Positions 1 through 47,297 of a stretch of 47,297 bases of DNA are shown piece after piece. The position numbers were made by a program, and so were the translations under genes. The stretch's first letter is position 1, and every line of letters starts with the position of its first letter. The notes beneath the pieces were generated by a model that made no database searches, was not told the origin of the DNA, and saw only the letters and a program-made list of their open reading frames with translations. Source of the DNA: Thermodesulfobacteriota bacterium (GTDB lineage Bacteria; Desulfobacterota; BSN033; UBA1163); assembly GCA_030017685.1 (NCBI GenBank), contig JASEHH010000017.1:1-47297 (forward strand), in the 5' to 3' direction.

Positions 1-613
1 CATGTAGCTCTCTGGCAATCCTTTTTCGTTCTTCTTCCTGGATAGTAATCATTTGCCTAAGCAGTGTTTGGTATCTTTTCCTGGATTCTCTTAACCTTTT
101 ATACAGCTTTGCCTGTTCAATGGCTGTGCCAAGGATGTCCCCGATGGAGTACAGGAGATACATATCTCTTTTACTGAAATGACGAGGCATGGGGCTAGCG
201 ACATTCAATACCCCAAGAATCTTGTCTTTCGCACGAAGAGGAACGCTGAGAAATGCTTTCAAGCCCTCCGTCTTTATTAGATCAGGATGGGCTGCACTCG
301 GGTCTTCAGAGATATTTTCTAATAGAATTGCCCTGCCATTTTGGGCAACCTTTCCTGCAATTCCCTCACCAAGCCTCATTTCCATATCTTTTGCATAGGT
401 CTCAGAAAGACCAATGCTGACCGAATAGGATAAAGTATTTGTTTGCTCATCTAAAAGCATGACCCCCCCGACATTTCCTTTCATCATCTCTAGGACACTA
501 TCCAAGCCAACCCTGAGGATCGGTTCCAGATCCCTGAGGCCACTGATCGCTGCCGAGACACGGCTCAAAGCTATAAGCTCATCGTCTTTAACTTTCGCCT
601 CGCTCTCTTCCAT
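1..613 (-). CDS. GAF-domain sensor histidine kinase, N-terminal part (runs off left edge)
   Basis: The 204 visible residues open with a GAF domain (about 15-165) and pass into a HisKA_3-type dimerisation helix ending in EEERKRIARELH. His204 is the predicted phosphoacceptor of a NarL/DesK-type kinase. The window edge cuts the gene exactly at this H-box, so the ATPase domain and any response regulator lie outside. No membrane segment is visible, so a cytosolic sensor is likely; the ligand is unknown. The ATG at 611-613 has GGAGG seven bases upstream and a good sigma70-type promoter (673-701), so the gene probably has its own transcript although it lies downstream of the ComEA-like gene on the same strand. 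Confidence 0.85.
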   Translation of the reverse strand, partial: MEESEAKVKDDELIALSRVSAAISGLRDLEPILRVGLDSVLEMMKGNVGGVMLLDEQTNTLSYSVSIGLSETYAKDMEMRLGEGIAGKVAQNGRAILLENISEDPSAAHPDLIKTEGLKAFLSVPLRAKDKILGVLNVASPMPRHFSKRDMYLLYSIGDILGTAIEQAKLYKRLRESRKRYQTLLRQMITIQEEERKRIARELH

Positions 614-672
614 TCTTGGTCCTCCATTACGGAAATTGTTTTCTCAACCTTCGGAAAAAATTAATTAAATAA

Positions 673-701
673 AAAATATACGAAATCCCATTTTCTGTCA
701 A
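673..701 (-). promoter_or_regulatory. sigma70-type promoter for the GAF kinase
   Basis: On the minus strand TTGACA (696-701) is followed after exactly 17 bases by TATTTT (673-678). It lies about 60 bases upstream of the kinase ATG in AT-rich DNA. The fit is by eye; no transcript data. Confidence 0.6.
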
Positions 702-869
702 TGTCATGTACTCATTCAAATACATATGAGACAGAAATGAAATATTTTAATATTAACACCGCAAGAGATTTCTAATTTCATAGGATCTACCTACCCTCCT
801 AATAAAACTTTTTGGGGATATATTAAAGGTAGACCATATCTTTTAGAACCTTAATCCACAAAATATTTA

Positions 870-1472
870 CTACTTCCGAAATACTGTAAAAAACGTCCCG
901 AATCGGTGGGGATTAGGTCTTATGATGAAAAACGTTTTAAAGGATTGACATTTTTTTTCACCGATCCCTTTCACATTTTTTAATTCTTCTACGGAGTGGA
1001 AGCCCCTTCTCCTTTCACGGTAGTTAATAATCTCTTTGGCCAGGGATTCGCCGATTCCGGGGATGAGGCAGAGGTCTTCCATGGAGACTCGATTGAGGTC
1101 AAGGGGGATATTGAAGACAAGAAGTTTATGAGCCTCCATGGTTTCAATCTTTATCCTGACTTCCTGTTGAGATTCTTTTCGGACATTAAGAAGAGTGCCT
1201 GTCTTCAGAGATTCTGAAAAGGAGTCCTTATCAAACAGCCCCGATTCCTTTAAACCGCCTGCCTTTTCGATTGCCTCTTTTAGAGTGGGGGAATGTTGAA
1301 AAATATGAACCCCGGGTTTCCGGACCTCTCCCAGGACTTCAATCACAATCTCTTGCGTGATTTCCTCTGAAGGGGTAGGGGGGGAATAGGAAAAATTAAA
1401 GTAGAGGACACCGAGGAGGAAAAAAGCTAAGACAAGGAGGACCTTCTGCTGACCGAGGGAGAAGTATTTCAT
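870..1472 (-). CDS. comEA: ComEA-like helix-hairpin-helix DNA-binding protein with SLBB domain
   Basis: This 200-aa protein has one N-terminal membrane anchor (about residues 8-28), an SLBB-like segment (about 42-100) and a C-terminal double helix-hairpin-helix (about 124-185) with the motifs IPGIGES and VKGIGEKK. This is the ComEA layout: a membrane-tethered protein that binds incoming double-stranded DNA on the outer face of the inner membrane. I chose the ATG at 1470-1472 directly before the anchor. The open frame extends 41 codons further upstream, but that stretch is a palindromic repeat (P at 1487-1521) and reads as junk. No clear Shine-Dalgarno is visible. No other competence gene is in the window, so a more general DNA-binding role cannot be excluded. 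Confidence 0.75.
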   Translation of the reverse strand: MKYFSLGQQKVLLVLAFFLLGVLYFNFSYSPPTPSEEITQEIVIEVLGEVRKPGVHIFQHSPTLKEAIEKAGGLKESGLFDKDSFSESLKTGTLLNVRKESQQEVRIKIETMEAHKLLVFNIPLDLNRVSMEDLCLIPGIGESLAKEIINYRERRRGFHSVEELKNVKGIGEKKCQSFKTFFIIRPNPHRFGTFFTVFRK

Positions 1473-1632
1473 TAATTGCGGATTGCGCCCGCCTGCCAAA
1501 GCACCTGTGCGGCGGGCAGGGAATGCGGAATGCGGAATCAATTGTGAATTAAAGAGATAAGTTTTTAGAACTTTTTTAAATTCCGAAATCCGCATTCCCT
1601 GCCTCCCGCAAGCAGGCGAAATCCGAAATGGC
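1473..1632. repeat. composite palindromic repeat between cimA and comEA
   Basis: Two CCTGCC-type palindromes (1487-1521 and 1597-1618) sit in inverted copies of a GAAT/GCGG word repeat: GGGAATGCGGAATGCGGAAT near 1520-1540 is mirrored by ATTCCGAAATCCGCATTCCC near 1580-1600. The whole gap can fold back on itself. No gene is visible in it. Confidence 0.65.
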
Positions 1633-3210
1633 TTAACCGTCTTCTTCTTTCAAGAGTTTGTAATCGATCGAATCCACCAGGGCCTGCCAGCTTGCCTCGA
1701 TAATATTCTCAGAAACCCCTACGGTTCCCCATTTCGACTCTCCATCTCCGGATTCGATCAGGACTCTCGTCTGTGCGGCTGTCCCATCTTTGGTGGTGAG
1801 TATTCTCACTTTGTAATCCAGGAGTTTAACCTCTTTCAATTCAGGGTAGAACTTTTCAAGGGCTTTGCGGATGGCATTATCGAGCGCATTGACAGGGCCA
1901 TTTCCAACGGCGGCCGTATGTTCGACCTGATCCCCGACACGAACCATGATGGTGGCTTCCGAAAGGGGGAAACCTTCTTCCTCTTTTTTCTCAACGATCA
2001 CCCGAAATCCCAGGAGCTCAAAGAATTTCTTGTGCTTTCCGAGGGCCTTCTTGACCAGGATCTCAAAGGAGCCCTCCGCTCCTTCAAATTGAAATCCCTC
2101 GTGTTCGAGTTTTTTTAAGTTGTCCAAGATTGTGCGGACGTTGGGGTCTTTGCTTTCGAGGTCGATTCCGAACTCGGCTGCCTTGTAAAGAATGTTCGAT
2201 TCTCCAGAAAGATCGGAGATGAGAACCCTCTGACGATTTCCAACCTGTTCGGGCTGGATATGTTCATAGGTGAGGGCGCTTTTCCGGATGGCGCTCACAT
2301 GGACGCCTCCTTTATGGGCGAAGGCGCTATCGCCCACATAGGGCAGATACTTCGGATGAGGCAGATTCGCCAGTTCCGAGACGAAGCGGGAGACCTCGGT
2401 CATCTTCTTGAGCTGGGTATCGGTCATACAGTCCAGCCCCATCTTCAATTTGAGATTGGGAATGATGGAGCAGAGATTGGCATTGCCGCATCGTTCACCA
2501 TAGCCATTGATCGTTCCCTGAACCTGTGTGATCCCTTCTCTCACAGCAAGAAGGGAATTGGCCACTGCCATCTCGGCATCGTTATGGACGTGGATGCCGA
2601 GGGGCACAGTGATTTCCTTCTTCACTTCTCGAATGGCCATCTGAAGGTCGTAAGGGAGGGCGCCCCCGTTCGTGTCACAGAGCACGATCCAATCGGCCCT
2701 CGCTTCCTGGGTCGCCCTCAGTATGGAAAGGGCATAAGAGGGATTGTTCTTGAATCCGTCGAAAAAGTGCTCTGCATCGAAAATGACTTCTGGAACTTTT
2801 CCCTTGAGAAAGCGGATCGACTGGCAGATGATCTCCAGGTTCTGATCGAGGCTGATGTTTAATGCCTCGAGGGCATGCATATCCCAGGACTTCCCAAAAA
2901 TGGTGACGGCCTCTGTCCCTGCCTCGATCAATGCCTGGAGATTCGGATCATCTTCAGGCGATATCCCCGCCCGGCAGGTGCTTCCAAAGGCAACGATCCT
3001 CGATGCGGAGAGAGAAACAGATTTAATCTCCTGGAAAAACTGGAGGTCCTTCGGGTTGGAGCCAGGCCAACCCCCTTCGATATAGTGGATGCCCAGCTCA
3101 TCGAGTTTTTGGGCAATCCGGACCTTGTCCTCGACGGAGAAGGCAATATCTTCCGCCTGAGAACCATCACGCAGGGTGGTATCGTAAATTTTAATCGATT
3201 GTTTGCTCAA
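1633..3210 (-). CDS. cimA: (R)-citramalate synthase
   Basis: The enzyme condenses pyruvate and acetyl-CoA to citramalate, the entry to the threonine-independent isoleucine route. The 525-aa length and the HMGL-like start [14 protein letters not shown] fit the long CimA family rather than isopropylmalate synthase. The N-terminal TIM barrel (about 5-275) contains the metal-site motif [12 protein letters not shown], and the C-terminal third (about 390-515) is the LeuA-type allosteric domain, the usual site of isoleucine feedback. The frame opens at a TTG at 3231 without a ribosome site. I prefer the TTG at 3208-3210, which has GAGG about 8 bases upstream and gives the usual [16 protein letters not shown] start. 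lysC lies upstream on the same strand, so two branched amino-acid entry enzymes are neighbours. Confidence 0.93.
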
Positions 3211-3231
3211 AAGGATATCCTCGCCATGCAA

Positions 3232-3356
3232 AAATCATTGCAAAATTAGCAATGCAAAATTAACAATTGTCAATGGTGATAAAAATATCTTGCACTAAGT
3301 TGGCTTACTAATCTTTTCATTGCTAACTGTTAATTGCTAATTGATCATTTTGCATT
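3232..3356. repeat. AT-rich inverted-repeat spacer between lysC and cimA
   Basis: The left arm around 3234-3265 (AATGCAAAATTAACAATT words) is complementary to the right arm around 3318-3353 (AACTGTTAATTGCTAATTG ... TTTTGCATT). It belongs to the same style of word-built palindrome found at other junctions of this block. No promoter or gene recognised. Confidence 0.55.
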
Positions 3357-3358
3357 GA

Positions 3359-4597
3359 TTATTTCTCCTCTGTGACGGATGGCTTATCCAGCTCAAAGGC
3401 ATCGTGGAGGGCTCGCACCGCCAGTTCCGTATATTTGGAGCCGATGATGCAGGAAATTTTGATCTCCGAAGTGGAGATCATCTGAATGTTGATCCCCTCC
3501 CTGGCCAGGGCGGAAAACATCTGTGCGGCCACATTGGAATGGCTCCTCATCCCAACGCCAATGATCGATACCTTGGCAATATTTTCATCGGAGAGGACTT
3601 CTTTTCCGCCAATTTCCCTGACGCCCTCCTTCACAATCTGAAGGGCCTTGGAGAAATCGGTCTTGGGAACGGTGAAGGCCAGGTCGGCACAGCCTTTTTC
3701 CGTGCTGGAGGTCTGGATGATCATATCGACCACGATATTGGCATCGGCAATGGGTTTGAATAATTTAGCGGCCACCCCGGGGATATCCGGAACGCGCATG
3801 ATCTCAATCTTTGCTTCATTCTTATTATAAGTCACGCCTGAAACAACCACTCTTTCCATCTCTCTCTCCTCCTTGCAGACAAGGGTTCCGGGATTATCAT
3901 TGAATGACGATCTCACATGAATGGGAACATCGTACTTCTTGGCAAACTCCACAGAGCGGATCTGAAGCACCTTGGCTCCCAGACTGGCCATTTCAAGCAT
4001 CTCATCATAAGAGATCCTGGAAAGCTTCCGGGCCTTGGGGCAGATATTGGGATCGGTCGTATAAACCCCATCGACATCGGTGTAAATTTCACAGACATCC
4101 GCTCTGATGGCGGCCGCCACAGCCACAGCGGTTGTATCGGAACCTCCACGGCCGAGCGTGGTGATATTTTCGGACTCATCCACGCCCTGAAACCCGGCCA
4201 CGACCACCACCCTTCCGTTTCTTAAATCTTCAAGCATCTTCTCCGACTCGATCCCGGTGATGCGGGCCTTGCCAAAGGCGCTGTCCGTAGCAATCTTGAT
4301 CTGAAATCCGAGATACGATTTCGCATCACAGCCCATCGACTTGAGGGTCATCGCAAGCAGGGCAATAGTGACCTGCTCCCCTGTGGAGACGAGAACATCC
4401 ATCTCTCTTTCATCGGGGTCCGGAGTGACCTGCTGGGCCAGTCGGATCAATTTGTCTGTTTCTCCGGCCATCGCTGAAACGACGACGACCACCTGATGCC
4501 CTTGATTTTTGGCGTCGAGGACCCTACGGGCGACATTCTTAATCCGCTCGATATCCCCGACAGAGGTTCCGCCAAACTTTTGAACAACCAATGCCAT
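3359..4597 (-). CDS. lysC: aspartate kinase
   Basis: LysC phosphorylates L-aspartate with ATP, the first step to lysine, threonine, methionine and diaminopimelate. The 412-aa protein opens with the nucleotide-binding motif KFGGTSV (7-13), has the kinase-core segments [14 protein letters not shown] and [14 protein letters not shown], and ends in two ACT domains (about 265-410) that normally bind the feedback amino acid. There is no homoserine dehydrogenase fusion. The ATG at 4595-4597 follows a strong GGGAGGT. It lies between tsaE and cimA on the same strand. I see no room for a lysine riboswitch in the short upstream gap, which holds a palindromic repeat. Control is therefore likely at the enzyme. 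Confidence 0.96.
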
Positions 4598-4618
4598 TCA
4601 GTCACCTCCCACATAATT

Positions 4619-4684
4619 AAAAGTTTCGAGTTTCAAGTTGCAAGTTTCAAGTTTTAAACCTTAAACCTTAAACCCGAAACTCGA
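4619..4684. repeat. word-built palindrome at the tsaE/lysC junction
   Basis: AAGTTTCGAGTTTCAAGTT near 4620 is mirrored by AAACCCGAAACTCGAT at 4671-4686. The right arm contains the stop codon and last residues (EFRV) of tsaE, so the repeat has reshaped the gene end. Confidence 0.5.
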
Positions 4685-5141
4685 TATTATTGAGCAGTTC
4701 TTCGTACCTTTTCCCTTTTGCGACCAATTCTATAGATCGGGTCTGTTTGCCCGTGTAATGGATATTAACCCGGAGAAACTCGCCTGGAAGTAAGGAAGGG
4801 ATTCTATCTGCCCATTCAATCGCTGTGATCCCCTCTCCATGAAAATACTCTTCCAGACCCAACTCCTCAGCTTCTTTCTCCTCCTCCAGCCGGTAGAGGT
4901 CGATATGATAAAAGGGAATTTCCCCGTTATATTCATTGATCAGCGTGAAAGAGGGGCTGGACACATAGACGGATTTTCCTACCCCGACTCCCTGTGCCAA
5001 CCCTTTAATGAACTGAGTTTTTCCCGCTCCCAGTTCGCCCATTAAAGCGACGACATCCCCTCGTTGAAGGAGGCGTCCAATCTGTTTGCCAAAGCGAAGG
5101 GTCTCTGAGGGGCTCTTTGACTGGAAAACCGCCTTATTCAT
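4668..5141 (-). CDS. tsaE: tRNA threonylcarbamoyladenosine biosynthesis ATPase TsaE
   Basis: TsaE is the ATPase that supports TsaB-TsaD in making t6A37 on ANN-decoding tRNAs. The 157-aa protein has the P-loop GELGAGKT (35-42), the Walker-B-like FYHIDLYRL (about 77-85) and the family motif EWADR (109-113). Length and motif order are standard. The ATG at 5139-5141 is the only sensible start, but no clear Shine-Dalgarno is visible because the upstream 236 bases are a palindromic repeat. The last four residues are encoded within another repeat. TsaB and TsaD are not in the window. Confidence 0.95.
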   Translation of the reverse strand: MNKAVFQSKSPSETLRFGKQIGRLLQRGDVVALMGELGAGKTQFIKGLAQGVGVGKSVYVSSPSFTLINEYNGEIPFYHIDLYRLEEEKEAEELGLEEYFHGEGITAIEWADRIPSLLPGEFLRVNIHYTGKQTRSIELVAKGKRYEELLNNIEFRV

Positions 5142-5149
5142 TCAATTTG

Positions 5150-5372
5150 GATTTAAATTCGAAGCACGAGGTTAAACTCAAAACCCTAAACACTAAATTC
5201 TAAACAAACATAAAACTCAAAATCCAAATGTTCAAAAAGGCTTATCTGGACTTCTCTAATTCCTAAGTGATAAAGTTTTGAATTTTGTATTTTGGGCATT
5301 TGAGTTTGTTTAGAGTTTAGGGATTCGAGTTTAGGGTTTAACATTTTGATTCGGATTTCGAATTTTATCAAC
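5150..5372. repeat. about 220-bp imperfect palindrome filling the gap upstream of tsaE
   Basis: The left arm (about 5150-5240, words such as AAACCCTAAACACTAAATTC) is complementary along its length to the right arm (about 5276-5370, words such as GTTTAGAGTTTAGGGATTC and CGGATTTCGAATTTT). It could form a single long hairpin with a short loop. The GTTTAGGG words resemble plant telomere repeats only by chance. It is the longest member of the word-palindrome family here. Confidence 0.65.
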
Positions 5373-5377
5373 ACCCA

Positions 5378-5851
5378 TCAGGCTTTAAACTTGAAATCAT
5401 CCGGGTTTAGGTTTTCAAGCCATTCCTTCAACTGATCGCCCTCTTTTTCAAAATCAATGGTCCTCGCCTTTTCGATCACCTCGTCCGAGACAAAGATCGG
5501 TGCGTCCACGGAGAGGGCAATGGCGATGGCATCGCTGGGGCGGGAGTCGATAACGATTTCCTCTCCTCTTCGATTGAGGTGAATCAATGCATAGTAAGTG
5601 CTTTCCTTCAAGTCGTTGACCACGATTCTCATCACCTGAGACTCAAGGGTTTTCAGGACACTATGGATCAGATCGTGAGTCATAGGGCGATGGGAATCGA
5701 TCTTTTTCAATTTCATGGCAATCGCATTTGCCTCGAACGGTCCGATCCAGATGGGAAGCCCTGTCTTATTGGACAGGTCCATCAGGAGGACGACAAACCC
5801 ATTCGAGGTGGAATCGAATGTCAAAAACTTCACCTTCATCTCAACTAACAT
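5378..5851 (-). CDS. bifunctional nuclease family (DUF151) protein
   Basis: The 157-aa protein matches the bifunctional nuclease (BFN, DUF151) family through most of its length: MKVKFLTFDSTSNGFVVLL at the start, PIWIGPFEANAIAMKL near 33-48 and the signature IDSRPSDAIAIAL near 100-112. Plant and mycobacterial relatives have been reported to have nuclease activity or bind regulators; the bacterial role is poorly defined. The ATG at 5849-5851 follows AAAGGAGAATAGG, and this Shine-Dalgarno lies inside the last codons of the preceding baeRF-type gene, whose stop is one base away. The two genes are therefore almost certainly translationally coupled. Confidence 0.9.
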   Translation of the reverse strand: MLVEMKVKFLTFDSTSNGFVVLLMDLSNKTGLPIWIGPFEANAIAMKLKKIDSHRPMTHDLIHSVLKTLESQVMRIVVNDLKESTYYALIHLNRRGEEIVIDSRPSDAIAIALSVDAPIFVSDEVIEKARTIDFEKEGDQLKEWLENLNPDDFKFKA

Positions 5852-5852
5852 C

Positions 5853-7028
5853 CTATTCTCCTTTGATCGACGGCGAACGGGATGAACGGAATCTTAAAGA
5901 GGCTCCCACGCCATCGTTTTCCTTCAGAGTGTGATTTTCTTCGACCCATTTGACCTCTCCATCTTGACGAAGAACCGATCTCATCATTTCCTCTCCCAGG
6001 TTAATGTCCCTGGTGTTGCCTTTGCAGAAGGAACAGGAGGCCGAAGGATGAGCCGGTGAATGGATGAGGACGAGAGAGCTGCATCGAGAGCATATTCCTC
6101 CGGGAAGGCTGAACGAGGTCAGGAGATACAGGGTTTGAATCTGCCCTTTGTTCAGGGCCTCCAGTGTCCCATCCAGGCCAAAGGCGGCCCGTCCTCTCTG
6201 AGGCGTCCTCTCCTTCAGTTCTTCGATTTGCCGGGACACCTCTTCCTTCTCTCTCTGGAAGAGGCGCTCAAAAATTCGCCTTAACACCCTGGAGCGCTCC
6301 TCGGAAAAGTCCATGGAGAAGGTATCCGTAATCTGCTGTTTGACCCGTTCGGGGAGGAAGCTCTTAAAATTGGCAAGGGTCCGATCCTGGCCGATGAGGA
6401 CCACCCTTTTCCACTTTCCCGTGTCAAACAGTTCGGTCAATTGCTCGGATACTTCCTTGTGGTGTTTATTCATATGATCCCGGATGTGGCGCTGGTATCT
6501 CATCTGAGCCCAACCTCCCTGATCATGACGGCCCGGGACATAACTCTCAATGGAGAATTCTGCTAACAGTCCCTCAAGAGATATCTCAAATAGTTTTGCA
6601 GAATCGGTTTCCACCATAACGGCAAGCGTGTCCTGATACTGGGAGGAGAGCCGCACGAGAGGCCGGAGGACCGGCAGGCTGAAGAGGAAGAATTCGTTTT
6701 CGAAGGGCATGATCGAAGGGTAGGTCAGGAATGTGTTGGCGGCGCTACAGGAGAAGATGGCGATTCCGTCGACCCCTTCGTCGTAAGATCGGCGAACCAA
6801 TCCCTCCACGAACCTTTCGATCTGTTTTTGATCCTCAGGATAGGTCTTTTGCCAGTCCTCTTTTCCTTTGAGTTGGTCGAATCCCTTCTTCAGTTGATTC
6901 TTCGCAAAGAGGCGAATGCGCTCTCTCTGCTGTTCAGAATCCCATCGGGTGTTGAGATAGAGAGAGAAAAAAGGATAAGGTCCCTCTTCGATACGGGCCA
7001 GTTTTCTGATCTCGTTCCTCATCTCCAT
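5853..7028 (-). CDS. baeRF-type (eRF1/Vms1-like) release-factor-related protein
   Basis: I recognise this 391-aa protein as a member of the bacterial archaeo-eukaryotic release factor (baeRF) group. Evidence is the FSLYLNTRW start, the central VPGRHDQGGWAQMRYQRH segment (about 164-181), the RVVLIGQDRTLANF strand-turn (about 208-221) and a C-terminal zinc-ribbon-like Cys set (C313, C316, C332, C335). GGWAQ (171-175) fits the GxxQ arrangement that carries the catalytic glutamine in Vms1, which releases nascent chains from stalled ribosomes. Peptidyl-tRNA hydrolysis is thus a family-based inference, not proven. The ATG at 7026-7028 has GGAG upstream. It ends one base before the BFN gene. Confidence 0.75.
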   Translation of the reverse strand: MEMRNEIRKLARIEEGPYPFFSLYLNTRWDSEQQRERIRLFAKNQLKKGFDQLKGKEDWQKTYPEDQKQIERFVEGLVRRSYDEGVDGIAIFSCSAANTFLTYPSIMPFENEFFLFSLPVLRPLVRLSSQYQDTLAVMVETDSAKLFEISLEGLLAEFSIESYVPGRHDQGGWAQMRYQRHIRDHMNKHHKEVSEQLTELFDTGKWKRVVLIGQDRTLANFKSFLPERVKQQITDTFSMDFSEERSRVLRRIFERLFQREKEEVSRQIEELKERTPQRGRAAFGLDGTLEALNKGQIQTLYLLTSFSLPGGICSRCSSLVLIHSPAHPSASCSFCKGNTRDINLGEEMMRSVLRQDGEVKWVEENHTLKENDGVGASLRFRSSRSPSIKGE

Positions 7029-7068
7029 AAGCGCTCCAAAAAAAGCCTAACAGACTTCCGCAAGGGAA

Positions 7069-8619
7069 TCAAACCCCTCTCTGGAGAAGGGCAGGAATCT
7101 TCTTGATGAGGTCTGTAGCCATAAGAGATTTTTCACCTATTTCCCGGGCCACCTCATCTCCTGCCAACCCGTGGAGATAGACGGAAGCCTGAAGGGAGGA
7201 GAGAATGTCGAATCCCTGACAGACCAGGCCGCCAATCATCCCGCTCAGCACATCGCCCGTTCCTCCTGTTGCCAATCCTGAATTACCTGTCGGGTTGATG
7301 TAAACCTCTCCTTTGGGACTGACGATGAGGGTGCGATATCCTTTGAGGATCAGAAAGGTATGGCTGGATTGAGAGAAATTTTTGCAGACCCCGATGCGAT
7401 TCTCCTGCACCTCTTTAACCGTGGAATGGACCAGTCTGGCCATCTCCCCGGGATGGGGCGTGAGGACAATCGACCGGTTGGAGGTGGGGAGGAGCTTGGG
7501 TTGGGTGGCCAGCGCGTTCAGCCCATCGGCATCGATGATGATGGGAAGAGAGATCGTTTTGATCAGTTTATGGATGAGCAACTGGGTCTCTTTAAAGGTT
7601 CCGAGGCCGGGCCCGATCACAACAGCCTTCTTGTTTTCACAAAGACGAAGGATGGAGTTGAACGCTCTCAGGCTCAGAGTCTGTTTGGGGGTTTCGGGCA
7701 TAGGTTCGGTCATCACCTCGGTCAATTTCATTTCCATAATGGTATTCAGACTCTTCGGGATGGCGAGGGTCACCAGCCCTGCGCCCATCCTGAGGGCGGC
7801 CTCGCAAACCATAGCGGCTGCTCCGGTCTTCCCCACCGAGCCGGCGATCACAAGCAGATGGCCGTAATCTCCTTTGTGGGTGTCCGGAGGCCTTGGCGTG
7901 GAAAGGAATGGCCTGATTTCCTCTTCGTCAAGGAGATGAGATTGAATCTTCTCCTCTTCCACCAGATTCTTTGGGATGCCAATATCGATCACTTTCAGAG
8001 TTCCGGCATAATCCGTTCCCGGTGAGATGAGGAGTCCCACTTTGGGCAGGCCGAACGTGACGGTGAGGGTCGCGCGTATCGCTGCGCCGAGTGGTTTACC
8101 CGTATTGGCATTCAAACCGGAGGGGATGTCAATGGCGACAATGGGCTTATGAAGAGTATTGAGATGATCGATGACCTCTCTGTAATAACCTCTTACTTCG
8201 GCGTCGAGGCCTGTCCCGAAAATGGCATCGATCAAAAGGTCTGCCTTCTCCACGTCCCTCTTCACCTTCTGATAATCCTTCGAGGAAGGAACCGGGATGA
8301 TCTCCCCTTTCATGCGATAGAGGATATAATGATTTGTTTCCGCATCCCCCCTGAGCGACTTCGGGTCGGTCAGGAGAATGACCTTAACCGGTATGCCCCG
8401 ATTTATCAGATGCCTGGCGATGACGAAACCGTCTCCTCCGTTGTTTCCTTTTCCGGCGATGATCACCACCCTCTTTTTCCGGAGGTCCGGGAAGGAGGTC
8501 AGGATGGCCTCTGTGGCTCCTCTTCCTGCATTCTCCATAAGGATGATTCCTGGGATTCGGTAGGTTTCGATTGCCTTACGATCCAGTTCCTGCATCTGTT
8601 CAGCGGTCGCTACTTTCAT
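7069..8619 (-). CDS. nnr: bifunctional NAD(P)H-hydrate epimerase / ADP-dependent dehydratase
   Basis: This enzyme repairs damaged NAD(P)H hydrates. The 516 residues comprise the epimerase (YjeF-N, about 1-215: EQMQELDRKAIE, IIAGKGNNGGDGFVIAR, DAIFGTGL, AIDIPSGLNANTG) and the dehydratase (about 225-510: THKGDYGHLLVIAGS, GPGLG, DADGLNAL, LTPHPGEMARL, GNSGLATGGTGDVLSG). All key segments are present and the length is normal. The ATG at 8617-8619 has GAGGGG upstream and lies inside the end of acpS (20-base overlap), so the two are coupled. A 40-base gap separates it from the baeRF gene. Confidence 0.96.
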   Translation of the reverse strand: MKVATAEQMQELDRKAIETYRIPGIILMENAGRGATEAILTSFPDLRKKRVVIIAGKGNNGGDGFVIARHLINRGIPVKVILLTDPKSLRGDAETNHYILYRMKGEIIPVPSSKDYQKVKRDVEKADLLIDAIFGTGLDAEVRGYYREVIDHLNTLHKPIVAIDIPSGLNANTGKPLGAAIRATLTVTFGLPKVGLLISPGTDYAGTLKVIDIGIPKNLVEEEKIQSHLLDEEEIRPFLSTPRPPDTHKGDYGHLLVIAGSVGKTGAAAMVCEAALRMGAGLVTLAIPKSLNTIMEMKLTEVMTEPMPETPKQTLSLRAFNSILRLCENKKAVVIGPGLGTFKETQLLIHKLIKTISLPIIIDADGLNALATQPKLLPTSNRSIVLTPHPGEMARLVHSTVKEVQENRIGVCKNFSQSSHTFLILKGYRTLIVSPKGEVYINPTGNSGLATGGTGDVLSGMIGGLVCQGFDILSSLQASVYLHGLAGDEVAREIGEKSLMATDLIKKIPALLQRGV

Positions 8620-9001
8620 CGTCTTTCCCCTCTAATAGGACATGCGCCACGGCGAATGGTTGGTCGTGGGAAAGGGTGAGATAGGTTCTCTCGATCCGAC
8701 AGGTTTGAAGAACCTCCTTTGCCTTTCGATGGAGGCAGAGGAATGGTTTTCCCAAGGGATCGTTCTCCACCTCGATATCCGTCCATTGAATTCCATTTCG
8801 AAGCCCTGAGCCAATAGCCTTTAGAAACGCTTCCTTCGCGGCGAACCGGATGGCGAAACATTCTGAGGGACGGGACCTTCGTTGGCACCGGGAGATTTCT
8901 CGCTCCGTATAAACCCGGTCCAGAAAGTGGTCTCCCCAGCGTCTCATGAGTTGCCCGATCCGTTCGATATTGACGATGTCGATGCCGCTGCCAAAGATCA
9001 T
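8600..9001 (-). CDS. acpS: holo-[acyl-carrier-protein] synthase
   Basis: AcpS transfers 4'-phosphopantetheine from CoA to apo-ACP. The 133-aa protein has the metal-binding Asp8 in GIDIVNIERI and the second motif FAAKEAFLKAIG (53-64, with Glu57), then WTDIEV and a C-terminal LSHDQPFAVAHVLLE. The length is standard. The ATG at 8999-9001 is the conserved start but has no visible Shine-Dalgarno, because a palindromic repeat abuts it. Its 3' end overlaps nnr by 20 bases; pdxJ lies 121 bases upstream. Confidence 0.96.
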   Translation of the reverse strand: MIFGSGIDIVNIERIGQLMRRWGDHFLDRVYTEREISRCQRRSRPSECFAIRFAAKEAFLKAIGSGLRNGIQWTDIEVENDPLGKPFLCLHRKAKEVLQTCRIERTYLTLSHDQPFAVAHVLLEGKDDESSDR

Positions 9002-9002
9002 A

Positions 9003-9120
9003 AGTTCGGAGTAATTTAGTTCGCCTGCCTGCCGCAGGCAGGGAGTTCGGAAACTTGGAATCGAAGTCTTGGGAAATTGATTTTTGACTCCGAACTCCCA
9101 ACTCCGAACTTCGAACTTTT
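9003..9120. repeat. nested palindrome between pdxJ and acpS
   Basis: An outer inverted repeat made of AGTTCGGAGT / ACTCCGAACT words encloses a perfect-looking REP-like palindrome CCTGCCTGCCGCAGGCAGG at 9024-9042. The inner palindrome interrupts the outer word: TTAGTTCG before it and AGTTCGGA after it. Confidence 0.65.
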
Positions 9121-9122
9121 AT

Positions 9123-9836
9123 TCATCGAATAAGCTCAATCATCTCCCTCACTGCCCGGTCCAGCCCCACCAGGACTCCACGGGCGATGATGCTGTGGCC
9201 GATATTCAGTTCCTCAATCTCCTTGATCTCTGCAATCCGTCGCACATTGACATAGTTGAGGCCATGGCCGGCGGCGATCCGGAGATCCCTCCGGGACGCC
9301 TCTCCCACCGCATCGAGAATCCTTTTTAATTCATCATCGGCCTGAGCAAAGGTCTTTGCCTCGCAATAGTGACCGGTATGAATCTCAATGGCCTCGGCTT
9401 CAACTCCTTCTGAGGCCTTGATCTGATTCCTTTCAGGGTCGACGAAGAGGCTGACAGGAATGTTTCCCTTCCGGAGCTGCTGGATCGCTTTTTTGAGGGA
9501 ACGGAAGTTTTTAACGACATCGAGCCCTCCCTCGGTCGTCAGCTCCTCCCTTTTTTCGGGGACCAGGGTGACGATGTCGGGTTTCGTCATGAGCGCGATG
9601 CGGATCATCTCCTCTGTGGCTGCCATCTCCAGGTTGAGTTGAGTCTGGACGATTTCCCTCAGGATGCGGAGGTCTCGATCCTGAATATGGCGTCGATCCT
9701 CTCTCAGATGGCAGACGATGCCGTCCGCCCCAGCCAGCTCAACAATAGATGCGGCTGTGACAGGATCCGGGAAAGCCACCCCTCTTGCCTGTCTCACCGT
9801 AGCGACATGGTCGATATTAACTCCGAGTCTTGGCAT
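9123..9836 (-). CDS. pdxJ: pyridoxine 5'-phosphate synthase
   Basis: PdxJ closes the pyridoxine ring from 1-deoxyxylulose 5-phosphate and 3-amino-1-hydroxyacetone phosphate in the DXP-dependent vitamin B6 route. The 237-aa TIM barrel shows [16 protein letters not shown] (4-19, with active-site His10), HLREDRRHI (43-51), [23 protein letters not shown] and AAGHGLNY. I start it at the ATG at 9834-9836, which has GGAGG four bases upstream and gives [10 protein letters not shown]. The frame extends 20 codons further into a hairpin repeat and that part is not protein-like. Confidence 0.96.
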
Positions 9837-9855
9837 GGCTCCTCCAATTCCGAAC

Positions 9856-9910
9856 GTGGAGGGTAGAAGGTGGAGTGTGGTTAAACCACCATCCACTCTC
9901 TACTTTCCAC
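9856..9910. repeat. hairpin repeat at the glmM/pdxJ junction
   Basis: GTGGAGGGTAGAAGGTGGAG on the left pairs with CCACTCTCTACTTTCCAC on the right around a TTTAA centre. It overlaps the last codons and stop of glmM. Confidence 0.55.
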
Positions 9911-11270
9911 TTTCCAATTTTCCAATGTGTTTCTTTACCAGCTCCACGAGCTCCCGGGCGACCTCATGAAGTTTTTTTTCATCCTCGCCTTCGACCATAA
10001 TCCGGAGGAGGGGCTCTGTCCCTGAATAGCGGATCAGAAGCCTACCGGAATTTTCAAGACCTCTCTCAATTGCCCTGATCCTTTGTTCGATCTCGGGAAT
10101 CCCTGAAAGATCTTTTTTCTCCCTGACCTCCACATTGTAAAGGACTTGAGGAAGGGGTTCCATCACCCTGGCCAGTTCGTCCAGAGCCCTTTCCCTTTTC
10201 TTCATGATGGCAAGGACCTGGAGGGCGGTGAGGATGCCGTCACAGGTGGTGTTGTAGTCGAGGAAGACGGTATGGCCCGACTGCTCCCCTCCTAAGTTAT
10301 AATTTCCACGGACCATTTCTTCGACGACATAGCGGTCTCCCACCCGAGTTCTGACTACCTTGCCTCCTGCATTCCGGATGGCGAGGTCCAGCCCCATATT
10401 GCTCATCACCGTCGTGACGACCGTCCCTTTTCTCAATCGATCTTCCGAGAGCATCTGGAGGCCACAGATGGCGAGGATATGATCTCCATCGACCTGTTTT
10501 CCGTTTCGGTCCACAAAGATGATCCGGTCCCCATCCCCATCGAGAGCTATTCCGATATCCGCTTTTTCTTCGAGGACGAGTTGAGTCACCACCTCCGGAT
10601 GGAGCGAGCCGCATTGGGCATTAATATTTTCTCCATCGGGTTCGATTCCAGCGGGTATCACCTCGGCCCCCAGTTCTTCGAATACGGTGGGAGCGACACG
10701 GTAGGCCGCTCCGTTGGCACAATCGAGGGCGATGCGAAGTCCATCGAGGGTCAGATCGTTGGGAAAGGTATTTTTAAGAAAGACGACATACCTTCCGATG
10801 GCGTCATCGATCCGGTGAGCCTTTCCGATGGCGTTGGCTGTGGGACGGAGGGATTCGAGATGGTTCGAAAGGATCAGTTTTTCGATCCGGTCTTCCATTT
10901 CATCAGGGAGCTTGAAACCGTCCCGGGAGAAGATCTTAATCCCGTTGTCGTAGTAAGGATTGTGAGAGGCTGAGATGACCACGCCGGCATTGGCCCTCAT
11001 GCTGGTTGTGATGAAAGCGATGCCAGGGGTCGGAAGGGGTCCGACCAGCCAGACATCCGCTCCCATGGAGCAGATGCCGGAGGCAAGGGCGGTCTCCAGC
11101 ATGTACCCGGAGAGGCGGGTATCTTTTCCGACCACAATCCGGTGCTGTCCCTTCGCCTCCTTAAAAAGGTGAGCGATGGCTCTGCCAAGCTGCATGGCCA
11201 GCTCTCCGGTCATCGGATCCACATTGGCGACCCCTCTGATTCCATCCGTTCCAAATAATTTCCGTGTCAT
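9900..11270 (-). CDS. glmM: phosphoglucosamine mutase
   Basis: GlmM converts glucosamine 6-phosphate to the 1-phosphate for UDP-GlcNAc, hence peptidoglycan and lipopolysaccharide. The 456-aa protein has FGTDGIRG (6-13), the phospho-serine loop VVISASHNP (97-105, Ser102), the metal loop [13 protein letters not shown] (about 238-250), the sugar loop [10 protein letters not shown] and the phosphate loop [12 protein letters not shown]. The ATG at 11268-11270 follows GGAG that is itself part of an AACTCC word repeat. The last residues and the stop lie in the next repeat. In many relatives cdaA and cdaR sit directly upstream of glmM; here they are absent and folP is next. Confidence 0.97.
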
Positions 11271-11276
11271 TTTAAA

Positions 11277-11328
11277 CTCCGAACTCCCAACTCATAACTC
11301 TTAACTCTTAACTCTTAACTCTTTATTC
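11277..11328. repeat. word repeat between folP and glmM
   Basis: ACTCCGAACTCCCAACTC is followed by short tandem copies of TTAACTC (about 11299-11322). This is one arm of the word family without an obvious partner arm. Too short and irregular for CRISPR. Confidence 0.5.
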
Positions 11329-12531
11329 TTACCCCTCTGCCATCCTGATCGCATCGGCAACCGCAATTGCCCTCTTTGCCTGAAGGACATCATGAGATCT
11401 GATGATATGGGCGCCGTTTAAAACGCCGATGGCAATGCTTGAGAGGGTTCCTTCAAGCCGCTGCTCCGGATGAGAATCAAGAATCTTCCCGATAAAACTT
11501 TTTCGGGATGTTCCGAGGAGAATGGGTTTTCCAAGGATCCGGAATTCTGAGAGATGTTTAATAATGAGGAGGTTATGCTCAAGGGTTTTGCCAAAACCAA
11601 TCCCCGGGTCAACGACTATTTGCTCTGGGTCTACTCCCGCGGATTCCGCTCGCCGAATACCCTCTTTAAGATATTCGATTATTTCAGTAAATAAAGAGTC
11701 ATAGTGGACATCCTTTTGCATCGTCTCAGGCGTTCCACGAATATGCATCAGGACAATGGGAGTATGCTCTTTGGCCGCCACACGGGCAAGTTCAGGGTCA
11801 TAGTGTAATCCACTGATATCATTTATTATTTCAGCTCCTGCGTCTATGGCTCTGCGGGCGACTTCTGATTTATAGGTATCGATTGAGATGGGAACTTCCG
11901 CCTCTCTCGAAAGAGCTTCGATCACAGGGAGCACCCGGCGGAGCTCTTCCTCCAGTCCAAGCGGTTTTGAACCGGGCTTCGTCGATTCTCCTCCGATATC
12001 AATGAGATCAGCTCCCTCTTCAACCATCTTCAAACCATGAGCAATGGCTTTATCTTTATCGAAAAAGAGTCCGCCATCCGAAAAGGAATCCGGGGTGATA
12101 TTAAGGACTCCCATTAAAAGCGTTCTTCCTCCGAGCCTGAATGTCCGCCGACGACAGCGGAGGGTGAAATCGCTTTTAAAAATATTCTGAAAAGTTTCTT
12201 TTAAGGCCTGACCGATTTTTTGAAGATTGGGATAGGAATCCAGTTTTTGAATCAATTTCTCAAATTGTTTCTGACTTCCCATCAGAAGTCCATCCGTTGA
12301 TTGGATACTGCAATCGAGTCCCCTGCTATCCAGCGCGACGTCCCCACCCAGAGAGAGCATCTCCTGTTTAAGGATGTTTGCGGTCCTGGGATCGATTCCT
12401 TCCACTTTGAGGTTGAAATGGAGGGTTTTTCCTCGTATCAATTCGATGTCGGACGGATCCACCCCCACGGTTTCTATTTGATGGACTGCATCCTTAAGGC
12501 CGGTGATATGAAGGCATCGAATCAAATTCAT
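11329..12531 (-). CDS. folP: dihydropteroate synthase, long form
   Basis: FolP joins p-aminobenzoate to dihydropterin pyrophosphate in folate synthesis. The catalytic barrel (about 130-395 of 400 aa) has GVLNITPDSFSDGG, DIGGESTKPGS, INDISGL, MHIRGTPETM, DPGIGFGKT and LLGTSRKSFIG. The roughly 125-residue N-terminal extension, with VDPSDIELI and ANILKQEMLSLGGD, matches the long DHPS subfamily I know from some anaerobes and archaea. I start at the ATG at 12529-12531 (MNLIRCLHI); the open frame reaches a TTG at 12594 but reads into an inverted repeat. No strong Shine-Dalgarno is seen. Drug-target residues look intact, but I did not compare them in detail. Confidence 0.93.
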   Translation of the reverse strand: MNLIRCLHITGLKDAVHQIETVGVDPSDIELIRGKTLHFNLKVEGIDPRTANILKQEMLSLGGDVALDSRGLDCSIQSTDGLLMGSQKQFEKLIQKLDSYPNLQKIGQALKETFQNIFKSDFTLRCRRRTFRLGGRTLLMGVLNITPDSFSDGGLFFDKDKAIAHGLKMVEEGADLIDIGGESTKPGSKPLGLEEELRRVLPVIEALSREAEVPISIDTYKSEVARRAIDAGAEIINDISGLHYDPELARVAAKEHTPIVLMHIRGTPETMQKDVHYDSLFTEIIEYLKEGIRRAESAGVDPEQIVVDPGIGFGKTLEHNLLIIKHLSEFRILGKPILLGTSRKSFIGKILDSHPEQRLEGTLSSIAIGVLNGAHIIRSHDVLQAKRAIAVADAIRMAEG

Positions 12532-12545
12532 TTCTTTGTTTAGAT

Positions 12546-12698
12546 GGGTTAAGGTTACGGTTAGGATGCCAGTTTCGTCTTTGGGCAAAGGCAATGGCTT
12601 TAAATCATTGGCCCTGATCCACTGACCTTTCGCCCCGCCTACCGGCAGGCAGGCAAACTGGCATCATCGCCCTAACCTCTTAACCTTGCCCAAAAGGT
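12546..12698. repeat. inverted repeat with central palindrome upstream of folP
   Basis: The left arm 12546-12575 (GGGTTAAGGTTACGGTTAGG then ATGCCAGTTT) is matched by the right arm 12655-12691 (AAACTGGCAT, then CCCTAACCTCTTAACCTTGC). A variant of the CCTGCC palindrome (12636-12653) lies just inside the right arm. The left arm forms part of the rejected TTG extension of folP. Confidence 0.6.
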
Positions 12699-12769
12699 GA
12701 TTTTCATTATCCCTCCCAACCATCTGGCGTCAAAGTTCCACTGCTTGGTTTGGCGTGAGTCGTTCGAAA

Positions 12770-14563
12770 TCAGACTGCCTCATCCTTTATAATCCGTTCG
12801 ATCTGGTTTCCGTCGAGAACCTCTTTTTCGAGGAGGGCGCCGGCCAATCGTTGAAGCGCATCCATATTCCTCTGGATGATCTCTTTCGCTTTTTCGTAAC
12901 TCTGGGTGACGATCCCCCTGATCTCTGCATCGATCAATCGGGCTGTCTCTTCGCTATAATCACGGTGTTGACTAATTTCCCTTCCCAGGAAGATCTGTTC
13001 CTCTTTCTGGCCGAAGGCCAGCGGCCCGAGCTTTTCGCTCATCCCCCATTCACAAACCATCTTTCTGGCGAGTTCGGTGGATCGCTCAATGTCATTGCCG
13101 GCGCCGGTTGTCTGGCTGTTTAAGACCAGTTCCTCCGCAACCCTCCCTCCCATCATGACAGTAATGTTGTTGAGGAGGTAATCCTTCGGGTAAGTATGCT
13201 TCTCATCGATGGGGAGCTGCTGGGTAATTCCCAGGGCCCGGCCTCTCGGAATGATGGTGACCTTGTGAATGGGGTCTGTTCCCGGAATCATCCTGGCCAC
13301 CAGGGTATGGCCTGCCTCATGAAAGGCTGTGATTCTTCGCTCTTCAAGGGGGATGATCATCGATTTTCGTTCCACGCCCATCAGAACCTTATCCTTCGCC
13401 TGTTCAAGGTCGGACATATCAACCCATTCCTTTCCGAGGCGGGCCGCCAGAAGGGCGGCCTCATTGACAAGGTTCTCAAGATCAGCCCCTGTAAATCCTG
13501 GAGTTCCTCTGGCAAGGAGGGATAGCGCGACATCATCGGCTAAAGGAGCTCGTTTCGTGTGGACCTTCAAGATTTCTTCTCTTCCCTTAACATCAGGAAC
13601 CGGGACAACGACCTGACGATCGAACCGTCCGGGCCTGAGGAGTGCGGGGTCCAGAACATCGGGCCGGTTGGTGGCGGCAATCAGGATGACCCCTTCGTTC
13701 GATTCAAAACCATCCATCTCCACCAGCAACTGGTTCAGGGTCTGTTCCCGTTCATCATGGCCTCCTCCCAGTCCTGCTCCCCGGTGTCTTCCTACGGCAT
13801 CGATCTCATCGATGAAGATGATGCAGGGGGCGTTTCTCTTTCCTTGAAGGAAGAGGTCGCGGACACGGGAGGCGCCCACTCCGACGAACATCTCAACGAA
13901 ATCGGAGCCACTGATGCTGAAGAAGGGAACATCGGCTTCACCCGCAATGGCTCTTGCCAGGAGGGTCTTTCCCGTTCCAGGAGCGCCGATGAGAAGAACG
14001 CCTTTGGGTATTCTCCCTCCCAGCTTGGTAAATCTCTTGGGGTCTCTCAGGAAGTCGATGATCTCCTCAAGTTCATCCTTGGCCTCTTCTATTCCGGCCA
14101 CATTATCAAAGGTCACTTTATGTTGTTCTTTGGTGAGGATCTTTGCTTTGCTCTTTCCGAAAGAGAGGGCTTTCCCGCCGCCGATCTGCATTTGCCGCAT
14201 GAAAAAGAGCCAGACACCGATGAGAATAATCATCGGAAACCATGAGATGAGGATGTTCTGCCAGAGAGGAGTTTCTTCTTCCTTCTTGGCATTGATTGCG
14301 ATCTTCTTTTCCCTGATGATTTTTATCATCTCGGGGTCTTCGGGCGCATAGGTTTTGAACCGTTTCCCCTCCGCATCCTTCCAGATGATACTCCTGCCCT
14401 TTGCCTCGACCTCGAGGACCCGATTACTTTCAACCGCATTGATGAAATCGGAATAATTTCTTTCCACAACAGTCTGGCGTGGTTTGTTGAAAAGGTTAAA
14501 GAGGAGAATCATGATGATAATGATGATTGACCAGAAGAGAAGGTTTTTATAGAGGGAATTCAA
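12770..14563 (-). CDS. ftsH: ATP-dependent zinc metalloprotease FtsH
   Basis: FtsH is the membrane-anchored AAA+ protease that degrades misfolded membrane proteins and regulators. The 597-aa protein has two membrane helices (about 9-27 and 106-124), a small periplasmic domain, Walker A GAPGTGKT (193-200), Walker [12 protein letters not shown], the second region of homology [17 protein letters not shown] and the zinc site HEAGH. I chose TTG at 14561-14563 because GGAGG lies five bases upstream and it gives the familiar [11 protein letters not shown] start; the TTG at 14578 places that GGAGG inside the gene. It is the first gene of the minus-strand block and is divergent from the Crp/Fnr gene. 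Confidence 0.97.
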
Positions 14564-14864
14564 ACTATCCTCCTGCAATGAATTTCGATTCAGACTAACA
14601 TAATTCCTTTATCGATTCAATATACTGAACCAGGCGGGATGACCGTCAAAATAAAAAAACATTTCTAAATTACCCATCTAATTATTTGTAATTATTGGAG
14701 AATTATATATTTCGGGCAGGAACGCCCCCTTTTTTGCTTGCAAAAAGAGCAAAAAACCTATAAATTTCAATTTAATTCTGGAATAATGGAATGATGGGTT
14801 AATCCCCAATATTCCATTGTTCCAATATTCCGGTATGTTATCATTCCCGTTGGATAGGTTTCAT
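14564..14864. other. divergent intergenic region between ftsH and the Crp/Fnr gene
   Basis: For ftsH, a minus-strand TTGACG (14644-14649) and TATATT (14619-14624) are possible promoter boxes, but the 19-base spacing is long. For the regulator, TATAAA at 14759-14764 is a possible -10. A hairpin of GGAATAATGGAAT and ATTCCATTGTTCC words lies at about 14780-14823. No gene is visible. Confidence 0.35.
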
Positions 14865-15554
14865 ATGTCGATCGATCTTCTAAAGAGATGTCCGCTTTTT
14901 GCTGGATTAAAGGACGAAGATCTGAAGAGGGTGAGGGCTATTGCCACACTCAGGCAGGTCGGGAAAAGGGAGATCCTCTTCTCCGAGGGTGAAGAGGCAA
15001 AGGGATTCTATGTCATCCTCTCCGGAAAGGTGAAACTCTATAAAATTTCGCCGGAAGGCAAAGAGCAGATCCTCCATGTGGTCTCAGCGCCGGATGCCTT
15101 TGCTGAGGCGGCGCTCTTTCTCGAGGGGACTTACCCCGCCTTTGCCGAACCCTTGAGCGACTGCCAGCTCCTTTACATTCCCAAGAGAGATTTTATTCAG
15201 TTGATTGAGAGGAATCCTCAGCTCAGCATCAATATGATCGTCTCCCTTTCTCACTATCTGAGGCGGTTTGCCTCTCTGATCGAAGAGCTTTCATTGAAAG
15301 AGGTCTCCTCACGGATTGCAAAATATCTGCTCGATCTCTCCATGAAGTTGTCAAAAGAGGGGAAGGATCCAAAGGAGGTTGAACTCGATCTGAGCAAGAC
15401 TCAACTGGCTTCAAAACTTGGAACGATCAGTGAAACTTTGTCAAGGACCCTGGCCAAAATGAAGGCGAAGGGAATCATCGATGTGAAGAAGAATAAAATA
15501 CTCATTCTGAATCGAGAGGCATTGGAAGAGCTGTCTTCAGGGTTGAAAATATGA
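14865..15554 (+). CDS. Crp/Fnr-family transcriptional regulator
   Basis: The 229-aa protein has a cyclic-nucleotide-binding-like sensor domain (about 8-125), a dimer helix (about 126-155) and a winged helix-turn-helix (about 170-215). The recognition helix ISETLSRTLAKM carries E190, S193 and R194, the E-xx-SR pattern that in FNR and DNR contacts TTGAT half-sites. Only two cysteines are present (C9, C100), so it has no FNR-type iron-sulfur cluster; a DNR-like, haem or other effector is possible. I use the ATG at 14865-14867; the frame opens at TTG 14817 in a hairpin. A perfect TTGAT-N4-ATCAA site occurs at 46955-46968. Confidence 0.88.
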   Translation: MSIDLLKRCPLFAGLKDEDLKRVRAIATLRQVGKREILFSEGEEAKGFYVILSGKVKLYKISPEGKEQILHVVSAPDAFAEAALFLEGTYPAFAEPLSDCQLLYIPKRDFIQLIERNPQLSINMIVSLSHYLRRFASLIEELSLKEVSSRIAKYLLDLSMKLSKEGKDPKEVELDLSKTQLASKLGTISETLSRTLAKMKAKGIIDVKKNKILILNREALEELSSGLKI

Positions 15555-16007
15555 ATAAACCATTTATAGGCGAAGAGGGCCATCCCATCATTGCAAGATT
15601 ATTTTTTTCTCCACTCCCCACGGTGCCGTTCGTTTTTATTTTCTGATCCATTGCCTTAAACCGCTCCAAACTACTGAAGAGATCTTCGATATACGAATGT
15701 CAGAGGTGCTTTATCGACTTTGCTGTGTGAGGGCGCAGGAATTTAACAGAGGACAAATTTGCAAGGAAATGACAAATTGTCGATCATTTTTCTCTTGCAA
15801 TTTCAATCGATTAACAAAATATTTAAAAAATTTGGACAATATGTACCATTCTGTTCTGTTCCCCTCTCTATAGTTCGCATTAAAGTTCCTTTTAAATTCC
15901 TTTTTAAATTCAATAAATTAAAAAATATTTGCCCGCAAAATCCTTTCAGGTATGAAAATTGCTTAACTTATTGTCAAACAATCTGATGAATCCGAAAGGA
16001 GATTTAA
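15555..16007. other. long AT-rich leader upstream of two micro-ORFs
   Basis: No convincing gene; a 75-codon frame at 15759-15986 has no ribosome site and low-complexity composition. The stretch holds two small inverted repeats, GACAA-A-TTGTC (15771-15781), preceded by a direct half copy GACAAATTTG at 15752, and ATTGT-CAA-ACAAT (15970-15982), which could be operators. No clear promoter could be picked. Confidence 0.4.
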
Positions 16008-16118
16008 ATGAATTCAATGGTTTTTGAACTGGCATCTGCAAATTTCATCACCATCTGTTTGATTGTTTTCGGCGCCTTTGGCGTCTTGCGGATGGCTAAA
16101 ACTTATCTCGAAAGTTAA
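16008..16118 (+). CDS. 36-aa single-pass membrane micro-protein
   Basis: Not a recognised family. The frame encodes 36 residues, nearly all one hydrophobic helix (about 5-28, ASANFITICLIVFGAFGVLR) followed by a short positive tail, MAKTYLES. The case for a real gene is the excellent Shine-Dalgarno AAGGAGATTTAA directly before the ATG, and the next micro-ORF only 19 bases downstream with its own strong Shine-Dalgarno and a shared terminator. The size and layout recall accessory subunits of membrane complexes such as CydX or CcoQ, but there is no sequence basis for assigning one. Confidence 0.65.
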   Translation: MNSMVFELASANFITICLIVFGAFGVLRMAKTYLES

Positions 16119-16137
16119 ATATTTTTGGAGGTTTCAT

Positions 16138-16290
16138 ATGAATGCAAATCAGGCTTTAAGTATTTGTGATGTTGAAGAGGGAGTGAGAAGGGTTGAGATC
16201 AACCCTAAAAGAGTTGCCGAGTGGGTATTAATCTTTACCAACATTTTTTTCATCTCATATTTTTTTGGAAGATTGTTACGGATTTTTTAA
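16138..16290 (+). CDS. 50-aa membrane micro-protein, second of the pair
   Basis: Not a recognised family. The 50 residues have a soluble, charged N-terminal half (ICDVEEGVRRVEINPKR) and a C-terminal hydrophobic helix (about 28-46, WVLIFTNIFFISYFFGRLL). The predicted orientation is N-terminus in the cytoplasm by the positive-inside rule, with weak support because RLLR also ends the helix. The ATG at 16138 follows GGAGG at six bases. It lies 19 bases after the 36-aa gene, and a strong intrinsic terminator follows, so the two form a small operon. Confidence 0.7.
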   Translation: MNANQALSICDVEEGVRRVEINPKRVAEWVLIFTNIFFISYFFGRLLRIF

Positions 16291-16346
16291 AACTCTTTCT
16301 TTGAATTAAAGACTTCAATCCCCAACCTCCTTTAACCTCTAACCCG

Positions 16347-16393
16347 AGAAGGGCGATCATCTCTGAAATTGAGATGGTCGCCCTTCTTTTTTT
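16347..16393 (+). terminator. rho-independent terminator of the micro-ORF operon
   Basis: A 17-bp stem (16347-16363 with 16371-16387, one G-T wobble; AGAAGGGCGATCATCTC) with a 7-base loop is followed by a run of seven T. This is the clearest terminator in the window. Confidence 0.9.
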
Positions 16394-16445
16394 GGTAACC
16401 TTTTGGCGCTTTGGAAATTGATTGGTGATTTAGCCCAATAAGTTT

Positions 16446-16592
16446 GTCATTCCTGCCCCGTAACAAAGTACGGGATAAACTCCAGCAGGAATCCAGGGAT
16501 TTTTATCTTATGGTTCCCTGCTTTCGCAGGGACAGCGTCTGGATTCCCGTTCCCCGATTGATACCTTCGAGGACAAGTTTCACGGAAATGAC
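16446..16592. repeat. GTCATTCC...GGAATGAC-type dispersed repeat, copy 1
   Basis: Starts GTCATTCCTGCCCCG and ends with a diverged CGGAAATGACA, with inner GGAATCCAG / CTGGATTCC arms. It is the longest copy in the window. Confidence 0.65.
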
Positions 16593-16704
16593 ATCAGTGG
16601 AGGCTTTTTCAAAACTAAAGTGTTACCTTTTTTAAAGAGTTGAATTTTGAGTCGATTTGTTCTATTTGTAAGACGACAGTAGATTTGTCTGTTAACGGTT
16701 AGAG

Positions 16705-16864
16705 TGTAGTGCGTCAAAAATCCCTTTACTATGCTTGTCATTCCTGCCCCGTAACAAAGTACGGGATAAACTCCAGCAGGAATCCAGAAAAACAGAGACT
16801 GGATGCCGCATCAAGTGTGGCATGACATGCCAACCAAAAGTAAAGAAGCGTTAGACGCACTACA
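16705..16864. repeat. nested MITE-like element with terminal inverted repeats
   Basis: The perfect 11-base terminal inverted repeats TGTAGTGCGTC (16705-16715) and GACGCACTACA (16854-16864) extend imperfectly to about 26 bases (both end in a CTTTACT / AGTAAAG word). They enclose a second GTCATTCCTG...CATGAC repeat (about 16737-16827). No transposase is present. No obvious target-site duplication could be confirmed by eye. Confidence 0.55.
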
Positions 16865-16888
16865 AGAGTGATTTTAAGAGATGAGTTG

Positions 16889-17809
16889 ATGAAGCTGAAA
16901 TTTTACATTGCGGCGTGGTGGAGACTCTCACGGGTTCCTTTTCTTTCGGTCGGGGTGTTTCCTCTAATTCTGGGATTTGTCCTCGCATGGCGATGGGGTT
17001 ACCAAGGCCCTCTCGGGCTCTATCTCGTTGCAACAGTGACGGTCGTTCTCATCATGTGGATGACCTATTATCTGGGTGAATGGAATGACCTTGAGGGCGA
17101 TCGCCTCAATCAAGAGTTTAACCGGTTTTCAGGCGGGTCAAGAATACTGGTCGAGGGAATTCTTCCGGTCCCGGTTCCGCTCCTTCTCGGCTATGGATGC
17201 CTTGCAGGGGGGATCCTGGCCGGCCTTTATCTCTATCTCCGGTATCAAACCGGTCCCTGGACCCTTATCCTCGGAGGGATAGGCATCTTTTCCGGTTTTT
17301 TCTATTCAGGGAGACCCTTCCGATGGGGCTACCGGGGAATAGGAGAAGTCCTGATTGGAGTCTGTTATGGCTGGCTTCCAATTGCGACAGGATTTTATCT
17401 CTTTTCCGGTTTTTTCAGTCATCAAGCCTTTTTACTTTCTATTCCAGTAGGGTTGTCGATCTTCAATGTGATCCTGATCAATGAGTTTCCGGACGAAGAG
17501 GCGGATCGTGCTATTGGTAAGAGGAACCTGGTCGTTCGATTCGGAAAGGAGAGGATGACCGACCTCTATATGGGGCTCTCCATTTTGGTCGGCCTCTTCT
17601 TCATTAAAATGCTAATAATTTTCGGGAAAAGCTCATGGCTATTTGCCATTTCAGCCATCCCCATCTTTCTTATCCTTTGGAATCTCCTGATGGCCTGGCA
17701 AGAGGCCTATCGTGAGGCAAAGAGGCTTGAGCTTCTCTGTAGAAACACCCTTTTGGTCAATCTTACGATGACCATGATTCTTACCCTGCAGCAGACAATA
17801 TCCCCATAA
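16889..17809 (+). CDS. UbiA-family prenyltransferase (MenA-like)
   Basis: A polytopic 306-aa membrane protein with about eight or nine helices and the two aspartate-rich motifs of the UbiA superfamily: NDLEGDRLNQ (about 66-75) and NEFPDEEADRAIGKRNLVVRFG (about 204-225). The second motif, with GKRxLxVRxG, is closest to MenA-type enzymes, which prenylate dihydroxynaphthoate for menaquinone. The substrate cannot be fixed from sequence, and no other quinone gene is nearby. I use the ATG at 16889 rather than the GTG at 16868. The next gene starts 47 bases downstream on the same strand. Confidence 0.85.
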   Translation: MKLKFYIAAWWRLSRVPFLSVGVFPLILGFVLAWRWGYQGPLGLYLVATVTVVLIMWMTYYLGEWNDLEGDRLNQEFNRFSGGSRILVEGILPVPVPLLLGYGCLAGGILAGLYLYLRYQTGPWTLILGGIGIFSGFFYSGRPFRWGYRGIGEVLIGVCYGWLPIATGFYLFSGFFSHQAFLLSIPVGLSIFNVILINEFPDEEADRAIGKRNLVVRFGKERMTDLYMGLSILVGLFFIKMLIIFGKSSWLFAISAIPIFLILWNLLMAWQEAYREAKRLELLCRNTLLVNLTMTMILTLQQTISP

Positions 17810-17856
17810 TCCTTTTCCGCAAAGGGAGAAGGAAAGTTTTTGGCCGGGAGGTAACA

Positions 17857-18999
17857 TTGGTAGAGATTCAGTCCCTCATTGAGAAAGTTAAATTTGATAT
17901 TCGGGAGGAAAGGCCTGAAGAAGAGATCGTTCAAGTGCTTCTCCCGGTTTTGGAAAAAGAACCTGAAACGGCAGGCCGGATGATTGAAGAACTGCCGAAC
18001 ATCCCCTCTCTCCAGATTGCCCGTATCCTCCATCGCCTGCTCGAGATTTCAGGTGACAAAAAAATCCGCAAGGTTATCAAGAGATCGCTCTACCGGTTGA
18101 AGAGCAAAGGGATCAGTGTTGAGGAGGTATTGCAGGGAAAGGAAGGTCCTGTCTTCCGGGCTTTGAAGGCAGAACCCCCCCGGGGATTCGGAGGCCCTTT
18201 TGACTTTCTCGGTCAGCGGTTCCTGATGCTCATGGTTCCCCATATCGGAAGGGGGTTGACCGTGATGCAGGGGATTATCAGCGATACGGAGGGGCTGGTC
18301 GATTTCTCCGGAGGGGAGATGGCCAGCAAAAGATTCAAGGTTTTCTTTGAGGAAATTCAAAAAGGAAGTTCCCTCCCATTGGTGGAGATGGAACCTTCCT
18401 ATGTAGGACTTCTTTTCTTTCAGGCCTACCAACTAACTCTTGATAAAGGGGGGACTCCTCCCCAGGAGTATCTCCAGTTGAAAAAGGAGATCGAAAGCAT
18501 CAAGAAAGAGTATAAGGAATCTCTGGCCTATTCCTGCATCCAGGTGGACGAAATCGAAGGGAACGACCGGATTTTAGGAAGAGGAGGCGATCTCCTAAAA
18601 ACAGACTTATTTGGCGCCTGGAAAATTGGAGAGGAAGAGATCCGGCCCTATGCCGATGAGGTCTGGGAGGCGGAGGAATCGAAACTGATTCTCAATCAGG
18701 CCCAGAAAGAGGTCCGGTTTCAGGAGATCTATCAGAGGGCGCTCTCCGACCTTTTCCCGGAAGAGAGAAGGTCTCTTTACCGGAGGAGAATGGAGGAGAT
18801 GGCCTACTATCTTTTCAAATCAGGAAAAGGGGAGGAGGCAAAAGTTTCTTTGGCGGTTGCTATCGATCTCAAAAAGCCTCCGAATTTGATTCAACCTAAC
18901 CCTTTCCTCTTTCAACTGGCGGTTAAATCGATCTTCACTCTTCTAAAGGAAGCTTACGAAAAGAAGGTGAAGGAGCCTTCTTTTATTATGAAACCGTAA
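17857..18999 (+). CDS. conserved-looking protein of unknown function (380 aa)
   Basis: I do not recognise this family. It is soluble and strongly charged, with no signal peptide or membrane helix. The N-terminal 90 residues look like short alpha-helical repeats (HEAT-like: VQVLLPVLEKEPETAGRMIE, ARILHRLLEISGDKKIRKVI). A middle segment (about 110-180) alternates hydrophobic strands, and the C-terminal 120 residues are helical and charged. TTG at 17857-17859 is chosen because GGGAGGT lies just upstream. It follows the UbiA-family gene by 47 bases and is probably cotranscribed, but no functional link can be stated. Confidence 0.75.
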   Translation: MVEIQSLIEKVKFDIREERPEEEIVQVLLPVLEKEPETAGRMIEELPNIPSLQIARILHRLLEISGDKKIRKVIKRSLYRLKSKGISVEEVLQGKEGPVFRALKAEPPRGFGGPFDFLGQRFLMLMVPHIGRGLTVMQGIISDTEGLVDFSGGEMASKRFKVFFEEIQKGSSLPLVEMEPSYVGLLFFQAYQLTLDKGGTPPQEYLQLKKEIESIKKEYKESLAYSCIQVDEIEGNDRILGRGGDLLKTDLFGAWKIGEEEIRPYADEVWEAEESKLILNQAQKEVRFQEIYQRALSDLFPEERRSLYRRRMEEMAYYLFKSGKGEEAKVSLAVAIDLKKPPNLIQPNPFLFQLAVKSIFTLLKEAYEKKVKEPSFIMKP

Positions 19000-19018
19000 C
19001 CGGAGGTTAAAAACAAAA

Positions 19019-19100
19019 GTTCGGAGTGTTTAGTTCGCCTGCCCGCCGCACAAGGCTTTGGCAGGCGGGTAGTTCGGAGATAATATTTAAATTCATAACT
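19019..19100. repeat. nested palindrome between the 380-aa gene and the AsmA-like gene
   Basis: AGTTCGGAGTGTTTAGTTCG before and AGTTCGGAG after flank the longer palindrome CGCCTGCCCGCCGC...GGCAGGCGGG (19037-19070). This repeats the nesting seen at 9003-9120 with a different inner palindrome. Confidence 0.6.
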
Positions 19101-19142
19101 CCAAACTCATTATATACAGCGTCATTAATCACAACAAAGCAC

Positions 19143-19205
19143 GTCATTCCTGCGAAAGCAGGAATCCAGAAAAACACTGGATTCCGGGTCAAGCCCGGAA
19201 TGACA
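19143..19205. repeat. GTCATTCC...GGAATGAC-type dispersed repeat, copy 3
   Basis: A compact 63-base copy: GTCATTCCTGCGAAAGCAGG, then AATCCAG, a short centre, and CTGGATTCCGGG...CCCGGAATGACA. Hairpins CCTGCGAAAGCAGG and CCGGGTCAAGCCCGG lie within it. Confidence 0.75.
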
Positions 19206-19237
19206 GACTGGTAAAGATTTATTTCGTTAGGTATAAG

Positions 19238-20362
19238 ATGAAAAAGTGGCTAATCATTGCAGGGGTTGTTCTCATCCTCTTTGCTGGAGGCTACCTTGTC
19301 CTCTCCTTCTATGCGGTGAAATTCATTCAGGTCCAAGTTCAAAAGGCGGTTGGACCCGGATTCACCATCGCTGAGATCAAGGTCAAAATAACCCACCTCT
19401 CCATCAATGGAATTCGATTAGAGGATCCCCGCACAAAACAGAACTTCCTCCAGATTGAGGAGATGAGGATTTATCCTGACCTTCCTTCATTTTTCAAAAA
19501 AAGATTGCAAATTCGGGAATTAATGATCTTAAAACCCTCCTTCTTTTTCCATCGAACCCGAGAGGGGGTCTTTGTCGGCCCATGGGTATCCATTAAAAAA
19601 GAAGAGAAGAGCGGAGAAGCCCCTGGCAAGGAAGAGAAAAAGGAAGGGGAGGCCATTTCTATTAAGATTAACCATCTCCGGATCGAGAAGGGCTCCATTG
19701 ATTTCGATGATATGAAAACGGGTGAGACTCCCGGACAGGTCAGATTGAGGGATGTCGATCTGGAAATCAAGAATATCGAATATCCTATTGTCTCCTCCCG
19801 ATCTCCCATTGAATTGAAAGGGAAGATGAAGGGGAAGACGAAAGAAGGGGAGATTGTTACGAAGGGGTGGATCGACCTCAAGACCTCGGATCTGGAAACC
19901 TCTTTAAAAATTCGGGAGGTTGAGTTGAAGGTTTTCGAACCTTACTACCGGAAGAGGGTTTCGGCGGATATTGAGTCCGGGCATTTGAATGTGGACGCCC
20001 ATATTGCGATAAAGAAGAGCGTGATTGATACCCCCGGGAAACTGGAGTTGGCTGATCTTCGTGTTAAAGAAGAAGGGACGATCTTTTATATTCCTGCGAA
20101 AACTCTTCTCTCTCGCCTGAAGGATAAAGGGAATCGTGTGGAGGTTCAATTTCATGTGAAGGGGAATTTGGATGATCCCCGGTTTAAACTACAGGAAACT
20201 TTCCTGATGCGAATTGGAATTGGACTGGCTGAAGCCATAGGGCTTCCGATCAAAGCAGTGGGGGAAAGTCTCTTCGAAGGCTCGGGAAAAGGGTCTGAAG
20301 GGCTTGCGGAAGGGTTGAGGTCGATCGAGGAGCTGCGCAAGAAGAAGGAAAAGAAGAGATGA
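19238..20362 (+). CDS. AsmA/DUF748-like envelope protein
   Basis: The 374-aa protein has an N-terminal membrane anchor (about 4-24, LIIAGVVLILFAGGYLVLSF) and a long beta-rich periplasmic region with the repeating pattern of AsmA/DUF748 proteins (IEEMRIYPDL..., IRELMILKPSFFFHR, INHLRIEKGSIDFDD, RLRDVDLEIKNI). These proteins resemble bridge-like lipid carriers between the inner and outer membrane. A Lys/Glu-rich linker (about 122-143) and a charged C-terminus are low-complexity. ATG at 19238 is the first start before the anchor; only a weak AGG is upstream. It stands alone between repeats. Confidence 0.75.
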   Translation: MKKWLIIAGVVLILFAGGYLVLSFYAVKFIQVQVQKAVGPGFTIAEIKVKITHLSINGIRLEDPRTKQNFLQIEEMRIYPDLPSFFKKRLQIRELMILKPSFFFHRTREGVFVGPWVSIKKEEKSGEAPGKEEKKEGEAISIKINHLRIEKGSIDFDDMKTGETPGQVRLRDVDLEIKNIEYPIVSSRSPIELKGKMKGKTKEGEIVTKGWIDLKTSDLETSLKIREVELKVFEPYYRKRVSADIESGHLNVDAHIAIKKSVIDTPGKLELADLRVKEEGTIFYIPAKTLLSRLKDKGNRVEVQFHVKGNLDDPRFKLQETFLMRIGIGLAEAIGLPIKAVGESLFEGSGKGSEGLAEGLRSIEELRKKKEKKR

Positions 20363-20453
20363 GTTTCCTTTTCATCGATCAGATGTCTTTTTCCGATAAC
20401 CTGATTTCCTGTTATCCTTCATCCTGGTTTCCTGATCACCTGATGACCCCATT

Positions 20454-21380
20454 ATGATTTCCATCAGATGGATTCTTTCCGTTTTATCGATACCTTTTTT
20501 ATGGAGACCCGGCACACCCCTCGTCCGGCCGAACCGGATCGACTGGAATCCCTCCCTTTCTCCTCAAACCGTTCAGATTAAAGGCCGTACTATTTTTTAT
20601 GTTGTTAAAGGAGAGGGAAAGCCCCTTCTATTGATTCACGGCTATGGGGCCGGGATATGGGTGTGGGAAAAGCAGATTGAAATCCTTTCCCATTCCTACC
20701 GGGTCTATGCCCTGGACCTCATCGGTTATGGTTTTTCAGACAGGCCAAAGATTGACTATACCGCCGAGGTCTATATCCATTTCGTGAGGGATTTCATGGA
20801 TGGAGTTGGAATGAAGAGGGCAACTCTGATTGGGAATTCAATGGGTGGAGGGATTGCCTGGGCCATGGCAGCCCTCTTTCCAGAACGGGTCGAGAAATTG
20901 ATATTGATCAACTGTATCCCGCCAGATATCTTGGATCAGGTCAGAAATGATTCCTTCAGAACACTGGTGGCCATCAAGGATATTTTCCTGCTTCCCTATT
21001 TGATCATTGCCGGTCGAAGCAGCAATTCGGTGAAGTTAATCCTTCAGGAGTGTGTTTCTGATATCAAACTCATCACCCCTGAAATATTGAATCGCCAATA
21101 CCAGCTTTCCAAAATCAAAGGGACCACCTGGGTTCTTTACTCCACCTTCAAAAATGCTGGGGGTGCCTCAAAGCTGAAGGATTGCCTTTCCCAGATTCAC
21201 CAACCCACGCTTCTCATCTGGGGGGAAAAAGATCTCATCTTTCCTCCCTCTGTGGGAGAAGGTCTCCATCGGATCATCAAAAATTCAAAAATTCAGATCA
21301 TCAAGGGAAGTGGCCATATCCCTATGTGGGAGACCCCAGAAGAGGTCAATCAAGTCATTCTTGACTTCCTTAAAGAATAG
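20454..21380 (+). CDS. alpha/beta-fold hydrolase
   Basis: A 308-aa alpha/beta hydrolase with a complete catalytic set: oxyanion segment LLIHGYGAG (about 59-67), nucleophile elbow GNSMGG (about 127-132), acid in WGEKD (about 260-264) and base in GSGHIPMW (about 284-291). An N-terminal hydrophobic stretch (ISIRWILSVLSIPFLW) may be a signal or anchor, so the enzyme may sit at the membrane. The substrate is unknown; esterase, lipase and C-C hydrolase members share this layout. It ends next to a word palindrome that faces the convergent dctM gene. Confidence 0.85.
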   Translation: MISIRWILSVLSIPFLWRPGTPLVRPNRIDWNPSLSPQTVQIKGRTIFYVVKGEGKPLLLIHGYGAGIWVWEKQIEILSHSYRVYALDLIGYGFSDRPKIDYTAEVYIHFVRDFMDGVGMKRATLIGNSMGGGIAWAMAALFPERVEKLILINCIPPDILDQVRNDSFRTLVAIKDIFLLPYLIIAGRSSNSVKLILQECVSDIKLITPEILNRQYQLSKIKGTTWVLYSTFKNAGGASKLKDCLSQIHQPTLLIWGEKDLIFPPSVGEGLHRIIKNSKIQIIKGSGHIPMWETPEEVNQVILDFLKE

Positions 21381-21476
21381 TTCGGAGAAGTTAGTTCGTA
21401 GTTCGGAGAGGGAAATTTAATCTTTATTCTTAAGTTATTGATACTCCGAACTCCTAACTCTGAACTCCGAACTTTG
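21378..21476. repeat. word palindrome between two convergent genes
   Basis: AGTTCGGAGAAGTTAGTTCG... (21379-21411) pairs with ...ACTCCGAACTCCTAACTCTG (from 21442) around an AT-rich centre. Its position between convergent stop codons means the stem could act as a bidirectional terminator, but there is no T-run. Confidence 0.6.
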
Positions 21477-21478
21477 AA

Positions 21479-22738
21479 TTATTTGAGGAGGGCGAGGCTT
21501 AACCAGGGGACATAGGTGATGATCGCCAAACCTATCAGAAGGATGGCAATAAATGGGAGTGATGCAAGATAGAGTCTCAATACCGGTTTTTCAAAACGGA
21601 TGCTGGAGATAAAGAGGTTGATTCCTAAAGGAGGGAACGAGGCTCCGATCTCAAGGTTGGCGAGGAAGATGATCCCGAGGTGAATAGGGTGAATTCCATA
21701 GGCGTGGGCGATCGGGGTAATGAGGGGGATGACGACAGTCAGTGCAGAGAATATACCCATGACGCAGCCCACAGCCAATAGAAAGAGGTTCAGCACCACC
21801 AAGAAGACGAATGGGCTGGTAATATGGGCTTTGAAGAAATCCAGCATCCTCATCGGGATTTCCTGGTCAATCAGATAATTGGTTAGGCCGAGGGCAGCAC
21901 CCAGAATGATTAAAATTCCCCCAACTAATACCATACTCTTTCTCATGATCTGAGGAAGTTCCTTCCATTTAATATCCCGGTAGATGACCACTTCGATCAG
22001 GAGGACATAAGTCGCTGTAATGGCGGCGGCCTCACTAACAACAAAATATCCACTATAGATTCCACCCAAGACGACGACAGGGAGAGGGAGTTCCCAAATC
22101 ATCTCACGAAGGGCCTTAAACACCTCGGATAGATTGAACTTGGTTCGAGGGATTTCGGAAAAGATGGCTTTCTGAACGCTAAATGCGGAGAGCAGAACTA
22201 CCAGAAGGACGCCAGGCAGAATGCCTGCGAGAAAGAGTTGATCAATCCCCACCTTCGCTACTATCGCATAGATAATCAGGGGGAGGCTTGGTGGAAAGAG
22301 CAACCCTAATGTGCCTGAAGTGGTCAATAGACCAAGGGAGAACCTTTCTGGGTATCTCCCCTGTACCATCGCAGGAAAGAGGATGCCCCCTAAGGCGATG
22401 ATCGTGAGCCCTGTCGCGCCGGTCAGGGCAGTAAAAATGGCGCAGGCGAGAAGGGCAATGATCGATAGCCCACCTGGCAACCACCCTAAGATGGCATCCG
22501 AAAGTCTGATCAACTTTTTTGGGGCTCCACTCTCTGAAAGGAGATATCCAGCAAAGGTGAAGAGTGGGATAGCGACGAGGATGGGAGTCGTCGCTATCCG
22601 ATACATCTCAATGATCATGGCTGAGGAATCGATCTGGCTGGAGAATAACAAAAAGAGGGCCAGGCCAGAGATGACGGCGAAGATGGGCGCTCCGAAGAGC
22701 ATGAAGAGGAGGATGGTGATGATCAGCAGGAGGGTCAT
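21479..22738 (-). CDS. dctM: TRAP transporter large permease (DctM type), system 1
   Basis: The 419-aa protein has about 12 hydrophobic helices and DctM-family landmarks: an N-terminal LLLFMLFGAPIFAVISGLAL, ALTGATGLTIIALGGILFPAM, LFPPSLPLIIYAIVAKVGI and LEIGASFPPLGINLFI. It is the sodium- or proton-driven membrane channel of a TRAP importer. The ATG at 22736-22738 overlaps the dctQ end by four bases (ATGA), so the two are translationally coupled. It is the last gene of tatT-dctP-dctQ-dctM. Confidence 0.94.
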   Translation of the reverse strand: MTLLLIITILLFMLFGAPIFAVISGLALFLLFSSQIDSSAMIIEMYRIATTPILVAIPLFTFAGYLLSESGAPKKLIRLSDAILGWLPGGLSIIALLACAIFTALTGATGLTIIALGGILFPAMVQGRYPERFSLGLLTTSGTLGLLFPPSLPLIIYAIVAKVGIDQLFLAGILPGVLLVVLLSAFSVQKAIFSEIPRTKFNLSEVFKALREMIWELPLPVVVLGGIYSGYFVVSEAAAITATYVLLIEVVIYRDIKWKELPQIMRKSMVLVGGILIILGAALGLTNYLIDQEIPMRMLDFFKAHITSPFVFLVVLNLFLLAVGCVMGIFSALTVVIPLITPIAHAYGIHPIHLGIIFLANLEIGASFPPLGINLFISSIRFEKPVLRLYLASLPFIAILLIGLAIITYVPWLSLALLK

Positions 22739-23250
22739 TTTTCTCCCTCCTGGTTAGGAATGGAGTCCCTCTTCATGATTTGGGAAAGTTTCTTCAGGGT
22801 TTGAAGACCAAACCGGAAAGCCATTACCCCAAAAGTTATGGGAAGGATGATCTGTGGGATCCAGGCAGGAATCCTTGAGAAGATGACGTTCCCCATCTGG
22901 GCCTCATTTTTAATAAATTTCAAGGCGGCAAAGCACAGAAGGCCGCAGACAAAAAAAGAAAACAGGTGGGTGAGGATATCGGAAACAGTCTTTCCCCGCC
23001 CGGGCATCCATCGAGAAAGGACATCAATGTTGATGTGTTTCCCCTCTCTCGTAGCCAAGGCGGCACCGATAAAACCTACCCAGAGGACCAGATTCCTGAC
23101 CAGCGGGTCTCCCCAGGCGAGACCCGTGGCAAAGACGTTCCGGAGGACGATCTGCAAAAAAGCGATGAGGATCATGACGCTTAGCAGGATGACGAGGAGG
23201 GTTTGCTCCACCCTGTCAATGACTTCATCCGTTCGCTCCCACCGATCCAT
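22735..23250 (-). CDS. dctQ: TRAP transporter small permease (DctQ type), system 1
   Basis: A 171-aa four-helix protein with the DctQ core RNVFATGLAWGDPLVRNLVLWVGFIGAALATREGKHINID in residues about 37-76. It pairs with DctM in the membrane. Its ATG (23248-23250) shares one base with the dctP stop (TAATG) and its end overlaps dctM by four bases. Confidence 0.93.
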   Translation of the reverse strand: MDRWERTDEVIDRVEQTLLVILLSVMILIAFLQIVLRNVFATGLAWGDPLVRNLVLWVGFIGAALATREGKHINIDVLSRWMPGRGKTVSDILTHLFSFFVCGLLCFAALKFIKNEAQMGNVIFSRIPAWIPQIILPITFGVMAFRFGLQTLKKLSQIMKRDSIPNQEGEK

Positions 23251-24272
23251 TATTTTTCTCCCCTTCGATAACTTTCTAAGTAAGCGCTTACCTCATTCAA
23301 GACCTTTTTGGAGAAGGATTGACCGCCTATATGGCCCATGGCTTTATTCGACAGTTTTTTGAATTCATCGACTTGGTCCTTTGAGGGTGTAATGATCTTC
23401 ACCCCTTGCTTCGTCATCACCTTGATCGCCTCTCGATTTTCGTTTCGGGTTACGATCTTCAATTGATCGAGATGACGTTGGCAACTTTCGATAAGGATAT
23501 TCTGGAAGGCTGGCGGGATATGTTTGAAGGTGTCTTTATTGACCACAATCCCACCTGCCAAATAGGACAAAGGGACATCCGTCATGTATTTTACTTTAGT
23601 AAACCACTGGAGGGAGATGGCCCCTGAGGGAGGGGCGTAGACGACATCGACCAGTCCGGTTTGCAGGCCGACGAGAACATCGGGAACAGAGAGGGGGATG
23701 GCCGAAACTCCAGCTTCATCGAAGATAGCTTTGGCCATCGGTGATTCCTCCCAAATCCAGACCTTTGCCTTTTTGAGATCGGCCACACTGGCAACGGGGA
23801 GGGTGGACATCAGGTGGACAAATCCTGCCTCAGACCACCCGAGAAGAATATATCCGTTATCCTCCAGACCCTTTCTGAAGAAAGAATCCATCTTTGCCAA
23901 CGTGGTATCGACTTCTTCATACCTCTGGAAGATGAAGGGTACCTGGAGCACATCGATCTCTTTGAAGAGCGGAGAAAGCCCCCCGGTAGTGAGGGCTGCA
24001 CTCTGGATCTGGCCGATCTTCATCTTGCGGAGCATATCCATCTCATCTCCCAGGACCCCGCCAGGGTAAATTTTAAACTGGACTTTGTTTTCCGTCTTTT
24101 TCATCACTTCTTTGTTCAAGGTATTCAAGGTTTTCATCCAGGAGCTTCCCTCTGGGGCCAGGGTGCCCAATTTGATCACGACGCTCTTTTCCATTCCATT
24201 GGCAGGTGGGATGAGAAAGAGGAAGGCCAATAAGCTGAGTCCTAGGGTTTTTATCATATCATGTCTGCCCAT
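23250..24272 (-). CDS. dctP: TRAP transporter periplasmic substrate-binding protein (DctP type), system 1
   Basis: The 340-aa protein has a signal peptide (about 1-26, TLGLSLLAFLFLIPPANG) and a DctP fold with IKLGTLAPEGSSWMKTLNTL, the DVVYAPPSGAISLQWF segment and a C-terminal FKKLSNKAMGHIGG. Unlike typical C4-dicarboxylate binders it lacks the conserved substrate arginine in an obvious RxPxD/RVxGSP motif (here KVWIWEESPMAKAI), so the ligand is probably not a simple dicarboxylate. I start at ATG 24270-24272, preceded by AGGAG, rather than the upstream TTG at 24290. The neighbouring tatT supports a TatT-linked TRAP subtype. Confidence 0.92.
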   Translation of the reverse strand: MGRHDMIKTLGLSLLAFLFLIPPANGMEKSVVIKLGTLAPEGSSWMKTLNTLNKEVMKKTENKVQFKIYPGGVLGDEMDMLRKMKIGQIQSAALTTGGLSPLFKEIDVLQVPFIFQRYEEVDTTLAKMDSFFRKGLEDNGYILLGWSEAGFVHLMSTLPVASVADLKKAKVWIWEESPMAKAIFDEAGVSAIPLSVPDVLVGLQTGLVDVVYAPPSGAISLQWFTKVKYMTDVPLSYLAGGIVVNKDTFKHIPPAFQNILIESCQRHLDQLKIVTRNENREAIKVMTKQGVKIITPSKDQVDEFKKLSNKAMGHIGGQSFSKKVLNEVSAYLESYRRGEK

Positions 24273-24282
24273 ATTCTTTCTC

Positions 24283-25164
24283 CTATTCAAAATATTCTTC
24301 GATGCGACTGAGCAATTCTTTCGCCTTCTTTTTGGCCACGGTATTGAGAAGGACTAAGTCCGGGGAAGTCTCAACTGGTGTCTCTAAAACTTTTTGAAGG
24401 GTGGAGGCAAAGAGGTCTTTGTCCTCCATTTTTCGAGCGTAATAGTTTGCATAATAGACATAGGCCATTAAAAATTTTCCTTGTCCAAGATCCATGGCCT
24501 TCAGAAAATGTCCTTGAGCTTTTTTGAGATCTCCGCCGGCAATTTTCGGTCTCGAAGCGAACCATATCCCCATGAAGAGGTGAGGGCCGCCATAATAGAA
24601 TCCTTCGTCCAGCTGTATAACCCGTTTCATCATCTCCTCGACCCTCGGGAGTTCTGCCACGGCCTCCATGGAATCGAGATTTAAACTTATCCAGTTCGCC
24701 CAACAGGTAGCACTCCAAAAGAGGTATGGGACATCTTTTTTACCAAGAGCTCTCAGCCCCTCTTTGAAGTCGTCGAAAGGTCTCTGGAGAGGTCCCTTCA
24801 ATCCCCTTTTCTCCAAAGATCGAAGGGCATAACTTCTGCCCTTTTCGAGGAGAACCTTTGCATACTCTTTATCCTGCTCCTCTAAAAAGGTCGAAGCAAA
24901 AGAAGAGTAACCCTGGGCTGCAGCGATCAATAACTCCTCATTGTCCGGCCACTTCTCGATCATTCCGTCCATCAACAGGAGATAGGCGGGCATGCCTTCA
25001 CGAATCATTTTCAGGTCCGATTGTTTATAGGAGGCTTGGGCTACCCCTTCCAAGAGGATTGCTGTAGCAGCGACAGTCCATTTTTTACTGGGGAGACAGG
25101 CAGAGGAACTGAGGACAATACATAATAAAAGAGAAATCCCAATTCGATTGAGGTGAGACGCCAT
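24283..25164 (-). CDS. tatT: TatT-like TRAP-associated TPR lipoprotein
   Basis: A 293-aa helical protein with an N-terminal lipoprotein signal (SSSAC, Cys23; the -3 residue is Ser, a weak lipobox) and repeated helical pairs of TPR character (ELLIAAAQGYSSFASTF, AKVLLEKGRSYALRSLEK, GDLKKAQGHFLKAMDL, KFLMAYVYYANYYARK). This matches the TRAP-associated TPR protein described in Treponema pallidum (TatT, Tp0956), which binds its DctP partner in the periplasm. I start at ATG 25162-25164; the TTG at 25188 gives a poor leader. It is first in the operon, just after a strong promoter, and ends 10 bases before dctP. Confidence 0.85.
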   Translation of the reverse strand: MASHLNRIGISLLLCIVLSSSACLPSKKWTVAATAILLEGVAQASYKQSDLKMIREGMPAYLLLMDGMIEKWPDNEELLIAAAQGYSSFASTFLEEQDKEYAKVLLEKGRSYALRSLEKRGLKGPLQRPFDDFKEGLRALGKKDVPYLFWSATCWANWISLNLDSMEAVAELPRVEEMMKRVIQLDEGFYYGGPHLFMGIWFASRPKIAGGDLKKAQGHFLKAMDLGQGKFLMAYVYYANYYARKMEDKDLFASTLQKVLETPVETSPDLVLLNTVAKKKAKELLSRIEEYFE

Positions 25165-25214
25165 ATTTCCGTCCCTTGCGACGATCAAAAGACTCCTTTA
25201 AGTTATGATAAAAA

Positions 25215-25243
25215 TTTATATTTCTAAATCGGGAGTATGTCAA
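25215..25243 (-). promoter_or_regulatory. sigma70-type promoter of the TRAP operon 1
   Basis: On the minus strand TTGACA (25238-25243), 17 bases, then TATAAA (25215-25220), about 50 bases upstream of the tatT start. One of the best promoter matches in the window. Confidence 0.7.
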
Positions 25244-25323
25244 CTCATTTTAGATAATGAATAAATCTTCAAATGGCAAAACCGTGTTTCAACCTCCCAG
25301 GTTCTCAGGAGGAGAATAATGGC

Positions 25324-25352
25324 TTGACAAAAGAGAGGACAATCGATAATAG
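25324..25352 (+). promoter_or_regulatory. sigma70-type promoter of the ketosynthase gene
   Basis: TTGACA (25324-25329), 17 bases, then TAATAG (25347-25352), about 32 bases before the TTG start. The -10 is imperfect. Confidence 0.5.
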
Positions 25353-25384
25353 AATAGCAGAACATTCGAAGAGAGGGGATCGAT

Positions 25385-26713
25385 TTGGGGAATTATAGGA
25401 AGCGGGTAGTGATCACTGGAATCGGGCCTGTTACACCGGTGGGGATCGGGAAAGAGGCCTTTTGGGAGAGTCTGGTTCAAGGGAAATCCTCTTTCAAGCG
25501 GATCGAGTTTCCAGGTCGTGACATGAGTCAGTACCGGTGCCAGATCGCTGCGCCCATTGAAGGATTCGATCTGGGTCAATATGTGGAGAGATCGAAGCAT
25601 TCGAAATATTTTGGGAAGACCTCCCAGTATGCTGTTGCTGCGACAAGGATTGCTCTTGAGGATGCGGGCATTCAGTTTGAAAGAAATGATGCGGGGACGA
25701 AAAACCCCCATGAACAAAAAAGTGAATATCGACTGAGGGGGATTGATCCCTTCCGCATTGGAGTGATCCTTGGAGTGAGCGTGGAATCCATGGAGATCTT
25801 GGAACATTATCACGAGCGTTTTTTATCGAGAGGGACCAGGGGAATTTCTCCTTTTGCACTTCCCAATATCTACCTGAGCGCTATCACCTCCCATGTGGCC
25901 CAGTATTTCACGATCAGAGGAACTTCGTTTGCCCTCTCGACCGCCTGTGCCTCAGCCACACATGCCATGGCCAATAGTTTTCTTCAGATTCAGGGGGGAA
26001 TGGAAGATGTCGTGGTGACTGGAGGGTCGGATGCCTGTCTGACCCCCTATGTCTTCGGAGGGTTCGATGTGCTCAGGGCGATGTCGACGAGGAATGATGA
26101 TCCTCAACGGGCGTGCAGGCCTTTTGATCGCGAGAGAGATGGTTTTGTCATGGCCGAAGGAGCAGGAGTACTCGTCTTTGAGGAGCTGGAACATGCCAGA
26201 AGAAGAGGGGCACGAATCTATGGGGAGGTAGCGGGATTCGGGATGACGGCTGACGCCTTTCATCTCACCGAGCCCGATCCGGATGGAAAAGCCCTTGGCA
26301 AGGCGGTCAGAAATGCGCTTGAAACAGCCGGAGTCCATCCAGATGAGGTCGATTACATCAATCCCCATGGCACCTCCACTCCGCTCAACGACAAGGTGGA
26401 GACGAGGATGATCAAAGATGTCTTCGGGAAGAAGGCATATGATATTCCCATCAGTTCCACCAAATCGGTTACAGGCCATATGATGGGAGCCGCAGGAGGT
26501 GTGGAAGCGATTGCCGTGGTTCTAACCATCGAAAAGGGAACCATCCATCCCACCCTCAATTATGAATTTCCGGATCCGGAATGCGACCTCGACTATGTTC
26601 CCAATGAGGCCAGAAAGAAGGAAGTGAGGATAGGACTCTCCATCTCTGCCGGTTTCGGAGGGGTGAATAGCGCCATCCTGATTAAAAAGTTTGAGGATTC
26701 TCGCTCTTCTTGA
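25385..26713 (+). CDS. fabF: beta-ketoacyl-ACP synthase (FabF-like)
   Basis: A 442-aa thiolase-fold condensing enzyme with the full Cys-His-His set: STACASATHAM (Cys188), NPHGTSTPLND (His328) and SSTKSVTGHMMGAAGG (His365), plus RPFDRERDGFVMAEGAG. This is the FabF/KASII layout that elongates malonyl-ACP chains. Compared with the usual family there is an extra hydrophilic stretch of about 20 residues (about 100-120, NDAGTKNPHEQKSEYRLRG) before RIGVILG. It stands apart from any fab cluster, so it may serve a special lipid or polyketide route. TTG at 25385 is preceded by GAGGGG. Confidence 0.88.
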   Translation: MGNYRKRVVITGIGPVTPVGIGKEAFWESLVQGKSSFKRIEFPGRDMSQYRCQIAAPIEGFDLGQYVERSKHSKYFGKTSQYAVAATRIALEDAGIQFERNDAGTKNPHEQKSEYRLRGIDPFRIGVILGVSVESMEILEHYHERFLSRGTRGISPFALPNIYLSAITSHVAQYFTIRGTSFALSTACASATHAMANSFLQIQGGMEDVVVTGGSDACLTPYVFGGFDVLRAMSTRNDDPQRACRPFDRERDGFVMAEGAGVLVFEELEHARRRGARIYGEVAGFGMTADAFHLTEPDPDGKALGKAVRNALETAGVHPDEVDYINPHGTSTPLNDKVETRMIKDVFGKKAYDIPISSTKSVTGHMMGAAGGVEAIAVVLTIEKGTIHPTLNYEFPDPECDLDYVPNEARKKEVRIGLSISAGFGGVNSAILIKKFEDSRSS

Positions 26714-26735
26714 TCCGTTTTTTCCCCTTAGCAAG

Positions 26736-26763
26736 TTGACACACCTGGCAGAAAGTATATAAT
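26736..26763 (+). promoter_or_regulatory. sigma70-type promoter of the double-GAF kinase
   Basis: TTGACA (26736-26741), 16 bases, then TATAAT (26758-26763), 42 bases before the ATG. Confidence 0.7.
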
Positions 26764-26805
26764 AATCCTATTCTCCCTGAAGGTATTTAAAAAGCCGGTG
26801 AGAAG

Positions 26806-28635
26806 ATGGTTCCTTATCAGATAGACCAGGAATTGATCGAGTCGATCACGGTTAAATTAAAGGAGAAAGGGTGCGACCTTTCCCATGAAGAAGTAACCAC
26901 AATTGTCGGCCTGATCAAGGAGAAGACCCTCTTCCATCATATTGATCAGATCATTCATCAAGCGGATGCTATCCTCGAGATTAATCCCTCCCTTACGGAG
27001 AAGGAGATCCTCGAGGCCCTGGCCAGAAATGTCGTTGAATTCCTCGGTGCGGAAGCGGCCAGCATTCGAATCTATAATCCAAAAAGAGAGGAGATGGTCT
27101 CCTTCGGGTCCTATCCCGGCGAGGGCGAGGACCGTGAGGAAACGATTCCATTTGAAGATACCATAGCCGGGGATGTGGTCAAAAACCGCAGGAGTTACTT
27201 CATCTCCAGCATCTTAAAGGAGGAGAAGTATAAGAACAAGGAAAAGGTCCAAAAACATGGCATTCACTCGATGCTGGCTCTTCCAACCTCAATTCCTCGC
27301 TTCTCTCTGAAAGATTTGGATACGGAAGGATGTCTTCAGATCTATTTTAAAGAAGACGAAAAGATATTTACTCCACTGGAAGCCAGGATTGCGGAGATGC
27401 TGGCTAAAAGGGTGAGCTATGTCATTGCCCGCAAGCGGATCATGGGCCTCCAGAAGTTGAGTGTCACCAAAGACAAAATCGTGGAGCAGATCTTCCTGAA
27501 GCTCGGAAAGCGGGGAGGAGTCAAGATGAAGGAGGTCTTCAATCTGGTCATCCCTGAGCTGGTGGACATCATGAGGATCCAGCGATGCTCCCTCTTCTCC
27601 GTGGAGGAGGACCGCCGGCATGTGGTCCTGGAAGCAGGGTTTCCGGAGATCCAGCACGGGATCGGCAAGGTCCTCGAAGTGGCGAAGGAACCCTATATCC
27701 AGACCATCGTGAATCAGATAGGTCCATTCGGTGATTTTGAAAATGAGAAGATCTACCCGAACTATCTTCATATCCTCAATCCGCAGAGGAGCCATCTTCT
27801 TCCTCCGGACCTCAAACGGTTTCTCGAAATTCAACAGATTCATTCCGTGCTCTATATCCCGCTGAAGGTCAACGGGAAAGTTCAATATTTTTTAACCTTC
27901 GATGCACAGGCCCAGCACCCGGGATTTACGGATGAGGAGATCGAAATTTTTGCCCTCTTCGGCAAGGAGTTGATGAAGGGGTTGAGACTGGAGAAGATGG
28001 ATGACATCCTTCACGATTTTAAAAACCCGGCCATTGCTGCGGCCGGATTTGCCAAACGGGTTCAAAAGATACTGGCCGACGGAGAGTATCCTGTGAAGAA
28101 AGAGAAGGTCGATCAGGCGTTGGAGATCATCCTGAAAGAGACATCCCGCATTCAGGAGTTGGCCCTGACCCTCCATGGTGAGGGAAAGGAAGAGGTGGTG
28201 GACCTTGCGGAGAAATTAAAGAAGAGAGCGATGATCAACGAAGAGACCCTGATCGAGTTGAGACGGGAAAATATCCGGTTGTATGAAGGAGAATTAGAGT
28301 CTCCGTTATGGATTCGATGTTATCCCCTCCACATTGAGAGGGTCCTGGACAATCTTCTCAACAATGCTTCCAACGCCATACCCGAAGAGGGAGGAAACCT
28401 CTCCATCCGGTCTTATCGAAAGGATGAGTGGGCGGTCGCAGAGATTTCGAATACCGGTCAGATTTCCGAAGAAGATAAGGAGCGATACCTCCTTGGCGAA
28501 GGAAAGGGCAGGGGACTCCATATCACCACCCGCCTGGTCAAACGGATGGGAGGGAAGATGGTAATGGAATCCGGAGAAGGTCAGACGACTTTCCGGGTGA
28601 TGTTTCCTCTGGTCCTAAAAGAAGAAAAGGCGTAG
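26806..28635 (+). CDS. double-GAF cytosolic histidine kinase
   Basis: A 609-aa sensor kinase without membrane helices. A helical N-terminus (1-55) is followed by GAF domain 1 (about 55-210), a linker, GAF domain 2 (about 225-395), an H-box ILHDFKNPAIAAAGF (His403) and a HATPase domain with N-box VLDNLLNNASNAI (about 497-509) and glycine box GEGKGRGLHITTRLVKRMGG. The HDFKNP H-box is the type seen in small-molecule or phytochrome-like cytosolic kinases. No response regulator is adjacent, so this is an orphan. ATG at 26806. The last codons (KA, stop TAG) fall within a palindromic repeat. Confidence 0.88.
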   Translation: MVPYQIDQELIESITVKLKEKGCDLSHEEVTTIVGLIKEKTLFHHIDQIIHQADAILEINPSLTEKEILEALARNVVEFLGAEAASIRIYNPKREEMVSFGSYPGEGEDREETIPFEDTIAGDVVKNRRSYFISSILKEEKYKNKEKVQKHGIHSMLALPTSIPRFSLKDLDTEGCLQIYFKEDEKIFTPLEARIAEMLAKRVSYVIARKRIMGLQKLSVTKDKIVEQIFLKLGKRGGVKMKEVFNLVIPELVDIMRIQRCSLFSVEEDRRHVVLEAGFPEIQHGIGKVLEVAKEPYIQTIVNQIGPFGDFENEKIYPNYLHILNPQRSHLLPPDLKRFLEIQQIHSVLYIPLKVNGKVQYFLTFDAQAQHPGFTDEEIEIFALFGKELMKGLRLEKMDDILHDFKNPAIAAAGFAKRVQKILADGEYPVKKEKVDQALEIILKETSRIQELALTLHGEGKEEVVDLAEKLKKRAMINEETLIELRRENIRLYEGELESPLWIRCYPLHIERVLDNLLNNASNAIPEEGGNLSIRSYRKDEWAVAEISNTGQISEEDKERYLLGEGKGRGLHITTRLVKRMGGKMVMESGEGQTTFRVMFPLVLKEEKA

Positions 28636-28716
28636 CGCATAGGGCCAAGCGCATAGCGATTGGATGCTTTTAATTTTTATCCTATAACCTTTGTCGTTAC
28701 GCTATGCTCTATGCGG
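28628..28716. repeat. word palindrome after the double-GAF kinase
   Basis: GGCGTAGCGCATAGGGCCAA and AAGCGCATAGCG (28629-28658) face CGTTACGCTATGC and TCTATGCGG (28694-28715) in opposite orientation. The kinase stop codon is in the left arm and the start of the threonine-synthase-like gene is 10 bases beyond the right arm. Confidence 0.55.
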
Positions 28717-28725
28717 ACTCTGTAG

Positions 28726-29868
28726 ATGGAAAAATTCTACTGCCCTGAATGTGATCGTTCCTATTCCCTCAACACGACCCGATGGCGATGCGACTGTGGT
28801 TCCCCCCTTGATCTGGAATTTACGCCGGAGTTTTTCACTGAAAAGATCCTGAAAAGGGGTCCGAGCCTGTGGCGGTACAGGGAAGCCATTCCGATAAGGA
28901 AGGATCAATCGATTCTCTCCATGGGAGAAGGATTAACTCCTCTTGAAGAGATGGAGTTCGACGGTCACAGGGTATTGATAAAGATCGATTACCTCTTTCC
29001 GACAGGCTCCTACAAAGATCGTGGGGCCACCGTGCTCATCAGCAAGGCGAGGGAGCTGGGGGTAACGAAGGTGGTGGAGGATTCTTCAGGAAATGCCGGC
29101 TCCGCGATTGCGGCTTACTGTGCCAGGGCAGGGATCGGGTGTGATATTTATGTCCCGGAATCGACCTCTTCCGGGAAATTGGTCCAGATTCAAACATACA
29201 GGGCAAATTTGAAAAAGATCGAGGGTTCAAGGGAGGAGACAGCACGGGTGACGATGGAGGCGGCTAAGAAAACCTACTATGCCAGCCACTGCTGGAACCC
29301 CTACTTTCTCCATGGGACAAAGACCTTTGCGTTTGAGATATGGGAGCAGATGGGCTGGAAATCACCGGATACGCTTCTCCTTCCTGCTGGACATGGGACG
29401 CTTCTGCTGGGAGCCTACATCGGGTTCAGGGAGTTGAAAGAGGCGGGGAGGGTTAAAAAGATTCCAAGATTGGTGGGGATTCAATCAGCGGCCTGCGCCC
29501 CGCTTTTTCAGGGTTTTGCAAAAGGGTTGGACGAAGCTCCGGCCATCCTGAAGGGGGAGACGATGGCTGAGGGAATTGCCATTGCAGAGCCTGTCAGGGG
29601 AAAGCAGATCCTTAGAGCGATCCGGGAGACCGGCGGAGAGGTGCTGACCGTGACGGAGAAGGAGATCGGAGCCGCCTTCAAAGAGATGGGCCGAAGGGGC
29701 CACTTCATCGAACCCACTTCCGCGGCCACGATCGCCGGACTGAAGAAATACTTAAAAAGGAAAAGGGTGAAAGAGGTGATCGTATCGAGTCTGACGGGAA
29801 CAGGGTTGAAGGCCGTGGAAAAGGTATGCCACATGGAAAAGGTATGCCACTTGACAGCCACTCAATAG
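28726..29868 (+). CDS. threonine-synthase-like PLP enzyme with N-terminal zinc-ribbon
   Basis: A 380-aa fold-type-II PLP enzyme. The N-terminus has a Cys4 ribbon (C6, C9, C22, C24) as in ThrC relatives, Lys97 in GSYKDRGA is the PLP-binding lysine, and SSGNAGSAIAAYCARAG is the phosphate/substrate loop. These features fit the threonine synthase-like branch acting on O-phosphohomoserine, but related diaminopropionate and cysteate synthases share them. The C-terminus carries an 18-base tandem duplication, giving EKVCHM-EKVCHL, which looks like a recent slip. ATG at 28726 has no clear Shine-Dalgarno. Confidence 0.8.
   Translation: MEKFYCPECDRSYSLNTTRWRCDCGSPLDLEFTPEFFTEKILKRGPSLWRYREAIPIRKDQSILSMGEGLTPLEEMEFDGHRVLIKIDYLFPTGSYKDRGATVLISKARELGVTKVVEDSSGNAGSAIAAYCARAGIGCDIYVPESTSSGKLVQIQTYRANLKKIEGSREETARVTMEAAKKTYYASHCWNPYFLHGTKTFAFEIWEQMGWKSPDTLLLPAGHGTLLLGAYIGFRELKEAGRVKKIPRLVGIQSAACAPLFQGFAKGLDEAPAILKGETMAEGIAIAEPVRGKQILRAIRETGGEVLTVTEKEIGAAFKEMGRRGHFIEPTSAATIAGLKKYLKRKRVKEVIVSSLTGTGLKAVEKVCHMEKVCHLTATQ
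29816..29851 (+). repeat. 18-base tandem duplication inside the PLP-enzyme C-terminus
   Basis: TGGAAAAGGTATGCCACA is repeated once with one change in the last base, adding six residues in frame near the C-terminus. Confidence 0.75.
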
Positions 29869-29937
29869 CTGGTTAAATTATCTCCACCAAAATCTTTTTT
29901 AAAAGAGGCTTTAAGAATAGACCGAGGAGGTAGGGTT

Positions 29938-31155
29938 ATGGGTCGGATGAGAATGAAGCAGGGTTTGTTCTTTCTAATCGTTGTAATGTGTATTTCTCTT
30001 CTTTCTCCTGTTTTGATCTTTGCTGCGGAGGAGAAGGAGAAGAAGGACATGAGGCCGGAGCGTGGAATTACCGTCTACCCGGAGTTTTCTACGGTGTCCA
30101 TCGCAAAGGGAGAGACCGTTCGGATGGACTTGACTCTCGAAAATAAAGGCCGGGCAGATGAGACGATCGATCTAAAGGTCTCAACGGTTCCCAAGGGATG
30201 GAAGGCGACGATGAAGGGAGGGAGTTATCTCGTGGCCGGGCTGTATGTGGCCAATGGCAAATCGAGGAATCTGGCCCTGAGCCTGGAACCGGACAAATCC
30301 GTCGGGCCTGGAACCTATGTCTTCCAGTTTGACGCTGAAACTGCGGATGGGAAATTTATCTCCACCCATAAGTTAACGGTAAATGCTCAGGAGAGAATCC
30401 CCGGCGCAGATGACATCCAGATCACCACATCGTATCCCGTATTGAGAGGGCAGACCGATGCCCGGTTCGAATTTTCCCTCGAGGTGTTGAATAAGAGCGA
30501 AAGCGATCGAGCCTTTAACCTTGCCGCCATCGGGCCCGAGAAATGGGAGATCAACTTCAAACCCGCCTATGAGGCCAAACAGATTTCGAGCCTCCGGATG
30601 AAGGGAGGACAGAATCAGACAGTCGCTGTCGAGGTGTCGCCGCCCAGAGACGCAAAGTCAGGAGAATATCCTGTCCTGGTAAAGATCAGTTCGGGAGAGC
30701 AGAAGGCGGAGGCGAAGTTGATGGTAGTGCTCACCGGCATTTATAAACTGGATGCAGGAACACCCACTGGAATCCTGTCGCTGGAGACGATGGTGGGGAA
30801 ACCGGCGACCGTCTCTCTCTTCGTCAAGAATACAGGCTCCGCTGTCAACCGCAATGTCAGTTTCACCTCCTTTAAACCCGAAAACTGGGAGGTAAAGTTC
30901 AATCCCGAAAAGATCGAGGCAATAGAACCCAATGCGCTGAAACAGGTGGAAGTCACCATTACTCCAGCCAAGGAAGCGCTGGTGGGAGATTATTCCGTCG
31001 GATTGATGGTGGATGGCGAGAAGGGGAGCAGTAAAACCGTGGAGATGAGGACAACGGTGAGGGCTTCGACAGCCTGGGGATGGATCGGGATCGGAATCAT
31101 CATCTTTGTCATCGCAGGCTTGTGTGGTCTGTTCATCTGGTTAGGGAGGCGTTAA
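29938..31155 (+). CDS. exported NEW3-domain protein, anchored at the C-terminus
   Basis: The 405-aa protein has a signal peptide (about 1-29), three tandem beta-sandwich repeats of the NEW3/COG1470 type (about 42-150, 158-262, 273-375; each with a KGETVRMDLTLENKGRADET-like or PATVSLFVKNTGSAV-like strand) and a C-terminal membrane helix (about 379-402) followed by GRR. It is probably an extracytoplasmic protein held in the inner membrane. A strong GAGGAGGT precedes the ATG. The ABC ATPase gene starts one base after its stop, so the two work together; relatives of this trio are common but their substrate is unknown. Confidence 0.8.
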   Translation: MGRMRMKQGLFFLIVVMCISLLSPVLIFAAEEKEKKDMRPERGITVYPEFSTVSIAKGETVRMDLTLENKGRADETIDLKVSTVPKGWKATMKGGSYLVAGLYVANGKSRNLALSLEPDKSVGPGTYVFQFDAETADGKFISTHKLTVNAQERIPGADDIQITTSYPVLRGQTDARFEFSLEVLNKSESDRAFNLAAIGPEKWEINFKPAYEAKQISSLRMKGGQNQTVAVEVSPPRDAKSGEYPVLVKISSGEQKAEAKLMVVLTGIYKLDAGTPTGILSLETMVGKPATVSLFVKNTGSAVNRNVSFTSFKPENWEVKFNPEKIEAIEPNALKQVEVTITPAKEALVGDYSVGLMVDGEKGSSKTVEMRTTVRASTAWGWIGIGIIIFVIAGLCGLFIWLGRR

Positions 31156-31156
31156 G

Positions 31157-31909
31157 GTGAAAGGAGAAATTATCGTCGAAACCGAGGATTTGACAAAGAA
31201 GTACGGGCAGCGAACCGCAGTGGACCATCTCAACATCAAAATTGAAGAAGGAGAGGTCTTCGGATTCCTCGGTCCGAATGGAGCGGGCAAGACAACGACA
31301 CTGCTTATGTTTCTCGGCCTCACCGAACCGACCTCCGGAAGGGCGAAGGTCATCGGATTCGATCCGACCCGGGAACCCTTTAAGGTGAAGGAGAAAGTGG
31401 GTTACCTGCCTGAGAATGTCGGTTTCTATGATGATATGGATGCGAGGCAGAACCTCCGGTATATTGCAAAGTTAAACCGGATCTCCGGAGAGGTTTCGGA
31501 AAAGAGGATTGACTACTGGCTGGAGATGGTCGGCCTTTCAGATGAGTCAACAAAAAAGGTGGGCACCTTTTCGAAAGGAATGAGACAGCGACTCGGGATC
31601 GCAGAGGTATTGATCAAGGAACCGAAACTCGTTTTTCTCGATGAACCCACGATCGGCCTCGATCCCGATGGAACGAATCGGATGCTCGACCTCATCCATT
31701 CCCTGAGCCGGGAAAAGAATATCACTCTCTTTCTTTCCTCCCATCTGCTCGATCAGGTTCAGAGGATCTGTGACCGGGTGGGGATTATGATCAATGGGAA
31801 TCTGGTGGCGATCGGTCCCATTGAGGAGCTGGCCAAGAAGAAGCTGGGATTGGACCAGCAAGATTATACGCTCGAAGAGATCTATATGAAGTACTTTAAG
31901 GAGGCCTAA
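31157..31909 (+). CDS. ABC transporter ATP-binding protein
   Basis: A 250-aa ABC ATPase with Walker A GPNGAGKTT (about 39-47), signature FSKGMRQR (about 138-145), Walker B LVFLDEPTIGLDPDG and an H-loop LFLSSHLLD. It is of the ABC-2 drug/lipid/lantibiotic export class. GTG at 31157 follows GGGAGG. It lies one base after the NEW3 gene and one base before the permease gene, forming a tight three-gene operon. Confidence 0.94.
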   Translation: MKGEIIVETEDLTKKYGQRTAVDHLNIKIEEGEVFGFLGPNGAGKTTTLLMFLGLTEPTSGRAKVIGFDPTREPFKVKEKVGYLPENVGFYDDMDARQNLRYIAKLNRISGEVSEKRIDYWLEMVGLSDESTKKVGTFSKGMRQRLGIAEVLIKEPKLVFLDEPTIGLDPDGTNRMLDLIHSLSREKNITLFLSSHLLDQVQRICDRVGIMINGNLVAIGPIEELAKKKLGLDQQDYTLEEIYMKYFKEA

Positions 31910-31910
31910 A

Positions 31911-32876
31911 TTGTACGGGATCTTAACGATATTCAGGAAGGAGATGGGGGACCATTTCAACAGCCTGCGATTCCTCCTCATATCAGCCCTCATCGTGATG
32001 GTCGGTGTGATCATCACATCCATGGTGGGGATGGCGATCCGGGAGGAATTGAAAGGGATGGCCAAGCCCACGCTCATTTTTCTGCTCCTTTTCACTTCGA
32101 CAGGGAAACTCTTCTCCTTCGTTCAGTTCATCGGCTTTTTCGGCCCTCTCTTGGGCATCTTTTTAGGCTTTGATTCGATCAACCGGGAGCGGATTTCAAG
32201 AACTCTGTCGAAACTGGTCTCCCAGCCAATCTTTCGAGACTCGATCATCAATGCCAAATTTCTATCGGGTGTTGCGATCATTGCGATCATCCTGGTCGCC
32301 ACCGTCCTCCTCATCTCTGGCCTCGGCATCCGGTTGATCGGGGTGGTGCCGGGTGCGGAAGAGGTGTCGCGTCTGGTTATCTACGTCGTCATCAGCCTTC
32401 TCTACATCTCCTTCTGGCTGGGGATATCGATCCTCTTCTCCGTGATCTTCCGGAGCGCAGCCACCTCTGCCCTGGCGTCCCTGGCCATCTGGATCTTTTT
32501 TTCTTTCTTTGTGAGCCTGGGCGCAAGCGTTTTGTCTGATGCAGTTGCTCCCGTCAGCCAGACCGCTTCCGGGGTTGATGCGGAGATGCTGATGCGGCAT
32601 GAGCGGGTCCAGAGGCTCACCTCCCTGGTTTCTCCCATGACCCTCTACAGTGAAGCTACAACGACCATTCTCGATCCGATGCGAAAGACCACGAGGACAT
32701 TGGTTCTGATGGGGCCCCTGGAAAGGTTTTCCATGAGTCGGTTTCAGAGCCCTCTTCCCCTTCTGGAGAGCCTCTTTATCGTCATTCCCCATATTATTTC
32801 GATTGTGGCGATCACTCTTCTCTGTTTCGGTATCTGCTACTTCGTCTTTATGAGACAGGAGATCCGAACGGTCTGA
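31911..32876 (+). CDS. ABC-2 type permease
   Basis: A 321-aa membrane protein with about six helices, beginning IFRKEMGDHFNSLRFLLISALIVMVGV, with the cytosolic segment FDSINRERISRTLSKLVSQPIFRDSIINAKF that contacts the ATPase in ABC-2 exporters. A TTG start at 31911 is preceded by GGAGG at a suitable distance. It completes the NEW3-ATPase-permease operon; export of an envelope component is likely but the substrate is unknown. Confidence 0.88.
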   Translation: MYGILTIFRKEMGDHFNSLRFLLISALIVMVGVIITSMVGMAIREELKGMAKPTLIFLLLFTSTGKLFSFVQFIGFFGPLLGIFLGFDSINRERISRTLSKLVSQPIFRDSIINAKFLSGVAIIAIILVATVLLISGLGIRLIGVVPGAEEVSRLVIYVVISLLYISFWLGISILFSVIFRSAATSALASLAIWIFFSFFVSLGASVLSDAVAPVSQTASGVDAEMLMRHERVQRLTSLVSPMTLYSEATTTILDPMRKTTRTLVLMGPLERFSMSRFQSPLPLLESLFIVIPHIISIVAITLLCFGICYFVFMRQEIRTV

Positions 32877-33075
32877 GACAATAACCAAGCTCCAAGCACC
32901 AATAATCAAATAATGACCCAAATTCCAATGACCGAAATTTTCCTCCTCTCCCCTCTGGGGAGAGGATAAAGGTGAGGGGTGTTTCGATTAATTGGATATT
33001 GAAGAATTGGAATTTATTTGGAGCTTGCCTGCCTGCCGCAGGCAGGGAATTTGGTTATTGGAATTTAATAAGGAG
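32877..33075. repeat. word repeat with REP-like palindrome upstream of the MFS gene
   Basis: ATAACCAAGCTCCAAGCACC words (from 32880) reappear in opposite orientation around 33020-33068 (GGAGCTTG, then GGTTATTGGAATT), enclosing CCTGCCTGCCGCAGGCAGG (33028-33046). A short CCTCTCCCC/GGGGAGAGG hairpin lies at about 32946-32964. Confidence 0.55.
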
Positions 33076-33108
33076 AAAGATACCAAGAGAAAAGGATGCG
33101 AAGGAAGA

Positions 33109-34437
33109 GTGGACTCTAACCCTATAGGTGTTCAAAAGCGTGAGATCTTCGGCTGGGCCATGTATGATTTTGCAAATTCGGCCTTTGCCACCACGATTCT
33201 CGCTGTCATCTTCAATCACTATTTTGCCACGGTGGTTGCCGGAGGGGAGAGAGGCGTGGAACTCTTTGGATTCCGTCTCCACGGCGCCTCCTTCTTCACC
33301 TTCTCCGTCTCGCTCAGCATGGTAATCTCAGCCATCCTCGCTCCTTTTTTAGGCGCGGTGGCCGATGCCTCAGGCTCGAAGAAACGATTTCTCATGGCCT
33401 TCTGTTTTACCGCCATTGTCTTCACCGGCCTCCTCTATTTTGTTCAGGAAGGAAATTACTGGCGTGGGGCGATCTTCTTCATCATTGCCAATATCGGTTT
33501 TGCGGGAGGCAATGTCTATTACAACGCCTTCCTTCCTGAAATCTCGAACGATCAAAATATCGGCAGGATCTCAGGCCTCGGATGGGCATTGGGATATATC
33601 GGAGGCGGGGCTCTTCTTGCCATTAATCTGGTGATGTTGAAATATCCCGGAGTCATCGGGTTTCGGGAAGGGTCTTTTTCGGTTCAGGACTGTTTTTTCT
33701 CAGTTTCCCTGTGGTGGTTGGTTTTTTCCCTCCCTACTTTTTTTCTTCTGAAAGAGAGGGCGCAGAAGATCCCTCTTGCTCCCGGGAAGAGCTATTTCAG
33801 GGAAGGTTACATCCGTCTCCGGCATACCCTTGGCCGGATCAGGACCTTCAGGGAATTGACGAAGTTTCTTTTAGCCTATCTGATCTATAATGAAGGAATC
33901 GAAACAGTCATCGTTATGGCATCGATCTTTGGTGCTCAGGTGATAGGTATGGAGACCGTAGAGATCATCCTCTTCTTCCTGATGGTTCAGGGGATTGCCT
34001 TTTTCGGCTCCTTAGCCTTTGGTTTCCTGGCCGATGCAATAGGAAACAAGAGAACGGTGATGATCTCACTGGTCATCTGGTCTCTTATCGTGGTCTGGGC
34101 TTTCCAGTTGGGGGTCATCTGGGATCCCAAAACAGAATACTGGATACTGGGAATTTTAACAGGTATTGTGCTGGGTGGAAGTCAGGCAGCCTCCCGGTCT
34201 CTTCAGGGGGTTTTTACTCCCGATGAGAACAGCGCCGAATTCTTCGGTTTCTTTGCCGTCTCAGGCAAGTTTGCCTCTGTCTTCGGGCCTCTGATCTATG
34301 GAATCCTGATTGCCATCACCGGAAGCGTCCAGTCAGGCATCCTTTCGGTGCTTTTCTTTTTCATCGCCGGAGGAATCCTCCTGTGGACGGTCGATGAAAA
34401 GAAAGGAATGGAAGAGAAACAGAAACCAGTCCTTTAG
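33109..34437 (+). CDS. UMF1-type MFS transporter
   Basis: A 442-aa polytopic protein with about 12 helices, opening KREIFGWAMYDFANSAFATTILAV, the hallmark start of the UMF1/BtlA family (COG2270, UMF1 being an Atg22-type group) of major facilitator transporters. The GAVADASGSKKRFLM loop and the LADAIGNKRTVM loop fill the conserved inter-helix positions. The substrate is unknown. I start at GTG 33109, with AAGGA just upstream; the open frame reaches back through a palindromic repeat to TTG 32992, which is not protein-like. Confidence 0.85.
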   Translation: MDSNPIGVQKREIFGWAMYDFANSAFATTILAVIFNHYFATVVAGGERGVELFGFRLHGASFFTFSVSLSMVISAILAPFLGAVADASGSKKRFLMAFCFTAIVFTGLLYFVQEGNYWRGAIFFIIANIGFAGGNVYYNAFLPEISNDQNIGRISGLGWALGYIGGGALLAINLVMLKYPGVIGFREGSFSVQDCFFSVSLWWLVFSLPTFFLLKERAQKIPLAPGKSYFREGYIRLRHTLGRIRTFRELTKFLLAYLIYNEGIETVIVMASIFGAQVIGMETVEIILFFLMVQGIAFFGSLAFGFLADAIGNKRTVMISLVIWSLIVVWAFQLGVIWDPKTEYWILGILTGIVLGGSQAASRSLQGVFTPDENSAEFFGFFAVSGKFASVFGPLIYGILIAITGSVQSGILSVLFFFIAGGILLWTVDEKKGMEEKQKPVL

Positions 34438-34533
34438 GTTTATCAAAGATCCTCCCTCAAAGAGAGCTCTGGAAAACTACTTTTTGCTCTCTACATTTCT
34501 AATCTGTGCAATCGGTTCCTAATCAATGTAATC

Positions 34534-34563
34534 AGAGATTTCTGAACTTTTTCAGAAATCTCT
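34534..34563. repeat. perfect hairpin in the MFS-AlaX gap
   Basis: The 13-base arms AGAGATTTCTGAA and TTCAGAAATCTCT flank a 4-base loop. There is no following T-run, so a terminator role is uncertain. A second palindrome, TTCTTAACA-TAAT-TGTTAAGAA, lies at 34593-34614 and could be an operator. Confidence 0.6.
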
Positions 34564-34704
34564 CAAAATTCCCTTGAAAAATCATTCTTAATTTCTTAAC
34601 ATAATTGTTAAGAATCATGGAACAATATGGGTCGTACTTTTCCTCCATTCCCTGAAAATAAACCTCTCCCCTTTGCCTGAGCGATCCATTCAGGAGTTAT
34701 TCCT

Positions 34705-35517
34705 ATGATAAAGAAGGTATTTTGGAAAGACCCCTATTTAACTCAACTCGAAACCTATATTGCCGGTTTCAAAGGCGATGAGATTACCGTGGAGCAAACA
34801 ATCTTCTTTGCTTTCTCCGGAGGGCAGGAGAGTGATGATGGAACCATCGGCAATAGCCGTGTTCTCCAGGCCCGAACCGAAGGTAAGGAAATCATCTATA
34901 CGCTCGAGCAGGGTCACGGGTTAAAGAGGGGGGATCCGGTAAGCATCCAGATTGACCGGGAAAGACGGTATCAGTTGATGCGATTGCATTTTGCCGCAGA
35001 GATCGTTTTGGAATTAACCTGTCGACATCTGAAATCCGTTAGGAAAATCGGGGCTCATATCGCTCAAGATAAGGCAAGGATAGATTTTGAATGGGGCGGG
35101 AATATTTCAAACGTGCTGGCTGTTATTCAAAAGGAAGCCCTTTGGATAATCGAAGCGAACCAGGAAATCATCAGTGCTTTCAGTAATGAAGAAACAGAGG
35201 AACGATACTGGGAAATTGCGGGTTTTGCACGTGTCCCCTGCGGGGGCACTCACTTAAAGAGAACGGGCGAAGTTGGAGAGATCGAGTTAAAACGCAAAAA
35301 TCCGGGCAAAGGGAAAGAAAGGATTGAAATTTTCTTAATATCCCCTCCCCCTCTTGATCTGATCCTTACCCATAAATGGGGGGGCTGGACACAAGGGGCT
35401 AAGTTCTATGTTGTTAACAAGTCGAAATCATTATTATTCTTTAAGTTTGTCATTCCTGCGGAAGCAGGAATCCAGGTATTTCCTGTTGGTCCTGGATTCC
35501 CGTTTTCACGGGAATGA
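34705..35517 (+). CDS. alaX: AlaX-like alanyl-tRNA editing protein with a repeat-derived tail
   Basis: Residues 1-212 match stand-alone AlaX proteins, which deacylate mischarged Ser- or Gly-tRNA(Ala): FWKDPYLTQLET, TIFFAFSGGQESDDGTI and PCGGTHLKRTGEVGEIELKR. The zinc site has CGGTH (Cys179, His183), but the first motif is LHFAAE (His95, Glu99) where the family has HxxxH, so one ligand is changed. The last 58 residues are not family-like and end FVIPAEAGIQ..., the translation of a GTCATTCCTGCGG-type dispersed repeat that supplies the stop. ATG at 34705 follows CAGGAG. Confidence 0.8.
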   Translation: MIKKVFWKDPYLTQLETYIAGFKGDEITVEQTIFFAFSGGQESDDGTIGNSRVLQARTEGKEIIYTLEQGHGLKRGDPVSIQIDRERRYQLMRLHFAAEIVLELTCRHLKSVRKIGAHIAQDKARIDFEWGGNISNVLAVIQKEALWIIEANQEIISAFSNEETEERYWEIAGFARVPCGGTHLKRTGEVGEIELKRKNPGKGKERIEIFLISPPPLDLILTHKWGGWTQGAKFYVVNKSKSLLFFKFVIPAEAGIQVFPVGPGFPFSRE

Positions 35518-35518
35518 C
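35449..35518. repeat. GTCATTCC...GGAATGAC-type dispersed repeat, copy 4, inside the alaX 3' end
   Basis: GTCATTCCTGCGGAAGCAGG, AATCCAG, centre, CTGGATTCCCG...CGGGAATGAC. The alaX stop TGA at 35515-35517 is the TGA of AATGAC. Confidence 0.75.
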
Positions 35519-35842
35519 ACACAAATATGTTATGTTGGAGCCTCAATTGAACCAATTATACCCCGTCTCCCTGTGTCCAGCCGCTGACTTATGGGACACG
35601 ATCAGCTCTTGATGGGGGAGGGTGAGGGTGGGGGTGGACAAAAGAGATTCGGTCTGAATGGACGAGCCCCGCCGTTGTTCCTTAAAAAGTTGATTTCTTC
35701 CTGCAATCGTGGTTTTTAAATTTCTCTTCAAGATGCAACATTTCATCCAATTGGGAATCGATACTCCGCTTTCATTTTGATGAATAGAATTGGAATTCTT
35801 TTCCTTTTCGTGATATACTTCTTTTAAAATAAGGGGGGTATT
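35519..35842. other. spacer upstream of the 54-aa gene
   Basis: Holds a GGGGGAGGGTGAGGGTGGGG-like segment (about 35615-35635), a dispersed word type also seen near 32945 and 39750, and the promoter of the next gene. TGTGTCC...GGGACACG (35572-35600) may form a weak hairpin. No gene is visible. Confidence 0.4.
35790..35819 (+). promoter_or_regulatory. sigma70-type promoter of the 54-aa gene
   Basis: TTGGAA (35790-35795), 18 bases, then TATACT (35814-35819), 23 bases before the TTG start. Confidence 0.5.
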
Positions 35843-36007
35843 TTGTCAAAGCATGCTGGAGCTTATAAAGGCGATAAACGGCGAAAAGAATTGTCCCGCC
35901 AGAAAAAACAGGAAGAGAGAAGGCAGCGACGATTTCAGAAAGGAGATCGCACCTCTTCAGACGCCGAGAAGGTCGAACAAGAAGAGACAAAGCCCACCGA
36001 TCCTTAA
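35843..36007 (+). CDS. small basic protein (54 aa), unknown function
   Basis: A 54-residue, strongly charged protein: MSKHAGAYKGDKRRKE, then LSRQKKQEERRQRRFQKG, then an acidic tail ending TKPTDP. It has a Lys/Arg/Gln-rich helical centre and no membrane helix. The pattern KRRKELxRxKKQEEKRxRR resembles small conserved hypothetical proteins I have seen in deltaproteobacteria, which have no known role; nucleic-acid binding is plausible from charge only. TTG at 35843 follows AAGGGGGG at five bases, and a promoter lies just upstream. Overlapping longer frames in other registers lack these signals. Confidence 0.7.
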   Translation: MSKHAGAYKGDKRRKELSRQKKQEERRQRRFQKGDRTSSDAEKVEQEETKPTDP

Positions 36008-36329
36008 CTCGATACCCCTTTCCCGGGAAAAAGACTTCCTCTTCTCCTTTACCACGAATACTACAGAGTTTACCTCTCGAGTAAGGGAGGATGTGGTTTC
36101 ATCGGGAATGGGCAAGGCTGATACAATCGGTTGAAAGTGACTCGTGTGTGAGGACTCCCCCCCCACCTTGCTGAGGCGGAGCCGGATGGAATGAGGGAAA
36201 TTGATAGCCCATCCCCCAAACGATTCGGGCATTCAACAAAAGTAAGTAAACGTGGCGAACGCTGAATGGCGGGCGCTACCCATCAAAGGTCGTCGCCCAA
36301 GGCGACGCAGAAAAGGAGCGTAAGAAAGT
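36008..36329. other. leader region of the RRM gene
   Basis: No convincing gene. It contains a possible -10 box TACAAT (36122-36127) and a GGATGG...CCCATCC pairing (about 36183-36213). A perfect hairpin CGTCGCC-CAA-GGCGACG (36291-36307) ends eight bases before the GGAG of the RRM gene, a position able to affect its translation. Confidence 0.4.
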
Positions 36330-36647
36330 ATGGCTAAAAAACTATTTGTAGGAGGTCTGAGCTGGGACACGACGGACGACGGCCTGCGCCAGGCGTTCGC
36401 GTCTTATGGGGAAATCACTGAAGCCAAGGTCATCACAGACCGAGATACGGGGCGTTCCCGGGGTTTTGGATTCGTGACCTTCGCTCAGGATGACAATGCT
36501 AAGACGGCGATATCCAAGATGGATGGCACAAGCCTTGACGGCAAGACCATTAAGGTTAACGAGGCGCAGGAAAAGAGTCCTCGCGGAGGTAGCCGATCCG
36601 GCGGTGGTTTTGGGGGCGGTCGTGGCGGCGGCCGCAATCGCTGGTAG
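36330..36647 (+). CDS. RRM-domain RNA-binding protein (Rbp type)
   Basis: A 105-aa protein made of one RRM (about 1-78) with RNP2 LFVGGL (5-10) and RNP1 RGFGFVTF (44-51), followed by a glycine/arginine-rich tail (SRSGGGFGGGRGGGRNRW). This is the bacterial glycine-rich RNA-binding type, often induced by cold or stress and thought to act as an RNA chaperone. ATG at 36330; AAAAGGAG lies 12 bases upstream, a rather long spacing. It stands alone with a hairpin leader and a possible terminator after it. Confidence 0.95.
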   Translation: MAKKLFVGGLSWDTTDDGLRQAFASYGEITEAKVITDRDTGRSRGFGFVTFAQDDNAKTAISKMDGTSLDGKTIKVNEAQEKSPRGGSRSGGGFGGGRGGGRNRW

Positions 36648-36680
36648 TTCCGGCTACGCTCATCTATGGACATACTTTCC

Positions 36681-36710
36681 GAGCCGCCTCATCTTTCGGT
36701 GGGGCGGCTC
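36681..36710 (+). terminator. possible terminator hairpin after the RRM gene
   Basis: GAGCCGCCTCA pairs with TGGGGCGGCTC around an 8-base loop (one T-G wobble). The tail CTGTTC has only a short T content, so termination is uncertain. Confidence 0.45.
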
Positions 36711-37176
36711 CTGTTCATAAAGCCGAAGAGTCTTTTTAATGAAATTACTGATTGTCTTTCAGGCAGGTGGAATTTCCTCAGGCTCGAAATGATAGCCGAG
36801 AAAATCAAACCTTCTTTCGGTTTTTCCACGGACGCTGTCCGATGTACGCTTTCACTCGTTAATCGTCAATTTTCACTGCCCATAGCTTTCACCGCTTTGT
36901 TATTCTCCTCTTTTTTCAGGGGACTTCTCCCTGAATTATTGATACGTTCGACGGCGCCAAACCCCGATTTTTAAATCGGGGTAATGGTTCGACAAGCTCA
37001 CCATCCCGAGCAGAGTCGAGGGAAAAGCGCCGCTCAGTATCAACCCTGAGCATACCCCGGGCTTCAGACCGGGGAGTCGAATGGGTTGATTTTCAAATTC
37101 TGTCCTTCAATACAAGGTTTCATACAGACGTCAGGAAGTTTGCCTGAATTGGAAGGGGATTTTTACTCAAAACTTT
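36711..37176. other. repeat-bearing spacer between two convergent genes
   Basis: No gene accepted. It contains a 10-base-stem hairpin ACCCCGATTT-TT-AAATCGGGGT (36961-36982), a dispersed-type segment GGTTCGACAAGCTCACCATC (about 36985-37005) and a CCCCGG...CCGGGG hairpin (37055-37074). These words are common in intergenic repeats of proteobacteria. The region resembles a repeat landing site. Confidence 0.45.
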
Positions 37177-38622
37177 TTAATATTTAAATCGAATCCTATA
37201 TTTTACTTTCACTTCCTGATCTTTTGCCACAGGGACATTGAAGCGGATCAGGTTGGCCTGAAGTTTTTCGTAAGAATGAGTATTTGAGAGCATCTCCCAG
37301 TCGCCGGGGATGGGCTCTTCCACTAAGACCTTAATATCCTCCTTTTTGTGGTTCCTCAGACTGACCTCAAAGGCCACCTCATAGAGGTTGTAACCGAGGT
37401 GTTTGTATTCGGTCTGGGTCCTCTCTCCCACCACATCAAAAGCCTCTCCGATCTTGATCTTAATCTTTTCATCCTTTGGCGTATGGTCGATCCGGTCCTC
37501 TCCTACAAACTGGAGGCTTCCATCCTTATCCTCTTTATAGACCCGGATCGTCCCTTTGGGCAGGGGCATTCCGAGGTTATTCTTCCGGGTGTTCTCCAGT
37601 TCGAGAAAGACCCCGACTTTCTGCTTATTCGTCCTCTGGTCATACCGGGAGTAGTAGTAGTGAGGATGGCCTGAGAAGATGAAAAGTTTCTTAACGGGGA
37701 CCTGATTGGCATCGAGCAGGGACATCTGCTTGGTTTGATTATCTTTGATGGTTGTTCTGCGATCAAGTGTGTAAAGATGATATTCGAAGAAAGACTCCTC
37801 TTTAAATTGTTGGCTTACTTCTTTCGCAGCCGCCATAGGCCTGGCATAATCCATTCTCATCTCTCCTTTGACCCGATGAATATCGCCCGCCACCAATTTA
37901 AGTAAAGCATTCTGGTAAGTTGCTCCGCTCCGGTTGTCAATAGTGACCCAGCCAGTCATGTCAGTCATTGTGTCCGATTTATTTAAGACCGTCACGTAAT
38001 CCGCCTTCCAGTTAATCCCGGAGGTGAGGTACGAAGCCTCCACCTTTTGGGTCCTTGGGAGCCTGTTTTCCAGCATCCAGACGAGTGTGGGTTGCGAAAT
38101 GAGGTTTTCAGGGATCTTTGAAAGCAGGATGCGTCCGTAATGACCGATGTGGATCTTGTCACCGATCTGAAAGATATTTCCACCCTGGGTAGAGAGGAGG
38201 GTGGCTTCAATAATCTCCTCCCTTTTCGTTTCGTTATTGAATGTTGCCAGATGGACCTTCTGCCCCACATATTTTTCGAGAAGTTTCTGGGGGCTGAGAA
38301 GATCGTACTCGTAGTTCTGCTCCAGGACATTGAGGCTCGATCCATTGATCAGGGACTTGATGTGGACTGTGGTGGGATCAATCTTTCCGGCCACATCCAT
38401 AAACTTCAGTTCATGGATTCCCGGCTTAAGGTCGATGAGCCGTGTGTCCTTCACCAGCCCGATATTCGAATTGTAGATGGTGATGGCGACATCCTGCTGA
38501 TCCCTGAGGGTGCTGGTGATGGGCGCAACAGAGCCCTGAATCCCTACGTGGTTCAGGGCATAGCCCAGTTGGATAGAAAAAAGAAACGAAATGAGGGTGA
38601 TTAGGATGACTGACTTTTTCAT
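37177..38622 (-). CDS. exported DUF4139 protein
   Basis: The 481-aa protein has a signal peptide (about 1-22, VILITLISFLFSIQLGYA) and two DUF4139-type beta-rich halves (NSNIGLVKDTRLIDLKPGIHELKFMDV near 52-78; EASYLTSGINWKADYVTVLN near 198-217; GWVTIDNRSGATYQNALLKLVAGDIHR). These proteins are predicted to be periplasmic or outer-surface; their role is unknown. ATG at 38620-38622 has GGAGG eight bases upstream. It is convergent with the RRM gene across a repeat-bearing spacer and separated by 170 bases from the DUF362 gene on its other side. Confidence 0.9.
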   Translation of the reverse strand: MKKSVILITLISFLFSIQLGYALNHVGIQGSVAPITSTLRDQQDVAITIYNSNIGLVKDTRLIDLKPGIHELKFMDVAGKIDPTTVHIKSLINGSSLNVLEQNYEYDLLSPQKLLEKYVGQKVHLATFNNETKREEIIEATLLSTQGGNIFQIGDKIHIGHYGRILLSKIPENLISQPTLVWMLENRLPRTQKVEASYLTSGINWKADYVTVLNKSDTMTDMTGWVTIDNRSGATYQNALLKLVAGDIHRVKGEMRMDYARPMAAAKEVSQQFKEESFFEYHLYTLDRRTTIKDNQTKQMSLLDANQVPVKKLFIFSGHPHYYYSRYDQRTNKQKVGVFLELENTRKNNLGMPLPKGTIRVYKEDKDGSLQFVGEDRIDHTPKDEKIKIKIGEAFDVVGERTQTEYKHLGYNLYEVAFEVSLRNHKKEDIKVLVEEPIPGDWEMLSNTHSYEKLQANLIRFNVPVAKDQEVKVKYRIRFKY

Positions 38623-38792
38623 TGGAAAATCCTCCTTCTCGGGTTTTTAATATTAAAGACAACACTGGAGCCATTTGGTTCCAAAAAAGTTTTATGAAGG
38701 GATTGAAATCAAAGAAAATATTAAAAGGTTTGTTATAGGAGAAAGAAGGTCGTGAAGGCAGTTTTACTCAATCCTGATTGTCAATGATTCCC

Positions 38793-39698
38793 CTAAATCA
38801 TTGACCCTTCCATCCAGCCCAATTTAACAATATCAATGCGGCGGAGGTCGCTCACCCCGAGTTTATATTTCTCATCAGCGGCAAAGATATGTGTAGGGGG
38901 ATTATCCAGTGGCCGGTCTTCTCCGAAGTGGGCAGTGCGCTGAAGTTGAAGCAGGCGTGCTCCCACTGCATCCAGAGCCACAGGGTCATTCCCGATGAGG
39001 AGGCCTTTGTATTCGGAGACGAACCTTCTGTCAAAGTGATGGGCTCCCCGGTTGTAGAATTGAGTCCGGATCAGACTCAGAATATTGAGGCGGGTCTTTC
39101 CTTTGACAATGGCCTTGCCCCATATTGAAGCCAGGGGGGAGCAAGAATCGCTGTGGTAGTGGAGGGGGAGCAAGTAGGCGGGAACGAACATGCAATAGTT
39201 CTTAATACATCCACCGATGCCGGACCAGTGATGGGTCCTCAGGGGCCGAACATTTATGAGCGCTGTGGAGGACTTAAAAATGGGATGATTCAATACCCCT
39301 CGATCGTCAATGCCGATATTCTTTTTTGGAACACCCGCCTCCATGACCCGTTTCACAATGGCCGATTCCAGTTCTTCAGGGGTGGGCAAATAGAACCAGA
39401 CATTGCTCTTGATGCCCACGATGTCATTCGGTTTGATCAACTTCTTCCAGGCCTGAACAGGCTTTTCTTCACCCAGTAACTCGCAGACTCCCTCGTCGAG
39501 CATCTTTTGGACGATCTTCTGGTTGATATTGCCCTGCGAATCGATGACATTCCCGTCACGGACGAGGACCACTTTAACTTTTTCTTCTGCCTCCGTTTCT
39601 CCGCTCAGGGTTGGACCAAGAGCCGCGGCAAATGCGGTATAGGCTGTGCCGCGAAGAAAATCCCTGCGGGTGATGGTTCGGCTTTTTTTCATTGTCAT
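38793..39698 (-). CDS. Tat-exported DUF362 protein
   Basis: A 301-aa protein with a twin-arginine signal (TITRRDFLRGTAYTAFAAAL, about 8-27) and a DUF362 fold. The DUF362 segments include VKVVLVRDGNVID, IKPNDIVGIKSNVW, NVRPLRTHHWSGIGGCIKNY and the late LLIGNDPVALDAVGARLL. DUF362 proteins are frequent partners of iron-sulfur proteins, and the Tat signal means it is folded, probably with a cofactor, before export. It has only three cysteines and no obvious Fe-S motif. It is last of the operon with the 67-aa, QueG-like and DUF6599-like genes, with a 97-base gap before it. Confidence 0.88.
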   Translation of the reverse strand: MTMKKSRTITRRDFLRGTAYTAFAAALGPTLSGETEAEEKVKVVLVRDGNVIDSQGNINQKIVQKMLDEGVCELLGEEKPVQAWKKLIKPNDIVGIKSNVWFYLPTPEELESAIVKRVMEAGVPKKNIGIDDRGVLNHPIFKSSTALINVRPLRTHHWSGIGGCIKNYCMFVPAYLLPLHYHSDSCSPLASIWGKAIVKGKTRLNILSLIRTQFYNRGAHHFDRRFVSEYKGLLIGNDPVALDAVGARLLQLQRTAHFGEDRPLDNPPTHIFAADEKYKLGVSDLRRIDIVKLGWMEGSMI

Positions 39699-39795
39699 CC
39701 TTTCTCCAATCTACTACGACGGATACGTTCACCTGCGAACCATGCCCCCCCCTCACCCCGACCCTCTCCCGCAAGGGGAGAGGGAGACAATCAGG

Positions 39796-40722
39796 TTATT
39801 TTGTGGGCAATTTCTTCACGACCGCCTCAATCAATTGCTCTGTTTTTTCAACAGAAGGTGCATCAAAGACCACCAGAATATACTGGCGGTGGAGCCTTGC
39901 AGAGGTCCATTTTCCATCCTCTGTCTTGACTGTTTTTGAAGAGGGAGCCTCTGGCATGTAAGCCTTCAGAAAACTCAGAAAGGCTTTTTCAGCCTGTTTT
40001 TGGTCGGGGTACTGAATAAGGAGAAGAAAGGTTTTACCTTTCTCTCCGGGGGAAGGATAGGTGGCCAGAATCGCATTTGTTCGTGCTCCCAAATTGAATA
40101 TGTTTTCATGGGAAATAAAATAGTGATGATTTAAAACCTGGTGAAGGTGGAAGTAGCGAATGGTTCCCTGAGAGAGTCCCTCTTCGGGCAGGAATTGGAT
40201 CAGTTTTGGTTTTGAACCCTCTTTCTCAATATTCCTCGCTATGGCCTCGCCGATCGTTAGGATGTCCCTCCTCGCAGCAGGGGTTTCTCTTTCAGCAAAG
40301 ACATTGGCAAAATACTTTCCTTTCCAGAAACGGAGCAGGCCTCCGCCATAATCCGATCCCTGGCCAATTCCAACCTCTTCCTCTTCTGTTTGGTAAGAGA
40401 ATATTCCAAAGGCATCTTCGGATGAACCCATATCGAAGAGTTCTACCAACAAGGGAGGATAGCCTGCCTTCAGATAACGTCGGACCATGAGAAGTTTAAA
40501 ATCGTAAGAGCGATAAAACTCGGCAGCGCCGTCCATATATCGGAAAGCGGTTTGGCGATCATAAAATTCATCCTTTCCATCCGTTTTGTAATCCTCAACC
40601 TTCGGGGGAAGCAGTCTCTTCATCTCTGCCTTCCTTCCATCCTTCTCTGCTGAAAGGGCAGAAAACTCGGTCGTTACCAACACCACCCCAATCATGAGAA
40701 ATAAAAATAGGCAAACTCTCAT
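39796..40722 (-). CDS. DUF6599-like exported protein
   Basis: A 308-aa protein with a signal peptide (about 1-25) and a repeated alpha+beta arrangement (FYDRQTAFRYMDGAAEFYRSYDF; VELFDMGSSEDAFGIFSYQTEEE; GGGLLRFWKGKYFANVFAERET). This matches what I know as DUF6599, whose function is unknown. It has no cofactor motif. The start ATG (40720-40722) is eight bases after the stop of the QueG-like gene, so they are cotranscribed. The downstream DUF362 gene is also exported, so the two may act together outside the membrane. Confidence 0.78.
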   Translation of the reverse strand: MRVCLFLFLMIGVVLVTTEFSALSAEKDGRKAEMKRLLPPKVEDYKTDGKDEFYDRQTAFRYMDGAAEFYRSYDFKLLMVRRYLKAGYPPLLVELFDMGSSEDAFGIFSYQTEEEEVGIGQGSDYGGGLLRFWKGKYFANVFAERETPAARRDILTIGEAIARNIEKEGSKPKLIQFLPEEGLSQGTIRYFHLHQVLNHHYFISHENIFNLGARTNAILATYPSPGEKGKTFLLLIQYPDQKQAEKAFLSFLKAYMPEAPSSKTVKTEDGKWTSARLHRQYILVVFDAPSVEKTEQLIEAVVKKLPTK

Positions 40723-40730
40723 CTTAATGG

Positions 40731-41501
40731 TTAACTTTCATTTTGACCCACCGGGCAGGATTTAAAACAATTAAAACAAAAATATTGGAATCCTATGAAG
40801 CCGGCCTGATAGAGACGCCAGAAGTTTACATCTTTAACCATCTTTTTCTGATCTTCGGTTGTGCTTTCGGCAAATTTAGTCCAGAAACGGATGGCGCTTC
40901 CGATGCCATAGGGCTGGCTATTTTTAAGACATTTCATATCATCGGTTTTGCCTTCTCCATCCAATGCCCCCGCAGGGCAGTTTTCAACACAGACATTGCA
41001 CTCTGTGCAGAGTTTTTCTACGACCGGAGGGTCTGAAGATAAATCAAGGTCAGTGGCCACTGCGGTAAAAATCACTCTTGAACCCATCTGTGGATGGATG
41101 ACCAGGTTGTGCCTGCCAAAGTTACCCAGGCCCGCGGCAATAGCGGCATGGCGCAGAGAAAAATCCCCTATCGTGCCCTTGGTTTCAAGGCTCATATATA
41201 GAGGATAAGAAGGAGGGACGGTCATCGCTTTGGCCTTAAACTCCCTCTCTAAAAAGCGCGCCACCCTGTAGTTGGAGGAACGTGTAAATTCCATCTCGTC
41301 GAGTCGGCCCCCCATAGCAATCTGCATATTTTCGCTCTCGCAATTTGAAAGTGTCTTGTAAGCGAGAACAACCAGCGATTTGGCTCCAGGGAAGATGGAC
41401 TGCAAATCCGGAGACCTGGGGCTCTTGTAATCTTTTACCGACGCAATGCCCACATCGTCTATCCCTAAACCCAAAGCAAATTCCTTAATTTTTCCTTTCA
41501 C
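40731..41501 (-). CDS. QueG-like double [4Fe-4S] protein
   Basis: A 256-aa protein with an N-terminal QueG-like region (IKEFALGLGIDDVGIAS, FPGAKSLVVLAY, YRVARFLERE, GLGNFGRHNLVIHPQMGSRV) and two ferredoxin-type motifs: LCTECNVCVENCP (about 168-180) and CFNCFKSCP near the C-terminus, with a lone Cys (KC at about 194) between them. The C-terminal half is shorter than that of true epoxyqueuosine reductases (it has no HEAT-repeat tail), so it may be a different cobamide- or ferredoxin-linked reductase. I start at GTG 41499-41501 because AAAGGAGG lies just upstream; the ATG at 41540 lies before this Shine-Dalgarno. The GTG overlaps the 67-aa gene as GTGA. Confidence 0.85.
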   Translation of the reverse strand: MKGKIKEFALGLGIDDVGIASVKDYKSPRSPDLQSIFPGAKSLVVLAYKTLSNCESENMQIAMGGRLDEMEFTRSSNYRVARFLEREFKAKAMTVPPSYPLYMSLETKGTIGDFSLRHAAIAAGLGNFGRHNLVIHPQMGSRVIFTAVATDLDLSSDPPVVEKLCTECNVCVENCPAGALDGEGKTDDMKCLKNSQPYGIGSAIRFWTKFAESTTEDQKKMVKDVNFWRLYQAGFIGFQYFCFNCFKSCPVGQNES

Positions 41502-41701
41502 AGCGCGCCTCCTTTGATTTGTTCGTTCATCGAGGGCCATTTGACAAGGCCCTCACGATACTTGATGTAATCCCAGATTTCCTGCCGGTATCTGTTCATC
41601 TCCAGGAAGCCATCTTTCATGCTGGAGAGGTCTACCAACAGTTTGTCTGAAATGGCCCAGTTCCAATGGTTTTGACAGTTAAGGCCTTTATCCATTTTCA
41701 T
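41498..41701 (-). CDS. 67-aa protein coupled to the QueG-like gene
   Basis: No recognised family. The 67 residues (MKMDKGLNCQNHWNWAIS... ending EQIKGGAL) are soluble, rich in Trp, Lys and Asp, and have a single Cys. A promoter (41723-41750) lies just upstream, and its stop overlaps the GTG of the Fe-S gene by four bases (GTGA), with the next gene's Shine-Dalgarno inside its last codons. That arrangement is typical of a real coupled gene. ATG at 41701 is chosen; GTG at 41704 is equally possible. Confidence 0.7.
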   Translation of the reverse strand: MKMDKGLNCQNHWNWAISDKLLVDLSSMKDGFLEMNRYRQEIWDYIKYREGLVKWPSMNEQIKGGAL

Positions 41702-41722
41702 CACCGTCCGGCCTCATACGCC

Positions 41723-41750
41723 ATTATATTAAAAGCTCACTCCGAAGCAA
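41723..41750 (-). promoter_or_regulatory. promoter of the 67-aa/QueG-like/DUF6599/DUF362 operon
   Basis: On the minus strand TTGCTT (41745-41750), 16 bases, then TATAAT (41723-41728). The predicted start of transcription would be only about 15 bases before the ATG. Confidence 0.6.
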
Positions 41751-41822
41751 ACTCTTTTTTTATGCATTGGTGTATTTCAGTTGGAGATGGCGAATAGAAT
41801 CATTCTACATTATTTCATGTAG

Positions 41823-41843
41823 CGTCGGCATTTAATGCCGACG
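41823..41843. repeat. perfect palindrome downstream of TRAP operon 2
   Basis: CGTCGGCATT-T-AATGCCGACG, a 10-bp stem with a one-base loop between the dctM end and the 67-aa gene promoter. No T-run follows on the minus strand. It resembles a dispersed genomic palindrome more than a terminator. Confidence 0.6.
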
Positions 41844-41882
41844 GATTTTAAGTTCGCCTCCGGTAAATAGGGGTGTCCGTTT

Positions 41883-43166
41883 CTAATGTAGCCCAAAGAG
41901 GTCCGGAAGCCAGAGGGAGAGGGAGGGAATGTAGGTGATGATCAGTAAGGAGGCGATGAGGGCGAGGACGAAAGGTATGGCTGCTTTGGAAATCCGTTCC
42001 ATGGAGATATCCGCAAGATTGGCCGCCACATAGAGGTTCAGTGCCACAGGAGGAGTGATCGTCCCGATCGATAGGTTGACCGCCATCATCACTCCAAACC
42101 ACATCGGGTCCCAACCGAAATGCTTTATCACAGGCAGAAGAATGGGGAGAAAGATATAGAAGATGGAGATGGCGTCCATTAACATCCCGGCAATGAGAAG
42201 CAGAAAATTTAAAAGTAAGAGAATAAAGATGGGGTTCTCTGTGAGCGTTAAAAGGGTTTTGGCAACTCGATCCATCACCCCAAGGGTTGAGCCTGTCCAT
42301 GCAAAGAGTCCGGCGAAGGCGACCACGATCATCACCACAGAGGTGGAAATCGCTGAATCGCGCAGGACCTCGTAGAGAGTCTTCAAATTGAGATTGCGGT
42401 AAATGACAGCGCCAACAAAGAATCCATAGAAGACGGCAACGACCGCGGCCTCGGTCGGAGTAAAGATGCCTCCATAAATCCCTCCGAGGATGATGACCGG
42501 GGCAAGAAGTCCGAAGATCGCCTCTTTGAAGGCCTTCCAGATTTCGGCCTTAGTGCCCCAGCGGTCTCCTCCCCATCCATGCTTCTTTGAGATGAGATAG
42601 ACAGGAATCACCAGGGCCAACCCCATGATGAGTCCCGGAACAACGCCAGCCGCAAATAATCCACCAATGGAGGTCTCTGTGATCACTCCGTAGATGACAA
42701 AAGCGACACTGGGCGGGATCAAGACATCGGTGGTTGCAGCGGAGGCAACGAGGGCAGAGGCAAAACCCTTATCATAGCCGCGATTGACCATGGCAGGGAT
42801 CATCACAGATCCAATGGCTGCGGTATCGGCCGGACCTGTCCCTGAGATGGCCCCAAAGAAGACGCAACCGGCCACGGCAACAAGACCAAGTCCTCCCGGT
42901 ACAGGACCGATGAGAAGGTGGAGAAGGTTGACCAAACGCCTTGAGAGGCCAACCCGTTCCATAAGAAATCCTGCCAGAATGAAAAAGGGTATGGCCAAAA
43001 GGGGGAACTTCGCGATATTGGCATAGAAGTTGGATGAGACCACCATAATTCCGAGATTGTATTGCCATAGAAAGACCAGAGCGGTAATTCCTATACTGAC
43101 TGCAATTGGGACACCGATGAAGAGCAAGAGGAAGAAAAGCGCGAAGAAAAGGATACCTGGATCCAT
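41883..43166 (-). CDS. dctM: TRAP transporter large permease (DctM type), system 2
   Basis: A 427-aa protein with about 12 helices and DctM landmarks: FLLLFIGVPIAVSIGITALV, GPVPGGLGLVAVAGCVFFGAISG, ATTDVLIPPSVAFVIYGVITET and GTITPPVALNLYVAANLADI. It is the membrane channel of a second TRAP importer. I start at the ATG at 43164-43166, which shares one base with the dctQ stop (TAATG); the open frame extends 33 codons upstream within dctQ and that part is not protein-like. It is the last gene of dctP-dctQ-dctM. Confidence 0.95.
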   Translation of the reverse strand: MDPGILFFALFFLLLFIGVPIAVSIGITALVFLWQYNLGIMVVSSNFYANIAKFPLLAIPFFILAGFLMERVGLSRRLVNLLHLLIGPVPGGLGLVAVAGCVFFGAISGTGPADTAAIGSVMIPAMVNRGYDKGFASALVASAATTDVLIPPSVAFVIYGVITETSIGGLFAAGVVPGLIMGLALVIPVYLISKKHGWGGDRWGTKAEIWKAFKEAIFGLLAPVIILGGIYGGIFTPTEAAVVAVFYGFFVGAVIYRNLNLKTLYEVLRDSAISTSVVMIVVAFAGLFAWTGSTLGVMDRVAKTLLTLTENPIFILLLLNFLLLIAGMLMDAISIFYIFLPILLPVIKHFGWDPMWFGVMMAVNLSIGTITPPVALNLYVAANLADISMERISKAAIPFVLALIASLLIITYIPSLSLWLPDLFGLH

Positions 43167-43648
43167 TATGTTGCCACCACTTTTTTGTTCACCTCCACGG
43201 CTCTTTGGAGGATTCGAACGATGACCAGTGTACTCCAAACCGGCACTCCAATGGTATACCACCACTGGGGGACCCCGATTCCCATGGAAGTGATTCTTAA
43301 GACAATCTCCTCTTTGACCTGGTGGCTGGAGAAATAGATCAGGAATCCAAAAAGAGAGATTCCTAATCCAGCGCTGATCCAGAGGAATATCTTCTGGATT
43401 TCCTTCGGAAGACGATCAGTAATAAAGTTGAACCCCAGATGGGATCCCTCACGGAAGGCAATGGATGCTCCGAGGAGCGTCAACCACACAAAGAAACTTA
43501 CCACCAACTCTTCGGTGAAAGCCAGGGAGTATTTCAGGAGATAGCGTGAGATGACATTGATGAACATAATGATTCCCATGATGCCAAAGAGGAGGGCGCA
43601 GAGTGCCTCTTCAAAATGAATCATTAGCCATTTAAGATTTTTTGCCAT
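43166..43648 (-). CDS. dctQ: TRAP transporter small permease (DctQ type), system 2
   Basis: A 160-aa four-helix protein with the DctQ core ISRYLLKYSLAFTEELVVSF and LTLLGASIAFREGSHLGF. ATG at 43646-43648 has GAGG a few bases upstream; the GTG at 43669 sits within a hairpin and is less likely. It overlaps dctM by one base. Confidence 0.93.
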   Translation of the reverse strand: MAKNLKWLMIHFEEALCALLFGIMGIIMFINVISRYLLKYSLAFTEELVVSFFVWLTLLGASIAFREGSHLGFNFITDRLPKEIQKIFLWISAGLGISLFGFLIYFSSHQVKEEIVLRITSMGIGVPQWWYTIGVPVWSTLVIVRILQRAVEVNKKVVAT

Positions 43649-43666
43649 AATATTCCTCGAATGCTT

Positions 43667-43706
43667 CACCCCGTCCCTCTCTCCACAGAAAGAATGGGAC
43701 GGGGTG
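43667..43706 (-). promoter_or_regulatory. intercistronic hairpin between dctP and dctQ (system 2)
   Basis: A perfect 11-bp stem, CACCCCGTCCC (43667-43677) with GGGACGGGGTG (43696-43706), and an 18-base loop, lies in the 67-base gap. Such hairpins after binding-protein genes often protect the upstream mRNA and lower permease expression; this role is inferred. Confidence 0.6.
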
Positions 43707-43715
43707 GACGGGTGG

Positions 43716-44738
43716 TTATTTGATTCCCTTTATGATCTTTTCTGCCGCATTCACCAGATCAGCTCCAATCTCCGGAATCCATTTGTCATAGACCGATTTG
43801 GTTTTAGCTTTGAAGGTTTCCATATCCTTAGATGTGAAGACGACGACATCCATCCCTTTGCCCTTCAGAAGATCGATGGCCTCCGTGCTTCCCTCCAATC
43901 CTTTACGTGCCTCCTTGAGGTTCCAGGCCATTGCTTCCTGGGCCGCTTTCCCAATCAAATCTCGATCCTTTGAATCAAAGCTATCCCATGTGACTTTACT
44001 CACGCCGAAAATCAACGGATCGATCGTGTAGTGCCAGATGGTAATATTCTTATTCATCTCCCACAATTTGTAGGGGATGATGATCGATGCAACAGGATTC
44101 TCCTGCCCATCCACGGTTCCTTGCTGAAGTGCCGTAAGCGCTTCGGACCAGTTAATGGAAACAGGATTCCCTCCCATTGCCCTGAAAGTATCGACAAAAA
44201 TAGGAGATCCTACCACCCGGACCTTTAAACCTTCCAGATCCTCCGGTTTACGAACCGAACGCTTTGAGTTCGTCAATTCACGGTAACCATTTTCTCCCCA
44301 TGCCAGACCAACCACTCCTCTTTCCTCAATTGTTTTAAAGATTTTTTTGCCTGGGTCGCTTGTTTTCACCGCATCAAGGTGCCTGTAGTCAGGGAAGAAA
44401 AAGGGGAGGGAGAAGAGGTTTAACTCTTTTACTGCTGGAGACCAGTTGATCGTGGAGCCAACGGCAAAGTCAGCCACGCCTTGCCGGAGGATGAGAAACT
44501 CATTCGTCTGCATCCCTGCAAAGAGCTGCCCGGCAAAATAACATTTGACATTGATCTTCCCCCCTGACCGTTCCTTCACCAGGTCGGCAAATTTCTGAGC
44601 AGCCTGGCCCCAAGGGGTTTGAGGCCCGATCACAAGACTTAACTTATACTCGGGTTTGTAAGTGGTTGCACTGACATAAGATGAAGATACCAGTGCCAGA
44701 TAAAGGGCGATCATTAGAATCATTATTTTTCTTACCAT
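43716..44738 (-). CDS. dctP: TRAP transporter periplasmic substrate-binding protein (DctP type), system 2
   Basis: A 340-aa protein with a signal peptide (about 1-24) and the DctP core with KFADLVKERSGGKINVKCYFAGQL, WGENGYRELTNSKRSVRKPEDLEGLKVRV and GSPIFVDTFRAMGGNPVSINWSEALTALQQGTVDGQENP. The RVVGSPIF and TVDGQENP segments are the dicarboxylate-type landmarks, with a conserved Arg that contacts the ligand carboxylate, so a small organic acid is likely. ATG at 44736-44738 has AGGAGG just upstream. It is more typical of C4-dicarboxylate TRAP binders than system 1. Confidence 0.94.
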   Translation of the reverse strand: MVRKIMILMIALYLALVSSSYVSATTYKPEYKLSLVIGPQTPWGQAAQKFADLVKERSGGKINVKCYFAGQLFAGMQTNEFLILRQGVADFAVGSTINWSPAVKELNLFSLPFFFPDYRHLDAVKTSDPGKKIFKTIEERGVVGLAWGENGYRELTNSKRSVRKPEDLEGLKVRVVGSPIFVDTFRAMGGNPVSINWSEALTALQQGTVDGQENPVASIIIPYKLWEMNKNITIWHYTIDPLIFGVSKVTWDSFDSKDRDLIGKAAQEAMAWNLKEARKGLEGSTEAIDLLKGKGMDVVVFTSKDMETFKAKTKSVYDKWIPEIGADLVNAAEKIIKGIK

Positions 44739-44807
44739 TTCAAACCTCCTTTTACTTTTTTCATTTTAAGTTGCCAACTTCCACCTTCTCCTGTCCACTC
44801 TCCTTTT

Positions 44808-44822
44808 AAAATCACCTCCTTT
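44808..44822 (-). promoter_or_regulatory. anti-SD-like stretch in the dctP leader
   Basis: The minus strand reads AAAGGAGGTGATTTT, a near-complete match to the complement of the 16S rRNA 3' end, about 70 bases upstream of dctP and not before any long gene. It could load ribosomes on a short leader or be chance. Confidence 0.3.
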
Positions 44823-44886
44823 GTTCAGAACACTCCAGAGTTTCATCATTAACAAAATCCTCATTCTTTTACAAGTGGGAAGGTAT

Positions 44887-45306
44887 TCATGACAACGGAG
44901 TCAATTTGTTCCAGAGATCTTGGATGGTTTGTCCAAAAGGCCTGTTTTCAATGCCATCTATAATAAGGGAGATGACGAAAACAATGGCCAGAATGACCAG
45001 AAAGGCAAAAAGAACGGCATCGTGGTAATGATAAAACTTTCCGACCCATTGGGCAGTCTGGTAAAAGGCAGTGTTTTCGTAAGGCGAACCTTTCCGTTCC
45101 TTTGAATAATAGGGGGTATCAATTCCGGAGAAAAGAACGAGCAGCCTTGAGCCGAGATAGAGGAAAAAGACGAGGAGACCTGCACCGATGGCGATCTGAG
45201 CCGGGAAGTTCAGGGTGAGAACAATGGCGTAGGTGAGCAGGCCGTAGAGAATTCCTCCAATAAATGCCAAAGGGATTCGAATGGAGATGGAATTGAAAAA
45301 GCTCAT
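44887..45306 (-). CDS. small membrane protein of unknown function
   Basis: A 139-aa protein with three hydrophobic segments (about 10-30, 35-60 and 97-115; RIPLAFIGGILYGLLTYAIV, IAIGAGLLVFFLYLGSRLLV, AVLFAFLVILAIVFVISLII). A charged loop, SKERKGSPYENTAFYQTAQW, lies between helices two and three. I do not recognise it. It lies 148 bases upstream of dctP on the same strand, so it could be expressed with the TRAP operon, but no ribosome site is visible and the gap has its own possible leader. Function unknown. Confidence 0.65.
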   Translation of the reverse strand: MSFFNSISIRIPLAFIGGILYGLLTYAIVLTLNFPAQIAIGAGLLVFFLYLGSRLLVLFSGIDTPYYSKERKGSPYENTAFYQTAQWVGKFYHYHDAVLFAFLVILAIVFVISLIIDGIENRPFGQTIQDLWNKLTPLS

Positions 45307-45399
45307 AAATAATAACGAATGCCACTAATGATAACGAATTTGACGAATGATATTCGCTTATAAATAAGTCCATTATTGAATAGACACTCACCTTGCTTT

Positions 45400-45463
45400 G
45401 TCATTCCTGGCTTGACCAGGAATCCAGTCTTTTCTCCTGGATTCCTGCTTTCGCGGGAATGAC
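45400..45463. repeat. GTCATTCC...GGAATGAC-type dispersed repeat, copy 5
   Basis: GTCATTCCTGGCTTGACCAGG, then AATCCAG, a TTTTCTC centre, CTGGATTCCTGCTTTCGCGGGAATGAC. A compact copy between two genes on the minus strand. Confidence 0.7.
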
Positions 45464-45502
45464 GTTATGTCTGCCAATTATGGATTCCTTAGCAATTTGC
45501 TG

Positions 45503-46903
45503 TCATTGGTTATATTCGCCCTTTAATTTCTTATATCTAACAAGGTTAGCCAGTGCTTTGGCGGCCCTCTCCGGTGTGGGATAGTTGGGAATGCCTGAAT
45601 GTTCAAGGCGTTTGATCTCCTCATCCCAGATTCCGTCAGGTGCGGAGATACAGCAGATGACCGGCTTTTTTCTTTCCATCTGAAGCAAGGATTCTGCGAG
45701 GGTTCCAACCGCTGCCCTGTTGGCGGAAGCAAACATGATGCATAAAATGATAGCATCTACCTTATTGTCCTCCAGCACAGACTCAACGATTCCCCTGATG
45801 GCTTCGGAATCATACCAGGCAGGTCCCATATCCACAGGATTCGTTCTGATGGCAAGAGGCGGGAGGAGCGCCTCGATCTTCTTTTGCGTGTCTGGGGAGA
45901 AGGACGGAATGGATAACCCTTCGATCTCGCAGACATCGCAGGCCGCCATTCCGGGCCCGGCCTGACCGGAGAGCACAGCCACCCTGTTTCCATCCGGAAG
46001 GAGAGGGAGGGTTAATGTCTTGGCCGTATCGAGGAGTTCTTCCGAACTTCTCACCGTTAAAATGCCAGCCTGCTTGAAGGCGGCCTCATAGATCTCATGT
46101 TTTCCTGCAAGGGAGCCGGTATGAAATTGCGAGGCTTTGTCCCCGGTTGAGGAACGCCCCACCTTATAAGCAATAATAGGTTTTTTCGAATTTCCTATTC
46201 TTGCCGCCTCGATCAATTTTTTCGGTTCATCAAGTCCTTCGAGGTACATGGCTATCACTTTCGTATCCGGATCTTCCTCCAGATATTCCAGCATATCCCA
46301 GAAATCGACATTACAGCGGTTTCCCAGACCTACAATCTTGCTCAACCCGACCTGATTCTTCATCGAAAGAAAACCAATGAGATGGGACATCCCACCGCTC
46401 TGGCTTACGAAGCCGATTCCCCCTTTCTCAACCCGGGAAAACTCGGGTGTGAAAGAGGCATTTAAAGGAAGATGGAGATTGACAATGCCGAATGTATTCG
46501 GGCCGATGATCTTGATTCCGAACCGGTTTGCCAGTTCAGCGATCTCCTTCTGTAAAGATTCTCCTTTTCTGTCTTCGATTTCTTTGAACCCCGCAGTGAT
46601 GAGGATAATTCCTTTCACGCCCTTCTCGTTACATTCCAGTATCGTTTTTGGCACCTGCCCGGCCGGAAGGACGATGACGGAAAGATCGACTCCGTCTGGA
46701 ATATGGAGAAGGGAAGGGTAGGTTTTAATCCCAAGGATTTCTCCCTTTCCCGGATTGACCGGGTAGATTCTGCCCGGATATTTTCCTTCCGTCAGACTTC
46801 TCATCACATGAGACCCTAATTTGCCAGAGTTGTCCGATGCGCCAATCACGGCCACAGACTTCGGGTTGAAGATTGCGTCCAGGGCTTCCCATTTTTTCTC
46901 CAT
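45503..46903 (-). CDS. NDP-forming acyl-CoA synthetase, alpha-subunit type
   Basis: The 466-aa protein has a Rossmann CoA-binding domain (KSVAVIGASDNSGKLG, 15-30), two flavodoxin-like CoA-ligase domains and the phospho-histidine motif FHTGSLAGKHEIYEAAF (His261). It lacks the ATP-grasp beta domain, so it must pair with a separate beta chain not in this window. These enzymes make ATP or GTP from acyl-CoA, mainly acetyl-CoA, in anaerobes, and related ones act on other acids; the substrate cannot be fixed. ATG at 46901-46903 follows AAAGGAAT. A perfect FNR-type box lies 51 bases upstream. Confidence 0.88.
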   Translation of the reverse strand: MEKKWEALDAIFNPKSVAVIGASDNSGKLGSHVMRSLTEGKYPGRIYPVNPGKGEILGIKTYPSLLHIPDGVDLSVIVLPAGQVPKTILECNEKGVKGIILITAGFKEIEDRKGESLQKEIAELANRFGIKIIGPNTFGIVNLHLPLNASFTPEFSRVEKGGIGFVSQSGGMSHLIGFLSMKNQVGLSKIVGLGNRCNVDFWDMLEYLEEDPDTKVIAMYLEGLDEPKKLIEAARIGNSKKPIIAYKVGRSSTGDKASQFHTGSLAGKHEIYEAAFKQAGILTVRSSEELLDTAKTLTLPLLPDGNRVAVLSGQAGPGMAACDVCEIEGLSIPSFSPDTQKKIEALLPPLAIRTNPVDMGPAWYDSEAIRGIVESVLEDNKVDAIILCIMFASANRAAVGTLAESLLQMERKKPVICCISAPDGIWDEEIKRLEHSGIPNYPTPERAAKALANLVRYKKLKGEYNQ

Positions 46904-46954
46904 AGAATTCCTTTCTTTTTAAGGTGGTAAGGTTCTTCTAATTTATACCAATTA

Positions 46955-46968
46955 TTGATCATGATCAA
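46955..46968. promoter_or_regulatory. perfect FNR/DNR-type operator upstream of the acyl-CoA synthetase
   Basis: TTGATCATGATCAA is an exact TTGAT-N4-ATCAA palindrome. On the minus strand a possible -10 TATAAA (46942-46947) starts seven bases past it, so the site overlaps the -35 to -10 spacer, a repressor-like position if that -10 is right. Confidence 0.6.
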
Positions 46969-47187
46969 ATAATTTTATAGGGATTTTGCAAAGGTAGTGT
47001 TTGAGATAGGGTGAGGTAAGGCTTGAATTGATAGACAATTTCAGGCTAACTCATGACATTGAATCACACCTACAAGTTATTGCTGAAACCCGAATTCAAG
47101 AATTGAGAATTTCAAGTTGAAAGTGAGCGTAACGTCGAAACTGTGCAGCAGCTTTTCGCAGTCAGCTCGAGTGAATGGTTAGGCTGT
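46969..47187. other. spacer before the right-edge gene
   Basis: No gene accepted. It contains AATTCAAGAATTGAGAATTTC, a word-type repeat, near 47092-47112, and nothing else I can name. Confidence 0.35.
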
Positions 47188-47297
47188 TTATCTATTGACG
47201 GATATTTTCCCTTCATTGTATTTATGAATCAACATTGAAATCAGGGATTGATACGGTATGCCCTCTTCAACTGCTTTCGCACGAATTTTCTTTAAAT
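47188..47297 (-). CDS. C-terminal fragment of a CopG-like antitoxin (runs off right edge)
   Basis: The minus-strand frame reads LKKIRAKAVEEGIPYQSLIS, then MLIHKYNEGKISVNR and a stop at 47188-47190. Only these 35 residues are in the window; the start lies beyond the edge. The ...KAVEEGIPYQSLI...LIHKY pattern is the C-terminal half of CopG-type antitoxins of the BrnA-like kind, whose toxin gene is usually just upstream. That gene would lie outside this window. Identification rests on a short match, so it is tentative. Confidence 0.55.
   Translation of the reverse strand, partial: LKKIRAKAVEEGIPYQSLISMLIHKYNEGKISVNR

Follow-up and report, generated by a model that had tools for sequence, protein, structure and literature searches.

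The locus and its two micro-proteins

Two adjacent open reading frames, ORF1 and ORF2, make up a small operon in the window (the whole 47,297-nucleotide stretch of DNA that was analysed), and the features assigned to it are collected in Table 1. Each frame is preceded by a Shine-Dalgarno (SD) sequence and encodes a single hydrophobic stretch, as the original prediction had it, with best 19-residue Kyte-Doolittle means of 2.1 for ORF1 and 1.6 for ORF2. One long helix was predicted for each protein by AlphaFold, spanning residues 2–35 in ORF1 (pLDDT 93) and residues 23–49 in ORF2 (pLDDT 74 for the whole protein), the start of ORF2 having been corrected to 16138. Residues E20, I21, R25, L31, F33, T34, N35 and F37 of ORF2 never vary; charged positions beside the membrane give way to polar ones within the helix, and this invariant pattern would fit packing of the helix on a partner. 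Neither protein matched a model in Pfam (at cut-off) or NCBIfam, in agreement with the earlier suspicion that they belong to no known family, and they constitute two micro-protein families that are absent from current libraries and previously undescribed. The pair may represent subunits of a membrane complex or a regulatory pair.

Table 1. Features of the micro-protein operon and its control region, with positions in the window.
Feature	Position	Strand	Description
Distal enhancer-like half site GACAAATTTGC	15752..15762	.	About 19 bp before the next site
Enhancer site (UAS) GACAAATTGTC	15771..15781	.	178 bp upstream of the sigma-54 -24 element
Proximal enhancer site GACAATATGTA	15835..15845	.	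About -114; kept near -90 to -114 in most relatives
AT-rich IHF-like box AATTCAATAAATTA	15907..15920	+	Between enhancer and promoter; conserved in the promoter alignment
Sigma-54 promoter -24/-12 GGTATGAAAATTGC	15949..15962	+	GG-N10-GC ahead of the operon in every relative examined
ORF1	16008..16118	+	36-aa single-helix membrane micro-protein; SD AAAGGAG; predicted helix
ORF2	16138..16290	+	50-aa membrane micro-protein; SD GGAGG; invariant EI..R and in-membrane LxFTNxF
3'-UTR element TCCCCAACCTCCTTTAACCTCTAACC with anti-SD-like CCTCCTTT	16319..16344	+	26 nt before the terminator
Intrinsic terminator hairpin	16346..16388	+	18-bp stem, then T tract

Conservation and genomic context

The ORF1–ORF2 pair occurs together and in single copy in 15 of the 17 genomes of the window's family; a profile search found ORF1 in 15 of these 17, always immediately upstream of ORF2. 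With the 50-residue ORF2 as query, relatives were found in 14 of 16 other genomes of the same genus or family at 41–90% identity. Differences summed over pairs fell on codon positions 1, 2 and 3 in the numbers 231, 83 and 505 for ORF1 and 329, 283 and 624 for ORF2, and synonymous codon changes were more frequent than random substitution would predict in every comparison except the shortest. Because relatives co-occur and changes concentrate at third codon positions, the ORFs are not chance frames, and purifying selection on both proteins is evident from the alignments. The original prediction had named a lack of homologues and of synonymous bias as the point on which it would fall; homologues and a third-position bias are both present. 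The operon is missing from two family genomes (G001 and G012) despite their completeness of 90–97%. At one further locus (L009, in G004), ORF2 lacks a start and ORF1 a stop, and the loss of the ORF2 start goes together with a 3' element that has drifted through extra changes; this copy of the operon is decaying, to judge from its sequence. In a search of 395 genomes of the phylum, those outside the family gave weak partial matches only, and no relatives of the ORFs were found in viral contigs. All named genome records with relatives belong to Syntrophaceae, Deltaproteobacteria or uncultured metagenome-assembled genomes.

The neighbours of the operon vary among relatives. FtsH and Crp/Fnr genes lie upstream in one subclade only, while other relatives carry there an enzyme gene, either BKACE-like or of another kind, and branched-chain transporter genes. 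In relatives without FtsH–Crp/Fnr, a UbiA prenyltransferase is found downstream of the operon, directly or a few genes later. Control by Crp/Fnr was rejected, the regulator lying upstream only in the FtsH-linked subclade and other genes occupying that place elsewhere; the link originally drawn to this regulator is not conserved, and since it is found in only one subclade the neighbour is incidental. The operon has retained its own promoter and terminator throughout, although the upstream neighbours differ, and the self-contained bicistronic unit that had been proposed therefore fits, with Crp/Fnr dropped as a specific clue.

Several relatives (L041, L042, L044, L049 and L050) have, no more than about 10 kb from the operon, a Zra/Cpx-like cluster that encodes Spy-like periplasmic proteins, a histidine kinase and an NtrC-type activator. 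Zra-like control by such a nearby Spy/CpxP–kinase–activator cluster was considered and rejected, the sigma-54 promoter of the Spy-like gene being without GACAnnnTGTC. The window also harbours a CATTCCTGCCCCGTAACAAAGTACGGGATAAACTCCAGCAGGAATCCAG repeat, in nearly the same form at 16448–16490 and at 16737–16790, which appears to be dispersed and intergenic.

Sigma-54 promoter, enhancer sites and regulon

The DNA ahead of ORF1 has the hallmarks of a sigma-54 promoter of the enhancer type, with GG and GC at 10-bp spacing and upstream sites within 80–200 bp; in L008 the promoter takes the form GGCACAACTCTTGC. From its position transcription should start near 15974, giving a 5' UTR of only about 34 nt, and most of what had been described as a 450-base leader consists of promoter and enhancer sequence. 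The small inverted repeats reported from that leader do exist, but they are the enhancer-type GACAnnnTGTC sites rather than leader features. These sites, at 15771 and 15835, keep their position among relatives in the promoter alignment; the distal half site is aligned with GACANNNTTG-like sequences in relatives (L003 reads GACAGAATTGTC), and the IHF-like box AATTCAATAAATTA is near WATCAANNNNTTR. Genome-wide, 42 matches to the sigma-54 pattern GGYAYRNNNNTTGCW were counted, compared with 14 to its reversed form; flagellar, glutamine-synthetase-like and pilin genes are among the former.

Only three sigma-54-like promoters, out of 41 identified genome-wide, had a perfect GACANNNTGTC no further than 260 bp away (shuffle expectation 0.003 per promoter): that of the micro-protein operon and those of two pilV-pilW-pilX-pilY1 operons. 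When the enhancer and promoter were searched for as a pair in the 17 family genomes, 40 matches were obtained, 14 of the distal and 26 of the proximal form, against none of either form for reversed-pattern controls. The genes behind these pairs are the micro-protein operon, pilV operons, PAS histidine kinases and PilZ-domain proteins, together with RodZ-like (HTH_25) proteins, a 60-residue HTH_17 protein, one MotB and a few unassigned genes; pilV-type operons with the same sites occur in G000, G002, G007 and G008, and the PilW and PilY1 domains were confirmed in G000. Since the enhancer–promoter pair is rare and is shared with pilus and motility genes, the micro-proteins fall within a type IV pilus/motility regulon, and these genome comparisons support well the assignment of the operon to such a sigma-54, enhancer-driven group of genes.

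In the window's genome a PAS kinase and a receiver–sigma-54 activator–HTH_8 protein are encoded as a pair directly upstream of pilM, with the activator gene at L179:1057-2436, and the activator of the regulon is probably of this PilR type, one candidate among the 21 strong sigma-54 activators of the genome. PilR sites are marked by TGT-N11-AGA and GTCT (PMC6058289); at the present sites TGTC half sites are found in a different arrangement.

The excisionase-like HTH_17 protein stands under GACAnnnTGTC/sigma-54 control in many family genomes (L192, L197, L200, L204–L207, L209 and L210; L070 in the window's genome), and this conserved protein is a possible downstream regulator. At another locus (L163, about 2550–3373), genes for small membrane proteins, 92 and 98 residues long, come after the gene of a sigma-54 activator; by eye these proteins are unrelated to ORF1 and ORF2.

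Terminator and 3'-UTR element

The terminator behind ORF2 had been called the strongest in the window; it is real, and its rank holds as scanned over 3 kb (14500–17500), where it was the strongest match. Across eight genomes 93.6% of the pair cells of its stem are kept, with some compensatory changes. The element that precedes it is conserved far more strongly than the ORFs: among the eight genus members TCCCCARCCTCCTTTAACCTCTAACC has a mean pairwise identity of 98%, compared with 71% for ORF2 and 74% for ORF1 (56% and 51% at third positions), while the best 26-nt window within an ORF reaches 84% and the flank immediately preceding the element 44%. No other part of the transcript is as well conserved in the aligned genomes as this untranslated element, and conservation so far above that of the proteins suggests an RNA end with a job of its own. 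Each matching genus genome has a single occurrence of the 19-nt core, and the rest of the 395 phylum genomes have none; the possibility of a multi-copy repeat was rejected, the element being single-copy in the genomes searched.

Within the element lies CCUCCUUU, which is identical to the anti-SD at the 3' end of 16S rRNA, and SD pairing in trans is therefore a natural hypothesis. The element is unpaired and outside the terminator, with one copy of the motif in no conserved hairpin, and it matched no family in Rfam. Masking of the operon's own SD sequences was rejected, as duplex energies were no better than those of the shuffled motif except at L009 and L013. A search of the genome for extended trans targets (at most 3 mismatches over 19 nt) gave none beyond the control level.

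Discussion

Our preferred reading, to which we assign a probability of about 0.5, is that of a sigma-54- and enhancer-driven operon in the pilus/motility regulon of a Syntrophaceae-like family, which would give rise to a two-subunit membrane module and a 3'-UTR regulatory RNA. We infer the identity of the activator, the membrane topology, the formation of a complex and the molecular actions of proteins and RNA as follows. A PilR-type activator on the GACAnnnTGTC sites would loop to the sigma-54 promoter and start an mRNA of about 0.4 kb, probably under conditions that demand the pilus system, and this mRNA would encode two single-pass inner-membrane micro-proteins. These would most likely form one hetero-oligomeric module, whose target would be the pilus machine itself or a membrane sensor in control of it. 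The 3' end, consisting of the hyper-conserved, unpaired CCUCCUUU element and the terminator hairpin, would most likely be a 3'-UTR-derived regulatory RNA that pairs in trans with SD regions.

The presence of structural pilus and motility genes in the regulon would also suit a micro-protein pair with a purely structural or assembly role in the type IV pilus, or in some other machinery of the envelope, as would the invariant polar T34–N35 in the membrane helix of ORF2, which suggests packing on a partner. The element would then only protect or terminate the mRNA, for instance as a protein-binding or processing site, with no activity in trans, in keeping with the failure to find a long trans target in the genome. 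Such a role is possible, if somewhat unlikely, since 26 nt at 98% identity outside the hairpin exceed what termination needs, while the hairpin itself varies.

The micro-proteins may instead regulate the two-component sensor of the pilus within the membrane and feed back on their own regulon, a special case of the protein part of the preferred reading. The pilin of Pseudomonas is thought to regulate PilS in the membrane, a membrane histidine kinase is found in the same putative regulon, and the micro-proteins are, as modelled, little beyond membrane helices. The kinase gene is nevertheless unlinked to the operon and any contact between the partners is putative, and we regard this version as unlikely.

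Conservation of the element could also be a by-product of an overlapping gene. At the four g4 loci (L048–L051), the element, in a shorter form reading TCCCAGCCTCCTTCAAC, and the terminator lie antisense within the final codons of a convergent isochorismatase-family gene that is still intact (PF00857, 3.4e-31). The protein it encodes can be aligned, up to its last residue, with the C-terminus of solved relatives, and the element might be conserved only as present or past antisense of the 3' end of this gene. That is improbable: a tblastn search around the operon in the genus genomes gave no isochorismatase, and stops interrupt the antisense frame where the isochorismatase codons once lay, yet the 26 nt are kept. 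The most economical account of these loci, though not a proven one, would be that the 3' end of the transcript arose as antisense to an older gene and was retained once that gene had disappeared. Joined to the preferred reading, this would yield a dual-function transcript of the pilus regulon that encodes two micro-proteins and ends in a 16S-anti-SD-mimicking RNA derived from isochorismatase antisense, coupling activation of the pilus to repression of translation elsewhere, a combined proposal that we consider rather doubtful. A type I toxin-antitoxin-like locus, made up of a small hydrophobic toxin and an RNA, would account for the hydrophobic peptides and the RNA element beside them. It is very improbable, however: the two proteins are co-conserved in single copy behind a promoter of the sigma-54/pilus regulon, and no antisense RNA gene, RNA family match or relative in viral contigs was seen.

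Two micro-protein families absent from the libraries are added here to a pilus/motility regulon, and experiments become possible on proteins that would otherwise be written off as chance reading frames. The 3' element, if functional, would be a regulatory RNA that has outlived the loss of an overlapping gene.

Comparison with known systems

To our knowledge, no micro-protein operon has been described as a member of a PilR/sigma-54 regulon. The pilus regulons of Pseudomonas aeruginosa and Geobacter sulfurreducens (PMC6058289, PMC2725144) share with the present one sigma-54 promoters, an NtrC-type activator linked to pilus genes and the membership of minor pilin/PilY1 and motility genes. Expression of pilV, pilW and pilY1 is also altered in pilR mutants of P. 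aeruginosa, possibly indirectly (PMC6058289). The system described here differs in its enhancer, which is a GACAnnnTGTC palindrome, and in its activator, which is putative.

Single-helix accessory micro-proteins such as CydX, KdpF and the like are 30–50 residues long, with one membrane helix, and are encoded in operons. ORF1 and ORF2 share this size, the single helix and the coding in an operon, but they have no sequence match to such proteins and are not encoded with a large partner.

The 3' RNA of the cuckoo/CIN1 loci carries a CCUCC anti-SD motif, and in the present operon such a motif likewise lies 3' of a small-protein gene and is followed by a terminator. These alphaproteobacterial loci, which encode the DUF1127 micro-protein CcaF1 and the sRNAs CcsR1-4 (PMC10253847), further share the co-transcription of a small-protein gene with a 3' RNA, a Rho-independent terminator at the end and an alternative sigma factor. 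The differences are that two membrane proteins stand here in place of DUF1127 (no Pfam match at cut-off), that several motif hairpins there contrast with one unpaired copy without an Rfam match here, and that RpoH and stress are replaced by sigma-54 and a pilus regulon in a different phylum. By analogy, the operon resembles the cuckoo/CIN1 loci as a unit in which micro-proteins and an RNA are combined, but it lacks the defining features of that family, and if this likeness is true, the architecture of a tiny protein with an anti-SD RNA would extend past the alphaproteobacteria and to sigma-54 control.
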